A stretch of DNA of 64,000 nucleotides, from contig NZ_JBCAUS010000006.1 in assembly GCF_038432375.1 (NCBI RefSeq), positions 186,001 to 250,000 of the forward strand. Direction: 5' to 3'. Of this stretch, positions 1 through 64,000 are shown piece after piece. A model generated the notes under the pieces. It made no database searches. It saw nothing but the letters and a program-made list of their open reading frames with translations, and was not told the DNA's origin. Numbering within the stretch: the stretch's first letter is position 1; each line of letters begins with the position of its first letter. Source of the DNA: Methanococcoides sp. LMO-2 (GTDB lineage: Archaea > Halobacteriota > Methanosarcinia > Methanosarcinales > Methanosarcinaceae). The translations under genes were made by a program, and so were the position numbers.

Positions 1-265
1 TGGTCTTTGGTTCCTCGTTATCCACAAGGACACGACCGCTTGCTTCCCACCAGGAGCGAGGATATTTCTTATCAGCTTCCACTTCAGGATGCAGGTTCAG
101 CTTCTCAGCGGCTTTTGAGATCTCCCTTAGCTCCGGATTCTCCACAGAACTTTTTCTGGAGATGATCCTGCCATCTCTTCTGGACCTGGACCTGTCCAGG
201 TTTGCCGGCCAGATAACCAGTTTCCCTTTGTCACGCATCATCATGGGGCATAGATTGGAACTCAT
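1..265 (-). CDS. srp19: Signal recognition particle 19 kDa protein, N-terminal part (runs off window)
   Basis: Translating the minus strand from 265 gives an open frame to the window edge. It contains KLVIWPANLDRSRSRRDGR, a serine/arginine-rich stretch, and a later YPRSWWEASGRV segment; both are SRP19 hallmarks. SRP19 binds helices 6 and 8 of 7S RNA and promotes SRP54 loading for co-translational targeting. The C-terminus lies outside the window. Three in-frame ATGs (244-236) sit just before the conserved DKGKLVIWP, so the true start may be 244 rather than 265; neither has a clear Shine-Dalgarno sequence, which suggests a leaderless or short-leader mRNA. Confidence 0.88.
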   Translation of the reverse strand, partial: MSSNLCPMMMRDKGKLVIWPANLDRSRSRRDGRIISRKSSVENPELREISKAAEKLNLHPEVEADKKYPRSWWEASGRVLVDNEEPKT

Positions 266-354
266 ATAATTTAAACTTGGTCAAAAGTCATACTTCAAAA
301 ATATAAAATAGTGTCAGAGCCCATATGCAAGCAATTGTAAAGAGGAGATATCAA

Positions 355-1698
355 ATGGCGTTTTTTGGTACAAACGGAGTAAGGGGCATTGCCAATGAAT
401 ACATCACACCGCAGCTTGCAATAGATGTTGCAAAAAGCCTTGGGACCTACATGGGCTCAAAAGGAATTATCGCTATCGGACGTGACACAAGAATTTCCGG
501 AGAGATGCTTAAATCTGCAGCTATTGCAGGAGCACTTTCCACAGGAGTGACAGTTATAGACATCGGGACGGCACCAATACCTGCAATACAGTACTACGTC
601 AGGGACCATGCTGACGCAGGCATCGGGGTTACCGCATCTCACAACCCAAGAGAATACAACGGAATAAAACTGGTTGCAGGAGATGGAAGTGAGTTCTCAC
701 GTGAAGGAGAGAAGGCCGTCGAAAGGATCTACATGTCAAAGGAGTTCTCCACTGCAACCTGGGAGAGGACAGGCAACTTCCACAAGGACAACAATGCTAA
801 CGAATATTACATCAACGGCATCATCAACTCAGTGGAAGCTGAGAACATACGGGAAAAGAAGTTCAGGGTCGTTGTGGATACAGGCTGTGGCGCCGGCTCC
901 CTTACACTGCCTTTCCTGCTCAGGAGACTTGGCTGTGAGGTCATAACCCTCAATGCACAGATCGACGGCACATTCCCATGGAGGAACCCTGAACCAACAC
1001 CAGATGTCCTGACAGAACTTGCGGACATCGTGAAGAGCAGAGGCGCAGATATGGGTGTCGCACAGGACGGAGACGCTGACAGGGCGGTTTTCTTTGATGA
1101 GAATGGGGACTTCATCGATGAGGACGTGCTCCTTTCCATGATGGCAAAGTACATCCTTGAAGATAACAAAGGTCCGATCGTCACCCCGGTAAGTTCTTCC
1201 CAGCGCATGCTGGACGTTGCCGAGGAAGCAGAAGTCGAGCTTCACTGGACCGCCGTCGGTTCGATCAATGTGGCAAGAAAGATGATGGAGACCGGTGCGG
1301 TCTTCGGAGGAGAGGGTAATGGCGGCCTCATTTTCCCTGAGCACCAGTACTGCCGCGACGGCGCCATGGCAGCTGCAAAGCTGCTTGAGATCATGGCCTC
1401 AGGAAAAACGCTCTCATCCCTTGTGAAAAGCGTTCCTGAATACTTCAACTCAAAGACAAAGGTCCACTGCAGCAACCTTAAGGAAGCCATGGAGAGCATC
1501 AAGGAACACGTCATGGGCGGAGAGCACGAAGTTGATACCACCGATGGGGTCAAGATCTGGCATGAGGACGGCTGGCTTCTCATCAGGCCATCAGGAACAG
1601 AACCCATTATCCGCATATTCGCAGAAACAAAGACAAAAGAGAGAGCTGAACAGCTCATGAACGAAGGTGTGGAACTGGTAGAAAAATTCAAGGCCTGA
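355..1698 (+). CDS. glmM: Phosphoglucosamine mutase (phosphohexomutase family)
   Basis: This 447-residue alpha-D-phosphohexomutase probably interconverts glucosamine-6-P and glucosamine-1-P for UDP-GlcNAc synthesis. All four family motifs are visible: phosphoserine loop VTASHNP (Ser95), metal loop DGDADRA (238-244), sugar loop GEGNGG, and phosphate loop RPSGTEP near the C-terminus. I start at 355 because AGAGGAG lies 7 bases upstream; an in-frame ATG at 325 lacks such a site. Archaeal family members can also use mannose or glucose phosphates, so the substrate is inferred. Its stop codon lies inside a palindrome shared with the convergent DUF99 gene. Confidence 0.9.
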   Translation: MAFFGTNGVRGIANEYITPQLAIDVAKSLGTYMGSKGIIAIGRDTRISGEMLKSAAIAGALSTGVTVIDIGTAPIPAIQYYVRDHADAGIGVTASHNPREYNGIKLVAGDGSEFSREGEKAVERIYMSKEFSTATWERTGNFHKDNNANEYYINGIINSVEAENIREKKFRVVVDTGCGAGSLTLPFLLRRLGCEVITLNAQIDGTFPWRNPEPTPDVLTELADIVKSRGADMGVAQDGDADRAVFFDENGDFIDEDVLLSMMAKYILEDNKGPIVTPVSSSQRMLDVAEEAEVELHWTAVGSINVARKMMETGAVFGGEGNGGLIFPEHQYCRDGAMAAAKLLEIMASGKTLSSLVKSVPEYFNSKTKVHCSNLKEAMESIKEHVMGGEHEVDTTDGVKIWHEDGWLLIRPSGTEPIIRIFAETKTKERAEQLMNEGVELVEKFKA

Positions 1699-1710
1699 TG
1701 ATCAGGCCTT
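1690..1710. terminator. Palindrome holding both convergent stop codons
   Basis: A perfect 9-bp stem (AAGGCCTGA / TCAGGCCTT) with a 3-base loop spans the ends of glmM (stop 1696-1698) and the opposing DUF99 gene (stop at 1702-1704 on the minus strand). No strong T-run follows on either side. It may act as a bidirectional 3' end or mRNA-stabilising hairpin. Confidence 0.5.
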
Positions 1711-2292
1711 TCCCCTTGACTCACCACAAATGATGCCGGTGGAGATCAAATGGGCAACGCGCAATGGTTCGGGTATGTTACTCCTTGTGGAGGACAGACG
1801 AACTATATCGCATGCCAGACATACATCGATTCCTGCACACTGAATGAAAACAGGATTTGAGGCATCTTTTGATATTGTTTTAATGACACGTCCTGCACGC
1901 AGCATCATCTCCATCCGTTTATCGGCCTCAGGCAGATGATGCAGTGCCGTCTTTATTTTTTCAAAGTCCGGGAGCTCACGCATGAGAACGATCACCGGAA
2001 TTCCGGTTTCCTCATTAAGCCTTACAATGTCCACTGGATTGAAACCACCGTAAGTTACACCATCCAACATGATGACCCTTATCTGGCCATAATGCTTGCT
2101 GGAGGTCACCATATCAATTATTCGATCAGTAGCATCCATACCATCCCGGGTGATCTCTGACCGCATTACCCCGTCCAGCCACAGACCGCCCCGGAAGAAA
2201 GCTCCGACTATGAGTATGTTGTCACGTATCAGTGCAGAATCATCGATACCAAGGATCCTGATCTCAGGTTTGATATGAAAGACCAAACTCAC
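1702..2292 (-). CDS. DUF99 family protein
   Basis: This 196-residue protein has the DUF99 signature ILGIDDSAL near the N-terminus, followed by IRVIMLDGVTYGGFNPVDI and a late CLACDIVRLSS segment. DUF99 (UPF0215) is widespread in archaea and has been likened to endonuclease V-like folds, but its function is not established. The start is GTG at 2292, 17 bases after the PAN stop in the same direction, so it is likely cotranscribed with PAN. No membrane segment or signal peptide is visible. Confidence 0.8.
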   Translation of the reverse strand: MSLVFHIKPEIRILGIDDSALIRDNILIVGAFFRGGLWLDGVMRSEITRDGMDATDRIIDMVTSSKHYGQIRVIMLDGVTYGGFNPVDIVRLNEETGIPVIVLMRELPDFEKIKTALHHLPEADKRMEMMLRAGRVIKTISKDASNPVFIQCAGIDVCLACDIVRLSSTRSNIPEPLRVAHLISTGIICGESRGKA

Positions 2293-2309
2293 ACGACCGA
2301 TATGAATTT

Positions 2310-3593
2310 TTATGAGAACATCTGGAGCGACGGGTCATGTATGATATCCGGTGCTGAGATGACCTTGTCCACTGCTTCAACCAGATTGGACATGCTGATG
2401 CTGTCATTGTTCTGGCGAACAGCGAACATACCGGCCTCCATAACAATAGCACCGATATCCGCACCGCTTGCACCTTCGGTGAGCTTTGCCAGCTTTGCAA
2501 GATCAACATCGTCATCAATGGAGAGGCGGTCAGTATGAATGTGGAATATGCACTCACGGCCACTCTGGTCAGGAAGCGGGATCTCTATCACACGGTCAAA
2601 CCTTCCCGGGCGGATGATCGCCGGATCAAGGACATCCGGGCGGTTGGTTGCGGCTATTATGCGAATATCACCCCGATTATCAAAACCGTCCATCTCGGCA
2701 AGCAACTGCATCAGGGTTCGCTGTACCTCACGGTCCGCGCCGTTGGTATCATTTAACCTTGTGGCTGCGATTGCATCCAGCTCATCGATGAATATGATCG
2801 AAGGTGCCTTCTTTCTTGCCATCTCAAATATATCCCGGACAAGTTTTGCACCATCTCCGATATACTTCTGGACAAGTTCGGAACCTACTACCCTTATGAA
2901 AGTGGCATTCGTCCTGTGCGCCACCGCCTTTGCAAGCAGTGTCTTACCCGTCCCCGGAGGACCATATAGCATAACGCCCTTTGGCGGAGAGATACCTATG
3001 CGTACAAAGGATTCGGGTCTTGTAAGCGGCAACTCCACGGATTCACTGACTTCCCGAATCTGGTCATCAAGCCCGCCTATCTGGGAATAGTCCACTTCCT
3101 GGGACTCGATAACTTCCATGGCGGAGATCACAGGCTCATCGGACACCGGGATGACATCAACGACCGCCAATGTCTGCTGGTTAAGGCCAACCCTTGAACC
3201 GGGAATAAGAAGATCTTCATCGAGTTCCGGGGAGGCCTTCACAAGGAATTGTGGGCCGGTGCTGCTTCTTATCAGGACCCTGCCGTCATCAAAAACATCA
3301 ACTACGTTCGCAACTACCAGGGGCACGGATTTTAACCGATCCAGCTCTGACTGCAGCCTCTGTGACTCGCGCTCATACTTGAGCTTCTGGGATTCCATGA
3401 AACGCTTTTCAGACTCGATCTGCCCACATTGCTCTTTGAGCATAGTGTTGCGTGATTCAAGCTGTTTCATTCGGTCCAGAAGATACTTAGAGAAGTCCTC
3501 ATCGCTCCCGGTGGTGTATTCACCGGAATTATTGACAATTCCATGGAAACCATAATTGTTATTTCCTGGTTCTTCATCTATTGTTTCGCTCAT
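2310..3593 (-). CDS. pan: Proteasome-activating nucleotidase PAN
   Basis: This 427-residue AAA ATPase unfolds substrates for the 20S proteasome. An N-terminal coiled coil (about 33-90) is followed by an OB domain (about 92-150) and one AAA module: Walker A GPPGTGKT (211-218), Walker B IIFIDE (266-271), and [20 protein letters not shown] in the second-region-of-homology/arginine-finger part. Length and domain order match PAN. The C-terminus reads QMFS, so the usual HbYX gate-opening tail (hydrophobic-Tyr-X) carries Phe instead of Tyr. A TATA-like box (3621-3629, minus) lies about 30 bases upstream of the start, indicating a very short leader. DUF99 follows downstream. Confidence 0.93.
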
Positions 3594-3676
3594 AGTTCCG
3601 AATAATATTTAAGTAGAAACGATATATAGCCCTTTCGTAAAGAGCAATGCAAAGACACTTCAAGAGATGATACCAG

Positions 3677-4171
3677 ATGCAATGCGAAATATGTGGCACA
3701 GAGATCAGAGGACAGGCAATAGAAGTCACAATTGATGGAAGCCAGCTTAAGGTGTGCAGCAAATGCGCACAATATGGAACGGCAGTAAAAGCCCGTTCAC
3801 CTGTTTCCAGGAAGATATCGCCTGTGTCACCTCAAACAAAAAGAAATGTTCCAAAAAGAACAGGTCAGAGGCGTGATCCTTTCGCAGAACTTAGCGACGA
3901 ACTTGTCGATGAATACGAGAAGATCATACATGAGGCCCGTGAAAAACGTGGATGGACCCAGGAAGTGCTTGCCACAAAGATAAAGGAAAAGGCATCACTT
4001 ATCAAGAAGATCGAACGTGGAGAGATCGTCCCGGAAGATTCAGTCAGAAAGAAGATCGAAAAAGCGCTGAACATCCAACTTACAGAACGCGTTGGCGAAA
4101 GCGATTGGAGTGCTGACCGCCTTAACAAGGGAACCACACTCGGCGATATCGTTACGATCAAGAGAAAATAA
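3677..4171 (+). CDS. mbf1: Multiprotein bridging factor 1 homologue (zinc ribbon + HTH)
   Basis: This 164-residue archaeal MBF1 has an N-terminal zinc ribbon (CEIC at 3-6, CSKC about 33-36), a basic linker, and a Xre-type helix-turn-helix (about 75-135, containing GWTQEVLATKIKEKASLIKKIE). Eukaryotic MBF1 bridges activators and TBP; archaeal homologues have been linked to ribosomes and translation as well. It is transcribed divergently from PAN. A hairpin with a T-run at 4183-4211 follows. Confidence 0.9.
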   Translation: MQCEICGTEIRGQAIEVTIDGSQLKVCSKCAQYGTAVKARSPVSRKISPVSPQTKRNVPKRTGQRRDPFAELSDELVDEYEKIIHEAREKRGWTQEVLATKIKEKASLIKKIERGEIVPEDSVRKKIEKALNIQLTERVGESDWSADRLNKGTTLGDIVTIKRK

Positions 4172-4182
4172 GAGGACGAAAC

Positions 4183-4211
4183 GGATCATTCATTAAATGA
4201 TCCTTCTTTTT
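4183..4211 (+). terminator. Hairpin plus T-run after mbf1
   Basis: GGATCATT (4183-4190), a CATTA loop and AATGATCC (4196-4203) form a perfect 8-bp stem, followed by TTCTTTTTTT. This is a convincing transcription-end signal between mbf1 and proC. Confidence 0.65.
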
Positions 4212-4261
4212 TTATCGACCCGGTTTAAATCATTAATATCCATACAGGAAAAGGAAAAAAC

Positions 4262-5071
4262 ATGCAGCTTACAGACAGGAAGATCGGATTCATAGGCACA
4301 GGAAAAATGGGAGAGTCCCTTATCAGGGGAATTCTCGGAGCACACAGCGAGATCAGCATCTATGCAAGCGATGTCTACGAACCTGCTCTTGAGAGACTTA
4401 ACAAGGAACTTGGCATCAACGTTTCCACCGAAAATGCCAGTACCATAATGAACTCCGATATTGTTGTTCTTGCAATTAAACCCCAGATACTTAAGGACAT
4501 ACTAGCACAGATCAAGGATGACATCACATCCGACAAACTTGTGATATCAATTGCAGCAGGAGTCCCTGTCGCAGCTATTGAGGATGAGCTCAACAGCGAT
4601 GCAAGGGTCATAAGGGTAATGCCAAATATCGCTGCAACTGTAGCCGAAGCTGCATCAGCTATCTGTACAGGTACCAATGCTACCGCAGAGGATGCAGAGG
4701 TCGCCCTTGCGATCTTCAGGTCCCTTGGAAGTGCGATCCAGATCCCAGAAAAGCTCATGGATGCGGTCACCGGCCTCTCTGGCAGTGGTCCTGCATACAT
4801 ATTCCCTGTTATCGAGGCAATGGCAGATGGTGCGGTCCATGAAGGACTTGACCGTGCAAGCGCGATCACACTTGCCGCACAGACAGTCCTTGGAGCTGCA
4901 AAGATGGTCCTTGAGACAGGAATGCACCCAGGGGAGCTTAAGGATATGGTTACCTCCCCCGCAGGAACCACAATTCGTGGAATACATACACTTGAAGAAA
5001 GCGGAGTAAGAGCTGCTTTCATGAACGCTGTCATCGCGTCTTCCGAAAGGTCAAAGGAGCTGGGCAAATAA
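4262..5071 (+). CDS. proC: Pyrroline-5-carboxylate reductase
   Basis: This 269-residue NAD(P)H-dependent enzyme carries out the last step of proline synthesis, pyrroline-5-carboxylate to proline. It begins with a Rossmann motif (GFIGTGKMGESLIRG) and has the substrate-binding SGSGPAYIF segment about two thirds along, followed by the helical dimerisation domain ending PAGTTIRGIHTLEESGVRAA. Length matches the family. It appears monocistronic. The C-terminal AAAGC-CA-GCTTT hairpin with T-run around the stop looks like a terminator. It is not part of the pyrrolysine pathway despite the name of its substrate. Confidence 0.93.
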   Translation: MQLTDRKIGFIGTGKMGESLIRGILGAHSEISIYASDVYEPALERLNKELGINVSTENASTIMNSDIVVLAIKPQILKDILAQIKDDITSDKLVISIAAGVPVAAIEDELNSDARVIRVMPNIAATVAEAASAICTGTNATAEDAEVALAIFRSLGSAIQIPEKLMDAVTGLSGSGPAYIFPVIEAMADGAVHEGLDRASAITLAAQTVLGAAKMVLETGMHPGELKDMVTSPAGTTIRGIHTLEESGVRAAFMNAVIASSERSKELGK

Positions 5072-5191
5072 AGCCAGCTTTCTTTTTTAATTTCGACTTT
5101 CGAAAATAAAGAACAATATACAAAGGTTGATATATCTGGATGACTGTATTCATTTTATTAAACTTCAATCAAGTTTATGTGGGGACAAAAA

Positions 5192-5539
5192 ATGAAATCT
5201 TTTGCGGTGATTCGGGCAGAGGACCCGAATAAAATTAAAATAGCTTTGCACGATCTAGAACACTATGGGAGTATGAAATTCGGATCTAATCCGAAAAGGA
5301 TCGAACCATCTTATGCAGACCAGCTTCTTGTAAGCGTTTCAGGGGTACCCTTAAAAGCAAAATGCAATTCTGCGGCCCTTGTGGAACTTGACACAAATGC
5401 AGGTGCTGCGATCAGTAAGTTAAGGAAGATCCACCCCCCTGCACATGTTGTGATAGTAAGTCCAAGACATGATGCTTTCGAGGAACTCGCAGATAGTTCC
5501 GAACTATACCCTGAGTTTGACAGGGCATTCGAAGTATGA
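5192..5539 (+). CDS. DUF356 family methanogen protein
   Basis: This 115-residue protein (from ATG 5192) matches the methanogen-specific DUF356 family as I recall it: MKSFAVIRAED at the N-terminus, a central MKFGSNPKRIEPSYADQ segment, and a C-terminal HVVIVSPRHDAFEEL. Function is unknown. I prefer 5192 to the in-frame ATG at 5177 because GTGGGGA lies at a suitable distance upstream of it. No signal or membrane segment. A hairpin terminator follows. Confidence 0.72.
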   Translation: MKSFAVIRAEDPNKIKIALHDLEHYGSMKFGSNPKRIEPSYADQLLVSVSGVPLKAKCNSAALVELDTNAGAAISKLRKIHPPAHVVIVSPRHDAFEELADSSELYPEFDRAFEV

Positions 5540-5541
5540 GC

Positions 5542-5580
5542 GCGGCCTGATATAAGCCGCATTATTTCTTTTTTAATTTT
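5542..5580 (+). terminator. Hairpin plus T-run after DUF356
   Basis: GCGGC (5542-5546) pairs with GCCGC (5556-5560) across a 9-base loop and is followed by a T-rich tract (about 5563-5580). Confidence 0.55.
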
Positions 5581-5744
5581 TATTCACTCAGCCTTATTGA
5601 CCAGTGGTCACGATCTGTACTCTGTTCTTCAAAATGTAGCACATACATAGAATTAAAAGCAGATGAACTGATGCAGAAATAACCATTTACCATACCTTAA
5701 GGTCAATGAATTTTTAGAACAGAAATTGATGATTGTAAAAGGAA

Positions 5745-5819
<75 letters not shown>

Positions 5820-5906
5820 ACGGAAAATAGGGTGCTTCAGACGAAGCACCTTATACTAGTACTTTTGTTAGATAAACTTTTTGGCTCAAAAACGGACATT
5901 GAGGGT

Positions 5907-6683
5907 TTATTTCAGCCTTTCAATTATAAGATCGGCAACCTGTTTACCTGAGATAAGCATTCCACCAAATACCGGACCCATACGTGGAGCACCAGCCACG
6001 GCGTTAGCTGCCATACCATCAACATAGAGATTTGGATAAACTTCCTTTGTGGTATCCACAAGCATGCGCTCTCCAACATCTGCCCACATTGGCTTCTCGC
6101 CTACTACACCAAGTTCGCCCAGCTTTGCACCAGGAACCTTGCGCTGCACTGTGTTACAGACAGCTGCCTCATGGCCTGTCCCATCGACAACAACTTTGGC
6201 ACGTATTGCCAGCGGGTCAACATGGAGTCTACCGATCTCCACAGCAGTCCAGTTGATGACAAGTCCGCATACCTCATCGTTGTCCCTGATCATAACATCC
6301 TCAACGTTTACAAGGTTGAATATCTCGGCTCCTGCACTTGTTGCACCACTGATAAGCTTACCAACGGACTCAACGGAATTGGCTATGTAATAACCTTCTT
6401 CATATTCATGGTAATCAATACCAAACTCATCCAGAATATGACGTGCTTCTTCCTGCACAACGATACGTGGGAACATCATTCCACCGGCCCACATACCTCC
6501 ACCGACAGACAATTTCTTCTCATAGATGACTGTTTTTAACCCTGCCTCTGCAAGATACTTCGCAGCGACCAGGTTTGCAGGCCCACCGCCTACAAGCGCC
6601 ACATCTACTTCCGTATAATCAAGGAATACTTTAGAGAACTCATCTATTATCGCTCTTGAAATTGTGACCTCATCGAGTTTCAT
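5907..6683 (-). CDS. thi4: Thi4-type thiazole synthase, sulfide-dependent archaeal form
   Basis: This 258-residue enzyme makes the thiazole half of thiamin from NAD and glycine. It has a dinucleotide-binding VGGGPANLVAA (31-41), GGGMWAGGMMFP (61-72), and the C-terminal PRMGPVFGGMLISGK. In yeast Thi4 a cysteine donates its sulfur and the enzyme is used once; here the matching LHVDP segment has His154. That pattern is the archaeal one, in which sulfide is the sulfur source and the enzyme can turn over. It sits alone between tRNA-His and the kinase genes. Confidence 0.88.
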   Translation of the reverse strand: MKLDEVTISRAIIDEFSKVFLDYTEVDVALVGGGPANLVAAKYLAEAGLKTVIYEKKLSVGGGMWAGGMMFPRIVVQEEARHILDEFGIDYHEYEEGYYIANSVESVGKLISGATSAGAEIFNLVNVEDVMIRDNDEVCGLVINWTAVEIGRLHVDPLAIRAKVVVDGTGHEAAVCNTVQRKVPGAKLGELGVVGEKPMWADVGERMLVDTTKEVYPNLYVDGMAANAVAGAPRMGPVFGGMLISGKQVADLIIERLK

Positions 6684-6849
6684 ATTACTGCCTCATGATA
6701 ATTAAAATCCAAGTGGTCATTGGATACATGTATCTTAAAGTTATTGGAACCGGCAAAGAGACTGTACAAAACGGATACTTTGAAGAAAAAATATCCCTAA
6801 AATAAAATAGAATCAATGGAAAAAGAAGGAAAGTAAGTAGGAATAAAAG

Positions 6850-8328
6850 TTATGGCTTTTTCAGGGTTACCCAGAACATGCTGCCCTGACCTTCCGGGTT
6901 ATCAGCAACACCCACCTTACCCTCATGAAGCTCGACGATCCTCTTCACAATAGCAAGACCAAGTCCTGTACCTTTGATATTCCCTTTATCCAGCCTCTTG
7001 AAACGTTCAAAGACAAGTTCTTTGTCCCCATCAAGGATACCAAAACCCTGGTCCATTACCCTGACCTTCCATTCATTTCCAAGGTCATCTATTCCCAGAC
7101 TAACAAGGGTTCCCTGGGGGCTATACTTAATTGCATTTGATACGAGGTTCACAAAGACCTGTTCGATCATAGGGTCTGCAAGTACAGAAAAGGAGCCATC
7201 AAATTCCATATTTAATTCGATGGAATTCTCTTCCATTTGTGGTTCAAGGGTTTGAACAACATTCCCCAGAACCTCAGCCAGGTCCATGGGCTTCAATCGA
7301 ACTTCAGAAACAGACTCAACCTTTGCAAAAGTTGCTGCACTGCTTATCATGGTGATCAGCTTATCATTAGTACGCTTTATTGACTGGAGCATACGAAGAT
7401 CATCTTCCTGAAGTTTACCCCTTTTTATGAGAATATCGGTAAAACCTTTTACAGCACCTGCCGGGTTCATCAGGTCATGCCTGATTATATCGATGAAGAG
7501 ATCCTTCAGTTCATTAGAATGCTCAAGCTCTTCTGCATATTCTTTCAGTGCGATCTCAGTCCTCATGCGTTCCGTGATATCCTCACCGGAGGTAAGAATA
7601 CCTGTTACATCCCCATTCTTATCTGTAAGAAGGGAATTGTGCCAGCTTATCAGTCTTTCTTCCCCATCAGCATTAATGAGGGGATTTTCACAGTATTCAA
7701 ATGTACCAATGTCACCATTGAGAATCCTGGAGAACATAGTTTTTGCAGATTCCAGATCCTTTTCCGGAAGGAAGGAATCAAACCAATTCTTTCCAAGGAC
7801 ATCCTCCTCATTTCTGCCAAGTACCTCACAGCCTTTCCTGTTAACAAGGGTTACATTCTGATCCTTATCCAGCGCCAGAAGGATCGCACCTGCAACATCA
7901 AGATAGTTCTGTGCCTGATCGCGCTCCGCTACAAGGCTGTTATGCAATTGTTTTATCTTTATGAGAGACTTTACTCTCGTTTCCAGTTCAAGCCTGTCAA
8001 CGGGTTTTGAAAGGAAATCATCCGCCCCGGCTTCAATACTCATTATCTTGTCATTCTTTCCGGAAAGGGCAGTCACCATGACGACAGGAATGAACTGGTA
8101 AAGAGGATCACTTTTCAGGGCTTTACAAACATCAAACCCACTTAAATCCGGCATCATTACATCCAGAAGGACAAGATCTATATCCTCAGTCCTTATCTTT
8201 TCAAGTCCTTCTGCCCCACCATAAGCACAGACAACATCATAATCCCCGGAAAGATAGACCTCCATCAGTTCTACATTCAGAGGTTCGTCATCAACAATGA
8301 GTATCTTTGGAAGTGTACCACCAGTCAT
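6850..8328 (-). CDS. Receiver-PAS-histidine kinase
   Basis: This 492-residue cytoplasmic sensor protein has four parts. They are an N-terminal receiver (phospho-acceptor Asp56 in LVLLDVMMP, Lys of SKPV near 109), a PAS domain with PAC (about 140-255), a HisKA helix with His284 in IIRHDLMNPAG, and an HATPase_c domain (N box NLVSNAIKYSP, G2 box KGTGLGLAI). There is no membrane segment, so it senses an internal signal or receives phosphate from elsewhere. It lies 26 bp downstream of a single-domain receiver gene in the same direction, and the two likely form one phosphorelay. The signal is unknown. Confidence 0.9.
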   Translation of the reverse strand: MTGGTLPKILIVDDEPLNVELMEVYLSGDYDVVCAYGGAEGLEKIRTEDIDLVLLDVMMPDLSGFDVCKALKSDPLYQFIPVVMVTALSGKNDKIMSIEAGADDFLSKPVDRLELETRVKSLIKIKQLHNSLVAERDQAQNYLDVAGAILLALDKDQNVTLVNRKGCEVLGRNEEDVLGKNWFDSFLPEKDLESAKTMFSRILNGDIGTFEYCENPLINADGEERLISWHNSLLTDKNGDVTGILTSGEDITERMRTEIALKEYAEELEHSNELKDLFIDIIRHDLMNPAGAVKGFTDILIKRGKLQEDDLRMLQSIKRTNDKLITMISSAATFAKVESVSEVRLKPMDLAEVLGNVVQTLEPQMEENSIELNMEFDGSFSVLADPMIEQVFVNLVSNAIKYSPQGTLVSLGIDDLGNEWKVRVMDQGFGILDGDKELVFERFKRLDKGNIKGTGLGLAIVKRIVELHEGKVGVADNPEGQGSMFWVTLKKP

Positions 8329-8354
8329 ATTTCACACCCGAAATAAAATAAGTA

Positions 8355-8726
8355 TTAAGCAGAAGCATTCATGTATTCATCTATCTGTTCTCTGAACCGG
8401 GGAACATTGATAGGTTTGGAAATGTATCCCGTACATCCGGCATCCAGATATTTTCGGCCATCACCGGTCATTGAATGTGCTGTCAGGGCCACCACAGGTA
8501 TATCAGCGGTTTCCGGGTCGTCCAGCAGGTGCTCCAGAACCTCAAGTCCATCCATGCGTGGAAGCTGCATATCCAGAAGTATGAGATCATAATTGCCCTT
8601 TCTTACTTCATCAAGGGCCTGAGCCCCATCTTCTGCCTGTCCCACCTTATGGCCCCATGATTCCAGCAGGACCACGGTCAATTCCATATTCATGGGATTA
8701 TCTTCCACCACCAGGATATTACTCAT
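8355..8726 (-). CDS. Single-domain response regulator
   Basis: This 123-residue stand-alone CheY-like receiver begins MSNILVVEDNPMNMEL. Acidic pocket residues are in VEDN, the phospho-acceptor is Asp52 (LILLDMQLP), the conserved Thr/Ala is in ALTAHS, and Lys is in ISKPI. It has no output domain, so it probably passes phosphate or controls a partner by contact. I use the ATG at 8726; an in-frame ATG at 8735 adds three residues. The hybrid kinase is the next gene downstream. Confidence 0.88.
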   Translation of the reverse strand: MSNILVVEDNPMNMELTVVLLESWGHKVGQAEDGAQALDEVRKGNYDLILLDMQLPRMDGLEVLEHLLDDPETADIPVVALTAHSMTGDGRKYLDAGCTGYISKPINVPRFREQIDEYMNASA

Positions 8727-8789
8727 AATTATCACTTTTTCATAGACGCCATATAGACAAATTTACTTTTTTAGAGCATCATGTGAGCT

Positions 8790-8808
8790 CTTGTCCACAG
8801 AGGACAAG
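8790..8808. promoter_or_regulatory. Inverted repeat upstream of the receiver/kinase genes
   Basis: CTTGTCC-ACAGA-GGACAAG is a perfect 7-bp inverted repeat about 65 bp upstream of the response regulator start and about 35-45 bp upstream of a TATA-like TCTATATGG on the minus strand. It could be an operator. No regulator is assigned. Confidence 0.35.
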
Positions 8809-8963
8809 TCACTGACAGGCAAACATCATGTACACAGAAAGGTACAGAATAAAACATATTTTGCAGGACTATAACTTATCCTTAAGATATGTCACGAGTC
8901 AATATATAATAATTATCCCGTTAAGGTCATATACCGAAATGTAATTAGTGGTCTTTCTAAGAT

Positions 8964-8971
8964 AATATATA
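8964..8971 (+). promoter_or_regulatory. TATA box for leaderless AAA ATPase gene
   Basis: AATATATA is centred about 24 bases before the ATG at 8991, which places the transcription start at or within a base or two of the start codon. There is no Shine-Dalgarno sequence, so the mRNA is probably leaderless. Confidence 0.55.
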
Positions 8972-8990
8972 GCCCCTATAATAGATCAAC

Positions 8991-10196
8991 ATGAACTTTT
9001 CATGGAGATACCTCACAGGAAATATATTAAATCAGATCATCTGCAAATATCCAATTGTAAGACGAAAAAGAGTTGATAAAATAGTCAGATCTGCCCAGAA
9101 GACAAACCAAAAGCGAAACCGGGAAGAGAATATAGACCCATCGGATTCCACCGCAGATATAGTCATACTAAAACCGAAAGGATATCCACTTAGCAGCATG
9201 CTTGACGAGTATCCGGAGATCGAGGACCCAGATATCTTCGAACAGTATGCAAGAAAGCAATGGAAGGGATTCATGGCTCGCAAAGGCGAGTATCTTTTCG
9301 ACCACCGGATGTATCCTGACTTTGCCTACAAAGTTATCGATGTAGAACCACCGGAGTCGGTCATCGGAATGGAAACGACCATAATCGTCAATGAAGATGA
9401 AAAGGCCCCCATCGCAGCTGAATCCTCCACAGGCATTACATTTGAGGACGTCATCGGGCAGACTAATGCACGCCGCAAATGCAAGCTGATCGAACGATTC
9501 CTTGAAGAACCGGAAAGGTTTGGCAAATGGGCACCACGCAATGTGCTGTTCTTCGGGCCATCGGGGACCGGAAAGACGATGCTTGCAAAGGCCCTTGCGA
9601 ACAAGACAGAAGTACCGCTTCTACCCATAAAGGCCACACAGCTCATTGGAGAGTTCGTAGGAGAGGGCGCACGCCAGATCCACCAGCTTTATGACAAAGC
9701 TGAAGAGATGCAGCCATGCATAATCTTCATCGATGAGCTGGATGCCATCGCCCTGGACAGGAGATTCCAGGAGCTCAGGGGAGATGTTGCAGAGATCGTG
9801 AATGCACTCCTTACCGAGATGGACGGTATCGTGGAGCGCCAGGGAGTCTGCACAATCGGAGCTACCAACCGTGTGGACAGCCTTGATGCTGCTGTAAGAA
9901 GCCGTTTCGAGGAAGAGATCGAGTTCATATTACCTGATGAGCAGGACCGCCACAGGATAATCGAACAGAACATCAGTACATTCCCGCTTCCTGCCGGAGA
10001 CATCGACCTTCAAAAACTCGCAAAGCTCACAGCAGGACTCTCAGGAAGGGATATCGTGGAAAAAGTACTCAAGAACGCGCTCCACCAGGCGATAATAGAT
10101 GACAGGGAAGAGGTCGGGCAGGAACTCTTCGAGACTGCAATATCCAGACTGGTGAAAAAAGAAGACACCGGTGCACTGAATCGACTTTATATATGA
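8991..10196 (+). CDS. AMA-like AAA ATPase with HbYX C-terminus
   Basis: This 401-residue protein has a long N-domain (about 1-145, basic at first, then KPKGYPLSSMLDEYPEIEDPD) and one AAA module: Walker A GPSGTGKT (189-196), Walker [10 protein letters not shown] (about 242-250), and ATNRVDSLDAAVRSRF with the arginine finger region. The last residues are NRLYI, a textbook hydrophobic-Tyr-X tail that can dock into 20S proteasome pockets. The AMA group of archaeal AAA proteins (Archaeoglobales and methanogens) is a proteasome-interacting ATPase family, and this is my best match; an uncharacterised PAN/Cdc48 relative is the alternative. The start is supported by a TATA box giving a leaderless mRNA. 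Confidence 0.72.
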   Translation: MNFSWRYLTGNILNQIICKYPIVRRKRVDKIVRSAQKTNQKRNREENIDPSDSTADIVILKPKGYPLSSMLDEYPEIEDPDIFEQYARKQWKGFMARKGEYLFDHRMYPDFAYKVIDVEPPESVIGMETTIIVNEDEKAPIAAESSTGITFEDVIGQTNARRKCKLIERFLEEPERFGKWAPRNVLFFGPSGTGKTMLAKALANKTEVPLLPIKATQLIGEFVGEGARQIHQLYDKAEEMQPCIIFIDELDAIALDRRFQELRGDVAEIVNALLTEMDGIVERQGVCTIGATNRVDSLDAAVRSRFEEEIEFILPDEQDRHRIIEQNISTFPLPAGDIDLQKLAKLTAGLSGRDIVEKVLKNALHQAIIDDREEVGQELFETAISRLVKKEDTGALNRLYI

Positions 10197-10235
10197 AAAA
10201 TGGAAGCTTAATCCTAATAGTTGAAATGTGATATT

Positions 10236-10505
10236 ATGACAACCATCAGTGAAAATGACAGGTTCGAATGCAGAGTAGTGAACATAATTGATAACCTTAA
10301 ACAATGGAAAGGAGTTACAGTTGAGGATATCGATTCCGGCGGCAGGGTCTACTTTGCAAAGGTGAAAGCAGAAGGCTTCAATGTTGCCATCGGAGATTCG
10401 CTCTACATCGGCATAAAGGAGTTACCTTACGGAATAGAAGAGATGTCCATGGAAGTTCACCTCTACGATGAGGACGATAAAGAACTTGACTGGACGATAC
10501 TCTGA
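10236..10505 (+). CDS. Hypothetical 89-residue protein
   Basis: Not recognised. An acidic, soluble small protein starting MTTISENDRF, with predicted beta-rich character (VTVEDIDSGGRVYFAKVKAEG) and an acidic end (YDEDDKELDWTIL). The ATG at 10236 is preceded by GTGAT, a partial ribosome-binding site; an in-frame ATG at 10221 is less likely. It lies 39 bp after the AMA-like ATPase on the same strand and may be cotranscribed with it. A hairpin at 10511-10528 ends the unit. Confidence 0.6.
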   Translation: MTTISENDRFECRVVNIIDNLKQWKGVTVEDIDSGGRVYFAKVKAEGFNVAIGDSLYIGIKELPYGIEEMSMEVHLYDEDDKELDWTIL

Positions 10506-10510
10506 GAATA

Positions 10511-10545
10511 GAAAGACATTCGTCTTTCCTGTTTCTTCTTTTATT
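10511..10545 (+). terminator. Hairpin plus T-rich tract
   Basis: GAAAGAC (10511-10517), loop ATTC, GTCTTTC (10522-10528), then a T-rich tract. It marks the 3' end of the AAA ATPase / small protein unit. Confidence 0.55.
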
Positions 10546-10660
10546 TAACCCGAAATTACATCATTTAATTCGATCAGCCCGTTCTATCGGCCGGTTAACC
10601 TGACAATCCACTCATTACCAACATATCAGCAGATAAGAAGTTCATTAGTTCATCCGGCAA

Positions 10661-11407
10661 TTATACATCAAGCCATTCGATGCCATAATTGTGAACGATG
10701 CCATCCTCATCCGGAACCTCCAGTTCTGAAACAGCGTGTTCCATTAACGTAGCGACACAAGCCGGATCAAAAAGGTCTACCAGGCCGGGCCATTCCCTGT
10801 GAATTGCACCCATATCAAAGAAACTCAGGATGTTTACAACCCCTACTGTACTACCATATTCAGAATTTGGCGGGAGCATCTCGGGCACCAGTTCAAAGAC
10901 AGGTTCAGTGCTTAGCTCGAACCATTCATGATTGATGATAATGTGCCACATCTCCCCGGAGTTCTCCTGTGCATAGAGTGCCTCCATTGCATAATTTATA
11001 TTGATGCCGATCTTCTTATCAGCAGGAACCTCACGCGGGATCAGGTCTTTCTTCCTTGTCTGGTCATAATGGAAAGTTTCAGGGTATCTGAACATCTGGC
11101 CGAGGTTCAGTTTTTCAGAGATTATCCTGTTGATGTCATGCTCAACCTGCTCAGACCTTGCAAAGTTCATTGCTATGGCCTGGTCTATACGGTTCAAAGG
11201 GATCTCATGGTCCTCCTGTGCAAGCCGTATAGCAGTGTTGCAGACCTTTGCGGTCATCTTATCGATCCCCCGGGATATCTGGGCATCTTTATCCTTCAGG
11301 GAAGCGATTTTCATGATCACATCATTGAACTCACTTATGTGATAGGGATCAATGACATGCTTTCCATCAAATGTTCCGGACTTACCAGTACGTCGCTCAT
11401 GTAACAT
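10661..11407 (-). CDS. Hypothetical 248-residue protein
   Basis: Not recognised. A soluble protein without signal peptide or membrane segment. The first half is helical and charged (SLKDKDAQISRGIDKMTAKVCNTA...), while the second half contains IIINHEWFEL and VGVVNILSFFDMGAIHREWPGL. A His/Trp-rich pattern (MWHIIINHEW, HREW) and a single Cys late in the sequence are visible, but no known motif. Base composition is like its neighbours. It is convergent with the 89-residue gene and upstream of RNase Z on the same strand, separated from it by about 85 bp. Confidence 0.7.
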   Translation of the reverse strand: MLHERRTGKSGTFDGKHVIDPYHISEFNDVIMKIASLKDKDAQISRGIDKMTAKVCNTAIRLAQEDHEIPLNRIDQAIAMNFARSEQVEHDINRIISEKLNLGQMFRYPETFHYDQTRKKDLIPREVPADKKIGININYAMEALYAQENSGEMWHIIINHEWFELSTEPVFELVPEMLPPNSEYGSTVGVVNILSFFDMGAIHREWPGLVDLFDPACVATLMEHAVSELEVPDEDGIVHNYGIEWLDV

Positions 11408-11491
11408 TGCACCACCAACTATTACAATTAATAGTTTGGCTGCCTGAACTTAAAAAAGTTATGCACTAAAGAAAATGAAAGGAATGAAACT

Positions 11492-12409
11492 TTATTCATC
11501 CCTAAGGGGAACCTCGATGGACATCAGGTCTTCTGCGATGATCACACCCTCGAATATTGCTTTTGCATCGTTCATAAGAGGAGTTACGTCATCCGAATAC
11601 CTTGAACTTATATGCGTGAGCACCAGCTGTTTTACACCGGCCTCCTTTGCCAGTGCTGCAGCCTCACCTGCTGTGGAGTGCATTGCTTCTTTTGCCCATT
11701 CCAGCTTTTCGTCTGCAAGTGTGCCGTCATGTATCAGAAGGTCAGCGTTCTCGCTTGCTTCCAGGACATCCTTGCAGGGCCTTGTATCACCGGTGTAGAT
11801 GATGGTCCTTCCGGGCCGTGGTTCACCCACCACGTCCTCTGACCTTATGGTCCTGCCATCAACTTCCACATCCTCGCCTTTGTGAAGCTTTGAGAATAAA
11901 GGACCCACAGGAACTCCAAGTTCCATAGCTTTTTTGCGGTCGAACCTTCCCGGGCGCGGATCCTCCACCAGCGCATAACCTATACTGCGTACATTATGCT
12001 GTGTCTGCAGGGCAACAACGGAATAGCCGTCCATCCTTACAACATCCCCGCGCTCCATCCTGGCAGCCCTTATTTCGAACTTCAGCTTGTAGTAACCCAG
12101 AGCTGATAGCAACTTTACGAACTCTTCCACCCACTCAGGACCATATATGGTGAGAGGTTCGGTCCTGCCCTGGAAGGACATTGTCTGTACAAGCCCCGGT
12201 ATCCCCAGGATATGGTCTGCGTGGAAGTGAGTGATGAATATCGAAGAGAGGTTCATCATGCCGGTCTTTGCTCTCATCATCTGCTGCTGGGCACCTTCGC
12301 CGCAGTCGAACATGATAAGTTCGCCGTCCCTGTTTACCATGATGGCTGATGGATTGCGGTTCTTTGTAGGCAAAGACCCGCCGGTCCCTAAAAATGTTAC
12401 AAGAAGCAT
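11492..12409 (-). CDS. rnz: Ribonuclease Z (tRNA 3' endonuclease)
   Basis: This 305-residue metallo-beta-lactamase enzyme cuts the 3' trailer from tRNA precursors. The zinc site begins with THFHADHILGIPGL (His61-x-His63-x-Asp65-His66). Later ligands are in RSIGYALVEDPRPGRFD (the exosite side), IIYTGDTRP and LVLTHISSRY. FLGTGGSLPTKNRNPSA at the N-terminus is typical. The family usually has Gly in HxHGDH; Ala here is a mild variant. Pyl and His tRNAs in this window both encode CCA, so processing must stop after it. Monocistronic. Confidence 0.92.
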   Translation of the reverse strand: MLLVTFLGTGGSLPTKNRNPSAIMVNRDGELIMFDCGEGAQQQMMRAKTGMMNLSSIFITHFHADHILGIPGLVQTMSFQGRTEPLTIYGPEWVEEFVKLLSALGYYKLKFEIRAARMERGDVVRMDGYSVVALQTQHNVRSIGYALVEDPRPGRFDRKKAMELGVPVGPLFSKLHKGEDVEVDGRTIRSEDVVGEPRPGRTIIYTGDTRPCKDVLEASENADLLIHDGTLADEKLEWAKEAMHSTAGEAAALAKEAGVKQLVLTHISSRYSDDVTPLMNDAKAIFEGVIIAEDLMSIEVPLRDE

Positions 12410-12539
12410 GTATTAATTATTATACATTAGAATTATTTATCACTTATCACATTTGTACTTCCGGGGAATACAGGGCAAAGGTTAGCGGCTCGAAAAGTTC
12501 ATATAGAATCCTATTAGTAAAGGAAGTCCATTAACCGAT

Positions 12540-12546
12540 TATATAT
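12540..12546 (+). promoter_or_regulatory. TATA box for rps8e
   Basis: TATATAT at 12540-12546 predicts a start near 12568-12570 and a leader of about 20 bases. AGAGGA (12577-12582) is the ribosome-binding site before ATG 12589. Confidence 0.55.
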
Positions 12547-12588
12547 GCTAGAGATTCATTCTACTAATAATAAATAAGAGGACAAATT

Positions 12589-12966
12589 ATGCAATTTCAG
12601 GGAAGATCTAAAAGGAAATACACAGGAGCAAAGATCAAATCATCACGTGGTAAGAGGAAATATGAACTTGGACGTGAGCCTGCAGAAACACACGTTGCTG
12701 ACACAAAGAGGAAGAACATCGCAACACGTGGCGGAAACAGGAAAGTAAGGCTCCTTCAGGCAAACATTGCAAACGTCACAAACCCATCCGATGGCAAGAC
12801 AGTCATCTCAGCTATCGAGACAGTTGTTGACAACACCGCAAACGAGCACTACGTCAGGCGTAACACCATCACAAAAGGTGCAGTTATCAAGACCGCAATC
12901 GGCAATGCTGTCGTCACAAGCCGTCCTGGACAGGATGGCGTGGTCAACGCTGTACTGATCGAGTAA
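12589..12966 (+). CDS. rps8e: 30S ribosomal protein S8e
   Basis: This 125-residue ribosomal protein is found in archaea and eukaryotes. It starts [20 protein letters not shown] and is strongly basic, with the conserved [19 protein letters not shown] and a C-terminal [24 protein letters not shown]. Length matches archaeal S8e. It has its own TATA box and ribosome-binding site. A 14-base palindrome plus T-run right after the stop (12962 onward) looks like the terminator. Codon use is that of a highly expressed gene. Confidence 0.95.
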
Positions 12967-13009
12967 ATATTTACTTGATCATCTTTTTTAATCCCGGGAC
13001 GTTTCAGGT

Positions 13010-13501
13010 ATGGATGAGCAAACACGCAACATACTGGAGATCCTTGAAGAAGATGCAAGGATCGTACCAGAAGAGATCGCAGCACTCACCGGCATGACCG
13101 TTGAGGAAGTAGAACAGAAGATCGAATATCTTGAGAAAGCGAAGATCATTCGCCAGTACAAGACGATCATCGACTGGGAACTTGCAGGCGAGAACTACGT
13201 GTACGCCATCATTGAACTTAAGGTCCAGCTGGAACGGAAACTGGGATACCAGGCAATTGCCGAGAGGCTATACAAGTTCCCGGAAGTGCGCTCAGTAAGG
13301 CTGCTTTCCGGAGAACATGACATTTCTATAACAGTGCGCGGCAATTCCATGAAACAGGTCGCCTTTTTCGTAGCGGAGAAGATAGCGACCCTGGATCAGG
13401 TCCAGAGCACTGCCACCCACTTTGTTCTGAAGACCTACAAAGAGAACGGGCTGATCCTGGACGAACCAGACCAGGTCAAGAGACTTGCAGTCTCCCCATA
13501 A
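13010..13501 (+). CDS. Lrp/AsnC family transcriptional regulator
   Basis: This 163-residue regulator has an N-terminal winged HTH (about 1-60, EEIAALTGMTVEEVEQKIEYLEKAKIIRQY) and a C-terminal RAM ligand-binding domain (about 70-150). These regulators form octamers and often respond to amino acids. It lies 50 bp upstream of an aminotransferase gene on the same strand, an arrangement that suggests control of amino-acid metabolism by this pair. The ligand is not predictable from sequence. Confidence 0.9.
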   Translation: MDEQTRNILEILEEDARIVPEEIAALTGMTVEEVEQKIEYLEKAKIIRQYKTIIDWELAGENYVYAIIELKVQLERKLGYQAIAERLYKFPEVRSVRLLSGEHDISITVRGNSMKQVAFFVAEKIATLDQVQSTATHFVLKTYKENGLILDEPDQVKRLAVSP

Positions 13502-13551
13502 TTTGTTTTTCTTAACCACTGCTTTCCCCATTATTAAAGGAGGCATATATC

Positions 13552-14727
13552 TTGAGAACACAATGCAACCCCTCCCGGTTTATATCGAACAGTATGCAAA
13601 AAGTACCGCCATCAGGTATCCGAAAGTTCTTTGACATGGCGTCAGGAAGTGAGGATGTCATCTCCCTTGGAGTTGGAGAACCTGATTATGTTACACCATG
13701 GCATATCCGTGAGGCGTGCATACATTCCATTGAACACGGAGAGACCTCATACACATCCAACTATGGGCTCATAGAACTTCGTGAAGAGATCTCAAGATCA
13801 TATGTGAAGAGACACGGAGTTTATTACAACCCGGAAGAGGAGATCCTTGTCACAACCGGAGTTAGTGAAGCACTCGACCTTGCAATAAGGGCCATCACCA
13901 ATCCCGGCGATGAGATCATCGTGGTCCAGCCATCATATGTTGCCTATGTACCATCCGTAATATTTGCAGGCGGAGTTCCCGTGACTATCGGTGCAAGAGG
14001 AGAGAATGACTTCAAGATCACAGCAGCAGAGATCGAAGCGGCCATTACTGACAAGACAAAAGCAGTGATCATAAACTATCCAAATAATCCCACCGGTGCC
14101 ACAATAGGAAAGGACGAGCTGGAAGCCATTGCAGACGTCATCGTCGAACACGATATAATGATGATATCAGACGATGTCTATGAGAGGCTTACCTATGAAG
14201 GTACACACACATGTTTTTCAGCCCTGGAAGGAATGCGTGACCGGACCATTATGCTGAATGGATTCTCAAAGGCATACTCAATGACCGGATTCAGGATGGC
14301 ATATGCAATGGCAGCACCCGAGATAATCAATTCAATGATGCTGATCCACCAGTATTCAATGCTCTGTGCTCCAATAACCGCCCAGGTTGGTGCTATCGAA
14401 GCACTTCGCAACGGTGAGGAAGAGGTCGGGAAAATGGTACGTGAATACGACCGTCGCAGGAAGCTCATTGTAGGCGGGTTGAACGACCTGGGACTGGACT
14501 GCTTCAACCCAAGAGGAGCATTCTATGCATTCCCATCCATCAAGAGCACAGGACTTACAGCTGACGAATTTGCAGAAAGGTTGCTCCACGAGCAGAACGT
14601 CGTCACCATTCCTGGAGATATCTTTGGCGATACAGGAGCAGGACACCTCCGCTGTGCTTACGCAGCATCAAGGGAAGACATCAAGGAAGCTCTTGACAGG
14701 ATCAGTACATTTGTAGATGGATTATGA
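13552..14727 (+). CDS. Class I/II aminotransferase (aspartate-type)
   Basis: This 391-residue PLP-dependent fold-type I aminotransferase has the PLP lysine Lys240 in NGFSKAYSMTG, the Asn of NYPNNPTGA (about 175-183), Asp and Tyr in ISDDVYERL, and a C-terminal LRCAYA holding the substrate-carboxylate Arg. The substrate could be aspartate, alanine or an aromatic amino acid. The start is TTG at 13552: a strong AAAGGAGG lies 8 bases upstream, and the nearby ATG is out of frame. It is probably cotranscribed with the upstream Lrp regulator. Confidence 0.88.
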   Translation: MRTQCNPSRFISNSMQKVPPSGIRKFFDMASGSEDVISLGVGEPDYVTPWHIREACIHSIEHGETSYTSNYGLIELREEISRSYVKRHGVYYNPEEEILVTTGVSEALDLAIRAITNPGDEIIVVQPSYVAYVPSVIFAGGVPVTIGARGENDFKITAAEIEAAITDKTKAVIINYPNNPTGATIGKDELEAIADVIVEHDIMMISDDVYERLTYEGTHTCFSALEGMRDRTIMLNGFSKAYSMTGFRMAYAMAAPEIINSMMLIHQYSMLCAPITAQVGAIEALRNGEEEVGKMVREYDRRRKLIVGGLNDLGLDCFNPRGAFYAFPSIKSTGLTADEFAERLLHEQNVVTIPGDIFGDTGAGHLRCAYAASREDIKEALDRISTFVDGL

Positions 14728-14893
14728 GATCACATCTCATGATCTATTCATTCAACTGATTTTCAAAAAAGCAGCTTAACCATCATCCGACATAACAGCA
14801 TGATAGGGACTATAATTTAAAGTTAAACTATAAAGGACCCACTTTTCGGAAATGGACCTTTTCTAAAATAAAATAACCATTGAGAAGAGAAAG

Positions 14894-15271
14894 TTACTCA
14901 CCAAGGAGCTCTTTGTCAATATTCTCAACAAGACCTGTGACCTTTGTGTACCACTCTTCTATGCTGTTTTTAAGCATTTCCTTGACCCTTACAGGATCAA
15001 TGGCAACATACTCATAGAAGTATCCACCAATATCGATGGTCTTGGTCTCACGATAGACGAGGCCGCATGAGATAAGGTTCTGTAATGAACGGTATGCAGT
15101 ACTGCGTTCCCTGTTAAGATGCTCTCCGAGGTTTTCGGCAGTCATGGGCCCGTTGGAAAGCAAGCACTTGTATGCATCCATATCCAGAGCCTTCAGGCCA
15201 AGTACACACTTTGCCACATCTTCGCATTCACAGTTTGCCCTTAGCATTTCACGGATTGTCGCTGTCATCAT
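14894..15271 (-). CDS. TrmB-like winged-helix regulator with N-terminal cysteines
   Basis: This 125-residue protein has a winged HTH core (about 27-90): LGLKALDMDAYKCLLSNGPMTAENLGEHLNRERSTAYRSLQNLISCGLV is TrmB/MarR-like. The N-terminus carries three close cysteines (CECEDVAKC, residues 14-22) and there are two more in the HTH, so a metal cluster or redox switch is conceivable. The C-terminus is a helix (VKEMLKNSIEEWYTKV). GGTGA precedes the start. It is divergent from the DUF5591 gene, with a perfect operator-like inverted repeat between its TATA-like element and its start. Confidence 0.75.
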   Translation of the reverse strand: MMTATIREMLRANCECEDVAKCVLGLKALDMDAYKCLLSNGPMTAENLGEHLNRERSTAYRSLQNLISCGLVYRETKTIDIGGYFYEYVAIDPVRVKEMLKNSIEEWYTKVTGLVENIDKELLGE

Positions 15272-15304
15272 TCACCACTTGTAATTTCATGAAACTTCCG
15301 AATC

Positions 15305-15317
15305 ACTGTTGTACAGT
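15305..15317. promoter_or_regulatory. Operator-like inverted repeat ACTGT-TGT-ACAGT
   Basis: This perfect 5-3-5 inverted repeat lies between the divergent TrmB-like and DUF5591 genes. On the minus strand it sits just downstream of a TATA-like GCATAAAC (about 15316-15323), the place where a repressor would block the regulator's own promoter. Confidence 0.45.
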
Positions 15318-15349
15318 TTATGCAAAACCATAATCATCACGTCGTTAAT

Positions 15350-15359
15350 TATATATATA
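15350..15359 (+). promoter_or_regulatory. TATA box for the DUF5591 gene
   Basis: The A/T run TATATATATA is about 27 bases upstream of the TTG at 15382. Together with the absence of a ribosome-binding site this points to a leaderless mRNA starting with TTG. Confidence 0.5.
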
Positions 15360-15381
15360 GTTTGTCAGAATCCCTCAACCC

Positions 15382-16065
15382 TTGACAACAATAATTCCTG
15401 AAAATGAACGTTCAAATGAGCCGCTGGACACAGAACGCCTGATATACCACCCCGATATGAAACGTGCCAATGAGTGGGTGCTGACCGAGTATCAACCACC
15501 TGTAAATGACTTTTGCATTTTTGTGCCCTGTGCCATGAGGAAACCATATCATACCAGCCCCTCACACAAGATGTATGACCGCATTATCTTCGGCATACTT
15601 GAACCGGAGGACGCTCACGTAGTGGTATTTGGTACCTGCGGGATCACGCCGCGTGAAATAGATACTGAGTATCCGTTCACGGACTACAAGTTCATGATGG
15701 GAAAATGCAATGTAGCTAAGATAAAACGCGATTTTATCAAGATGGAAAGCGAAAGGCTTGCTAAATACCTTGAGAAAACACGCGACAATTACAAACATCG
15801 CATCGCATATTGCATTGGTGATTTCAGGACAGCCATGGAAAAGGCAGTTGAGATATCAGGCATCGATGTTACCATCGTCCCCGACAGGAAGACAATGGAA
15901 GAGATCGCAAACCCGAACAAGCGCTTTAAATATGGAAGCCTCAGCCAGCGACAGTACCTTCAGGACTTTTCAGATGCCATAACCAATATTCTTAACGTCC
16001 CGCAGCGTACAGTGGGAGTCCATGAAGACCACTCCACCAATGACATGGACTGGTACCTTTTGTAA
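15382..16065 (+). CDS. Stand-alone DUF5591 (ArcS-type) domain protein
   Basis: This 227-residue protein contains VPCAMRKPYHTSPSHK (about 49-64), the PCxxxKPYxxSxSH signature of DUF5591, the domain found in archaeosine synthase ArcS. ArcS converts preQ0 at G15 of tRNA towards archaeosine. Here the domain stands alone, without the pseudo-transglycosylase or PUA parts, so a role in tRNA modification is an inference from the family. The start is TTG at 15382, supported by TATA spacing; the next in-frame ATG is 24 codons later and would lose conserved-looking sequence. It is divergent from the TrmB-like regulator. Confidence 0.75.
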   Translation: MTTIIPENERSNEPLDTERLIYHPDMKRANEWVLTEYQPPVNDFCIFVPCAMRKPYHTSPSHKMYDRIIFGILEPEDAHVVVFGTCGITPREIDTEYPFTDYKFMMGKCNVAKIKRDFIKMESERLAKYLEKTRDNYKHRIAYCIGDFRTAMEKAVEISGIDVTIVPDRKTMEEIANPNKRFKYGSLSQRQYLQDFSDAITNILNVPQRTVGVHEDHSTNDMDWYLL

Positions 16066-16188
16066 AATATATAGGTGGATATTTTTTAGTTAAAGCGCAA
16101 CTTAAACATTGAATGTCGGGTCAATGAAGTAAAAAAGAAGAAAAGGAACAAGGCACCTCTGAAGGTACCTTTTCATCTGTCAAATTGA

Positions 16189-16920
16189 TTATTTCTCAAG
16201 ATATGGGGACTGTGCAAGTACAGCCATACCGGCGTCAGAGATGTTGAGCACCCTTACTTCGTTGATTGTGCTGGATCCTCTGAGCTTCATTACATAGATA
16301 GTACGCTGCAGGTTGCTTCCAATAATCTCGCGGCCCAGTTTGACCACGGAATCCGCACCATATTCTACCATCTCATCCAGATCGAACATAACACCCACTG
16401 TCACAAGAGCTGTGACATTGCGCCTTCTGAAGATGCCGAAGATATCGTCGATCAAGGTACGCAGCTTGTAGCTGGACTCAATTGCGAGGAACATTGCTTC
16501 AATGGAATCAATGAAGACACGGTCGGGTTTGACTTCCTCGATCTTGCTCTCTACAAGTTTCTTGAAGCTCTTGATAAGCTCTGTTGGAGCTATCTCCACA
16601 CTCTTCTGGAGACGAAGGCTTGGGTCTGTGATGTCTACAAACACAAGCTTGCCTTCTGCGACCATTGCATCGAGATCCCATCCGAAAGAAGATTGCATTT
16701 CACGCACAATTGACTTGGATTCCTCGGATGTGATGATACACATCACGGTCTCGCCTTTGTTGATACCTTCCAGCAGAAACTGGGTTCCGAAGATCGTCTT
16801 ACCGGTACCGGATTTACCAGAGACCACATTGGCAGTCCCTTTGAAAAATCCACCATGTAACATTTCATCCAATCCACGAATTCCAGTGCTAACCCTTTCT
16901 TGAGCTACTTCGTCAGCCAT
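16189..16920 (-). CDS. KaiC/RadA-like RecA-superfamily ATPase
   Basis: This 243-residue single-domain KaiC-like ATPase has Walker A GKSGTGKT (35-42), a Walker B-like DRVFIDSIEAM (about 130-140), and the family start VSTGIRGLDEMLHGGFFKGTANVVSG. Many euryarchaea carry several such proteins with roles in signalling, DNA handling or archaellum-type assembly, so no specific function is claimed. A good AGGTG site precedes ATG 16920. It is convergent with DUF5591, with a hairpin-like AAGGCACC/GGTACCTT between them. Confidence 0.82.
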   Translation of the reverse strand: MADEVAQERVSTGIRGLDEMLHGGFFKGTANVVSGKSGTGKTIFGTQFLLEGINKGETVMCIITSEESKSIVREMQSSFGWDLDAMVAEGKLVFVDITDPSLRLQKSVEIAPTELIKSFKKLVESKIEEVKPDRVFIDSIEAMFLAIESSYKLRTLIDDIFGIFRRRNVTALVTVGVMFDLDEMVEYGADSVVKLGREIIGSNLQRTIYVMKLRGSSTINEVRVLNISDAGMAVLAQSPYLEK

Positions 16921-17113
16921 CTTTACACCTGATAATATACTTAGATCATGTAGATTTTTTTAAAATAGAATCATGAGATCCTTGCAGACATAATGGATAC
17001 ATTTGCTCCCTACTCAAATAGCCAAGTGCCCATTACACATCTGCGTTATCTATTCTTCTATGCCTTGTTATGATATAAAAAATGATTTATCCACTGATAA
17101 ATTGCACCATGGA

Positions 17114-17482
17114 TCAACCATCCACTCCAATTTCTTCTTCCTTTATTATCTCGAGGAAAATGTCACGGAACATCAGCTTCTCTATGGTCCGGGCAACATA
17201 ACCCCTGTGCTGATGCTTCTGGATATCCTCATTAAGACGCATATCCGAATCCACCTGTACCCGTATAAGACATAACCTGAACTGCTCTGCATCCTTGATC
17301 TCCATCATATAGAACCTTTCCAGCAGGAATGGGAGAAGATACGGATCATCTATTGCCTCACAGAGGAGGAGTTGTTCTTCCGGAATATTGTGAAGATCAG
17401 TACCAATTGCCAGGTCACCGGTTACCAGCCTTACCGTTTGCATGGAATATTTCTTATCGTCCAGAGTTGCATATTCTACCAT
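17114..17482 (-). CDS. Hypothetical 122-residue protein downstream of cobY
   Basis: Not recognised. A soluble acidic protein starting MVEYATLDDKKYSMQTVRL and including IPEEQLLLCEAIDDPYLLPFLLERFYM, then a charged helical end (LMFRDIFLEIIKEEEIG). The ATG at 17482 has GTGGGGA upstream and is preferred to an in-frame ATG at 17497. It begins 29 bases after the cobY stop in the same direction, so it may be the last gene of the cobamide operon. I cannot link it to cobamide chemistry from sequence. Confidence 0.6.
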   Translation of the reverse strand: MVEYATLDDKKYSMQTVRLVTGDLAIGTDLHNIPEEQLLLCEAIDDPYLLPFLLERFYMMEIKDAEQFRLCLIRVQVDSDMRLNEDIQKHQHRGYVARTIEKLMFRDIFLEIIKEEEIGVDG

Positions 17483-17511
17483 ATTTAATCCCCACAAATG
17501 TCAAAATGGAA

Positions 17512-18120
17512 TCATCTTTTTTTAAGAATATTTTCACACCGCTTCAGATCCTCTGCAGTATTTATGTTCAGAGCGATCTCCGGATCTTCCAGCAGATAAT
17601 TATGATATTCCTGTTCTTCATTGATATAGTTTCCATCAAGGATGTTGATCCCCGCAGGAACGATCAGCTGCCCACTCCAGTTGAAGACCGTATCCGGCCT
17701 GATACCAACCTCACTGCAAAGAGAAAGAGGGATGAACACTGACATGGAAGACTTATCGCATACCTCGTATGCATCTATGATAGAATCAAGAAGTTCCGGT
17801 GTCACAAGAGGAAGATCAGACATTATGATCATGACAGGCTCAGCTATGCCGGAGCTCTCCACCGCATAGACCATGTCTCCCACATAGTTGTCACCTGCAG
17901 TATTGACAACCTGCACATGCTCACCATACCCTTCATTTACAAACTCTTCAGTATCAGGTGTTGAAGGAGATACAGCTACAAGTATGCGATCAATATGAGA
18001 CGCTTTTTCCAGCGAATCGATCACATAGCTTATGAGAGGCTTTCCAAGAAGTTCGACGCATGGTTTCTCGCCCATGCCGAGTCGAAGCCCCTGCCCACCT
18101 GCCATTATAACAGCGTCCAA
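17512..18120 (-). CDS. cobY: GTP:adenosylcobinamide-phosphate guanylyltransferase (CobY, copy 1)
   Basis: This 202-residue archaeal CobY activates adenosylcobinamide phosphate to AdoCbi-GDP for addition of the lower ligand. The nucleotide-binding loop MAGGQGLRLGMGEKP (6-20) is intact and matches the nucleotidyltransferase GGxGxRxGxxEKP pattern. Later motifs are DNYVGDMVYAV and MSDLPLVTPEL. It overlaps the 3' end of cobS by 16 bases. A second copy, cobY2, lies 4 kb upstream with a changed loop. Confidence 0.9.
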   Translation of the reverse strand: MDAVIMAGGQGLRLGMGEKPCVELLGKPLISYVIDSLEKASHIDRILVAVSPSTPDTEEFVNEGYGEHVQVVNTAGDNYVGDMVYAVESSGIAEPVMIIMSDLPLVTPELLDSIIDAYEVCDKSSMSVFIPLSLCSEVGIRPDTVFNWSGQLIVPAGINILDGNYINEEQEYHNYLLEDPEIALNINTAEDLKRCENILKKR

Positions 18121-18920
18121 ACAAGTCCTCCATAGCCGTTATTGGAAGCGATTATCACAAGAGTAATTACGATCAGCACGATCACACGTGCTATTTCATT
18201 GGAAGTTCCAACACAATCCCCATTCACACCTTTGAAATGGCGATTTGAAACATTCAGAATAACAAATGCAGTAACAATAGAAGCTATGTATCCGATAGCA
18301 CCGATAGAACCGAAAGCCAGCACACTTGCTACAGCACCAAGTAGGAAAGATACCACATACCTTGGGAAGGTAGTGCTGTTAATCACCATGGAACCAAGTC
18401 CTTCATGTATCGGTTTACCGAATGCAGCAATTGTAAGCATTGCCTGTTTGGCACCGATCTCTGCTACAAGCAGTGAAACTGCAAGTATGAAAGCAGCATT
18501 GTCGGAGAAGAACATAGCTTCAGCCTGAAGTGCAGAAATGGATGCATAGAGTGCAAGCAGTGTAAGAACTGCATAACCCACACCACCGATACCAAGGGCC
18601 ACATCCTTAAGCGCTTTGATCTTCTTTTCCAGAGAACCGTGTGCTGTGGCACCATCACCGAAATCGGCCAGGCCGTCAAGATGGTTCAGACCGGTCAGGT
18701 AGTAAATGAAGGCCATGATAAGGACCGCACTGATCTGGTCCGGTAGCACTGTCTCAGTGATAAATGCGAAGGCTCCGATCATAAGACCGAGGACCACACC
18801 TGCGAATGTCTGCAGATAGCTACGCTTTACCAGCTCATCCAGGCCTTCCATGGTGATTCCCACAGGAATTGTGGAAAGAAAGCCAAAACTTGTCTTAAGG
18901 GCAAGGAAAAAGTTGTTCAT
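18105..18920 (-). CDS. cobS: Adenosylcobinamide-GDP ribazoletransferase
   Basis: This 271-residue membrane enzyme (about 6-7 hydrophobic segments) joins AdoCbi-GDP with alpha-ribazole (or its phosphate) to finish the cobamide. The Asp-rich cytoplasmic loop GLNHLDGLADFGDG (about 78-91) is the family's Mg-binding and active-site signature. The start ATG overlaps the cobZ stop (ATGA), and the end overlaps cobY, so translation is coupled through the operon. Confidence 0.92.
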   Translation of the reverse strand: MNNFFLALKTSFGFLSTIPVGITMEGLDELVKRSYLQTFAGVVLGLMIGAFAFITETVLPDQISAVLIMAFIYYLTGLNHLDGLADFGDGATAHGSLEKKIKALKDVALGIGGVGYAVLTLLALYASISALQAEAMFFSDNAAFILAVSLLVAEIGAKQAMLTIAAFGKPIHEGLGSMVINSTTFPRYVVSFLLGAVASVLAFGSIGAIGYIASIVTAFVILNVSNRHFKGVNGDCVGTSNEIARVIVLIVITLVIIASNNGYGGLVWTLL

Positions 18921-19501
18921 GCTGCTATCACATCACTTACGTCTTTAGCTTTACGTTTTTTCTCAGATTCAGCAGCATCTGCCATACCCCTTGTGTACAT
19001 GTTAGCTGAAACACCACCGATAAGACCACCTATTATGTCATCCATGAACGGGCCTAGCTTTGAGAGAATACCGGGTTTCTGTTTGTCAAAACGAACAAAC
19101 TCGAACATGCCCTTGTCACCACTGATATACTTGGCAATGCTCATTCCGATTACCTCATCAGCGATTATGAAGGTCAGGTCTTTCTCGTATGAGCTCCTGC
19201 TGATATTTGGAAGCTTGCCATTCTCACCCTCCCTTTCCAGAAGTATACCGGAATAGATCAGAAGGCACAGGTTCGCATCAGATACAGCTATTTCCAGTTC
19301 CCTCCTGAAACGCCCTTCTGCAATTTCCCTGGTCTCCAGACCGGGATGCGGAGCATAGAGCTCAAGAGCAGTATCCACAAGCATATCCACGGTTATACCT
19401 TCCTCCTCCAGTATATCGATGATATCGGAGGTGATCTCACCTTCCAGCTCTTTTGGCTGGTCCTTCTTCAGGTCCTGAGAGTCTATATCTGAAAGTTTCA
19501 T
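18917..19501 (-). CDS. cobZ: Alpha-ribazole phosphatase CobZ (PgpA-like)
   Basis: This 194-residue protein has a PgpA-type core: ETREIAEGRFRRELEIAVSDANLCLL, then DEVIGMSIAKYI, and GPFMDDIIGGLIGGVSA near residue 160. In Methanosarcina mazei a PgpA-like protein encoded with cobamide genes, CobZ, was shown to remove the phosphate from alpha-ribazole phosphate, replacing bacterial CobC. Position between cbiB and cobS supports the same role. The start is ATG 19501; 19510 is an alternative. Confidence 0.82.
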   Translation of the reverse strand: MKLSDIDSQDLKKDQPKELEGEITSDIIDILEEEGITVDMLVDTALELYAPHPGLETREIAEGRFRRELEIAVSDANLCLLIYSGILLEREGENGKLPNISRSSYEKDLTFIIADEVIGMSIAKYISGDKGMFEFVRFDKQKPGILSKLGPFMDDIIGGLIGGVSANMYTRGMADAAESEKKRKAKDVSDVIAA

Positions 19502-19523
19502 AATGATCACTTATTGGGTATGA

Positions 19524-20519
19524 TTAGATGTAGTTGATTATAGCTGATATTATATAGATTAACACTGCAAACGAAAATACCGCAAGCATAGAGGCTGCAG
19601 CAATTACCACAGATGCCTGTTTTATGTCCTCTGCCACAGGGAGGGAAAAATCCTTGCCAATAACATAGGTGTTCGGTTTTTCCAGACGTACCCCAAGTAC
19701 ACCTGCCACAGAAGCCATCGGGTAGCCGGAATTCGGGGATGAACAGGAACGACAGTCACTGGTAGCACATTTGATAGCACCACCGTGGTCGAGTTTCTTT
19801 CCTTTTGAGATCATTCCCGCAAGCACGGATCCAATGGTAATATAAACAACACAGATACGTGCAGGTATCCAGTTGAGCACATCATCGGTCTTTGCTGAGA
19901 AGTAACCAAGGTCCCTGTGTTTCTCATCCATGTAGCCAACCATTGAATCAAGGGTGCTTACTGCCTTGAAGATGTATGCACCTATGAGACCGTATGGTCC
20001 AAGGATCGCATAGTAGAACAGCGGGCTCAAAATGCCGTCCACGAAGTTCTCCGAGCAGGTCTCTATCACGGATGAAGACACCTGGCCTTCGCTTAACTGT
20101 GAAGTGTCCCTGCTGACGTACATGGACAGCTTCTGACGTGCAGAAGGCAGGTCGCCCTTTACCAGCTCGGCATTGACCTCCATACCTGCCTCAATAAGGC
20201 GACGTATGGCAAATGTGGACTTGAGGAAATATGCTTCAATGAGAAGTACTACAAAGCCCGGCAGGAACGGCAGGTTCGCTATGAAAAGTACAGCACCGGC
20301 AATGGACGCTGCGAACAGGATCACAACAAGAGCGAACAGCACGCCGTAGAGCTTCCTGTGAGTAGCCGGAGCTGATCTTTTGAAGAAAGCTATTAGATTG
20401 CCTATCCAAACTACCGGATGCAGAGCTGTTGGCGGTTCCCCTATCAACAGGTCAAATGCGGTAGCAAGCAGAAGCACAGAGATCAGGTGATCGGTGTCTG
20501 CCAGAAACAGTTCGATCAT
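19524..20519 (-). CDS. cbiB: Adenosylcobinamide-phosphate synthase
   Basis: This 331-residue integral membrane protein joins the aminopropanol phosphate arm (made by CobD) to adenosylcobyrate. It starts with hydrophobic segments and has LLIGEPPTALHPVVWIGNLIAFF, SVIETCSENFVDGILSPLFYY and PNSGYPMASVAGVLGVRLEKP, all typical of CbiB/CobD of the COG1270 family. The ATG start overlaps the upstream cobD stop (ATGA). It is the membrane partner of the soluble CobD. Confidence 0.93.
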   Translation of the reverse strand: MIELFLADTDHLISVLLLATAFDLLIGEPPTALHPVVWIGNLIAFFKRSAPATHRKLYGVLFALVVILFAASIAGAVLFIANLPFLPGFVVLLIEAYFLKSTFAIRRLIEAGMEVNAELVKGDLPSARQKLSMYVSRDTSQLSEGQVSSSVIETCSENFVDGILSPLFYYAILGPYGLIGAYIFKAVSTLDSMVGYMDEKHRDLGYFSAKTDDVLNWIPARICVVYITIGSVLAGMISKGKKLDHGGAIKCATSDCRSCSSPNSGYPMASVAGVLGVRLEKPNTYVIGKDFSLPVAEDIKQASVVIAAASMLAVFSFAVLIYIISAIINYI

Positions 20520-22012
20520 AGAAGAGGCTCCACAACCTTAGCCCAGGACCTTTTCAGTTTATCTTCCATAGAACCTTCGCCTGAGAGCTCATTAAGGATC
20601 TTTTCCACAACATCCTTCTGATGTACCAGGACACAGTCCTCACAACTCCAGACCTTTCCGCCACTTGAGCGATCCACCCATTTACCACCGGTGCGCTCAT
20701 CCTCACACTTGTAAAAAGGGCAGAAGCAGAATGTGCAGTCCTGGCCGGGGAAATGGTGACATGGATAGTAAGGACAATCGGTATTAGGACCCTGTGGCTT
20801 CACATCACCACTTTCAAGCATGTTGACAAGGTCCGATCTCGCATTCTCCCTTGCCTTTTCCACAACAACCTTTCCTATTGCACGGGATAGCCTGTCTGTT
20901 TCCTCCTTAGGCCTTACAGCTATCCTTATGAAATCCTTGCCCATGAACGGGAATGAACTGCAGTCCCGGATAAGCACACCATGGGAAGCAAGGCGTTGCA
21001 TCAGTTCGGTGGAATCAAACGCAGAGTCACTGATGTCCACCAGAATGTAGTTAATTTCAGTATCGATAGGTATGAACTTGCGTATATTTGAAATTCTTTC
21101 TATGAGATATGCCCTGTCCTTCTTAATGGCTTCACGGGACTGAACAAGATAAGGGCTGTCACATCCGCCCTCCATGTTCATTACTGCAATCCCGATCTCC
21201 TCAGGGATCGATCCGAGGTTCCAGGAAAGCCTTGCAGTATTGAGTGCTTCTGACAGCCTCTTTGAAGCCACGCCAAAACCAAGTCGTATACCTGGAATTG
21301 CAAAGTCCTTGGTCAGGGAACGAAGTATGAAAAGATGGTCATTGCTCTCCACAACGTCAGCAATGCTCTGGGAAGGATCGTCAGCAAGTTCAATGAAAGC
21401 TTCATCGAGGAAAAGAAGTGTATGTTTTGATGCACACCTTTCCGCGAGTTTCAGGAGGTCCTCCCTGGAACGCAGTTTACCCGAAGGATTATTCGGATTA
21501 CAGACAAATAGGATCTTTGCACTTTCAAGTACGTCATCTGGAAGGTCCATGACCTCCTCCTGCCTGATGTAGCGTACATCCGCTCCGGCAACCTTGCACT
21601 GTTGTTCATATTCAGCAAATGTGGGGTGTGGAATGAGCACGATATCCCCCTCATCCAGTACTGCTTCTGCCACGAGTCTTATGATCTCGCAGGAGCCATT
21701 GCCAGGAACGATATTATCAACAGAAAGTCCGTTACCAAGGAAATTCACAGCTGCAGAACGGTATTCCAGATACCTGTTGTCCGGATACTGGCCGAATCTC
21801 TTCGCCGCCTTTTCCATAATAGCATCAAGGTCAAGGCCTCCGGAAGGATGTTCGAACGGGCTGCCCAGGGGATTGAGGCTGGCGCTCAGGTCCAGCATTT
21901 CCGATTCCGGGATACCATACCGGCCGGCCATCTCACGAATCAGGCCCCCGTGAGCCGGGCAGGCAAGTTCTGCAATATGATCTTTGAGAGGTATTTGTTT
22001 TTTGTGCGACAC
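20516..22012 (-). CDS. cobD: L-threonine-phosphate decarboxylase with Cys-rich C-terminal domain (copy 1)
   Basis: This 498-residue protein has two parts. Residues about 20-385 form a fold-type I PLP decarboxylase (LSASLNPLGSP, CNPNNPSGK, PLP Lys235 in RSLTKDFAIPG) making (R)-1-amino-2-propanol phosphate. Residues about 411-465 hold eight cysteines (413, 418, 426, 429, 431, 436, 457, 460) in a likely metal-binding domain. The M. mazei homologue with this layout was reported to be a bifunctional threonine kinase/decarboxylase. The start is GTG at 22012, with a TATA-like TTAATATATT about 30-40 bases upstream on the minus strand. First gene of cobD-cbiB-cobZ-cobS-cobY. Confidence 0.9.
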   Translation of the reverse strand: MSHKKQIPLKDHIAELACPAHGGLIREMAGRYGIPESEMLDLSASLNPLGSPFEHPSGGLDLDAIMEKAAKRFGQYPDNRYLEYRSAAVNFLGNGLSVDNIVPGNGSCEIIRLVAEAVLDEGDIVLIPHPTFAEYEQQCKVAGADVRYIRQEEVMDLPDDVLESAKILFVCNPNNPSGKLRSREDLLKLAERCASKHTLLFLDEAFIELADDPSQSIADVVESNDHLFILRSLTKDFAIPGIRLGFGVASKRLSEALNTARLSWNLGSIPEEIGIAVMNMEGGCDSPYLVQSREAIKKDRAYLIERISNIRKFIPIDTEINYILVDISDSAFDSTELMQRLASHGVLIRDCSSFPFMGKDFIRIAVRPKEETDRLSRAIGKVVVEKARENARSDLVNMLESGDVKPQGPNTDCPYYPCHHFPGQDCTFCFCPFYKCEDERTGGKWVDRSSGGKVWSCEDCVLVHQKDVVEKILNELSGEGSMEDKLKRSWAKVVEPLL

Positions 22013-22187
22013 GCTTATCGGATAATGTAAAGAACAGCAAATATATTAAGTTATTCAATTTAGGTTTCTTTAAGGGAACATAAGGTTGAATAAAAACAGA
22101 TACTGTGCCCAACAATGTTCAAAGTTATAGTCGAAATAAGAAGAAGATGGTAAATCACTTTGGTTTGATTCCAGGATCAAAATATGC

Positions 22188-22793
22188 TCATTTTAACAAC
22201 ATGTCCTGGCATTTGCGAAGACTTTCCACAGAATCGACATTAATAGCAACCCCGGGGATCTCAACAACATGATCATAATTTTCCTGCTCTTCATCTATTG
22301 TCAGTGAATCAAGGATATTGATACCCACAGGAACGAGCATCACACCTTTTTTGTTAAACACGGTCCCCGGCCTCAAGCCGAGCTTGCGATACAGTCCGAT
22401 AGGCACATACACTGACATAGCAGGGAAGCCACATTCCCCATAGGCTCTGGCTATCATATCTATATGCTCAGAGGTCACCAGTGGAAGATCAGGCATCAGT
22501 ACCATTACAGGACCGGAACTACCGGAATCCCTGACAGCTGCAACCATATCGCCCACATAATTATCCCCGGATGTCCTGAGAACAGATACCCTGTTACGAT
22601 AGTTTTTCTTTACACAGCCTTCAGTGTCCGGAGAATAAGATGAAACCTGCACGAACACACGATCGATATGAATTGCTCCAAGAAGAGAATCCAGGAGATA
22701 ATTGATAAGTGGCCTATCCATGAGCATAACACATGCTTTTTCTTCCATGCCTAACCTCTGGGCCAGGCCACCAGCCATTACGATAGCATCCAT
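22188..22793 (-). CDS. CobY-like nucleotidyltransferase (copy 2, altered motif)
   Basis: This 201-residue paralogue of CobY, similar over its whole length, includes DNYVGDMVAAV and MPDLPLVTSEH. The nucleotide loop is changed: MAGGLAQRLGMEEKA in place of MAGGQGLRLGMGEKP, losing the second glycine and the final proline of GGxGxRxGxxEKP. It may be a weakened enzyme, one with a different nucleotide or cobinamide substrate, or a non-functional copy. It lies 62 bp downstream of cobD2. The start is ATG 22793; an ATG at 22808 adds five residues. Confidence 0.82.
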   Translation of the reverse strand: MDAIVMAGGLAQRLGMEEKACVMLMDRPLINYLLDSLLGAIHIDRVFVQVSSYSPDTEGCVKKNYRNRVSVLRTSGDNYVGDMVAAVRDSGSSGPVMVLMPDLPLVTSEHIDMIARAYGECGFPAMSVYVPIGLYRKLGLRPGTVFNKKGVMLVPVGINILDSLTIDEEQENYDHVVEIPGVAINVDSVESLRKCQDMLLK

Positions 22794-22855
22794 TTTAGAT
22801 ATCCACATTAAAAGCGATCATAAAAGATACATCCGATAAACAAAACTGAAAATTT

Positions 22856-24361
22856 TCAAAGACGCGGGACAATTACTTTTTCCCAAGCAACCTTCAGGTT
22901 ATCATCTGCCTCACTGTCACGCATCAGGATCTTCAGGACATCCTGTACCACATCTTTCTTGTGTATCACAGTACACTCTTCACAACTCCATACCTTGCTT
23001 CCTGTGGTGCTATTTATCCACTTACCTCCTGTGCGGGATTCCTCACATGGATAGAAAGGGCAGAAACAGAAGGTGCAATCCTGCCTCTGGAAGTGGCAGG
23101 GATAATATTCACAGGTATTTCTTGATGCGGGTTCTCCGGATGCCGCACACTCGATAGTATGCTTTAATTTTTCCTCACCATATTCCTTTCCGGACTCTGA
23201 CAGAACCATTCCGATAGCATAGATCAAACGATCGGTCTCATCCCGGGTGCGAACTGCAATCCGGACGTAATCATTGCCAAGCAGGTAAAATGAACTGCAA
23301 TCCCTTACAAGGATGCCATGGGATGCAAGCCTTTCTGTAAGCTCCACCGAATCTATAAGAAGTTGACTGATATCAACAAGGACGTAATTAACGGCACTTG
23401 GAAGAGGTTTGAAGCCATAGATATCCGACAGGCGTTTCACAAGGAAATTCCTTTCCTTTTCAATGGATCTACGGGATTCTTCAAGATACTTGCTGTAACA
23501 ACCGCCTTCCATCTCCAGAAGGGCCGTCCCCACAACATCAGGGGTCGAGCCAAGGTTCCAGGACAATCTTGCGGTGTTCAATGCAGCCGCCATTCTTTCA
23601 GATGCCACACCAAATCCCAGACGTATGCCAGGGATCGCGAAATTCTTGGTTAGTGAACGAAGTACAAAAACGTGATCATTGGTTGCTGCCACATCGGCCA
23701 CGCTCTGCGAAGGATCGTCGGCAAGCTCCATGAACGCCTCATCAACGAACAGGAGAGTTCCATTTGCCTCACAGCGATCTGCAAGAGCAAGTATATCATC
23801 CCTGGGTAGCAGTTTCCCCGTTGGGTTATTAGGATTACAGACGAATAGGATCTTTATATCCTGCAATGCCTCATCAGAGATCCCCATCAGGCCCTCGTGT
23901 TCGAAGTAACGGATGTTCGCACCCATGATCCTGCACTGCTGCTCATACTCATCAAAAGTGGGCTGTGGAATTCCCACAATGTCACCTTTACTCAGGATGC
24001 ATTCTGCAACAAGTCGGATGGTCTCACATGAACCATTCCCAGGAATGATGTTCTCTGCACTCAACCCATCACCAAGGAATTTTGCTGCAGCCTCCTTATA
24101 CAGTAAGTAGCGATTGTCAGGATAGTGATACATTCCAGGCTTTGAAGCCTCAAATAAAGAAGAAAGGTCAAGACCATATTCAGGATGATCGAACGGGCTG
24201 CCATAAGGATTCAGGCTTGCGCTCATGTCTATGATATCGGACTCTTCTATCCCGTATTCCTGTGATGCCTGGCGTACAAGACCGCCATGCGATGCGGGCA
24301 CAAGACCTATGATATGTTTTTTGAGAGGTAAATTACCTTCAGCTTCCAGATTCATCGTCAC
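22856..24361 (-). CDS. L-threonine-phosphate decarboxylase with Cys-rich domain (copy 2)
   Basis: This 501-residue paralogue of the neighbouring CobD keeps both parts. PLP Lys239 sits in RSLTKNFAIPG, CNPNNPTGK is conserved, and all eight cysteines of the C-terminal domain are in register (YYPC, QDCTFCFCPFYPC, WSCEEC). By eye roughly 60 percent of residues match copy 1. The start is GTG 24361 or ATG 24355. It forms a cobD2-cobY2 pair directly upstream of the full operon, 175 bp away. Both copies look catalytically intact. Confidence 0.87.
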   Translation of the reverse strand: MTMNLEAEGNLPLKKHIIGLVPASHGGLVRQASQEYGIEESDIIDMSASLNPYGSPFDHPEYGLDLSSLFEASKPGMYHYPDNRYLLYKEAAAKFLGDGLSAENIIPGNGSCETIRLVAECILSKGDIVGIPQPTFDEYEQQCRIMGANIRYFEHEGLMGISDEALQDIKILFVCNPNNPTGKLLPRDDILALADRCEANGTLLFVDEAFMELADDPSQSVADVAATNDHVFVLRSLTKNFAIPGIRLGFGVASERMAAALNTARLSWNLGSTPDVVGTALLEMEGGCYSKYLEESRRSIEKERNFLVKRLSDIYGFKPLPSAVNYVLVDISQLLIDSVELTERLASHGILVRDCSSFYLLGNDYVRIAVRTRDETDRLIYAIGMVLSESGKEYGEEKLKHTIECAASGEPASRNTCEYYPCHFQRQDCTFCFCPFYPCEESRTGGKWINSTTGSKVWSCEECTVIHKKDVVQDVLKILMRDSEADDNLKVAWEKVIVPRL

Positions 24362-24437
24362 ATTAATCGTCCTATGATAGGAACAAAAGCTATATTAATT
24401 TATGTAAATTTATCTTTAGAAACTCCAATACTCACAT

Positions 24438-24662
24438 ATGAAACTAAAAAAGCATCCGGAAAAATCGGCACCCATCATTACCAATGTCCTTAAAGGAACC
24501 AACGGTAAATATCTGCAAACCAAAGTCGCAGAAAAAAACCAATCCGAAATTCTTAAATATGGAACCCGGCAATTTGAAGGTGTCGTGGTGACACAGGAGG
24601 ACATATCTTCCGGATGTCTGCCACAAATATGTCAGGAAAGCCAGAGTATCCATAACAGGTGA
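24438..24662 (+). CDS. Possible 74-residue protein upstream of pylT
   Basis: Not recognised. A basic N-terminus (MKLKKHPEKSAP) followed by polar sequence with two cysteines. Codon choice is neutral. There is no clear ribosome-binding site, though A/T-rich sequence about 25-40 bases upstream could be a promoter. The same stretch contains small inverted repeats (GTGTC-GTGGT-GACAC), so it may instead be a structured leader or plain spacer. It fills most of the gap between cobD2 and pylT. Confidence 0.3.
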   Translation: MKLKKHPEKSAPIITNVLKGTNGKYLQTKVAEKNQSEILKYGTRQFEGVVVTQEDISSGCLPQICQESQSIHNR

Positions 24663-24683
24663 ATATACACACCCCAACAACAT

Positions 24684-24755
24684 GGAGACTTGATCATGTA
24701 GATCGAACGGACTCTAAATCCGTTCAGCCGGGTTAGATTCCCGGAGTTTCCGCCA
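24684..24755 (+). tRNA. pylT: tRNA-Pyl (CUA anticodon)
   Basis: This 72-nt gene (CCA included) is nearly identical to the Methanosarcina pylT sequence as I know it. Anticodon loop CTCTAAA carries CUA, which reads UAG. Special features are visible: a very short connector before the D stem, a 3-base variable region (CAG), and a T loop TTAGATT without the usual TTC. Changes from the M. barkeri sequence are paired or in stems (for example the acceptor GGAGACT). It heads the pyl gene cluster. Confidence 0.97.
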
Positions 24756-24810
24756 GATGGACATGGCTTTCCATCAAAACATATGACAACCTGATGTACG
24801 ATACATCGGG
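24756..24810 (+). other. Two hairpins between pylT and pylS
   Basis: GATGGA (24756-24761) pairs with TCCATC (24770-24775), starting right after the tRNA CCA. CCTGATGTA (24790-24798) pairs with TACATCGGG (24802-24810) with one G-T pair and a CGA loop. They could guide tRNA release from a pylT-pylS transcript or attenuate read-through into pylS. Confidence 0.45.
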
Positions 24811-24852
24811 TGCAAGTAAAGGATGATGATAATATGAAGTGTTTCGCGATAG

Positions 24853-26100
<1,248 letters not shown>

Positions 26101-26110
26101 GGTGAATATC

Positions 26111-27163
26111 TTGTTTGAGAACATGGATAATAAGGACCTGGATAGCTATGCAGACCAGATCATAGCCGGGTCACAGTTGTCCGATGATGATATCAGGAGC
26201 CTTCTTGAAACAGAAAGTCCTGAGATAATTGATAAACTGCATTATGTGGCACGCCGTATAAGGGACCATTTCTTCGGAAACAAGGTGTTCATGTACAGCT
26301 TTGTGTACTTCTCCACACACTGCAAGAACAAATGTGCTTTCTGTTACTACAGGAACTCCAATGACATTGAAAGATACCGCCTCAGCAATGAGGATATCAG
26401 GCAGATCTGCCAGGTCATAAAGACCGAAGACGTACATATGGTGGACCTGACAATGGGCGAAGACCCGTACTTCCACAACAAGCCGGAGAGACTTGCTGAG
26501 ATCGTGAGGCTTGTAAAGGAAGAGGTCGGAAAGCCGATCATGGTATCCCCGGGAGTTGTTGATGACGATACTCTCGAACTTTTAAAGAACAACGGGGCCA
26601 ACTTCCTTGCGCTGTATCAGGAAACCTATGACATGGAACTCTACAAACAGTTGAGGGTCGACCAGTCATTCGAAGGCAGGATCAATTCAAGGAACCATGC
26701 AAAGAAGCTGGGATACTGTGTCGAGGACGGTATGCTCACAGAAGTGGAACCTGATATGGAGTCCACCATAATATCACTGAGAGGACTGGCAACCTCTAAT
26801 CCGGACATGGTGCGTGTGATGACATTCCTGCCACAGCAGGGAACGCCACTGGAAGGAAAGGAAATAAGAGATTGTGCCTCTGAACTGAAGATCATCTCGA
26901 TACTTCGTCTTCTATATCCGGAGAAGCTTATTCCGGCATCACTCGACCTTGAAGGGATCGATGGGATGGTCCACAGGCTTAACGCCGGAGCAAACGTAGT
27001 CACATCGATCATATCTTCCAATTCATCCCTTGAGGGTGTTGTCAACTATGACAGGGAACACGCTGAAAGGGACAGGGATGTAAAGAGCGTCGTCGCCAGA
27101 CTGAAAACAATGGGTATGGAGCCTGCAGAACAAAGCGAGTTCGAGAAGTTGTTGGGGCGATAG
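26111..27163 (+). CDS. pylB: Methylornithine synthase PylB (radical SAM), amber stop
   Basis: This 350-residue radical SAM lysine mutase makes (3R)-3-methyl-D-ornithine, the first step of pyrrolysine synthesis. The cluster-binding CX3CX2C is CKNKCAFC (Cys71, 75, 78), followed by DLTMGEDPY and LYQETYDMELY. I choose TTG at 26111 because GAGGTGA lies about 5 bases upstream, giving the same length as known PylB; ATG 26123 is the alternative. It ends in TAG, the pyrrolysine codon, one base before the pylC ATG. No other gene with a visible stop in this window ends in TAG. Confidence 0.95.
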   Translation: MFENMDNKDLDSYADQIIAGSQLSDDDIRSLLETESPEIIDKLHYVARRIRDHFFGNKVFMYSFVYFSTHCKNKCAFCYYRNSNDIERYRLSNEDIRQICQVIKTEDVHMVDLTMGEDPYFHNKPERLAEIVRLVKEEVGKPIMVSPGVVDDDTLELLKNNGANFLALYQETYDMELYKQLRVDQSFEGRINSRNHAKKLGYCVEDGMLTEVEPDMESTIISLRGLATSNPDMVRVMTFLPQQGTPLEGKEIRDCASELKIISILRLLYPEKLIPASLDLEGIDGMVHRLNAGANVVTSIISSNSSLEGVVNYDREHAERDRDVKSVVARLKTMGMEPAEQSEFEKLLGR

Positions 27164-27164
27164 G

Positions 27165-28247
27165 ATGACGACGATATGTTTGATAGGAGGGAAGCTTCAG
27201 GGCTTCGAAGTGAGCTATCTTGCCAGGAAAGCGGGGATGGATGTTGTCCTGATAGACAGGAACAGGAAGCCACTTATACGCAATGTTGTTGACGAGTTCC
27301 ACTGTTTTGACATAACTCAGGACCCTGACCGTTTCATCGACATCTCAAAGGATGTAGATGCCATAATTCCGGTCAATGAGAACATTGGGACCCTTGATTT
27401 TATTCGGGACATCAGCACTAAGCTGGAATGCCCCGTTCTTTTTGATTTTGATGCATACCACATCAGCATGGACAAGAAAAGGTCCAAGGAATACTTTGTT
27501 TCCATCGGAGTACCGACCCCGGACGATAAACCATCACAACCGCCTTATTTTATCAAGCCTCCATGCGAGAGCAGCAGCATCGGGACAAAGATAATCTACG
27601 ATGACAGTGAGCTCGAAGGGCTTGACCCTTCCATGATGATCGAGGAGTATCTTGAAGGTGATGTTGTATCACTGGAGATAATCGGGGACGGAGAGCATTT
27701 TGCAGTGGTGAAGGAAACGAAGGTGCACATCGATGACACCTATGATTGTCACATGATAACACCTGTAGACCACGACCCTGAATTCAGGAACATATCATAC
27801 GCATTGGCTGCGAATCTCAACCTGAAAGGCATCATGGATGTAGAGGCAATTGCCTCCGAAAGGGGACTTAAGGTCCTGGAGATAGATGCCAGGTTCCCCA
27901 GCCAGACACCGACCGCCGTATACCATTCAAGCGGCATCAACCTTGTTGAAATGCTTATGAAGGCATTCAACGAAGGCATTGATGAGATAGAGAGGGCACC
28001 TGAAAAAGGATACTGTATCTTTGAGCACCTATTACTGAAGGATGGAGAACTTGTTTCCGTTGGGGAACATGTACTGTCAATGGGAGACTCATATGACATA
28101 TATCATGAAGAGGATGGACTGGAGATCTTCAGGAGTGAAGGTAAGGACACTGTATTCACCCTCATCTCAAAGGGCATCGATGAAGATGCAACACAAATGG
28201 CACGCAACAGAGGAATTGCACATATCGGAACACATTACGGATTATAA
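27165..28247 (+). CDS. pylC: Methylornithine-lysine ligase PylC (ATP-grasp)
   Basis: This 360-residue ATP-grasp enzyme joins methylornithine to the epsilon-amino group of a second lysine. It starts TICLIGGKLQGFEVSYLARKAGM and has the substrate/ATP region KPPCESSSIGTKIIYDD, DVVSLEIIGDG, GIMDVEAIA and LEIDARFPSQTPTAVY, all matching PylC. The ATG is one base after the pylB stop, so translation is probably coupled to termination there. Confidence 0.96.
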   Translation: MTTICLIGGKLQGFEVSYLARKAGMDVVLIDRNRKPLIRNVVDEFHCFDITQDPDRFIDISKDVDAIIPVNENIGTLDFIRDISTKLECPVLFDFDAYHISMDKKRSKEYFVSIGVPTPDDKPSQPPYFIKPPCESSSIGTKIIYDDSELEGLDPSMMIEEYLEGDVVSLEIIGDGEHFAVVKETKVHIDDTYDCHMITPVDHDPEFRNISYALAANLNLKGIMDVEAIASERGLKVLEIDARFPSQTPTAVYHSSGINLVEMLMKAFNEGIDEIERAPEKGYCIFEHLLLKDGELVSVGEHVLSMGDSYDIYHEEDGLEIFRSEGKDTVFTLISKGIDEDATQMARNRGIAHIGTHYGL

Positions 28248-28259
28248 GAAGTGATTACT

Positions 28260-29039
28260 ATGGCATTATTGACACCTGAAGACCTGGAAGACCTGCTGAA
28301 CAAGCTTAACGCGAACAATGATATTATAAAAGGAGCAACCGGAAAGGACATCTCACAGATATGTGAAGAAGTCTATAGCACAAAACCCGGAAACCAGAAA
28401 GTGGGAATTGTTCCCATCACTGCCGGCAACGGCATCATTGGTAACTTCTCAGCATCCCTGCTTGCAATAACCGAATATTTCGGACTTGAAGGTTTTATCA
28501 CCGAACATCCGGACATGACCGGATATTATGAGGCAGTTGCAGGTGGTGCAGACATCATACTGATGGCAGACGACCATATATTCATTGCACACAACTTAAG
28601 CAATGGTAAGATAGCAACCAACCATATATGCACCGGCGTGATCTACTCCGAGATAGCTTCAAGGTACAAGCACGCTGATTCAAAGGACGTTCTGGTCATC
28701 GGTCTTGGACGTGTGGGATATGCAGGCGCATCACACCTTGTGAAAAAGGGATTTAATGTGTATGCATGCGACCCGAACACAGAGTTCATGAACAGGGCTA
28801 TCGAAGAGCTTGGTGTCAACGCCTTTGACATTGAAAAGCCAAGGAAGTTCTCCATGGTATTTGAGGCAACCCCAAATGCAAATACGATATCAGAAGGAAT
28901 GATCGCAGAAAGATGTCTGGTATCAACTCCGGGCATCCCGTGCGCCCTGCCGGATGACCTTGACGAGAAGTACGATATCGACCTCGTCATGGAACCACTG
29001 GTAATTGGTGTTGCAGCAATGCTCTATTCAATTTTTTAA
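28260..29039 (+). CDS. pylD: Pyrrolysine synthase PylD (dehydrogenase)
   Basis: This 259-residue NAD-dependent enzyme oxidises the ornithine part of lysyl-methylornithine so that the pyrroline ring closes. It begins MALLTPEDLED. The Rossmann motif is VLVIGLGRVGYAGASHLVKKGF, with FEATPNANTI and STPGIPCALP later, as in known PylD. I use ATG 28260, preceded by AGTGATT; the GTG at 28251 is an extension. A strong hairpin (29061-29096) follows and probably ends the pyl transcript. Confidence 0.96.
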   Translation: MALLTPEDLEDLLNKLNANNDIIKGATGKDISQICEEVYSTKPGNQKVGIVPITAGNGIIGNFSASLLAITEYFGLEGFITEHPDMTGYYEAVAGGADIILMADDHIFIAHNLSNGKIATNHICTGVIYSEIASRYKHADSKDVLVIGLGRVGYAGASHLVKKGFNVYACDPNTEFMNRAIEELGVNAFDIEKPRKFSMVFEATPNANTISEGMIAERCLVSTPGIPCALPDDLDEKYDIDLVMEPLVIGVAAMLYSIF

Positions 29040-29060
29040 ATTGTATGTTAAAATAAGCAT

Positions 29061-29096
29061 TATGTTTTGGCAGGAAGAAATGCCTGTCAAAACATA
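29061..29096 (+). terminator. Long hairpin after pylD
   Basis: A 14-bp stem (29061-29074 with 29083-29096, one G-T pair) encloses an 8-base loop, 21 bases after the pylD stop. There is no T-run, so it may protect or define the 3' end by processing rather than act as an intrinsic terminator. Confidence 0.5.
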
Positions 29097-29170
29097 TCAT
29101 AAAGTACTAAAATAAATCCAAAATACTTGACTAATGCGACTATTGCAGTTGATTTTTTTCAAACAAAAAG

Positions 29171-29180
29171 GTATATATAT
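29171..29180 (+). promoter_or_regulatory. Strong TATA box for mtbA
   Basis: GTATATATAT preceded by an A-rich BRE-like AAAAAGG predicts a start near 29200 and a leader of about 45 bases. AAAGGAG (29232-29238) is the ribosome-binding site, 7 bases before ATG 29246. Confidence 0.6.
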
Positions 29181-29245
29181 AGCAAATACATAGCGTAACT
29201 ACCTTTTTAGTGATTATAAAGGATTTAGTATAAAGGAGAATGTAA

Positions 29246-30277
29246 ATGTCCGAATACACACAGAAGGAAAGATTAGTCCGCGTATTACAGGGAGAGAAAG
29301 TTGACAGGATGCCAGCTATCTGTGTCACACAGACCGGTACAGTAGACCAGATGGAAGCAATCGATGTTTTCTGGCCAGAAGCAAACTACGATGCTGCACA
29401 GCTTGCTGCACTCTCAGAAGCAGGTCACACAGTTATCGGTTTCGAAGCAATCCGTGTCCCATTCGACATCACCGCAGAAGCAGAGTTCTTCGGCTGTGGC
29501 ATCAAGGACGGTACAAAGGTACAGCAGCCATCCGTCATCAGCCACGTTGTAAACAGCCTTGACGACCTCAAGCCATTTGAAGGATACGATGTCAAAGACA
29601 CAAGCAAGAGAACCTCCATCGTCCTCGAAGCAATCAAGATCCTCAAAGAGAAGTACGGAGAAGAAGTCCCAATCATCGGAAGTATGATCGGTCCTTTCTC
29701 ACTCGCACAGCACATCACCGGTGACTCCTGGTTCATGGACATCATGACAAAGGAAGAGTACGGTCTTGAGATCATGGAATTCGCAACAGACTTCTCCATC
29801 AAGTACGCACTCGCACAGGTAGAAGCTGGAGCAAGCGTATTCTCAATCATTGACCCAACCGCAAGCTACTCACTTATTGGTGCAGACTTCTACGCAAAGT
29901 TCGTAGTACCATTCCACCAGAAGCTCATTGACGCACTCCACGAGAAGGGCGTACCAGCTGTACTCCACATCTGTGGTGACACAACAGAAGGTCTTGCACT
30001 CATGGAGACCTGTGGTGTAGACGCAATCAGTGTTGACCAGAACGTTAACGCAGCAACAGCAATCACCAAGGTAGAGAAAGCACTCATCGTCGGTAACCTC
30101 GACCCAGTCAACTGCCTCTGGAACCAGAGCGTAGATTTCGTCAAGGAAGAATCCGCAAGAGTACTCAAAGAGCTCGACAACAAGGGACTTCTCGCACCTG
30201 GCTGTGGTATCGTAAGCCAGACCCCAACCGAGAACCTCCAGGCAATGATCGAAGCTGCAAAGAACTGGACTTACTAA
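29246..30277 (+). CDS. mtbA: Methylcobamide:CoM methyltransferase, methylamine-specific
   Basis: This 343-residue UroD-fold zinc enzyme transfers the methyl group from the methylamine corrinoid proteins to coenzyme M. Zinc ligands are His241 and Cys243 in LHICGD and Cys320 in APGCG. FGCGIKDGTKVQQPSVI, GSMIGPFSLAQH and DPTASYSLIGADFY match MtbA better than the methanol-specific MtaA. The strict, mostly C-ending codon choice (ATC, CTC, TTC) and strong promoter signals suggest very high expression. Its place after pylD fits, because methylamine methyltransferases upstream in the pathway contain pyrrolysine. Confidence 0.92.
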   Translation: MSEYTQKERLVRVLQGEKVDRMPAICVTQTGTVDQMEAIDVFWPEANYDAAQLAALSEAGHTVIGFEAIRVPFDITAEAEFFGCGIKDGTKVQQPSVISHVVNSLDDLKPFEGYDVKDTSKRTSIVLEAIKILKEKYGEEVPIIGSMIGPFSLAQHITGDSWFMDIMTKEEYGLEIMEFATDFSIKYALAQVEAGASVFSIIDPTASYSLIGADFYAKFVVPFHQKLIDALHEKGVPAVLHICGDTTEGLALMETCGVDAISVDQNVNAATAITKVEKALIVGNLDPVNCLWNQSVDFVKEESARVLKELDNKGLLAPGCGIVSQTPTENLQAMIEAAKNWTY

Positions 30278-30305
30278 GTCCAATTCTTTTTTCCTTTCTT
30301 TTTTT
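30266..30305 (+). terminator. Hairpin over the mtbA stop plus T-runs
   Basis: TGGACTT (30266-30272), loop ACT, AAGTCCA (30276-30282) includes the TAA stop, followed by two T-rich tracts. A strong terminator for an abundant mRNA. Confidence 0.65.
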
Positions 30306-30599
30306 AATTACTTGAAATTCAAATTAAATTCATTTTTAAACTCTGTTCTGCCCTTAAACCCCTTTTCTCCGGGCACATGCACTATTTGCATTAATTTTAA
30401 CCTGCTACCTTTCATCGCATTCCAGAACAACTTATTCTGAGTATTGAACAACCCACAGGGGCTTAACCAAAGGTTTAGATATTTGAAGATTAAAATGCAC
30501 AAAAGAGATTAAATATATCAAGGTTCTCCATTATCTTTAAATACTTCCTCGTATATGAGCATAATAAATCAAATTTAAAAATTACAAGAGGTTAAAAAG
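30278..30599. other. 322-bp intergenic region between mtbA and the NifX/MinD cluster
   Basis: It holds the mtbA terminator tail, then A/T-rich sequence with no ORF I trust. A TATA-like TTTAAATA near 30536-30543 would start a transcript about 35-40 bases before ATG 30600, which also has an AGAGGT ribosome-binding site. No repeat or RNA gene was recognised. Confidence 0.5.
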
Positions 30600-30977
30600 A
30601 TGAAAGTATGCGTACCTTCTGCAAAAAATGGTGGATTGGAAGATAATGTCGGACAGCACTTTGGAATGGTTCCAAACTATACCGTACTGGATACAGAGAC
30701 AAATGAGGTAATGGTAGTAGAAAATACAAGCCAGCACAACGGCGGCGTTGGTTTGCCACCTGAACTATTATCAAATGCAGGCGTCGACATAATGCTTTGC
30801 GGAGGACTTGGAACAAAAGCTGTCAACATGTTCTCAGAATTCGGGATAGAGGTTTTCGTTGGAGCTCAGGGAACAGTAGAAACTGCTATTTCAGAATGGA
30901 AAGAAGGAAACCTTGCAAGTCCGAACAGTGAGAATGTCTGCCAGGGACATGACCACGACCATGATCACCAGAACTGA
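30600..30977 (+). CDS. NifX/ORP-type (dinitrogenase Fe-Mo cofactor family) protein, copy 1
   Basis: This 125-residue protein has the family layout: MKVCVPSAKNGGLEDNVGQHFG, a beta-alpha RNase H-like core, and GVDIMLCGGLGTKAVNMF. The family includes NifX, NafY and the Mo/Cu-containing orange protein (ORP), all binding metal-sulfur cofactors. The C-terminus adds an unusual His/Asp tail, QGHDHDHDHQN, likely to bind metal ions. It lies 8 bases before the first MinD-like gene and heads the cluster. Confidence 0.85.
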   Translation: MKVCVPSAKNGGLEDNVGQHFGMVPNYTVLDTETNEVMVVENTSQHNGGVGLPPELLSNAGVDIMLCGGLGTKAVNMFSEFGIEVFVGAQGTVETAISEWKEGNLASPNSENVCQGHDHDHDHQN

Positions 30978-30985
30978 ATGATATC

Positions 30986-31843
30986 ATGAAGATCGCAATA
31001 GCAAGCGGAAAAGGAGGAACAGGCAAGACCACCGTAGCGGTGAACCTTTCCCTTTCACTTCAGGATGCACAACTCCTGGACTGTGATGTTGAAGAACCTA
31101 ACTGCAACCTCTTTCTCAAAAGGGAAATGGAGCCGATCACAGAGGTAACAACCGTCATCCCTGAGATCCTGGAAGAGAACTGCACATATTGTAAAAAATG
31201 TTCTGACTTCTGCCGTTTCAATGCAATTGCAACTCTTCCGAACAAGATCATGACATTTCCTGCACTATGCCACAGTTGTGGCGGATGCATGATGGTATGC
31301 CCCGAAGGGGCAATTCAGGAATGCGAGATCGTTACAGGCATAATAAGGAAATCAACAACCAAAGACCAGACCGGTCCGGAACTATACGAAGGACTGCTGG
31401 ATATCGGCCAGACCATGGCATCACCTGTGATCGGGAAGGTGAAAAAATACATCGATCCAACCAGGACAGCTATCATTGATGCACCGCCCGGAACCGCGTG
31501 CCCGGTACTGACCACCCTTGAAGATGTCGACTACTGTATCCTTGTTACTGAGCCTACTCCCTTTGGATTACATGACCTGAAACTGGCGGTCGAGGTTGCC
31601 AGAGTACTCAATATACCACACGGAATACTTATCAACCGAAGTGGAAGTGGCGATGACAGTGTGGAAAAATACTGTGCAGACGAGGGTATCGAAGTCCTTA
31701 TGAAAATACCCCAGGACACAAGGATCGCACGGCTTTACTCGGAGGGAATTCCATTCGTGGAGGAGATGGAAGAGTGGAAAGAGAAGTTCATGCAGCTCTA
31801 CATTTCTATAAAAGACAGATACGGCAGGAGTGAAAAAGCATGA
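30986..31843 (+). CDS. MinD/Mrp-family ATPase with inserted ferredoxin domain, copy 1
   Basis: This 285-residue protein has a deviant Walker A GKGGTGKT (8-15), a signature DCDVEEPN, then two 4Fe-4S ferredoxin motifs inserted at about 60-110 (Cys66, 69, 72, 76 and Cys95, 98, 101, 105), and the ATPase core resuming at IIDAPPGTACPV. COG1149 proteins occur in pairs next to ORP/NifX-like genes in anaerobes. Probable role: ATP-driven assembly or delivery of a metal-sulfur cofactor (inference). It overlaps the next gene by 4 bases (ATGA). Confidence 0.88.
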   Translation: MKIAIASGKGGTGKTTVAVNLSLSLQDAQLLDCDVEEPNCNLFLKREMEPITEVTTVIPEILEENCTYCKKCSDFCRFNAIATLPNKIMTFPALCHSCGGCMMVCPEGAIQECEIVTGIIRKSTTKDQTGPELYEGLLDIGQTMASPVIGKVKKYIDPTRTAIIDAPPGTACPVLTTLEDVDYCILVTEPTPFGLHDLKLAVEVARVLNIPHGILINRSGSGDDSVEKYCADEGIEVLMKIPQDTRIARLYSEGIPFVEEMEEWKEKFMQLYISIKDRYGRSEKA

Positions 31844-32709
31844 AGCAGCTTGTCATAATCAGCGGTAAAGGCGGGACCGGCAAGACAACCATCACTGCAG
31901 GTATTTCATCACTTGCAGAGAACAGTATTATCGCAGACTGTGATGTGGATGCACCTAACCTGCATCTTCTCCTTGAACCAGAGGTCATCGAAACCTTCGA
32001 TTTCCACGGAATGGACATCGCAAATATAGATGATGAGAAATGTTCCGGCTGCAACCTGTGTATCGAGAATTGCAATTTTAATGCGATATTCACGGACCAT
32101 TCCATAAACAGCTGCAAATGCGAAGGTTGCGGGGTCTGCGAATACGTATGCCCTGAGAATGCTATTACAATGATAGACAACCCCTCAGGAACTGTATTCA
32201 GTTCAACTACAAGGTATGGCCCGATGGTGCATGCAGAACTGTTTATCGGAGAAGAAGCAAGCGGTAAACTTGTTACTTCAGTAAAAGAACATGCCCTATC
32301 ACTCGCAAGGGAAAATGACTCCGACCTTGTCATCTACGACGGCCCTCCGGGAACCGGCTGTCCTGTTATAGCCACCATTACCGGTGCTGACCTTGCACTT
32401 ATTGTCACTGAACCAAGTGTATCAGGCATACACGACCTGGAAAGAATAATAAAGGTCACTGACCATTTCGGAATTCCTGCCATCGTCTGCATCAATAAAT
32501 ATAACATAAATGAAGAGAACACAAAGCAGATCGAGATATCATGCGAGGAAAATGGCATTATGGTTGCAGGAAAGCTTCCGTATGACACAATACCTAACAG
32601 GGCGATGATAGGGAAAAAGACCGTCATTGAATATGCGGACAATGAGTTCTCAGATAACCTGAAAAGCATCTGGAGAACTGTGAAAGCAGAACTCGATGCA
32701 ACCTCATGA
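31840..32709 (+). CDS. MinD/Mrp-family ATPase with inserted ferredoxin domain, copy 2
   Basis: This 289-residue partner of the preceding protein has Walker A GKGGTGKT (9-16) and two 4Fe-4S motifs (Cys68, 71, 74, 78 and Cys94, 97, 100, 104). The ATPase motif YDGPPGTGCPV and NKYNINEENTKQIEI, with the nucleotide-base Asn/Lys, follow. The two copies differ enough to suggest a heterodimer rather than recent duplication. Translation is coupled to copy 1. Confidence 0.88.
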   Translation: MKQLVIISGKGGTGKTTITAGISSLAENSIIADCDVDAPNLHLLLEPEVIETFDFHGMDIANIDDEKCSGCNLCIENCNFNAIFTDHSINSCKCEGCGVCEYVCPENAITMIDNPSGTVFSSTTRYGPMVHAELFIGEEASGKLVTSVKEHALSLARENDSDLVIYDGPPGTGCPVIATITGADLALIVTEPSVSGIHDLERIIKVTDHFGIPAIVCINKYNINEENTKQIEISCEENGIMVAGKLPYDTIPNRAMIGKKTVIEYADNEFSDNLKSIWRTVKAELDATS

Positions 32710-32749
32710 TGAAAATGGGATATTTGGTAGTATAAAAGGTGATCAGACA

Positions 32750-33322
32750 ATGAAATGTGCATCCTGCAAAACAAGAAGGTGCAGGGAGGGAAAGGATTGT
32801 ACTCCAAGGGAAGTGCAGCCTGAATATGTTGCAGAAGACCTGGATATGATGAAGGCGGCCTCAAAGATAGAGGCTAATTTCTACATGCAGAGAACAAGGC
32901 TTGAAGAGCTCATCCTTTTTGCAAAGGAAATGGGATACCGCAAACTAGGCGTCGCTTTCTGCCTGGGTCTGGGAGATGAGGCCAGGACCCTCTGCCATAT
33001 ACTTGAGAAAGACTTCATGGTAGAGTCTGTATGCTGCAAGATCTGTGGCGTGGACAAGGAGGAATACGGACTGGACAAGATCAGGGAGGGAAGAGAAACA
33101 ACCTGCAACCCCATTGCTCAGGCAACAATGCTCAACCGGGCGGGAACAGATCTTAACATCATAGTGGGACTATGCATGGGTCATGACATAATGTTCAACA
33201 AATATTCCGAAGCACCTGTTACAACGTTCATTGTAAAGGACAGGGTCCTTGCACACAATCCTGCAGGAGCACTTTATTCCGGATATTACCAGAGGAACCG
33301 TTTCGGAATGGGGAACAAGTGA
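32750..33322 (+). CDS. DUF1847 cysteine-rich protein
   Basis: This 190-residue protein begins MKCASCKTRRCREGKDC (Cys3, 6, 11, 17), a probable metal or Fe-S site. A core with LGVAFCLGLGDEARTL and CCKICGVDKEEYG follows, then GRETTCNPIAQA and VGLCMGHDIMF, matching DUF1847 (putative metal-binding) proteins. Function is unproven. I use ATG 32750 with AAGGTGATC upstream. It overlaps the next gene (TGATG). Confidence 0.8.
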   Translation: MKCASCKTRRCREGKDCTPREVQPEYVAEDLDMMKAASKIEANFYMQRTRLEELILFAKEMGYRKLGVAFCLGLGDEARTLCHILEKDFMVESVCCKICGVDKEEYGLDKIREGRETTCNPIAQATMLNRAGTDLNIIVGLCMGHDIMFNKYSEAPVTTFIVKDRVLAHNPAGALYSGYYQRNRFGMGNK

Positions 33323-33978
33323 TGAAGGTCACCATCGTCTATGATAATGAAGCAAAACCACCTTTCAGGAAAGGGTGGGGATTTTCCTGTTATATTGACA
33401 CCGGGAACAGGAAGATACTTTTTGACACGGGGTGGGATGGCTGTGCTTTAAGGCACAATCTATCGAAGCTGAACATACCTGTCGAGGATATCGATATTCT
33501 CGTGCTTTCCCACCAGCACTGGGACCATATAGGTGGCCTGCCGGTGATATTGAACAGCAGCAAGAGCCTTGAGGTCTTCGTTCCAGCATCCTTTTCAGAG
33601 AAACTTAAAAATGAGATGTCGGTCCATTCTACTTTGCATGAGGTCACCGACAAATGCAGAATATGCAACAACGTCTTTTCTACAGGTGAACTAGGGAACA
33701 ATCCTAAAGAGCAGTCGCTGATGCTGGAAACAGCAAACGGTATTTTCGTGATCACAGGATGTGCACACCCGGGACTGGAAGCCATAATCGGAGCAGCAGC
33801 TTCAGAAGGAGAGGTCTGCGGCATCATTGGGGGCCTGCATGATAGCAGGGAGTATGAACTCCTTGAAGGACTGGAGTTCATAGGTGTCGGACACTGTACA
33901 TCGAACATTGAGACCATCAAAAGCATGTTTCCGGATACTTTTGTACCTATTGAGGCAGGGTACAGCTTTGAGATCTGA
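33322..33978 (+). CDS. Metallo-beta-lactamase fold protein of the cluster
   Basis: This 218-residue MBL-fold hydrolase has the motif SHQHWDH (His64-x-His66-x-Asp68-His69), TGCAHPGLE (third His) and GGLHD. It resembles the archaeal group that includes the dihydropterin ribofuranosyl-aminobenzene phosphate synthase-like proteins. Substrate unknown. The ATG overlaps the DUF1847 stop, so it belongs to the same unit, which points to a role in the same process. Confidence 0.82.
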   Translation: MKVTIVYDNEAKPPFRKGWGFSCYIDTGNRKILFDTGWDGCALRHNLSKLNIPVEDIDILVLSHQHWDHIGGLPVILNSSKSLEVFVPASFSEKLKNEMSVHSTLHEVTDKCRICNNVFSTGELGNNPKEQSLMLETANGIFVITGCAHPGLEAIIGAAASEGEVCGIIGGLHDSREYELLEGLEFIGVGHCTSNIETIKSMFPDTFVPIEAGYSFEI

Positions 33979-34125
33979 ATAGAACTGAAATATCTTGCCA
34001 GATCTTCAGTTGTACCAATTCCATACCTTCAAAACACTACAGGTTCACAGTATATTTTGAACTGCTTTCCATGCAGAAGTATATCAAATAATGAGAACAT
34101 ATTCTTCGCCGGAAAAGGTGAGAAT

Positions 34126-34506
34126 ATGAGAATTGCTATACCCTCCACGGAAAAAGGCGGATTGGAAGATGATGTCGAACTTCATTTTGGAAAGGCTGCT
34201 ACCTACACGATCTATGACAGCGAAACAGAAGAAGTTGAGGTCATGGAGAACACAAGTGTCCATGTGGGTGGAAAAGGATTACCCCACGAACTGCTGGTAA
34301 AGGCCGGAGTGGACGTTGTCCTGTGTTCCGGGGTCGGCCAGAAGATCGTGGACCTTCTGAACAAGAATGATATTGACATATTCATAGGTGCCGATGGCAC
34401 GGTACAGGAAGCCATCGATTCCTGGAAAGCAGGGAAGTTATACAGGCCTAAGAGCATAAACGTGGACAAAGACCAGGGGCTAGGTTTGACACAGCATAGC
34501 CTTTGA
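34126..34506 (+). CDS. NifX/ORP-type protein, copy 2
   Basis: This 126-residue paralogue of the first NifX-like protein has MRIAIPSTEKGGLEDDVELHFGKA, HVGGKGLPHELL and GVDVVLCSGVGQKIVDLL. It lacks the His/Asp tail and ends with a polar stretch instead. ATG 34126 has a clear AAGGTGAGA site. It is separated from the MBL gene by about 150 bp and may have its own promoter, but function is likely shared with the cluster. Confidence 0.84.
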   Translation: MRIAIPSTEKGGLEDDVELHFGKAATYTIYDSETEEVEVMENTSVHVGGKGLPHELLVKAGVDVVLCSGVGQKIVDLLNKNDIDIFIGADGTVQEAIDSWKAGKLYRPKSINVDKDQGLGLTQHSL

Positions 34507-34524
34507 TGGCCCTATAACTTTTTT

Positions 34525-35952
34525 TTATTCGTCCATCTTCCCTTTCCCGGAAGATATCCAGGGAAGAGCACACAAAGGACAATCAGGACCGAATCCCGCA
34601 GCATTATAACCGGTCATCCCGCCGGAAACATTGTGCACATCACTGAAGTTGTTCTGTTGCAGGATACTTGCAGCCATACTGGAACGATGTCCGCTTCCGC
34701 AGATCACCAGGGTCTTTGCCTCGGGATCAAGCCCCTTGTAGGAATACCTTACCTCTTCCACAGGGATGTTAATTGCCTTGTCGATATGCCCGGAATCGAA
34801 CTCTGAAGGTGCCCTGACGTCCACAAGAATAAACTCTTCGTCGTCCCTGACCATGTTATCGAGCTCAGGGCTTGATACCTGACATAGATGTTCTGTGGGA
34901 AGACCTGCCATGGCCCATGCATGCATGCCCCCTTCAAGGAATCCGATGACCCTGTCAAGATCTACCCTGTGCAGCCATACTGCTGCTTCGGATGCATGAT
35001 CAGGAGAGTCGGAAACCAGCAGGATGTTCTTATCCGGAGGAAGAAGCCAGCCTGAAAATGTGGCAAAGTTGCTCTTCAGGTCGATGCTGTATGCACCCGG
35101 GATATGGCGTCCACCGAATGCCTCATAGCAGCGGATATCAAGGACAATGGTGCCGGGATCTTCGACCAGTTTGCTGAAATCTGCAGGAGGGATAGCTTTC
35201 AGAGGAGGAAGAACAACAAGCAGTTCAGGCCCCCTTCCGTTGACCTCACTGCAACGGCTGAAATGATCGGGAGCATTAGGCATGTTCTCAGTAAGTGAGT
35301 GAATGAGATCTTCCCGATCACTGATGTTCAGGGCATAATTATAAAGACGCTCATAACCGATAGTGGTACTGCGTTTTGCAGCCATGGACCTTCCACACAG
35401 GGAACCTGCACCGTGTGCAGGATATACCTCACAATGATCAGGCAGTTTCAGCAGTTTTTCGTGCAGGCTTTCATAGAGTTTCGAGGCCAGCTCTTCTGCT
35501 CTTCCCGGGAACAGGTCAGGCCTTCCAACATCGCCTACAAAAAGGGTGTCACCACAGAAGACACATACCGGAACCTCACCACGTGACCTGTCCGTGACAA
35601 CATAGGATACATGCTCCGGTGTGTGTCCCGGGGTTTCCAGAACCTCTATGACCATGTCCTCTATCTCAAATGAATCTCCTTCGGATACCTCCATGGAATC
35701 AAAACTGCAATTCGCAGAGGCCGGGGCCACTATCGTAGCACCGGTCCTTTCCCGGAGTTCTATGTGGCCGGAGATGAAATCCGCATGGAGATGGGTTTCC
35801 AGGACATGGGTGATCTCCCAGCCCATCTCAGATGCAACATCCATGTAGACATCGATGTCACGATCCGGATCAACCACTGCACACGTAGTGTTCCCGCCAA
35901 AAAGGTATGAGCTATGTGCTATTCCGTCTGTAAATATCTGCCTGATGATCAA
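34525..35952 (-). CDS. MBL-fold / rhodanese fusion (persulfide dioxygenase-like)
   Basis: This 475-residue protein has an N-terminal ETHE1-like MBL domain (THLHADFISGH, TPGHTPEHVSY, FCGDTLFVGDVGRPD, YPAHGAGS) followed by two rhodanese domains. The first rhodanese has no active Cys (VSDSPDHAS); the second does (ICGSGHRSS). Such fusions oxidise or transfer persulfide sulfur. I start at TTG 35952, which has a perfect GGAGGT about 7 bases upstream and begins where the family begins; an upstream ATG (35982) would add ten unusual residues. It is convergent with the NifX-like gene. Confidence 0.85.
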   Translation of the reverse strand: MIIRQIFTDGIAHSSYLFGGNTTCAVVDPDRDIDVYMDVASEMGWEITHVLETHLHADFISGHIELRERTGATIVAPASANCSFDSMEVSEGDSFEIEDMVIEVLETPGHTPEHVSYVVTDRSRGEVPVCVFCGDTLFVGDVGRPDLFPGRAEELASKLYESLHEKLLKLPDHCEVYPAHGAGSLCGRSMAAKRSTTIGYERLYNYALNISDREDLIHSLTENMPNAPDHFSRCSEVNGRGPELLVVLPPLKAIPPADFSKLVEDPGTIVLDIRCYEAFGGRHIPGAYSIDLKSNFATFSGWLLPPDKNILLVSDSPDHASEAAVWLHRVDLDRVIGFLEGGMHAWAMAGLPTEHLCQVSSPELDNMVRDDEEFILVDVRAPSEFDSGHIDKAINIPVEEVRYSYKGLDPEAKTLVICGSGHRSSMAASILQQNNFSDVHNVSGGMTGYNAAGFGPDCPLCALPWISSGKGKMDE

Positions 35953-36124
35953 ATATAGGACCTCCCACCCTTTTTGAGCCATAACATAGAGAATATTTAT
36001 GCCGATACTATGATGATGGCAACATCATAAAGACTTCAAAAATACTATAAGGGTTCATGAGATATATATTATTAATATAAAGTGATCGAACACTGAATTC
36101 CTTTACTACTCCGAGGGGTGCATT

Positions 36125-37417
36125 GTGCTGACATTTGACATCGGGCTGGACCCTGTACTATATGATTTCCTTACAAAAGCTATACTGTCCCTGTTAATAG
36201 GAATACTGATAGGCATAGAAAGGGAACATCGCCGTAAGGATCAGGAAGTCTTTGCTGGTGTACGCACTTTTGCAATAGTCTGTCTTAGCGGAATGCTTGC
36301 AGCCTATGTTGCAGAGGTTATAAACAGCGCCATACTGCAGATCACAACAGCACTTGTTGCAGCCTCCTGTTTTGTACTGGTATACAGGATCTACACAACC
36401 AGCGGCAAGCTTGGAATGACCAGTTCCATTGCCCTGTTCTCGACCTACCTGCTTGGAGTACTGGTCACTAGCGGTCGATTCCTCTTTGCCATAATAATAG
36501 CTGTGCTCATAACACTCCTTTTGATCGAGAAAAAGCCACTTCACACCTTCGCACAACACCTCTCAGACGAGGAAATACTCAATGCTGTACAGTTCCTTGT
36601 TGTCGCCTTTATCCTTTATCCGCTAATGCCGGACGAACCTGTATTGGGTGTCCTGAACCTGAAATCGGCCATACTCATTGTGGTACTGGTCATGTTCATA
36701 GGTTTTATCAGCTACATCTCCCTCAAAAGGTTCGGGACAGATGGTGGAATTACATATTCAGGACTTTTCGGAGGGTTCATAAGCAGTGAGGCAACCACGG
36801 CTGCACTTGCGACAATGGCAAAGAACAGGACCAGCCTGATGGATGCATTGTACATCGGAGTGTTGATGTCAAATATCTCCATGATAATAAGCAACACCCT
36901 GATCGCACTGATAGTGGACCCCACTGCATCCACCATGCTGATGATGCTACCACCACAGTTAGCAATGCTCATGATTACGATCGGAATAGTGATCATTCGA
37001 AGGAAAAAGAACGATATAATGACCGAACCACTTGAGATCGGTTCACCTTTTGCACTAAAGCCTGCTTTCAGGTTCGGTGCGATCTTTACTATCCTGCTTG
37101 TGATCACAAGCATTTCAAGCGAATTCCTCGGCGATGCCGGTGTCTACGCATCCGCCCTTGGAGGACTGGTAAGCAGTTCAGCAGTCACTGCCTCGGTGGC
37201 AGCCCTGGCATTCTCAGGGAACGTGTCATATACGGTAGCTGCACAGACAGCAGTGGCCGCAGGTATCATCAGTACGCTTAACAAGCTGGTACTCATAAGG
37301 ATATCCGGATCAAAGGAGCTATATTGCCGCTCGAGGAACACACTCATACTGATAGCTGCCACAGGAATTGCAGCCCTTTACCTGTGGACCCTTTACGCAG
37401 GCTCTACCGTATTTTAA
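36125..37417 (+). CDS. MgtC/SapB-type membrane protein with DUF4010
   Basis: This 430-residue protein has about 12 hydrophobic segments. The first third (about 10-150) is MgtC-like (LIGILIGIEREHRRKDQEVFAGVRTF), and the rest resembles DUF4010, with repeated GGFISSEATTAALATMA and GGLVSSSAVTASVAALA segments. MgtC-type proteins affect magnesium or pH stress, but the transported species, if any, is unknown. The start is GTG 36125 after GAGGGG. Single gene between divergent and tandem neighbours. Confidence 0.82.
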   Translation: MLTFDIGLDPVLYDFLTKAILSLLIGILIGIEREHRRKDQEVFAGVRTFAIVCLSGMLAAYVAEVINSAILQITTALVAASCFVLVYRIYTTSGKLGMTSSIALFSTYLLGVLVTSGRFLFAIIIAVLITLLLIEKKPLHTFAQHLSDEEILNAVQFLVVAFILYPLMPDEPVLGVLNLKSAILIVVLVMFIGFISYISLKRFGTDGGITYSGLFGGFISSEATTAALATMAKNRTSLMDALYIGVLMSNISMIISNTLIALIVDPTASTMLMMLPPQLAMLMITIGIVIIRRKKNDIMTEPLEIGSPFALKPAFRFGAIFTILLVITSISSEFLGDAGVYASALGGLVSSSAVTASVAALAFSGNVSYTVAAQTAVAAGIISTLNKLVLIRISGSKELYCRSRNTLILIAATGIAALYLWTLYAGSTVF

Positions 37418-37486
37418 TTTTTGTCTGTGTAATGTACATGTCAGGCGTTAACTCCTTTAAGGACGATACCTCAAAGAAGTGATGTT

Positions 37487-38335
37487 ATGAACACTCAGTA
37501 CAGACCTTCTTTTGCCACCGAGGAGCTGGAGTTCCACGGAAATGAGAACAACCCGGAAGGAAAAGCACTCTATTTTCCCGTTCACCGGAGAAAGATCCTG
37601 ATCGATGCTGCAAGTCGGCCGGAAGAGTACTTTGAATACAGTCCTGGAGAGAAGGTCATTAATGGAACTGAGGTCATCTATATCGGAACTATCAATAGCA
37701 AACCATGTTACTGCTTTGAGATGGAAGAAGAGTTATGTGAAGAGGATATGCAGTACTTCGACCTTCATGACCTGTATGGTGTGATCGATGAGGAGATGCT
37801 TGGAATTGCCTCAAGGGCGGTCCAGATGGCTGATTTTTACCGCACTCACCAATACTGCGGGATCTGCGGTGGAACTACAGAATATATCCCGAAAGAGACC
37901 GGAATGCAATGCCACGATTGTGACCATATAGCCTATCCCCGCATCAGCCCTGCTGTTATTGTGCTTATAGAAAGGGACGAACACCTTCTTATGGCAAGGT
38001 CCAGGAACTTCCCGGAAGGACTTTACGGACTTGTGGCCGGCTTTGTGGAAGCCGGGGAGACCATTGAGCACGCTGCCCACAGGGAGATCAGGGAAGAGGT
38101 GGGCGTTTCCGTAAAGGACCTCACCTATTTCGCAAGCCAGCCCTGGCCATTTCCCTCATCGCTTATGATAGGATTTACAGCGAACTTTGCGGAAGGTGAA
38201 ATAGACATCGATCCGGAAGAGATCGAAGATGCAGCCTGGTTCCACGTGAACGATATCCCAAAGCTCCCGCAAAAGAAGAGTATCTCGCGAGCTCTCATCG
38301 ATCATTTTCTGGAAAAGCATGCAAAAGGGGAATAA
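37487..38335 (+). CDS. nudC: NAD+ diphosphatase (NudC)
   Basis: This 282-residue Nudix hydrolase splits NADH/NAD+ and, in bacteria, removes NAD caps from RNA. A zinc ribbon (Cys124, 127, 142, 145) precedes the Nudix box GFVEAGETIEHAAHREIREEVG (185-206). SQPWPFPSSLMIGF just after it is the NudC-specific SQPWPFPxS motif. The N-terminal domain is present. GTGATG precedes ATG 37487. Confidence 0.92.
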   Translation: MNTQYRPSFATEELEFHGNENNPEGKALYFPVHRRKILIDAASRPEEYFEYSPGEKVINGTEVIYIGTINSKPCYCFEMEEELCEEDMQYFDLHDLYGVIDEEMLGIASRAVQMADFYRTHQYCGICGGTTEYIPKETGMQCHDCDHIAYPRISPAVIVLIERDEHLLMARSRNFPEGLYGLVAGFVEAGETIEHAAHREIREEVGVSVKDLTYFASQPWPFPSSLMIGFTANFAEGEIDIDPEEIEDAAWFHVNDIPKLPQKKSISRALIDHFLEKHAKGE

Positions 38336-38394
38336 AAGAGTATTATTTTTGGGGAGTACGCAAATTTTAAATAAATACATGCATAACCCTCCTT

Positions 38395-38844
38395 ATGGAC
38401 GATATGACAGGACTGGAACTATCGCCAAGGAAGATAGAGTACATAAAATATCTCTTTGAGAAGGGTGACAATGTTCGCACCACTGAGATCTCCGCCCACA
38501 TGGAAGTGGACCCCTCTACCATAACCAAGGCTATTAACGAGCTTGCTTCATCCGGATATGTGAACCATGTCCCGTACAGGGGATTCAGCCTTACGGAAAA
38601 AGGAGAGGAATATGCACACTTCCTTTTGAGAAGGCACCGTATCTTAAGCCTGATGCTGAACCATTACGGCCTCACTGCAGAAGAATCGTGTGCAGAGGTT
38701 GCAAGATTTGAGGCTTATGTATCAAAAAAGGCCATCAACACGATCTGTGACTCTATGGGGCATCCGACCTTCGGGGTTTGTGGCAGGATCGAGCATGACA
38801 GCTGCAACCTCAAACATAACCATCACGAACCCCACGAGGGATGA
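38395..38844 (+). CDS. DtxR-like metal-dependent regulator, variant
   Basis: This 149-residue protein has a winged HTH (about 10-70: VRTTEISAHMEVDPSTITKAINELASSGYV) and a dimer/metal-binding segment. The usual metal-site histidine of the EH motif is replaced (ARFEAYVS), while a Cys (EESCAEV) remains. The end is rich in possible ligands (CGRIEHDSCNLKHNHHEPHEG). Classic members sense Fe or Mn; the ligand here is unclear. It ends 3 bases from the convergent tfuA stop. Confidence 0.78.
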   Translation: MDDMTGLELSPRKIEYIKYLFEKGDNVRTTEISAHMEVDPSTITKAINELASSGYVNHVPYRGFSLTEKGEEYAHFLLRRHRILSLMLNHYGLTAEESCAEVARFEAYVSKKAINTICDSMGHPTFGVCGRIEHDSCNLKHNHHEPHEG

Positions 38845-38847
38845 GCA

Positions 38848-39498
38848 TCATTCCCCTGCTTCCAGTATCTCTTTGACCTTCTTCAGAACAAGAATTGCAT
38901 CTTCCCTTTTTACATCCGATGCATTGTTCCTGCAGTAGCCCAGCAGGGGTTCCGCATCTTCCAGCAGTCCTTCTTCAACTGCTTTTTTTATAATACCAAG
39001 ATAGCTTCTCTGAGGATAATGGATACTTTTTGTTATCGCGATCAGCCCTTTGAAGGTCTCATTATCGATCAGACCCTGCTCAACTGCCTCCCTGAAGGTC
39101 TCCCTGATATTAACAAGCGGTAGTGAGACCTGTTCAAAGGTCTCGGGGTTAGTGGTCACTGCGACCTCGTCATCGGATTCAATGACACCGTCACGGTACC
39201 AGCCATAGACTGTACCCACACCGACCATGCCATGAACATCAAGCTCTGACGCGCGCAATGCGCCCATGCTGCAACCACCTACGACCTTGATGCCTTTTTT
39301 CATTGCGCGGATGATCTCCTTGTGCGCCACTGCAGCCCTGTCAAAGAAAACACCATCGATTATGCCGATCACATCATATCCCTGACCGGCGACCTTATCA
39401 ACATCACCCCTTGCCACCGGTGGCATGTAGGTGACATCGAGGATCTCTTTTGCATCCTCGTGGCTGATGCTGGTACCTGCGAAGACAACCGCTCTCAT
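38848..39498 (-). CDS. tfuA: TfuA-related McrA-glycine thioamidation protein
   Basis: This 216-residue TfuA-family protein has FAGTSISHEDAK, GIIDGVFFDRAAVAHKEI and GGCSMGALRASELD. In Methanosarcina acetivorans the YcaO-TfuA pair installs thioglycine in methyl-CoM reductase alpha subunit; TfuA is thought to deliver sulfur to YcaO. It lies 4 bases downstream of ycaO on the same strand, so the two are coupled. Confidence 0.92.
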   Translation of the reverse strand: MRAVVFAGTSISHEDAKEILDVTYMPPVARGDVDKVAGQGYDVIGIIDGVFFDRAAVAHKEIIRAMKKGIKVVGGCSMGALRASELDVHGMVGVGTVYGWYRDGVIESDDEVAVTTNPETFEQVSLPLVNIRETFREAVEQGLIDNETFKGLIAITKSIHYPQRSYLGIIKKAVEEGLLEDAEPLLGYCRNNASDVKREDAILVLKKVKEILEAGE

Positions 39499-39502
39499 AG
39501 GA

Positions 39503-40783
39503 TCACTTTCGTTTGCCGAACCTTCTCTTCCAGGGTTTCTCGGAAGGAGGGGATTGTTTACGTCCTTTTCTCACCCGATGGCCGACACGCTCACGGTCGA
39601 GGGTATACTGCTCGAATCCCGGAATTATGACCCTCACCACCGGAACGCCTACGTTCTTACGGGAAAGGTCAACCACGATAGCACTATCCGTGACCTTGCG
39701 CAGTTCATCCAGAACAACATCGATGTTCTCTGCAGGAGTTGCACTTGAGATATCATTCAGCTCTCCGGTAGTAACGGTCTCGGAATCTTCATACCAGAAA
39801 CGGTTCATCCTTTTCATGCGTTCATAACCGATCTGCCTGACAAAGCTCTCCCTGTCAGTGTCCTCACGGGCACCGTGTATCTGTACGACCCTTGACTGGG
39901 CAGCCTCGGTGATCGCTCTTCTTATTGCGATCTCCGGATTCAGGTGAGAGCCTGCACCCATCACAAGCAAAGCCGGATCCTTAAGATCAAGATCATCCGT
40001 TGCAGCCACAACAGATGTTATACCTGTATCATGCGGAAGCAGCCAAAGTTTGAGCTGTACCCCATTGGATTCGAACTTCTGCATAAGTTCATAATTTACA
40101 CCGTCATCTTCGGAGAGGAGGATCTGCTTACCCGGGTTCCTGTTGAACTCGGCAGTGCTCAGTGCATCACGCTCAATTACTTCGAGCAAACCGTGCAATA
40201 TTGCCTCCTCTATCACGTTCCCTGATGCAAGACCGTTGGTATTGCTCCTGAAAAGCCTTGCAGACATTCCGGGAGAATCATAAGGGTGATATACCGCGTT
40301 CGAAGGGACATATACCTCCTTTTCGCACAAAAGGTCCCATCCCTGGGTCCACTCCACCAGGCTCTCAGGTGGCAATGGTTCAGCCAGAAGGAGTTTATTG
40401 GGATCTACAAGTTCATGTCCTTCCGAAGCATTTTCAATAGATTCGATGAACTCTTCTGCGGCCACGTCCTCAACGATATCAGCATTAACACCAACACGCT
40501 CTGCAAGGCATCTCTCAAAGCTCTCCATCATGGAAGAGATCCTTGCCTGGCTTTCAGTAGACCCTTTACCTGAATAGATAGAAATAGCACCTTCGGCAGC
40601 TGTTGGCCTAATGGCAGAGAATACCGGGATCCCTATACGGTCCAGGTCGGTGATACTGGCAATCCTTGTGACACCGATCTCTTCCAGGTGTGGTTTTGTG
40701 TTACCAAGGGTTGTCTCCTCATCAAAAACCCTCTGCGTACCATCCATATACTGTAATGATCGATCGATTTGGATATGGGACAT
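39503..40783 (-). CDS. ycaO: YcaO-related McrA-glycine thioamidation protein
   Basis: This 426-residue YcaO enzyme uses ATP to activate a backbone amide for thioamide formation in McrA. Landmarks include IPVFSAIRPTAAEGAISIYSGKG, SQARISSMMESFERC, NTNGLASGN and EAILHGLLEVIERDALS. The C-terminus ends in a basic tail (RKGRKQSPPSEKPWKRRFGKRK). I start at MSHIQIDRS (40783); the frame stays open upstream to 40867 but that stretch is poor coding sequence. A TATA-like TTATATAGG (40850-40858, minus) supports transcription toward it. Confidence 0.9.
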   Translation of the reverse strand: MSHIQIDRSLQYMDGTQRVFDEETTLGNTKPHLEEIGVTRIASITDLDRIGIPVFSAIRPTAAEGAISIYSGKGSTESQARISSMMESFERCLAERVGVNADIVEDVAAEEFIESIENASEGHELVDPNKLLLAEPLPPESLVEWTQGWDLLCEKEVYVPSNAVYHPYDSPGMSARLFRSNTNGLASGNVIEEAILHGLLEVIERDALSTAEFNRNPGKQILLSEDDGVNYELMQKFESNGVQLKLWLLPHDTGITSVVAATDDLDLKDPALLVMGAGSHLNPEIAIRRAITEAAQSRVVQIHGAREDTDRESFVRQIGYERMKRMNRFWYEDSETVTTGELNDISSATPAENIDVVLDELRKVTDSAIVVDLSRKNVGVPVVRVIIPGFEQYTLDRERVGHRVRKGRKQSPPSEKPWKRRFGKRK

Positions 40784-40860
40784 GTTTATCGGAAGTCCTT
40801 TGCAACTTATAACCCTTACGACAAAATCCAGACAGATTTGTCCGAAAACCCTATATAAGA

Positions 40861-40882
40861 TAAACACGTAAGAAAGTGTTTA
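40861..40882. promoter_or_regulatory. Inverted repeat in the ycaO / small-ORF divergent promoter region
   Basis: TAAACAC (40861-40867) and GTGTTTA (40876-40882) are a perfect 7-bp inverted repeat with an 8-base spacer. It lies just upstream of the ycaO TATA-like element and between two divergent units, a fitting place for a regulator site. The protein that would bind it is unknown. Confidence 0.4.
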
Positions 40883-40940
40883 AGCTATCTCCGGAGGCTT
40901 AGTTTTTACAAAATCAAATTGAAGAGACAGGAGGAAACAG

Positions 40941-41096
40941 ATGATGAGAAATATCACGAAAATAAGTGATAAATACGGAAGGCGTGAAGAAGACGGGACA
41001 TACCATTCGGTTGTAAGTGGGCAAACTACTGAAAAACTGGACACTGAGGAGATGGAACTTTACAAGTTCATGCTCGGTGGAATGCTGGCGAAATAA
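40941..41096 (+). CDS. Small 51-residue protein upstream of cysteine desulfurase
   Basis: Too short for usual ORF cut-offs. It reads MMRNITKISDKYGRREEDG..., with a second half LDTEEMELYKFMLGGMLAK. A strong ACAGGAGGAAACAG ribosome-binding site stands right before the start (ATG 40941 or 40944), which argues that it is translated. No cysteine, no membrane segment. The next gene, a cysteine desulfurase, begins 43 bases later on the same strand. I do not recognise the family. Confidence 0.65.
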   Translation: MMRNITKISDKYGRREEDGTYHSVVSGQTTEKLDTEEMELYKFMLGGMLAK

Positions 41097-41139
41097 CGCC
41101 TGCAAAACATATTTTTAGATATCTTGCGTAAGGAAGGTT

Positions 41140-42318
41140 ATGTTTGACATTCATTCCGTACGCAAAGATTTTCCCGTCCTTGATGAAGTGATCTATCTGG
41201 ACAATGGCGCTACAACACAAACGCCTGTCCCGGCAGTCAATGCCATGAACGATTACTTCCTCAAATACGCAGCAAATCATGGTAGAGGAGCTCACAGGCT
41301 CGCCCGACAGACCACTGATAATTATGAGGATTCAAGGGACAGGATCGCAGAGTTCCTGAACACTGCACCTGAGAGCACCATACTGACAAAGAATGCAACT
41401 GAAAGTATCAACATGGTTGCCCTTGGCCTTCAGTGGGAAGCAGGAGATCATGTTGTCACAACTCTTGTGGAGCACCACTCCAACCTGCTCCCGTGGATGA
41501 GGCTAAGAGAGATGGGTGTAGAGGTCACCATCGTCGGAACTTACAATGAAGGATGTGTAGACCCGAAAGAAGTTGATGCTGCAATTACCGACAGGACAAA
41601 GCTGGTCTCTGTCAACCACGTATCCAACGTCTTCGGATCCATAAGGGATGTTGGAAAGATAACAAAGATAGCACAGAAGAGCGGAGCAATGGTCCTTGTG
41701 GACGGTTCACAGTCTGCAGGCCACATGACCGTTGACGTCAAAAAGATAGGGTGCGATTTCTTTGCCACCCCCGGACACAAGGGAATGCTGGGACCACAGG
41801 GAACAGGAATCCTCTGCATCAAAGACCCTGATGTCCTTGAACCCACCTATGTTGGCGGCGGGACCGTCCATGCTGTTACCACAGAAAGTTATGAGCTGGA
41901 ACCTTCCCCATCAAAGTTCGAGGCCGGCACTCCGAACATCCCTGGAGTCATCGGACTTGGCAGGGCTGTTGAGTACGTGCAGGAGATCGGTGTGGAAGAT
42001 ATAGAGAAACATGAGAAAGAGCTGTCTTCATATGCTGCAAAACGACTTGCAGAGATCGAAGGCGTGGAGGTCTACGGACCTGAGGACAGGGCAGGCGTGG
42101 TTCCGTTCAATGTGGAAGGCATGAACCCGCATGACGTTGCCATGATACTGGACGAGACCAGGAAGATCTGTGTCCGAAGCGGATACCACTGTGCTATGCC
42201 TTCAGTGGACATGCTGGGAGTTGAGGGAACTGTGCGAGCATCCTTTGCCCTGTACAATACAGAAGAAGAAGTTGAGTCACTTGTTGAAGGTGTCGAGCAG
42301 ATAACAATGCTCGCATGA
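41140..42318 (+). CDS. sufS: SufS-type cysteine desulfurase
   Basis: This 392-residue PLP enzyme takes sulfur from cysteine and holds it as a persulfide. The PLP lysine is Lys214 in PGHKGMLGPQGTG, the active-site Cys351 is in RSGYHCAMP, and YLDNGATTQTP starts the protein. It is closest to the SufS/CsdA class. Methanogens often use sulfide directly, so the role may be Fe-S assembly, tRNA thiolation or supply to other sulfur transfers. It is divergent from ycaO-tfuA and follows the 51-residue ORF. Confidence 0.9.
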   Translation: MFDIHSVRKDFPVLDEVIYLDNGATTQTPVPAVNAMNDYFLKYAANHGRGAHRLARQTTDNYEDSRDRIAEFLNTAPESTILTKNATESINMVALGLQWEAGDHVVTTLVEHHSNLLPWMRLREMGVEVTIVGTYNEGCVDPKEVDAAITDRTKLVSVNHVSNVFGSIRDVGKITKIAQKSGAMVLVDGSQSAGHMTVDVKKIGCDFFATPGHKGMLGPQGTGILCIKDPDVLEPTYVGGGTVHAVTTESYELEPSPSKFEAGTPNIPGVIGLGRAVEYVQEIGVEDIEKHEKELSSYAAKRLAEIEGVEVYGPEDRAGVVPFNVEGMNPHDVAMILDETRKICVRSGYHCAMPSVDMLGVEGTVRASFALYNTEEEVESLVEGVEQITMLA

Positions 42319-42350
42319 TCTTTTTTTATATACAATACTAAAAACGAACT

Positions 42351-42369
42351 GTGGGAATTATATTCCCAC
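42351..42369. terminator. Hairpin between convergent sufS and purL
   Basis: GTGGGAA (42351-42357), loop TTATA, TTCCCAC (42363-42369). It lies between two convergent genes and could act on both transcripts. Confidence 0.45.
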
Positions 42370-42428
42370 ACCCTTCCGGCATATTGGTCGGAAAGAGAAG
42401 AAAAAGAAAAGAAAGACGATAATGGAAA

Positions 42429-44576
42429 TTATTCCATCATCAGTTTTGTAAGACTTGCCCTTGCATCTGCGATCTCATCGAGAGTAAAGGAAAGATCAAA
42501 GCCATTGCCTTTGATGTTCAGGTCATCTCCGCCAACAGTACCGATCACAGTGCATGGGATGTCACCGAGCATCTCAAGGACCTTATCTTTCTCAGAGGTC
42601 ACAAGAATAGCCCTTGCATGGGATTCAGAGAACAGGAGGTCGTCTGCCCTTAGGTCTTTGCCAACACCTGAAAGATCGATGTTTGCTCCGGCCTCTTTGC
42701 ACATTTCAGCAAGAGCTGTTGCAAGTCCACCTGCAGAGACATCGTGGGCTGCTACGATGTTTCCGCTTCTGATGACGTTGATCAGGCTCTCAACGGTCTT
42801 CGGGGCATTCTCAAGCACCTTTGGAACATTGCCGTTGTTCCTGAGTCCCTTTATGTTGTAGTATTGGGAACCGCCCATTTCATCAAAGGTCTCACCCACA
42901 AGGATGACGGAGTTGCCTTCGCCTTCAAAGAAGGATGCTGGCACCGTCTCGAGATCACCGGTAATTCCGATAAGACCTATGGATGGTGTAGGGACGATAG
43001 CTGTGCCGTATTCGCCACTCTCATTGTAGAGGGAAACATTACCTCCGACAACAGGAATGGAAAGCTCCCTTGCAGCATCTCCGAGACCAAGGATGGCATG
43101 CTTGAACTGCCAGTAGATGTCAGGTTTCTCAGGGTTACCGAAGTTGAGACAGTCCACGAGGGCTATACCCTCTGCACCTTTTACAGCGAGGTTCATGCTG
43201 TTCTCAATGAGAGTTCCCTTTCCGCCCTCGTAAGGGTCAAGAAGGGTGTGTCCCGGGTTACATCCACAGGACAGTGCAAGACCTTTGCCGTCTGCAATGC
43301 GAAGGACGCCTGCATCTGATCCGGGCTTATCCACGGTACGGACCTGGACCTCATGGTCGTACTGCCTGTAGATCCATTCCTTTGATGCAATGTTGTGAGA
43401 TGAAAGAATGTCAATTACTGCCTGCTTCAAGTCAGCTGCAAGTTCCGGTTTGTCACCAATGTCACGCTCTGCAGGAGCTGTTGAAGGACGCTCGAAGGTA
43501 GGTGCGCCTTCTGTCAGGAGCTTGACAGGCATATCTGCAACGACCTCACCCTCGAACTCAACGGTGTAATAGAGACGCTCTGTAAGTTCACCGATCATGC
43601 TGGCGTTAAGGTCGTACTTCTCTGCGATAGCAAGGAGCTCATCTACGTTCTCAGGTGTGACCTCAAAGAGGATACGTTCCTGGGACTCGGAGATCATGAT
43701 CTCATAAGGGGTCATTCCGGATTCACGGAGAATTACCTTGTCAGCCATCAGGCGCATTCCAAGGTTTCCTTTTGATGCCATTTCGGAACTTGCACCTGCA
43801 AGACCTGCTGCACCAAGATCCCTGCATGAAAGTACATGCCCGGTACCTATTGCTTCAAGGGTTGCCTCGATGAGGAGCTTTTCTGTGAAAGGATCGCCGA
43901 TCTGGATGCTGGGACGGTCCTCTGCTTCTGCTTCTTCTGAAAGGTCACGGGAAGCGAATGATGCACCACCAAGACCGTCACGACCGGTAGTGGAACCCAC
44001 AAGTACCAGTTTGTTGCCTGCTTTCTGCGCACAGGCGGTCACGATGTTCTCCTCGCGGGCAAGGCCCACGCAGACAACATTGACAAGAGGATTTCCGCTG
44101 TAGGTCTCGTCAAAGTATGCCTCTCCCCTGACAACAGGTACACCGATACAGTTACCGTATCCTGCAATACCTTCTACGATGTGCTCAAAGAGGTAGAGGT
44201 TCTTCGGGGTGTCCAGAGGACCGAAATAAAGAGGATCCATCAGTGCAATTGGTCTTGCACCCATGGAGATGATATCACGCACGATACCTCCCACACCTGT
44301 TGCGGAGCCGTTGTAAGGGTCCACATAGGAAGGATGGTTGTGGCTTTCCATACCGATGGCAAGTACCCAGCCATCACCGAAGCGGATGATAGCAGCATCA
44401 TCACCGGGACCGATGATCACACGGTCGCCAACAGTGGTAAATGTCTTCAGCAAAGGAGCACTGGAACGATAGGAGCAATGTTCACTCCACAGGTTCAAAA
44501 AGCATCCCTGTTCAACAAGGTTTGGTTCTCTGCCCATCTCTTCTGTTATGATCTTCAGGTCATTTTCCGGTAACAT
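42429..44576 (-). CDS. purL: Phosphoribosylformylglycinamidine synthase subunit PurL
   Basis: This 715-residue small-type PurL is the ATP-dependent synthase subunit of the fourth step of purine synthesis, working with PurQ and PurS (not in this window). Visible landmarks are [24 protein letters not shown]-like ([26 protein letters not shown]), a second AIRS-type module with [24 protein letters not shown], and [12 protein letters not shown] and [16 protein letters not shown] near the C-terminus. Length is normal. It is monocistronic. Confidence 0.95.
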
Positions 44577-44666
44577 TTGTGCGCCTCATAATATAAGGAG
44601 TATGATTTAGCCTTAAATAAACCATAGATTAGATAAAGATTTCCAACGGTAAGAGAAGATTCAGGA

Positions 44667-45026
44667 TTAATCGAACATCACATGATCACCCACCGAAAGG
44701 TCTGAACGGGAGATAACACCAGCAGGAAGTTCAATAATATACTTCACCTTTTCACCGGAGTCACCTGTGCCGATCCATGGACGAAGATACGTTGTCCTCA
44801 CAATTCGTTTCTCTTCATTAAGGAAAAGGACGTCCAGAGGGAAAGGAACAAAGAGCATATGCAGGGAGATCTTCTTTGGCGAAGACAGCACAAATATCAT
44901 AGCATAGCTATCCGGAACAGAGCTTCTGAACATCAGGCCTTTTGCCTGACTGAACATGCTTTTGGCATATTCAATATCCGATGCAATGACATCACCATTA
45001 GATTTTAATAACATTGTGAGTAACAT
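44667..45026 (-). CDS. DUF192 family protein
   Basis: This 119-residue DUF192 protein has AKGLMFRSSVPDSYAMIFVL, MLFVPFPLDVLFLNEEKRIV and YIIELPAGVISRSDLSVGD. The family is small, often secreted or lipid-attached in bacteria, and of unknown function; no signal peptide is visible here. ATG 45026 or 45014 is possible; a TATA-like TTTATATAAAT about 25 bases upstream suggests a leaderless mRNA. The same A/T-rich element may also serve the divergent aIF1 gene. Confidence 0.82.
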   Translation of the reverse strand: MLLTMLLKSNGDVIASDIEYAKSMFSQAKGLMFRSSVPDSYAMIFVLSSPKKISLHMLFVPFPLDVLFLNEEKRIVRTTYLRPWIGTGDSGEKVKYIIELPAGVISRSDLSVGDHVMFD

Positions 45027-45095
45027 ATAATATCTGTTTATAATTTATATAAATAGTTATACAGGTGAGTAAATAATCGGAGGAAATACCAGAAG

Positions 45096-45404
45096 ATGAG
45101 TTCAGAAATGTGCCCGGTTTGCGGTTTGCCATCAGAGCTATGTATATGCGAAGAAGTGGCAAAAGAGCAACAGCGAATAACAGTGAAAGTGAATAGACGA
45201 AGATACGGTAAAGAAGTTACAGTTGTGGAAGGTTTCGATGCGAATGAGATCGACCTTCATGAGCTATCCACGTACCTTAAATCAAAGTTCGCGTGCGGCG
45301 GAACTGTAAAGGGAAGTTCCGTTGAACTGCAGGGCAACCACCTCGGGCGCATGAAAGCAGTTCTCGTCCAGAAAGGTTTCTCTCCGGAACAGATCAAAGA
45401 CTGA
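45096..45404 (+). CDS. Translation initiation factor aIF1 (SUI1 family)
   Basis: This 102-residue archaeal SUI1/eIF1 homologue helps select the start codon on the small ribosomal subunit. An N-terminal zinc-like pair ([13 protein letters not shown]) is followed by the SUI1 fold with [30 protein letters not shown] and [17 protein letters not shown]. Length matches archaeal aIF1. GGAGG stands before the start. A strong terminator follows at 45456. Confidence 0.93.
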
Positions 45405-45455
45405 TCAATGGTATGCACTTTGTGCATCACCAACTCATTTAACTTTTCGAATACA

Positions 45456-45492
45456 GAACATGGCCCTGAAAAATCGCCATGTTCCTTTTTTT
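45456..45492 (+). terminator. Strong hairpin plus T-run after aIF1
   Basis: GAACATGGC (45456-45464) pairs perfectly with GCCATGTTC (45476-45484), followed by seven T (45486-45492). A second smaller hairpin (ATGCAC/GTGCAT) lies just upstream near the stop. Confidence 0.7.
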
Positions 45493-45584
45493 GATTTTGG
45501 AAGCATTCTTCGACAGGTTAGAATGAGACCGACCCCAATTTGCCGACGAAAAAAACATATAGGACGAAAAAAGGAAAATAAATT

Positions 45585-45947
45585 ATGAAACCTACCTGTG
45601 AGATAATGGTACAAAAAGTATTACCTGCCATACGTGCAGAACTGGCACGTTCTATGATGGTCGACCATGGATGCACACAGCAGCAGGTTGCAGACATATT
45701 GGGGCTTTCAAGAGCAGCCGTATCGCAGTACGTTAGTGCAAAAAGAGGTGCAGAGGTGGGATTCTCAGAAGAAACCATCGAAGAGATCAAAAGATTTGCC
45801 ACCCAGCTCGTGAACAATTCTTCTGACAAGGTCCTGACCGAAGGGATGTGCAATGTATGTAAGTTCGTGCAGCGTTCCGGATGGTTGTACAAGAACGTAC
45901 CCGGTGCAGAGTACTGTATCCTGTGCAAAAGTGATGAGGAAGATTGA
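45585..45947 (+). CDS. HTH transcriptional regulator with C-terminal cysteine motif
   Basis: This 120-residue COG2522-like archaeal regulator has an N-terminal HTH (about 12-60: HGCTQQQVADILGLSRAAVSQYVSAKRG) and a C-terminal two-CxxC motif (CNVCKFV ... CILC), probably a zinc ribbon. It overlaps the start of nreA by 4 bases, so the two proteins are made together; a link to the DNA-damage response is possible but unproven. Confidence 0.85.
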   Translation: MKPTCEIMVQKVLPAIRAELARSMMVDHGCTQQQVADILGLSRAAVSQYVSAKRGAEVGFSEETIEEIKRFATQLVNNSSDKVLTEGMCNVCKFVQRSGWLYKNVPGAEYCILCKSDEED

Positions 45948-47164
45948 GCAGAAGCCTTTGTATCAAATGTAAGGGGAAAGGACTTTGCGGGCGACCTTTG
46001 TGTCCGATCCTTGAAAAGTTCAGGTCAACCGAGACTACCACAGCATCTGTCTCGAGTGACGGCTCTGTTTTTGGCGCATCCCCGCCTGCAGTCTTCGTGG
46101 GAAGGTATGGCTACCCGCAGGTCAAGGCCGGACCAATGATACCCCCACAGGTCGATGCAAAGGATGCAATGGCACTTGAGGACCCCAAGCAATGGCTTTC
46201 CATGGATATCCAGGACGTGATATCCGCTCGCTGCCAGCTGGTCAGGGCAAACAGCACCATCGATGTGAAAGATGCGATGAAGCCCCATAAATTGCTGGAA
46301 AAGTCACAGGAGCTGGCCCTTTCAAAATCACCGGTGGACACCGAAGCCTGGTTCTCAAAACCTTTGCAGCAAAAACTCAAGTTCGACAGTGTTTTGACAC
46401 CCATGGGGCCATCGGGAGCTGTAAAAGATTTTGATATCGCCGAGAACCCGAAGGTACCAAAGAAAGTAGACTATCTGGCCTATGACACCGATGCCCTGGC
46501 AAAGGATGTCGTATGCGAACTTTTCAGAGGAGATATTCCCACCGAGCATATCACCCGACTACTTTCCATAGGTCTTCTGGGGCAGCAGCGCAAGCTTGTG
46601 CCCACTCGGTGGGCCATCACCGCAACCGATGATATGGCCGGAAAGGATATCATCGACCGCGTCAGGGACATGCCCCTTGTAAGTGAGATCTCCGTGTTCA
46701 GCGGAGGATGTTTTGGCAACTATTTTGAGATCATGCTTGTCCCCAGAGTATTCTCCTTCGAACTCCTGGAAATATGGATGAAGCGTTCAGTGTGGTCCGG
46801 AGGATCCTCATGGATTGGGCAGGATATGGAGGACATCAATGGCAAAAAGGGATATTCAAACCTTGCAGGCGGCTACTACGCTGCCCGCATCGCTGCCCTG
46901 GAGTACCTGGAAGATGCAGGAAGGCAGGCTTCGGTATTCATGATAAGAGAGATCACACCGGAGTACTGGGCACCGCTTGGAGTATGGGTAGTGAGGGAAG
47001 CTGCCCGAAATGCTATGGCATCCATCCCACGTACCTTTGAGACCATAGAGGAAGCAATGGATGATATGGCAACACGTGTACGCACTCCTGCACCGGAATG
47101 GAAAGCAAAGACGAAGATGCTTTCAGACCTTCGTTTCCAGAGAACACTTGACTCTTTTTTGTAA
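45944..47164 (+). CDS. nreA: Archaeal DNA repair protein NreA
   Basis: This 406-residue archaeal Nre protein has an N-terminal C4 motif (Cys6, 9, 15, 20 in CIKCKGKGLCGRPLC), SPPAVFVGRYGYPQVKAGPM, and a C-terminal PCNA-interacting PIP box QRTLDSFL at the very end. Nre proteins have been tied to repair of DNA damage in Haloferax. The start is TTG at 45944, overlapping the regulator stop, which implies translational coupling. Confidence 0.9.
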   Translation: MSRSLCIKCKGKGLCGRPLCPILEKFRSTETTTASVSSDGSVFGASPPAVFVGRYGYPQVKAGPMIPPQVDAKDAMALEDPKQWLSMDIQDVISARCQLVRANSTIDVKDAMKPHKLLEKSQELALSKSPVDTEAWFSKPLQQKLKFDSVLTPMGPSGAVKDFDIAENPKVPKKVDYLAYDTDALAKDVVCELFRGDIPTEHITRLLSIGLLGQQRKLVPTRWAITATDDMAGKDIIDRVRDMPLVSEISVFSGGCFGNYFEIMLVPRVFSFELLEIWMKRSVWSGGSSWIGQDMEDINGKKGYSNLAGGYYAARIAALEYLEDAGRQASVFMIREITPEYWAPLGVWVVREAARNAMASIPRTFETIEEAMDDMATRVRTPAPEWKAKTKMLSDLRFQRTLDSFL

Positions 47165-47190
47165 GCTTTTCCGCAAGACATTAAAACGTT

Positions 47191-48144
47191 ATGAGACAAT
47201 TGGACATTATGTCTGAGAACCAAGACAATATGTCACCACAGGAACTGGCAGATTTCCTGCTTAACAAAGTACGTCTGCTGTGCAGGGAAAACCAGCACGA
47301 ACAGGCACTTGAAGTTGTGGAACAGGCCATCAAGCATGCCCCAAACCCCACACAAGCATGCCTCATCAAGGGACAGATCCTCTTCGGACTTCACCTTTTT
47401 GATGATGCTATCGAAGCTGCTGATAAAGCACTGGAACTTGGTGACGATGCTGAAGTTCTCAAACTCAAAGGAAACGTGCTTGCTACGAAGGGAGATCTAA
47501 AAGAAGCAATGGAAACCTTCAATAAACTTGAAGAGATCGCACCTGATGATGCTGACACATATTTCTTAAAAGGCAGTATTTTTGCAGAAATGGAAAATGT
47601 GGAGAAAGCGCTTGAGAACCTGGACCTTGCTACTGAGATCAAACCCGACATGGGACATGCATGGTACAATAAGGGAATGATCCTTTTCAATGTAGAAAGA
47701 TATGGAGCAGCCATTAAAGCACTTGACTCTGCGATCGATCATATGGAAGATGCCACTGAGCCAATATTCATCAAGGGACTGGCACACAGGAGACTCGGAC
47801 AGTCAAAGGACGCTCTTGAATGTTTCCTTACAGCTGCCGAAATGTGGGAAGTAAGAGCACTTGTTTCCAGAAGCCAGGATGCATACCTTGATGCTTTAAA
47901 TGCCATTGAGAATGCACTCGAGGTCGATGTGACCAACGTGGACCTCTGGAGAAAGCGAGGTAAGCTGCTATACAGGCTGGGACACAAAGAGGAAGCGAAG
48001 AGCATTCTGACCAATGCCGCTGAACTTTGTGTACAGGAAGACAACATCGCTGATGCCCTGGCAACATACGACCTGATTCTTGAACTTGAACCCGATAATG
48101 AAGAAGCACAAAAGGCAAGGGAAGAGATCGGAAACATTGCATGA
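47191..48144 (+). CDS. TPR repeat protein
   Basis: This 317-residue soluble protein is made of about seven tetratricopeptide repeats (such as HEQALEVVEQAIKHAPNP, GDLKEAMETFNKLEEIAPDD and VEKALENLDLATEIKPDM), forming a protein-binding superhelix. No catalytic domain. The partner is unknown. The start is ATG 47191 or the in-frame ATG at 47209; neither has a clear ribosome-binding site. Pit phosphate transporter follows 74 bp later. Confidence 0.85.
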   Translation: MRQLDIMSENQDNMSPQELADFLLNKVRLLCRENQHEQALEVVEQAIKHAPNPTQACLIKGQILFGLHLFDDAIEAADKALELGDDAEVLKLKGNVLATKGDLKEAMETFNKLEEIAPDDADTYFLKGSIFAEMENVEKALENLDLATEIKPDMGHAWYNKGMILFNVERYGAAIKALDSAIDHMEDATEPIFIKGLAHRRLGQSKDALECFLTAAEMWEVRALVSRSQDAYLDALNAIENALEVDVTNVDLWRKRGKLLYRLGHKEEAKSILTNAAELCVQEDNIADALATYDLILELEPDNEEAQKAREEIGNIA

Positions 48145-48218
48145 AAAAAATGATTAGTGATACATTTATCAAAGATGGAACCTTAACGGCGTGAAGAGTT
48201 AACATCAGGAAGAGGAAT

Positions 48219-49259
48219 ATGATAGAACTATTCAATCCAATTGTTATATTATTGGTACTTGCCGGCCTTTACATGGCGTGGAACATCGGTGCCAATGACC
48301 TTGCAAATGCTATGGGAACATCGGTGGGCAGCGGAGCGCTCTCACTCAAACAGGTAATCATCGTAGCAGGTGTCTTCGAGTTCGTCGGGGCTGTTTTCTT
48401 TGGAAAAAGGGTTACATCCACCATCGCAAAAGGAATCGTGCCTATCGACACCATAAAAGCTATCGACCCGAACCTTGTGGCCATCGGCATGCTTGCAGCT
48501 ATCCTGGCAGCCGGATTCTGGATAACTTTTGCCACATTCTACAACCTGCCGGTATCGACAACCCATTCTATTGTAGGATCAGTACTTGGTTTTGGAATTG
48601 TTGCCGCATATCAGAATATTATATTACTCTCAGACATCAACTGGACCGTGCTGGGAAAAATCGTTGGCAGCTGGCTGGTCTCCCCTGTACTGGGAGCCGT
48701 ACTTGCATATCTTATATTCTCGATTATCAGGGTAACGATATTGCAAAAAGTGGAAAATCCGTATCACATCGAGAAGAAGTTTGTGTACCTGCAGGTCGGA
48801 ACTGCCTGTTTCATTGCATTCGCACACGGATCCAACGATGTTGCAAATGCTGTTGGACCACTCTACGCAGGCCTTAATGCACTTAACCTTGCAGAAGCAG
48901 CAGTACCTTTGTGGGTACTCATAGTAGGAGGTATAGGAATGGTCATCGGACTTGGAACCTGGGGATACCGTGTGATTGAGACCATCGGTACAAAGATTAC
49001 CGAACTTACACCTACAAGAGGATTTTCAGCTGAATTTGCAACGGCAGCAGTTGTAGTTTTTCACAGTTACAGTTCCCTGCCGATCTCCACCACTCACACC
49101 CTCGTGGGCTCTGTGATAGGTGTTGGACTCGCAGGAGGTCTTGCTGCTGTTGACCTTAGTGTTATAGGAAAAATAGTTATGTCATGGGTAATCACAGTGC
49201 CTGTTGCAGCACTTACATCGGCACTTGTTTTCGTGGCATTACTGGGGGTTGGATTATGA
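48219..49259 (+). CDS. pit: Low-affinity inorganic phosphate transporter (Pit family)
   Basis: This 346-residue membrane protein has about ten helices and the duplicated family motif [19 protein letters not shown] near the start and [14 protein letters not shown] in the middle. [14 protein letters not shown] and [14 protein letters not shown] are the paired inner motifs. Probably H+ or Na+ coupled phosphate uptake. The stop overlaps the next gene, encoding a DUF47 accessory protein, as commonly seen for Pit operons. Confidence 0.93.
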
Positions 49260-49945
49260 AGAAAATGGAATACATACGTTCTGTACTTGACGTGTTCGCA
49301 AGATCACCATTCAAACCACTTTACCTGCACGCATCAAAGGGAGTGGAAACCGTAAAGATACTAGACCAGGCTGTCAATGCATACTGTACAAATCAACCAC
49401 TTATTGATGAGCTGAGCCTTCAGATAGACAACATCGAACACGAAGCAGATATCATAAAGCAGACCATCAGGACACAGCTTTCTTCCTCTATCATGCTGCC
49501 TGTAAAAGCGGAAGACCTGCTCAATTTCCTCAAGCCACAGGACTCCATTGCAGATGTGGCACAGGAAGCTGCATTCATGCTTACTTTGAGGCCCTGCGAT
49601 ATGCCGGAGCCAATCAGAGTAAAGGTCTGTGAACTATCAGCCCTGACGCTTGAGACCGTACAAAAATATGAGGAACTAGTCGATTCATTGAGTGAGATCC
49701 TTGAGACCTCCTTCAGCAAACGCGAGATTGATGAATCCCTGGTACTTGTACCAACCATTGAAGAGATGGAACACAGAGTTGACCTCATTGAGAAAGATCT
49801 GTTAAAAGAGATCTATGCGAATGAAAAAGAGATTGGTGCTGTAGGAGTACTACACCTTATAGAACTTGTGCGTACCATTGCGGATATTGCAGACAAAACA
49901 GAGCATGCTGCAGACAGGCTCAGGACAATGATCCTCAGACGGTAA
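49256..49945 (+). CDS. DUF47 (PhoU-like) Pit accessory protein
   Basis: This 229-residue all-helical PhoU-like protein of DUF47 has [22 protein letters not shown], then [17 protein letters not shown] (metal-binding ExxxD-type) and [21 protein letters not shown], with a second HxxDxxE-like [12 protein letters not shown]. It probably regulates the Pit transporter encoded just upstream. ATG 49256 overlaps the pit stop (ATGA). Confidence 0.9.
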
Positions 49946-49963
49946 TCAGTGCAGATTACCGTC
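49938..49963. terminator. Palindrome over two convergent stop codons
   Basis: GACGGTAATC (49938-49947) and GATTACCGTC (49954-49963) form a 10-bp stem with loop AGTGCA. It contains the DUF47 stop (49943-49945) and touches the opposing oxidoreductase stop (49946-49948). Confidence 0.55.
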
Positions 49964-51376
49964 CTCGTTCAACACTTTTAACAATTCAATTACAGAGTAA
50001 GCAGCCCGGGTCACACCCATGCTACGCTTATCTGTATCCGTTCCTGCAATATACAGGTTTTTAACCGGGGAACGGATATCTGCAAATTTACCATCAAGGG
50101 TCACAGCTGCCTTCTCAGGCACAAGTATCTGGTCGTGGTTCATTTCCACATGGTCCTGTATGGAAGGAATGGCGCTATAGATGGTCTCATACGCATTCTT
50201 TATTCCTTTGCCCTCATCCTCGTTCTCATCAAGGAAGAAAGCAAACCCAACAAGCTGCCTGTCCTTGGGAGCAAGTGATGCATCATAGTTGCTGATAGGC
50301 ATGGCCCAGTAAGGCGTGTCCTTGAACCAGATCTCAGAACCCATGTAGTTGAACTCATCCATGATCCTGTCAAGACCCAGCCAGACAGTTAGGCTTTTGC
50401 TGTGAACGATACCATCCAGAATTTCCCCGTATGATGTTGGAAGGTCATCCACAAGCTGCCCCAGGGATGATGCAAAACCGGTGTAGACCACAAGATCACA
50501 CTCATAGAGGTCATCCGCTTCCACACCGCATGCCTTCCCGTCCTTTGTGAGTATGCGTTCCACATTGCAACCGGTCTTGATCTCCACGGATGAAGGAAGA
50601 GAATAAAGGAGAGCATTGAGCAATGATTTTAAGCCCTTGCGAGGATAGCCCTGAGAGATGTGCACCTTATTGGTGGCAAGCCTTCCAAGACTGGAAACGT
50701 TATTGATCCTCGAGTGAAGGGATGTGTGCAGGTTCGAAGGCAGCACAGACTGGAGAATAGACTCCGGGCGTGGCACCTTCTCCTCTTTTATGAACTCCTC
50801 GAACTGCTCCTGGGTTACGCTGTCCCTGACAAAACTGCTGCCTGCAAGCACCCTCTGGGTAGAGGTCTCATGCATGGAGCGACCAGACAGGAAATAGGAT
50901 ATCGCATCCGCGAACTCATAGGTCTCCTTTGACAGGTTCGCAGGCAGGGATTCATAGACAGACTGCTTTGAAAGGTCAACACCAAAGGAGGAAAGTGTGA
51001 GAGCCTTTGTGATGGACTGTGTTATGGCAAGACGGTCAAGTCTCGGGAACACATCAAAGGTAACAAAGTCCTTGATGGTGGACGGGACCTTCAAGAAACG
51101 ATCCTCGGTCCTTACATAATACTGCCCATAGTTCTCAAAGACCGGCTGGTAATCAAAATAGTTATCCATCAAGCGCCTGAGAGGGCCTTCTGCAAGATGG
51201 GTGATAGCATGAGGACCGGTGTCCACCTGATAGCCATCCACAGTATAACTGTTGCAATTGCCCCCCACATCATGCATCTTTTCAAGCACCAGCACCTTCT
51301 TGCCGTGCTTGGATAAGGTAAGTGCGGTCAGAAGCCCGCTAATGCCGGCCCCGACCACAATAACATCATATTTCAC
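49946..51376 (-). CDS. FAD-dependent oxidoreductase (phytoene desaturase-like)
   Basis: This 476-residue flavoprotein has an N-terminal FAD motif VIVVGAGISGLLTALTLSKHGKKVLVLEK and GGNCNSYTVDGYQVDTGPHAI, with the C-terminal YIAGTDTDKRSMGVTRAAYS. It belongs to the phytoene dehydrogenase / NAD(P)-binding amine-oxidase-like group. Methanogens use relatives in lipid (geranylgeranyl reductase-type) or carotenoid chemistry, but the substrate cannot be told. It lies 3 bases downstream of purC. Confidence 0.82.
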   Translation of the reverse strand: MKYDVIVVGAGISGLLTALTLSKHGKKVLVLEKMHDVGGNCNSYTVDGYQVDTGPHAITHLAEGPLRRLMDNYFDYQPVFENYGQYYVRTEDRFLKVPSTIKDFVTFDVFPRLDRLAITQSITKALTLSSFGVDLSKQSVYESLPANLSKETYEFADAISYFLSGRSMHETSTQRVLAGSSFVRDSVTQEQFEEFIKEEKVPRPESILQSVLPSNLHTSLHSRINNVSSLGRLATNKVHISQGYPRKGLKSLLNALLYSLPSSVEIKTGCNVERILTKDGKACGVEADDLYECDLVVYTGFASSLGQLVDDLPTSYGEILDGIVHSKSLTVWLGLDRIMDEFNYMGSEIWFKDTPYWAMPISNYDASLAPKDRQLVGFAFFLDENEDEGKGIKNAYETIYSAIPSIQDHVEMNHDQILVPEKAAVTLDGKFADIRSPVKNLYIAGTDTDKRSMGVTRAAYSVIELLKVLNEDGNLH

Positions 51377-51379
51377 TAT

Positions 51380-52096
51380 TTACTCCTCAAAGATCTCGGG
51401 TACGAGACGGCGTGCGACTTCTTCATATGCCTTTGAGAGGTCACCCTTATCGAACCTGAATATGTCCTTGTCCATGGACTCTCCGGTCTCGACATCCCAG
51501 AACCTGCAGGTATCACATGAGATCTCGTCTGCAAGTAAGATCTCACCATCTGCCCTTCCGAACTCCAGCTTGAAGTCAGGAAGCAGGAATCCCTTGCTCT
51601 CGAAGTAGCTCTTGAGGATCTCGTTGATCTTGAATGCCATACTGCGTATGTAATCGATCTCCTCGCGGGTGGCAATGCCCATTGCAACTGCAATGTCATC
51701 GTTGATCATCGGATCGGCGTACTCATCGCTCTTGTAATCAAAGACAAGGACCGGTTCCTTGAAAACGGTACCTTCTTCTATCGGATACTTGCGTGTGATG
51801 GATCCTGCTGCGATATTCCTTGGAATTACTTCAATGAGGACGATCTCCACTTTCTTCACGAGCATCTCGGTATCAGATACCATACCCAGGTAGTGAGTCT
51901 TGATACCTTCTTCCTCAAGCATCTCGAAGATCTTTCTTGAGATCTGGGCATTGTAGTAACCTTTCTTTGCTGCCTCACTCTTCTTCTTTCCGTCAAAAGC
52001 AGTGAGACTGTCCCTGAACTCTGCAATAAATTCGTCAGGATTGTCGGTCTTGTATATGGTCTTGGCCTTGCCTGAGTAAAGTTCTTCCGTTTTCAT
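51380..52096 (-). CDS. purC: SAICAR synthetase (PurC)
   Basis: This 238-residue enzyme makes phosphoribosylaminoimidazole-succinocarboxamide from CAIR, aspartate and [35 protein letters not shown] at the start, [16 protein letters not shown], and [21 protein letters not shown] ending with the [12 protein letters not shown] segment are standard. It is on the same strand and 3 bp from the oxidoreductase, so a shared mRNA is likely. Confidence 0.95.
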
Positions 52097-52250
52097 GAAA
52101 CATACCTCCGGATTTTACCTATCATATAGGCATCCTCGGTATAAATACATGTGCTATGCGTACTTTTTCTGACAGAAACACAACTTTAATAACAAAAACA
52201 ATACATAAATTTATTACCTTTTATGTCAATTGCACCCCCAGGTGAAAAAA

Positions 52251-52673
52251 ATGGAACAAGAACTTATGAGAATTGGCGTGTCCCTCCCGGACAATCTCCT
52301 GACCAAATTTGATTCAATAATAGAACGCAGAGGATACTCATCCCGTTCAGAAGGTATCAGGGATTCCATCAGGAACTACATAAACCAGTATGAATGGATG
52401 AGCGATATCAGAGGTCGTCGTGTTGGTACCATCACTATAATCTATGACCACACAAAAAGAGGACTTTCAAACGCCATTGCAGACATACAGCACGATTATT
52501 CAGAACTTATCAAGTCATCCGTCCACATACACCTTGACCATGACAACTGCCTCGAAGTAGTGATATTCGATGGAGAAGGAGAGGAAGTAAAGGAAATGGA
52601 TGAAAGGCTCATGGCACTAAAAGGCGTCAAATACGTAAAGCTCAATACAGCACCACCGGCAGAAAAGATCTGA
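52251..52673 (+). CDS. nikR: Nickel-responsive regulator NikR
   Basis: This 140-residue ribbon-helix-helix repressor has its DNA-binding part at residues 1-48 ([22 protein letters not shown]) and an ACT-like nickel domain after it. All four nickel ligands are present: His81, His92, His94 and Cys100. It controls nickel uptake, needed here for F430, hydrogenases and CODH. ATG 52251 follows AGGTGA; the in-frame ATG 52230 is less likely. No nickel transporter lies in this window. Confidence 0.93.
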
Positions 52674-53108
52674 AGGTCTTTTCACTTTTTTTAATTATTT
52701 CCCGGCAAGTAACACTAAACTGAAATAAGAACGATCAGAAAGAGGGGATGAAAGGGGCCGGATGTGACCCCTGGTCCGTTCATAGAAATGACGGAATGAA
52801 AGAACGTTTTTCTCGTACGACAACACTACCAATAGCAGTATTGGTCGTACGTTGCCCTCACTATTCAGTAATAATATATTAACTTAACGAATGAATTTGG
52901 AATGTCATTAGCTTTCATATTTTTAAATAGAAGCAATATGAATAACAATTTCTGAATTAACAGATGAAAACGTCCGAGTAGGACAATCACACCCCACCCA
53001 AGCAACACATGGCAACTTTGTGAATGAGCTTCACCATGTGAACTACCCTTAGATAAAGACTCACTCCTGACACACTTCCCCAAAATAAGTATAAACAATG
53101 CAAACGTC
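52674..53108. other. 435-bp intergenic region with hairpins
   Basis: After the nikR T-run (near 52680) no ORF is convincing. Two inverted repeats stand out. One is CGTACGAC (52814-52821) with GTCGTACG (52844-52851), with an inner CAATA/TATTG stem. The other is CACATGG/CCATGTG around 53007-53040. Either could belong to a small RNA or a regulator site for the flanking nikR or epimerase genes. Confidence 0.45.
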
Positions 53109-54017
53109 ATGGAAAATATGCAGAGGATCCTCATAACCGGCGGTTTGGGTCAGGTTGGCAGTTATCTCGTTGACCACCTTCATGAAAAGAACGAAGTTGT
53201 TGTCCTGGATAACCATACATCCACTACAAGGGAAGGTGTACCTGAAAACGTGACCTTGATAAATGGCGATATTCGGGATGACGTTTCAGATCTTGTGAAG
53301 GATACAGATGTTGTAATACACACCGCTGCCCAGATCAGCGTTGCAAGGTCCATGCAGGAACCCCTTTTTGATGCACAGAACAATGTGTTCGGCACACTTA
53401 ACCTGCTAGAAGCAGCAAGGAAAGCAGACCTTGAGAGATTCGTCTATTTCAGCTCGGCTGCAGTGTACGGGAACCCCGTGGAAGTGCCGATCAGTGAGGA
53501 GCACCCACAGGATCCACTTTCGCCATACGGGACCAGCAAATTGTCAGGAGAGAAATACTGCCTGATGTACAACCGGGCATACGGATTACCCACTACATGC
53601 ATCAGGCCGTTCAATATATACAGCCCCAGACAGGACCCTTCAAACCCCTATTCCGGGGTTATCTCAAAGTTCATGGAGAGGGTACGAAATGACCTGAACC
53701 CGATAGCCTTTGGTGACGGAGAGCAGACAAGGGACTTCATTTCGGTTCATGATATCGTGGATATGGTGGAACTGGTCATTAAAAAGGAGGAAGCTGTGGG
53801 AGAAGTGTTCAATGCTGCGACGGGCAGGAGCACCACCATTAACGAGCTTGCCGAGATCATTATAGAACTATTTGATAAGGACCTTGACGTGGATCACAGG
53901 GAACCCCTGGCAGGAGATATCCGGCACAGTCTTGCGGATATTTCAAAGGCCAGGGAAATTGGTTTTGTACCAAAGATAGAGCTTAAACAGGGACTTGAAG
54001 AGTTTTTGAACGTATGA
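53109..54017 (+). CDS. NAD-dependent sugar epimerase/dehydratase (GalE-like)
   Basis: This 302-residue extended short-chain dehydrogenase has an NAD motif TGGLGQVGSYL (10-20), SSAAVYG with the catalytic Ser, YGTSK with Tyr-x3-Lys, and NAATGRSTTINELAEI. It is probably a UDP-sugar 4-epimerase for glycan precursor synthesis; the exact sugar is not predictable. Alternative in-frame ATG (MQRILITGG) lies three codons in. Single gene upstream of cdc48. Confidence 0.87.
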   Translation: MENMQRILITGGLGQVGSYLVDHLHEKNEVVVLDNHTSTTREGVPENVTLINGDIRDDVSDLVKDTDVVIHTAAQISVARSMQEPLFDAQNNVFGTLNLLEAARKADLERFVYFSSAAVYGNPVEVPISEEHPQDPLSPYGTSKLSGEKYCLMYNRAYGLPTTCIRPFNIYSPRQDPSNPYSGVISKFMERVRNDLNPIAFGDGEQTRDFISVHDIVDMVELVIKKEEAVGEVFNAATGRSTTINELAEIIIELFDKDLDVDHREPLAGDIRHSLADISKAREIGFVPKIELKQGLEEFLNV

Positions 54018-54173
54018 CCGGAAGCTAACCGTGAGGATAAGTAACAAAGATCATTCTATTTTCATATTATTGGAATAAACAGAGTTTCCCGGGATGTAAA
54101 AACAGGACATGAAACCATATATTATTTATGCCTTGTACCGAATAAAATAGTAAAACAATTAAGGATGAGACCA

Positions 54174-56390
54174 ATGGAAGAACTACAGATCAAAGTGGAA
54201 AAAGCACATCCAATCGATTTTGGACGTGGAATCATAAGGCTTGATCCGAGCACTTTACTCAGCTTGCAGCTTTCACCAGGGGATATCGTTGAGATAGATG
54301 GAAAGAAAACAACAGCTGCAAAGGTCTGGAGGGCAGACCGACAGGACTGGGGTCAGGGAATTGGTCGAATAGACGGTTTCACCCGACAGAATGCAGGCGT
54401 TGGCATAGGAGAGAGGGTAGCTATCAGAAGGGTAGAGGTCACACCTGCAGAAAAGGTCGTGCTCGCACCTCCCGAGGGCATCACAATGGAGTTCGGGACC
54501 AACATTCAGGCGATCATCAAACACAATATACTGAAACACCCCTTTGTTGCAGGAGATGTCATCCCTATCACAAGCTCAATGACCCAGCCGACACCAGGCA
54601 ACCAGGCCATACCTCTTGTTGCCATCGAGGCTACGCCTGAAGAGGGAATACTTATCATTACTGAAAGCACGGAGATCGAACTCCGCCAGAAGCCGGCAAA
54701 GGGCTATGAGGACGCTGCACGCGGAATCGCCTATGAGGATATCGGCGGGCTTGGTGACGAGATCCAGAGGGTACGCGAGATGATTGAGCTGCCTCTCAAG
54801 CACCATGAGATCTTCCAGAGACTTAATATCGAACCCCCGAAGGGAGTTATACTCTATGGCCCGCCGGGAACAGGTAAGACACTGATCGCAAAGGCGGTTG
54901 CCGGGGAATCAAGGGCGAACTTCCTCTACATCGCAGGACCGGAGATCATGGGAAGGTTCTACGGTGAAAGTGAGGAGCGCCTGAGAAAGATATTCGAGGA
55001 AGCTGCAGAGAACGCACCTTCCATTATATTCATAGATGAGATCGACTCCATCGCACCAAAGCGCGAGAACGTGACCGGGGAAGTGGAGCGCAGGGTGGTC
55101 GCCCAGCTGCTCACATTGATGGACGGCATGGAGGAGAGAGGACAGATCGTGGTCATCGGTGCCACCAACCGTGTGGATTCCATCGATCCCGCACTGCGCC
55201 GTCCCGGAAGGTTCGACAGGGAGATCGAGATCGGAGTTCCTGACAGCGACGACCGTCTGGAGATCCTGCAGATCCATACCAGAGGAATGCCTCTAACAGA
55301 AGAAGTTGACCTTGAATACCTTGCAGAGCACACCCAGGGATTTGTGGGTGCAGACCTTCTTGCACTGGTACAGGAAGCATCCATGCGCTCCTTAAGGAGG
55401 ATACTGCCGGAGATCAACCTGGACGAGGACGAGATACCTGACGAGGTACTGGAGAAGCTGGAGGTCAATCCTGATGACTTTGAGGATGCACTGACCGAAG
55501 TGGAACCCTCCGCAATGAGAGAGGTGCTTGTAGAGGTACCATCCATCAAATGGGACGATGTGGGAGGTCTTGACGATGCAAAACAGGAGATCGTGGAGGC
55601 TGTGGAGTGGCCGCTCAAGCGTCCGGACAGGATCCTGGAAATGGGAATCAAGGCACCAAAGGGAATACTCCTTTATGGCCCGCCGGGAACCGGAAAGACA
55701 CTGATGGCACAGGCGGTTGCCAACGAGTCCAATGCGAACTTCATCAGTATCAAAGGACCACAGATGCTCTCAAAGTTCGTAGGAGAGTCCGAGAAGGCGA
55801 TCCGCGAGACCTTCAAGAAGGCAAGGCAGGTCTCACCATGTATCATATTCTTCGATGAAATAGATTCCATTGCGACCACGCGTATGGCTGACAGCGAGAC
55901 AGGAAGGGCATCCCAACAGGTGGTCAACCAGCTGCTGACCGAACTGGACGGACTTGAGGCCCTGAAGGAAGTGGTGGTCATTGCAGCCACCAACCGGCCG
56001 GACATGATCGACCCTGCACTGATGCGCTCAGGAAGGTTCGACAGGCTGGTGCTTGTGGGCAATTCCACAATGGAAGGGAGGGAGAGCATTTTCAACATAC
56101 ACACACGCAATATCCCGCTGGACGGCGAGGTCAGCATACCGGAACTTGCGGCTATGACCGAAGGTTATGTGGGCGCGGATATCGAGGCTGTGTGCAGGGA
56201 AGCTGTGATGCTTGCACTGCGTGAGAACTTCGAGACCGAGTCTGTGAGAAAGTCCCATTTCCTTGCGGCAATGAACAAGGTCAAGCCTACTATCTCAGAG
56301 GATATGGCCGAATTCTATGGAAAGATGCAGGAGAAGCTCAAGGGCAGCACCCATAAACAAGAAACAAGTTCTTATATGGGATACATGTAA
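54174..56390 (+). CDS. cdc48: Cdc48/VCP (VAT-like) AAA ATPase
   Basis: This unfoldase of about 738 residues has an N-domain (double-psi barrel and beta-clam, about 1-180) and two AAA modules. Each module has Walker A GPPGTGKT and Walker B (IIFIDEIDS in D1, IIFFDEIDS in D2) with [20 protein letters not shown] and [20 protein letters not shown]. The C-terminus is SSYMGYM, so the last three residues are Gly-Tyr-Met, near the HbYX pattern. I prefer ATG 54174 (AAGGATGAG just upstream) to 54165. Archaeal Cdc48 can feed the 20S proteasome. Confidence 0.95.
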
Positions 56391-56423
56391 ATAATCTGTT
56401 AATTACTCAGAGGGAGACGAAAG

Positions 56424-56693
56424 ATGGCAAAAGTGTTTGCAAAGAACCTGTCCAACAAACAGGTAATGGCTACTGACGGAACCGAACTTGGCGTATTGAA
56501 CAACATCGTAATGGACGGAAAGACCGGAGAACTGGAAGACCTTATCGTAAAGCCCGATATCGGTCTTGACACTTCCAAGTACCAGAAGGACGGACAGTAC
56601 ATCATTGTACCTTTCGAGTCAGTAAGCGCGATCAAGGACTACATCGTGGTGGACAAGACCATGGCAAGGGGCCTTCCATTCGATCGTGACTAA
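56424..56693 (+). CDS. PRC-barrel domain protein
   Basis: This 89-residue single PRC barrel has AKVFAKNLSNKQVMATDGTELGVLNNIVMD, GELEDLIVKPD and YIIVPFESVSAIKDYIVVD. PRC barrels occur in photosynthetic H subunits, RimM and many small archaeal proteins. Work in halophiles links related PRC-barrel proteins to cell division; the role here is unproven. It has a good GAGGGAGA ribosome-binding site and lies 33 bases after cdc48. Confidence 0.88.
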   Translation: MAKVFAKNLSNKQVMATDGTELGVLNNIVMDGKTGELEDLIVKPDIGLDTSKYQKDGQYIIVPFESVSAIKDYIVVDKTMARGLPFDRD

Positions 56694-56713
56694 AGATCCC
56701 TTATTTTTTTGAT

Positions 56714-57397
56714 TTATTCCAGAAGGCCATTGGAAAGCGCATATTCAATGGCCTCCAGCGCACCTTCTCCAAATGAGGCTTTCGTTACCATGGATGCCGC
56801 CTGTCTGGCATCATCATCGGCATTACCCACAGCTATGCCTAGGCCTGCCTCACGCATCATCTCAGCATCGTTGCAGGAATCCCCGATGGCCAGAAACTCT
56901 TTTGTGTCGATACCCATTAGTTCTGCCACTGTGTGAAGCCCTGTGCCCTTGTTGATATTCCCATCCTTGATGTGGACAGCATAGCCGGTGTCGATGATCT
57001 CCACTTTCATGCCGTTGTCCTCAACAATCTGACGAAGCTGTGAGATGTCCATGCCCCTGCGGAGCACGACCTCGGTCTTGCGGTATGCAGCATCCAGTTT
57101 CTCAAGATCAAAATAGTTGGATAGCAGTTCGTACGCTTCCTCGCATTTTTCCATGCCATCGGCTATGATGGAAGGCTTGTCAAAACCGGTCGAGATAACC
57201 CCGCCGTTCTCCGCGATCACGATACCGCCAAGCCCGATGAGCTTTGCAGCAGCGTGAACGTAACAGAGAGGGTTGCCTGTGGAAAGGACCACCGGAACCC
57301 GGAGTTCGCGGAATCTCTTCGCGACCCGGAGGTCCAGTGACCTGTCATGATTGGTTATAGTTCCGTCAATATCAACTACAAGGGCTTTGAAGACCAT
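56714..57397 (-). CDS. Phosphoglycolate phosphatase (archaeal HAD type)
   Basis: This 227-residue HAD-superfamily, Cof-type phosphatase has motif I DIDGTIT (Asp nucleophile), motif II VLSTGNP, a cap domain, Lys motif III near KGTGLHTVAEL, and motif IV AIGDSCNDAEMMREAG. The archaeal family is typed as phosphoglycolate phosphatase or sucrose-phosphate phosphatase-like; the real substrate is inferred. It is convergent with the PRC gene and on the same strand as radA upstream. Confidence 0.87.
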   Translation of the reverse strand: MVFKALVVDIDGTITNHDRSLDLRVAKRFRELRVPVVLSTGNPLCYVHAAAKLIGLGGIVIAENGGVISTGFDKPSIIADGMEKCEEAYELLSNYFDLEKLDAAYRKTEVVLRRGMDISQLRQIVEDNGMKVEIIDTGYAVHIKDGNINKGTGLHTVAELMGIDTKEFLAIGDSCNDAEMMREAGLGIAVGNADDDARQAASMVTKASFGEGALEAIEYALSNGLLE

Positions 57398-57466
57398 GCA
57401 ATCAGATATGACGGAGAGTACCTTAAAGTTTACCTTAACATTGTTCGGAACGGATCCCGATACATC

Positions 57467-58444
57467 TCATGCATCCCCGAGACCTTCCGTGGTGATGGAC
57501 ATGATAGCCTCGCCGTCCGGGAGGTTGGGTGAGTCCACCAGCTTGACGATCCTCTTGTCACCCTTGGACTTCCTGATGTACAGCCTGAAGGTTGCAGTGT
57601 GACCCAGAATGTGCCCTCCTATAGGCTTGGTGGGGTCACCGAAGAAGGCATCCGGCTTGGACATAACCTGGTTGGTTACGATCACACAGGCGTTGAAAAG
57701 GTCACCGAAGCGCTGGATGTCATGAAGGTGCTTGTTGAGCTTCTGCTGCCTGTCGGCAAGTGTTCCCCTGCCTATGTACTCCGCCCTGAAATGAGCGGTG
57801 AGGGAGTCCACGATCAGCAGCTTTACAGGCATCTCGGAGTCCTTGAGCTCGTTGGCAAGCTCGGAAGCAGATTCCACAAGAAGTATCTGGTGATTGGAAT
57901 TATAGGCACGTGCCACGTGGATGTTCTTCAGGAACTCCTCGGGATCATACTCTATGCCGTGTTTCTCGGAAAGACCCCTGACCATCTGCTCGATCCTCTC
58001 AGGCCTGAAGGTGTTCTCGGTATCGATGATGACCACAGAACCACCAAGTCCGCCCTGCTCAGGAGGCAGCTGCACGTTCACAGCCAGCTGATGGGCCACC
58101 TGGGTCTTACCACAGCCGAACTCGCCGTACATCTCTGTGATGGACTGGCTCTCAATGCCACCGCCCATCATCTCGTCGAACTCCTCACAGCCGGTGGTCA
58201 GCTTGCCCACAAGCTTTCTGCGCTCAAGCACAGTGTCCCCGGTCTCGAAGCCGCCGATGTCCGCAGCCTGCCTGGCCGCATTGATGATCTTTGCAGCAGT
58301 TGATTCCCCTATCTCCGCACTGTTGGCAAGCTCCGCAGGGGATGCCACAGCAATAGCTTCGACCGTGTTGAATCCGGCGTCCTTAAGTTTCTGCGCCGTA
58401 GCCGGCCCCACATGATCAAGATCTTCCAATAAAACTTCACTCAT
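57467..58444 (-). CDS. radA: DNA repair and recombination protein RadA
   Basis: This 325-residue archaeal Rad51/RadA recombinase has an N-terminal helix-hairpin-helix domain (about 5-60), Walker A GEFGCGKT (107-114, Cys in place of the more usual Ser), Walker [13 protein letters not shown], and loop L1/L2 regions ([25 protein letters not shown]). It forms the strand-exchange filament. An A-to-C style change in the P-loop is seen in other archaea too. Length matches. Confidence 0.95.
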
Positions 58445-58661
58445 TTTGATAGCTCCTTATGGTGCACAGTTTTTCTTTCGTAGCGTGCACGTTCGTTCTT
58501 CTTTATCTCTGCTGAGTATTTAAGGGTGAGCTAAGCGGTGTGAAAGTATTCAACCATTCATACTTTTTTTAATTTTCACTTCACCCAATCCCAGATCCGA
58601 CCAACAAAACCCATCCACTCAACACAAAGACTTATGTTACACAAACCCCTTTCAGAGAACA

Positions 58662-59132
58662 ATGGGAAGAACAGCGGTCGGAGGAACCTTCGAGTACCTT
58701 CACGACGGACACAAACAATTGATAAAGAAGGCCTTCGAAGCAGCCGGAGACGACATAGTGGACATCGGCCTCACATCCAACGGCATGGCCGGAGAAAAGA
58801 ACCGCGATATACCCGACTATCCCACCCGCAAGGCCAATCTTACCGATTTTCTAAAAGAGATTGGCATCCCCGAAAACCACTATCATATCCAGATGCTCAA
58901 CTCTCCCTACGGAAACACCCTCGAAGAAGACTATGAATACATCGTCGTCTCCCCCGAGACCTACCACGTAGCCCTGAAGATCAACGAGCTCAGAAAGGCT
59001 GACGGAAAGGCCGAGATAAAGATAATCAGGATAGAATACGTCATGGCCGATGATGACATCCCTATTTCTTCCACCCGTATTGTACACGGGGAGATCGACG
59101 TACATGGCCATCTGAAGGGCTTATACAGTTAA
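58662..59132 (+). CDS. coaD: Phosphopantetheine adenylyltransferase, archaeal type
   Basis: This 156-residue nucleotidyltransferase for coenzyme A synthesis makes dephospho-CoA from phosphopantetheine and ATP. It starts TAVGGTFEYLHDGHKQLI with the HxxH motif (His14, His17) and ends with the ISSTRI motif near residue 137-142. It shows the same fold as eukaryotic PPAT. A single gene divergent from radA. Confidence 0.92.
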   Translation: MGRTAVGGTFEYLHDGHKQLIKKAFEAAGDDIVDIGLTSNGMAGEKNRDIPDYPTRKANLTDFLKEIGIPENHYHIQMLNSPYGNTLEEDYEYIVVSPETYHVALKINELRKADGKAEIKIIRIEYVMADDDIPISSTRIVHGEIDVHGHLKGLYS

Positions 59133-59416
59133 CCTTATATACAGGTATACACCCGCTTCAAAAGTCAACACATATTCATACCACATATCTGGTTATACAG
59201 ATCCTGTAGGATAATTATACCAATACTATTATCGGGAGCATTCAAAGGTTCACACTGAAAGCGACTCTGCAAAGTAATATCAATTTATTTGTTCAAAAAA
59301 AATATACCCCAGAAGCAAAATATGAACATCCCAAATTAAATAACTCAGAGATCAGCAAAGAATGATAAAAAGCCATATATACTGCAGTACTAATCTTTTA
59401 ATGTGGGGGAAGCAGA

Positions 59417-60277
59417 GTGCTTAGAAAATTGCCATTCGTTTTGTTGAGGTTAACAGGGATATCATTTCTCTTCAGAGAAGTCCTGCAAAAAAATAAGGTT
59501 TCGATAATTCTATTCCACGACATAAATCCTTACATAATAGAAAAGTATCTGAAAACGCTGATACCCAAATACAATATAATCTCCCTTCAGGATTACATCA
59601 ACGCAAGGGAGGCGGAAACTGTTAATCAGCTGCCACCAAAATCATTGATCATAACACTGGATGATGGGCATAAAAGTAACTACGACCTCAAACCCCTCCT
59701 AGAGAGATACAAAGTGCCGGCTACCATTTTTCTCTGCAGCGGCATCGTGGATACCAATCGGCACTTCTGGTGGAAACATGAGACCAGCGGAGAGTATGGC
59801 AGGGAACATCTGAAGAGAGTCTCCAATCAGGAAAAACTTGAGATCCTGAAACAATTCGGGTTCGAGGTAACAAAAGAGTTCGAGGACAGACAGGCACTAT
59901 TAAAGAGCGAGATCGAGAATATGCAGGATATGGTAGACTTCCAGTCCCACACAGTGTTCCACCCCATCCTACCCATGTGTACCGACGAGGAAGCAGACTG
60001 GGAGATCGCGCAGTCAAAAAAGGACCTTGAAGAGAAATACGGATTCGACATATACTCATTGTCCTATCCGAACGGGGACTACTCTGAGAGGGATATCGAA
60101 CTAGCTAAAAAGGCCGGATATACTTGCGGGATTACCATTGAACCGGGATTCAATTCCGGGAATACGGACCTTTTCAGACTAAAACGTGCACCCATAAGGG
60201 ATGGTGCTGATATCAACGAACTGCTGGTCAAAGCAAGTGGAGTATGGTGGTATCTCAGGAAAATGGTGGGACGGTGA
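59417..60277 (+). CDS. Polysaccharide deacetylase family protein
   Basis: This 286-residue NodB-type protein has ITLDDGHKSNYDL (metal-binding Asp pair) and DFQSHTVFHPIL (His-x3-His), with FLCSGIVDTNRHFWW in between. It likely removes acetyl groups from N-acetylated sugars of surface glycans. The N-terminus has a hydrophobic stretch (LPFVLLRLTGISFLF) that may be a signal anchor. The start is GTG 59417, behind GTGGGGG. A TATA-like CATATATAC near 59370 is its promoter. Confidence 0.84.
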   Translation: MLRKLPFVLLRLTGISFLFREVLQKNKVSIILFHDINPYIIEKYLKTLIPKYNIISLQDYINAREAETVNQLPPKSLIITLDDGHKSNYDLKPLLERYKVPATIFLCSGIVDTNRHFWWKHETSGEYGREHLKRVSNQEKLEILKQFGFEVTKEFEDRQALLKSEIENMQDMVDFQSHTVFHPILPMCTDEEADWEIAQSKKDLEEKYGFDIYSLSYPNGDYSERDIELAKKAGYTCGITIEPGFNSGNTDLFRLKRAPIRDGADINELLVKASGVWWYLRKMVGR

Positions 60278-60430
60278 CACCATTACAGACATACCAGTGC
60301 CTACAGGAGCACCAAAGTTCTGGACCACAGAAAAGCCGATATATTTATAGTTTGGATGAATATAAGTGAACACGTTCCGGTGAAGCCAGACAACTACATA
60401 AAGAAAAATCATAAAATTAATAGGAATACC

Positions 60431-61555
60431 ATGCCATCAACAAAGATACGTCCACTTGAGGAAAAGGACTTTCCGGAACTGGCAGATCTCCTGAACGAAG
60501 GACTGGAGATCGATCCTGAGGTATGGATACGTCGTTTCGACATGTGGTGGACCAGCAATCCCTGGATGGATGAATCAATCCCTTATGGATGGGTCGTTGA
60601 AAACGGTAACTCGGGAATTGTTGGATTTATGGGGAACATCCCTGTTAAGTACCAGATCAATGGCAAAGATGGCATTGCTGCAGCCGGCACTTCATTATAT
60701 GTACGACCTACAGTGAGAGGATTTACAAGTCTTCAGCTTGTACGTGCATTTGAAAAACAGAAAAATATCAATCTCCTGCTCAACACCACGGCAAATGAGA
60801 CAGCATCAGTAATATTCAAGAAATTCGGATTTACCGAACACGATGTTCCGTATAACAACCTGGAATACTGGCATATCCGGGATTTCGGCGAAATATATAA
60901 CCTGTACACACGTACGAGCATCAAATCTGACAGGATACAGCTTTTAGCAAAGATCCCCCTGATTCCCATAAAGCTGGCCTCACCGGTTGTCCGCTGGATC
61001 AAGGACAAAACAACGTTTAAATCACCACCGGATCATTACGAATGCTCCCTGTGCATGGATTGTGATGAATCGTTCACTGAATTGTGGGAGAACAACAGGA
61101 AAAACAACACAACGACCATATGCAGGGATGTAGAGACACTCAGGTGGCTCTACTTTTCAGATGCCATCGCTGAGAAAAGGAATGTGATCAGGTGCATCGA
61201 TACCCGAAATGACAAACTAGTAGGGTACTTCGTAGTTGATGTCCCATGTACTGAGACAGATATCAAGATCATGCACCTCAAAGATGCCTACATACCACTT
61301 TTCGAGGAAGGCATAGTCCAGTCACTTGTTGAGTTCTCAATTAATTTGGCAAAAAGTAATAATGCTGCTGCAATGGCATTCTGGGCTACCGACCAGAAAA
61401 TGGATGACGTGCTGAAAAAACGAGTCATGATCAAAAGAAAGCACAAACATGCATACCTGTATAATTTTATCAACGAGGATGATGAATCTGAGCTGAAAGA
61501 ACAGAAGCATGAGTTCATTCCTTCACCCATTGATCCTGATAGAGGAATCCTTTGA
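60431..61555 (+). CDS. GNAT-family acetyltransferase
   Basis: This 374-residue protein has an N-terminal GNAT domain (about 1-165: TKIRPLEEKDFPELADLLNEG, GWVVENGNSGIVGFMGNIPV, RGFTSLQLVRAFEKQKNINLLLNTTAN as acetyl-CoA region) and a second poorly recognised domain. I start at ATG 60431, where a GNAT domain begins and TAGGAA precedes; an in-frame ATG at 60356 exists. It follows the polysaccharide deacetylase on the same strand, so it may act on glycan amino sugars (inference). Confidence 0.78.
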   Translation: MPSTKIRPLEEKDFPELADLLNEGLEIDPEVWIRRFDMWWTSNPWMDESIPYGWVVENGNSGIVGFMGNIPVKYQINGKDGIAAAGTSLYVRPTVRGFTSLQLVRAFEKQKNINLLLNTTANETASVIFKKFGFTEHDVPYNNLEYWHIRDFGEIYNLYTRTSIKSDRIQLLAKIPLIPIKLASPVVRWIKDKTTFKSPPDHYECSLCMDCDESFTELWENNRKNNTTTICRDVETLRWLYFSDAIAEKRNVIRCIDTRNDKLVGYFVVDVPCTETDIKIMHLKDAYIPLFEEGIVQSLVEFSINLAKSNNAAAMAFWATDQKMDDVLKKRVMIKRKHKHAYLYNFINEDDESELKEQKHEFIPSPIDPDRGIL

Positions 61556-61725
61556 GATGCAGGAAAGTCAGGGATCCCGGATAGCAAATGCACAAAAAAA
61601 GAGAATTACCAAAAATAATTCATACCTTTTTTACTTGAACAATTGATGCGTAGGCAAAGCCATCATCGCCATCAATAAAACACTTACATCAAAACCCGAG
61701 CACTATATTCTTCCACGACATGTGG

Positions 61726-64000
61726 TCATTCCTGTAGTATCCCGTCCCCCCAGTGATCTGGAACTGCATAGGAACCCGTCAGATCATACCAGTTAAAGAA
61801 TGACACATCGCCTGCATCCTGGTCGTTTATGGCAAAGAACACACCAATTACATCACCAGGGGATTGTCCACCGACATCGCTCCACGGGATTGCAACCTCC
61901 ATTATATAGCCAGCATCCAGATCACTGGCATAGCTCTTGCTACCCTGCAACGTCACCTTTTTGACAATATTACTCGAATAATCGTAATCTTTGCCGCTAC
62001 CGGTACCCACATCATCCACAATAGCACCATTCAGATTTATGATAAAGTGATAGTCATCTGACTGCATCGCATCTCCACCGTCGTACAAAGTGTCAAGATA
62101 GATCTCAATGCTGTCGTCCAGGTGCAAACCACTTGTCTCGGTCAGACCGTCTGCCTGAAGGTCGCTGTCATCCACATCGAAAGCAAAGTAGAGGTATGAA
62201 TCATCATACATTGCCTTTATTGATGCAGTATTATCTTTTTCCCGTTCTTTGTCAGAAGCAACATCAATTGCAATTCCTACTACATCTTTCCAATCATTGA
62301 GATCGCCATCCACCGTAGCAGTACCACGTACGACATTCAGATTTTCACGATCACCATCTGATTGTGCATCCTGCACCCCATCGCCGGAAAAGACATTCTT
62401 AATGATGGTGGAGATAGCAGGTTTTCCGGAATAGCTCTTGGATGCTTCGGCAGTATTACCGTACCGGCCAATGTTTATCCTGTTACCATTTGGATCGGGT
62501 TCATTGAAATAACTGCTGGAGATCTTACCTGCATCTATACACGGGCTGTTGGCTTTCATTATCTCCCAGCCAGTTCCGGTCCACGTCCCTGCTGTTGAAC
62601 TTAAATGATAGTTACCTCTGGCCTCATCGTAGTACATAGGATCAAAATGAATATCATTTGGACCCTCTCCCACATGATTATAGTCCCCCAGGGCATTGTT
62701 GTAAATGTTGTTATTATCTGAAATAATGGTATGAGACTCATATTCGATATTATTTATACCATACCCGCGACCATCATAGGATTTCATACCGGTGATGATG
62801 TTGTTAGTTGCTGTAATGGTAAACCCGGATGTAGATGTTGAACCATGATATTCATGAGTGGAAATTCCGTCGCCCTCTCCGTTTGCAATGGTGTTCGACT
62901 CAATAGTAACATCATCATGGCCATAAACGCTTATACCACCGCTCCTGCCATCATCTCCAATTGTACCATAAATCAGATTGTGATGTATGTAATTGCCGGT
63001 CGTTTCGGATTTGTCAACCCTCCCCCCTGCCACCTCTGCAGCAAGGACAATACCATACTCCCTTACATTGTATATTGTATTGTAAGCAATTTCATTGTTA
63101 GATGAACCGGTGTTGGATTTATCGTTCTTATATATAAGATAGATAGCAGAATCACCCGAATTGAATGAGGTGAATGTATTTCTCTCAACTAAAGCACCGG
63201 AACACTCATCCAGACGGACACCGGTATTTGCTGCCACATGCCCGAATACATTATCATGTATCCAGATCCGGTTGTCAGCAGTTGAACCGGTGTACAAAAC
63301 ATATACACCAACGTGGCCGGACCTGCCAAAATAGTTATTGTATATATTCAGATTTGGAAGCTTCTCCCCGGAATTTATGACCTTGATAAAATCACCAATA
63401 CCAGTGGTAAACGACAGATTATGGAATGTGAGGTCCTTACCACGGATCTCAATTGTAGGATAGTGATCCACTTCATCTGATGGAATACGTGGCTGGTTCC
63501 ATCTGTCCGCATCGAACGTAAGATTAGTAACAGTTACATTGTTAGACTGTTTGTAGCCACGTCCACTGAGTGGGGTCACCCCTGAGACCATTTGCCAGTC
63601 ATCCCTCGGAGGATTGAATCTAGCCACGAGTTTGACTGTTGCCCCCATATCCCCTGTTAGCGTTGTATCATCCGGGATTTCAATCGTTCCCTGAATGATG
63701 AAATCGTTATCTCCACCATCATCCCTCAGATAAACAGTGTTTAAATCTGCATGCTCACCCACATACTGAAGAGCAGCATTAATCTCAACTTCATCTTTTG
63801 CCCCATCACAATTGTAGTCACCATTACCATCTGCGGAAACATACACAATGGATCCCCCACCTGGAGTAATGTTCGTAGGAATGGATGGAGCGTCCATAAA
63901 ATGCACAGCTGAAACTCCCACAGCTACCACTATTAGAACTAACAGGATCTGCATGAGACCCATAGATGAAACCTTTTTACGAACGGGTGCCGGAAAGATC
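61726..64000 (-). CDS. Surface beta-helix protein with CBM9-like domain (5' end may be outside)
   Basis: The frame is open to the window edge. From the ATG at 63963 it gives 745 residues: a hydrophobic N-terminal segment (MQILLVLIVVAVGVSA), a right-handed beta-helix of pectate-lyase type (about 60-480, with many repeated NNxI/GI turns such as SNNEIAYNTIY), and a CBM9-like carbohydrate-binding domain at about 545-745 (ATVDGDLNDWKDVV). Upstream codons in the same frame read PVRKKVSS before MGLMQ; those lysines would make a better signal peptide, so the true start may lie beyond 64000. It is probably extracellular and glycan-binding. Confidence 0.8.
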   Translation of the reverse strand, partial: IFPAPVRKKVSSMGLMQILLVLIVVAVGVSAVHFMDAPSIPTNITPGGGSIVYVSADGNGDYNCDGAKDEVEINAALQYVGEHADLNTVYLRDDGGDNDFIIQGTIEIPDDTTLTGDMGATVKLVARFNPPRDDWQMVSGVTPLSGRGYKQSNNVTVTNLTFDADRWNQPRIPSDEVDHYPTIEIRGKDLTFHNLSFTTGIGDFIKVINSGEKLPNLNIYNNYFGRSGHVGVYVLYTGSTADNRIWIHDNVFGHVAANTGVRLDECSGALVERNTFTSFNSGDSAIYLIYKNDKSNTGSSNNEIAYNTIYNVREYGIVLAAEVAGGRVDKSETTGNYIHHNLIYGTIGDDGRSGGISVYGHDDVTIESNTIANGEGDGISTHEYHGSTSTSGFTITATNNIITGMKSYDGRGYGINNIEYESHTIISDNNNIYNNALGDYNHVGEGPNDIHFDPMYYDEARGNYHLSSTAGTWTGTGWEIMKANSPCIDAGKISSSYFNEPDPNGNRINIGRYGNTAEASKSYSGKPAISTIIKNVFSGDGVQDAQSDGDRENLNVVRGTATVDGDLNDWKDVVGIAIDVASDKEREKDNTASIKAMYDDSYLYFAFDVDDSDLQADGLTETSGLHLDDSIEIYLDTLYDGGDAMQSDDYHFIINLNGAIVDDVGTGSGKDYDYSSNIVKKVTLQGSKSYASDLDAGYIMEVAIPWSDVGGQSPGDVIGVFFAINDQDAGDVSFFNWYDLTGSYAVPDHWGDGILQE

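Follow-up and report, generated by a model that had tools for sequence, protein, structure and literature searches.

The six genes described here belong to a gene set that is ancient, widely conserved in anaerobes and almost unstudied, and that is an enlarged core of the ORP cluster of sulfate reducers. With a probability of about 0.5, the cluster would act as an ATP-dependent module of anaerobes for the assembly, carriage or handover of Fe-S (or other metal-sulfur) clusters in iron and sulfur homeostasis. A preliminary description of this DNA had proposed metal-cofactor assembly or sensing, and the conserved set, with its gene co-occurrence across archaea and anaerobic bacteria, fits the handling of metal-sulfur clusters.

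The window, a stretch of 64,000 nucleotides from Methanococcoides sp. LMO-2, carries six ORFs in a tight row at 30600-34506, all on the + strand. Their order and their Pfam families agree with those first named, i.e., NifX1, MinD1, MinD2, DUF1847, MBL and NifX2. The genes and the conserved upstream elements are as follows:

30535..30566, + strand: promoter-like element of NifX1, TATA-like CTTTAAATA then CTTCCTCGTATATGAGCATAATA; conserved in the genus alignment
30600..30977, + strand: NifX1, 125 amino acids, pI 4.46; PF02579 (3.5e-19); Cys/His-tail class in the tree; tail ENVCQGHDHDHDHQN
30986..31843, + strand: MinD1, deviant Walker A P-loop ATPase of the CbiA/ParA fold with an inserted 2x[4Fe-4S] ferredoxin
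31840..32709, + strand: MinD2, paralogue of MinD1 (about 32% identical), CbiA/ParA fold, two Fer4 sites, same motifs
32750..33322, + strand: DUF1847, 190 amino acids with 11 Cys; PF08901 (4.3e-53)
33322..33978, + strand: MBL-fold hydrolase, SHQHWDH motif, COG1237-like; PF00753 (7.9e-12)
34079..34088, + strand: conserved GTATATCAAA 5' of NifX2 in the Methanococcoides-like alignment
34126..34506, + strand: NifX2, 126 amino acids, pI 4.75; PF02579 (5.1e-19); tail ...GLGLTQHSL

NifX1 and MinD1 are separated by 8 bp, the MinD1 and MinD2 frames share 4 bp (ATGA), 40 bp lie between MinD2 and DUF1847, DUF1847 and MBL overlap by 1 bp (TGATG), and 147 bp precede NifX2, which probably starts at ATG 34126 rather than at TTG 34057. 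Both overlaps had been noted before, as had the two 4Fe-4S sites inserted into each MinD protein, which the Fer4 matches confirmed. Among solved structures, the MBL protein is nearest to 7dck (3.2e-35), followed by 3h3e and 2p4z. Upstream of the row lies mtbA (29246-30277; profile score of 603.9 bits against a cut-off of 600), itself preceded by pyl genes. The row had been placed right after mtbA; the identity of mtbA and its upstream position held, but a spacer of 322 bp separates its end from NifX1. Elsewhere, the window encodes the McrA thioamidation pair TfuA/YcaO, a SufS-family cysteine desulfurase and an MBL-rhodanese protein.

Directly 5' of NifX1, the sequence CTTTAAATACTTCxTCGTATATGAGCATAATA was present, with few substitutions, in the window and in five of the seven other aligned Methanococcoides-like genomes, the remaining mtbA-NifX1 spacer being variable in the same alignment. 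Upstream of NifX2, the core GTATATCA was kept in all eight aligned Methanococcoides-like sequences and the full string in six of them. GTATATCAAA is a possible promoter of NifX2 itself.

DUF1847 was present in 109 of the 393 genomes of the phylum searched, and the closest named relative of the window's DUF1847 among the genome contig matches was from Methanococcoides. In a census of 112 DUF1847 loci of at least 8 kb each, 39 contained both NifX and ferredoxin-MinD, which answered positively whether the genes co-occur in archaea and anaerobic bacteria. NifX as such was found in 46 of the 112 loci, compared with a chance expectation of a NifX within 10 kb of about 3.5% per locus (at about 4 NifX genes per genome), although related loci are not independent and a formal p value is therefore only indicative. 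The other 66 loci had no NifX; thus, DUF1847 also lives outside the module, which counts against the proposed role. The carriers of the 39 NifX/ferredoxin-MinD clusters included the Methanosarcinaceae, two more families of the same phylum, Methanocellales, Hadesarchaea and Thermoplasmatota, with a Syntrophomonadaceae bacterium, Phycisphaerae and a Deferribacteres MAG as bacterial carriers. Many of them lie on MAG contigs, so that misbinning may affect single cases; the pattern nevertheless recurs.

Frequent partners were DUF134, Mrp, DUF5320, DUF169, COG0731-type radical SAM proteins, ARMT1-like (DUF89) proteins, DtxR-family regulators (21 of the 39 clusters) and the siroheme reductase Fsr, located within or adjoining the cluster. 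No MBL gene was seen near Methanosarcina-type clusters in the DUF1847 locus census, a further point against the proposed module. In Methanohalophilus, an EncFtn-like protein adjoins the MBL gene, and an ORP-class-type NifX, a Cys/His NifX, Fsr, the MinD pair, DUF1847 and MBL stand in one row. Since Methanohalophilus has all of these together, the gene set was probably split in the lineage of the window. Calling the row a compact version was misleading, as the set is longer in other lineages and its remainder is dispersed here. A second locus of the window's genome encodes an ORP-class NifX beside Fsr and a fusion of a CDF transporter with a NifX domain. Mrp beside DUF134 is found on the contig of the window, upstream of it, and DUF134 with a radical SAM protein at another separate locus. 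The linked genes for Fsr, Mrp, DtxR, the EncFtn-like protein, TfuA/YcaO, the SufS-family enzyme and the MBL-rhodanese protein point to iron and sulfur. The Mrp/Nbp35 and DUF134 neighbours and the CDF-NifX fusion at the second locus were counted as further support for the module.

In a tree of 84 NifX domains, whose deep forks are poorly resolved, both NifX proteins of the window fell into one class with archaeal relatives (support 98/91), with PH0822 and TM1816 nearby. The other class holds the D. gigas ORP and IssA-like proteins. A C-x2-H tail, usually of the form N-x-C-x2-H-x-H, was present on one NifX and one only in 34 of the 39 clusters, and to judge from these sequences the tail is a recognisable mark of the system. 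In the window, it is present in NifX1 and lost in NifX2, which represents a genus-restricted branch (100/100) inside the Cys/His-tail class.

The ferredoxin cysteines of MinD1 are C66, C69, C72 and C76 together with C95, C98, C101 and C105, and a further cysteine (Cys172) is located in switch II. MinD1 and MinD2 share the GKGGTGKTT motif, the eight ferredoxin cysteines and Cys172; all cysteines were invariant in 16 sequences, and the motif deviated in one MinD2, where the second T of GTG is replaced by C. NifH, CooC and Mrp/Nbp35 are likewise deviant Walker A ATPases that bind or transfer metal clusters, and NifH has a switch-II cysteine to which Cys172 may be compared. With the deviant Walker A motif and the switch-II cysteine, MinD1 and MinD2 possess NifH-like features; they differ from these ATPases by an insert after the P-loop with two [4Fe-4S] motifs and by their occurrence as paired paralogues.

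In DUF1847, the N-terminal residues C3, C6, C11 and C17 and the core residues C71, C96, C119, C142, H145 and D146 are conserved (63 sequences). Each of the eight cysteines was found in at least 90% of the sequences, and C71, C96 and C119 in 63 of 63. In the AlphaFold2 model (pLDDT of 94.7), C71 and C96 stand immediately after core strands, C142 comes soon after a third strand and C119 precedes a helix, and we infer that the core cysteines converge in space. The model had no Foldseek match at E <= 0.001, and the VIA-align matches (Z up to 9.4) were all to common alpha/beta domains, including Dph2, racemases and solute-binding proteins, a result that excludes no family. A sequence search detected no relative with a solved structure. 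DUF1847 was not mentioned in the literature found, and a literature search on COG1149, COG1433, COG1342 and COG4887 returned nothing.

As an Fe-S module, the cluster may work as follows. MinD1 and MinD2 would form a heterodimeric NifH-like ATPase, with the four ferredoxin clusters of the pair delivering electrons and Cys172 of each subunit holding or passing a cluster at the ATP-dependent interface; transfer would be driven by ATP. DUF1847, which is rich in Cys, may serve as a scaffold or sensor, its two sites lying at the N-terminus and at the C-terminal edge of the beta sheet. NifX1 is a putative soluble carrier whose C-x2-H-x-H tail would act as a dock for a metal or cluster; NifX2 would be a duplicate without the metal tail and the MBL protein an accessory hydrolase. 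Candidate clients include siroheme/[4Fe-4S] enzymes such as Fsr. FsrII is an F420H2-dependent nitrite reductase in vitro (PMC9295563).

A more specific proposal, tentative and rather unlikely, is that the set is devoted to assembling a metal-sulfur cofactor not yet described, which would differ from both the Mo-Cu cluster of ORP and FeMo-co. This cofactor would be built on DUF1847 with MinD1/MinD2, carried by the C-x2-H-x-H NifX and serve a siroheme/Fe-S enzyme in methanogens and other anaerobes.

The nature of the metal bears on an alternative that we consider unlikely, namely homeostasis of the trace metals Ni, Co, Zn or Cu, with the Cys/His-tailed NifX as a metallochaperone or sensor for a non-iron metal and the MinD pair loading enzymes, as CooC does for nickel. 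A His-rich tail fits Ni, Zn, Cu and Co as well as Fe, and such C-x2-H tails, the joining of NifX with a CDF cation exporter in this genome and the CobW-type and CbiX-like chelatase genes near DUF1847-MBL in one genus speak for this alternative. However, siroheme/Fe-S and iron-regulator neighbours are commoner, and the eight ferredoxin cysteines per MinD point to redox Fe-S chemistry.

The cluster had also been described as an ORP-like set. A related set, the paired ferredoxin-MinD proteins and the NifX fold were upheld, but neither NifX of the window is of the ORP class. The ORP complex likewise has two related MinD-type proteins, Orp3 and Orp4, each with a pair of ferredoxin motifs, and a NifX-fold partner, and Mrp and DUF134 are linked in relatives. 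In vitro, the MrpORP of D. vulgaris passes Fe-S clusters on to the Orp3-Orp4-Orp8 proteins (PMC6345978). In contrast, the window cluster lacks the ORP-class NifX (Orp8), MrpORP (an Mrp-NifX fusion) and DUF134, and has the additional genes DUF1847 and MBL. A true archaeal ORP complex, with the Mo-Cu-S cluster of the Desulfovibrio orange protein, is quite improbable despite the shared core families and the Mrp and DUF134 genes elsewhere, because NifX1 matched ORP (2wfb) weakly (6.4e-6, the last of six matches) while this structure was the best match of the second-locus NifX (1.7e-20), and because the tree separates the two classes. ORP membership of NifX1 and NifX2 was rejected on the tree class and the weak 2wfb match. 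Neither a Mo-Cu cluster nor a role in cell division was indicated for the window cluster, which is known here from its genes.

Storage of iron as thioferrate, in which the NifX proteins would nucleate iron-sulfide nanoparticles as in IssA, is likewise doubtful. IssA of Pyrococcus furiosus and the IssA-like NifX of M. voltae share the NifX domain (IPR003731) with the window proteins, and two M. voltae proteins that have been called IssA-like, Mvol_0689 and Mvol_0693, reach higher levels on pyrite (PMC8516115, PMC9431491). IssA members have a high pI and a Gly-rich tail (PMC5524996), whereas NifX1 and NifX2 are acidic and both lack a Gly-rich cationic tail, NifX1 having a Cys/His tail in its place, and a Gly/Arg-rich tail (pI 9.0) is found on the second-locus NifX instead. 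IssA membership of the two window proteins was therefore rejected.

The pyrite data may bear on the module in another way. Three Methanococcus-type genomes show the order NifX-MinD1-MinD2-x-NifX with three genes between the NifX genes; protein x gave no match in a Pfam search. Going by gene order and spacing, the pyrite-induced NifX pair of M. voltae probably lies in such a related locus, as the three-gene gap equals that between Mvol_0689 and Mvol_0693, and the pyrite proteomics thus indirectly supports the Fe-S module. Against the module, the text on the transcriptome of M. barkeri on pyrite speaks of FeoAB and other genes but of no NifX, MinD or IssA.

A connection to methylamine metabolism, raised before from position, was not borne out. 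NifX1 follows mtbA, itself preceded by the pyl genes, at a distance of 322 bp, but only the own genus and Methanohalophilus showed this neighbourhood; where other genera of the Methanosarcinaceae carry the cluster, it adjoins neither pyl nor mtbA. PylS scored above the cut-off in two of 12 cluster-bearing genomes tested, both Methanosarcinaceae, and not in the other ten, several being incomplete MAGs in which single absences weigh little. Because of the genomes without PylS, the variable neighbours and the promoter-like element directly 5' of NifX1, the link is positional only, and maturation or activation of methylamine:corrinoid methyltransferases, a very improbable role, was rejected; the methylamine genes look like incidental neighbours. 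Traffic of nitrogenase FeMo-cofactor or NifB-co is highly unlikely and was rejected as well: the window NifX share the fold of the NifX/NafY/NifB carriers and a NifB homologue scores above the cut-off (371 bits), but no nitrogenase genes were found in this genome, its single partial Oxidored_nitro (PF00148) match leaving no nifDKEN set, and among 15 cluster-bearing genomes NifB passed the cut-off in no more than 5 and went undetected in 5.

Methanogens need very much iron and sulfur, and the assembly and traffic of their Fe-S clusters are poorly known. The cluster ties the scattered families DUF1847, DUF134, DUF169 and DUF5320, the COG1149-type MinD proteins, two NifX classes, Fsr and the CDF-NifX fusion into one recurring system.

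The Cys/His tail has been lost from NifX2 (window 34126-34506), which carries a different C-terminal tail, GxGxTxHxL, instead; this tail is kept across copies within the genus. Elsewhere in the genome of strain LMO-2 (G000), the following features were located on contigs C2, C3 and C7:

G000:C2:374563-378400 (locus L156:9064-12900), second NifX locus
G000:C3:141527-142043 (locus L185:9528-10043), DUF134 protein
G000:C3:311292-312113 (locus L186), NifB homologue (371 bits, above the cut-off)
G000:C7:79919-80335, match to NIR_SIR (nitrite/sulfite reductase) that contains a single in-frame TGA

The second locus encodes an IssA/ORP-class NifX with a tail rich in Gly/Arg, an Fsr-like protein of 642 aa and a NifX domain fused to a CDF cation transporter, and this set is flanked by two DUF169 genes. 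The C-terminal end of the DUF134 protein resembles the start of DUF5320 (GKDGTGPMGQGP), and its Pfam search returned DUF134 only; a COG0731-type radical SAM gene adjoins its gene. Queuosine/archaeosine-type genes lie near the NifB homologue, and nifDKEN are absent from this genome.

In two Methanolobus-type loci (L041 and L086), DUF1847-MBL occurs together with CbiX-like chelatases, DUF169 and Fsr, and the MinD pair is missing.

Downstream of the cluster, the window contains:

34525-35982, minus strand, one protein that joins an MBL domain to a pair of rhodanese domains
38395-42318, just downstream, DtxR-family regulator, TfuA, YcaO and SufS-family desulfurase

The MBL-rhodanese protein resembles persulfide dioxygenase-rhodanese enzymes, and its gene adjoins NifX2 in most Methanococcoides-like genomes compared. 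TfuA and YcaO are the McrA-thioamidation genes, and the DtxR/TfuA/YcaO/SufS-family genes have a similar order in Methanohalophilus.
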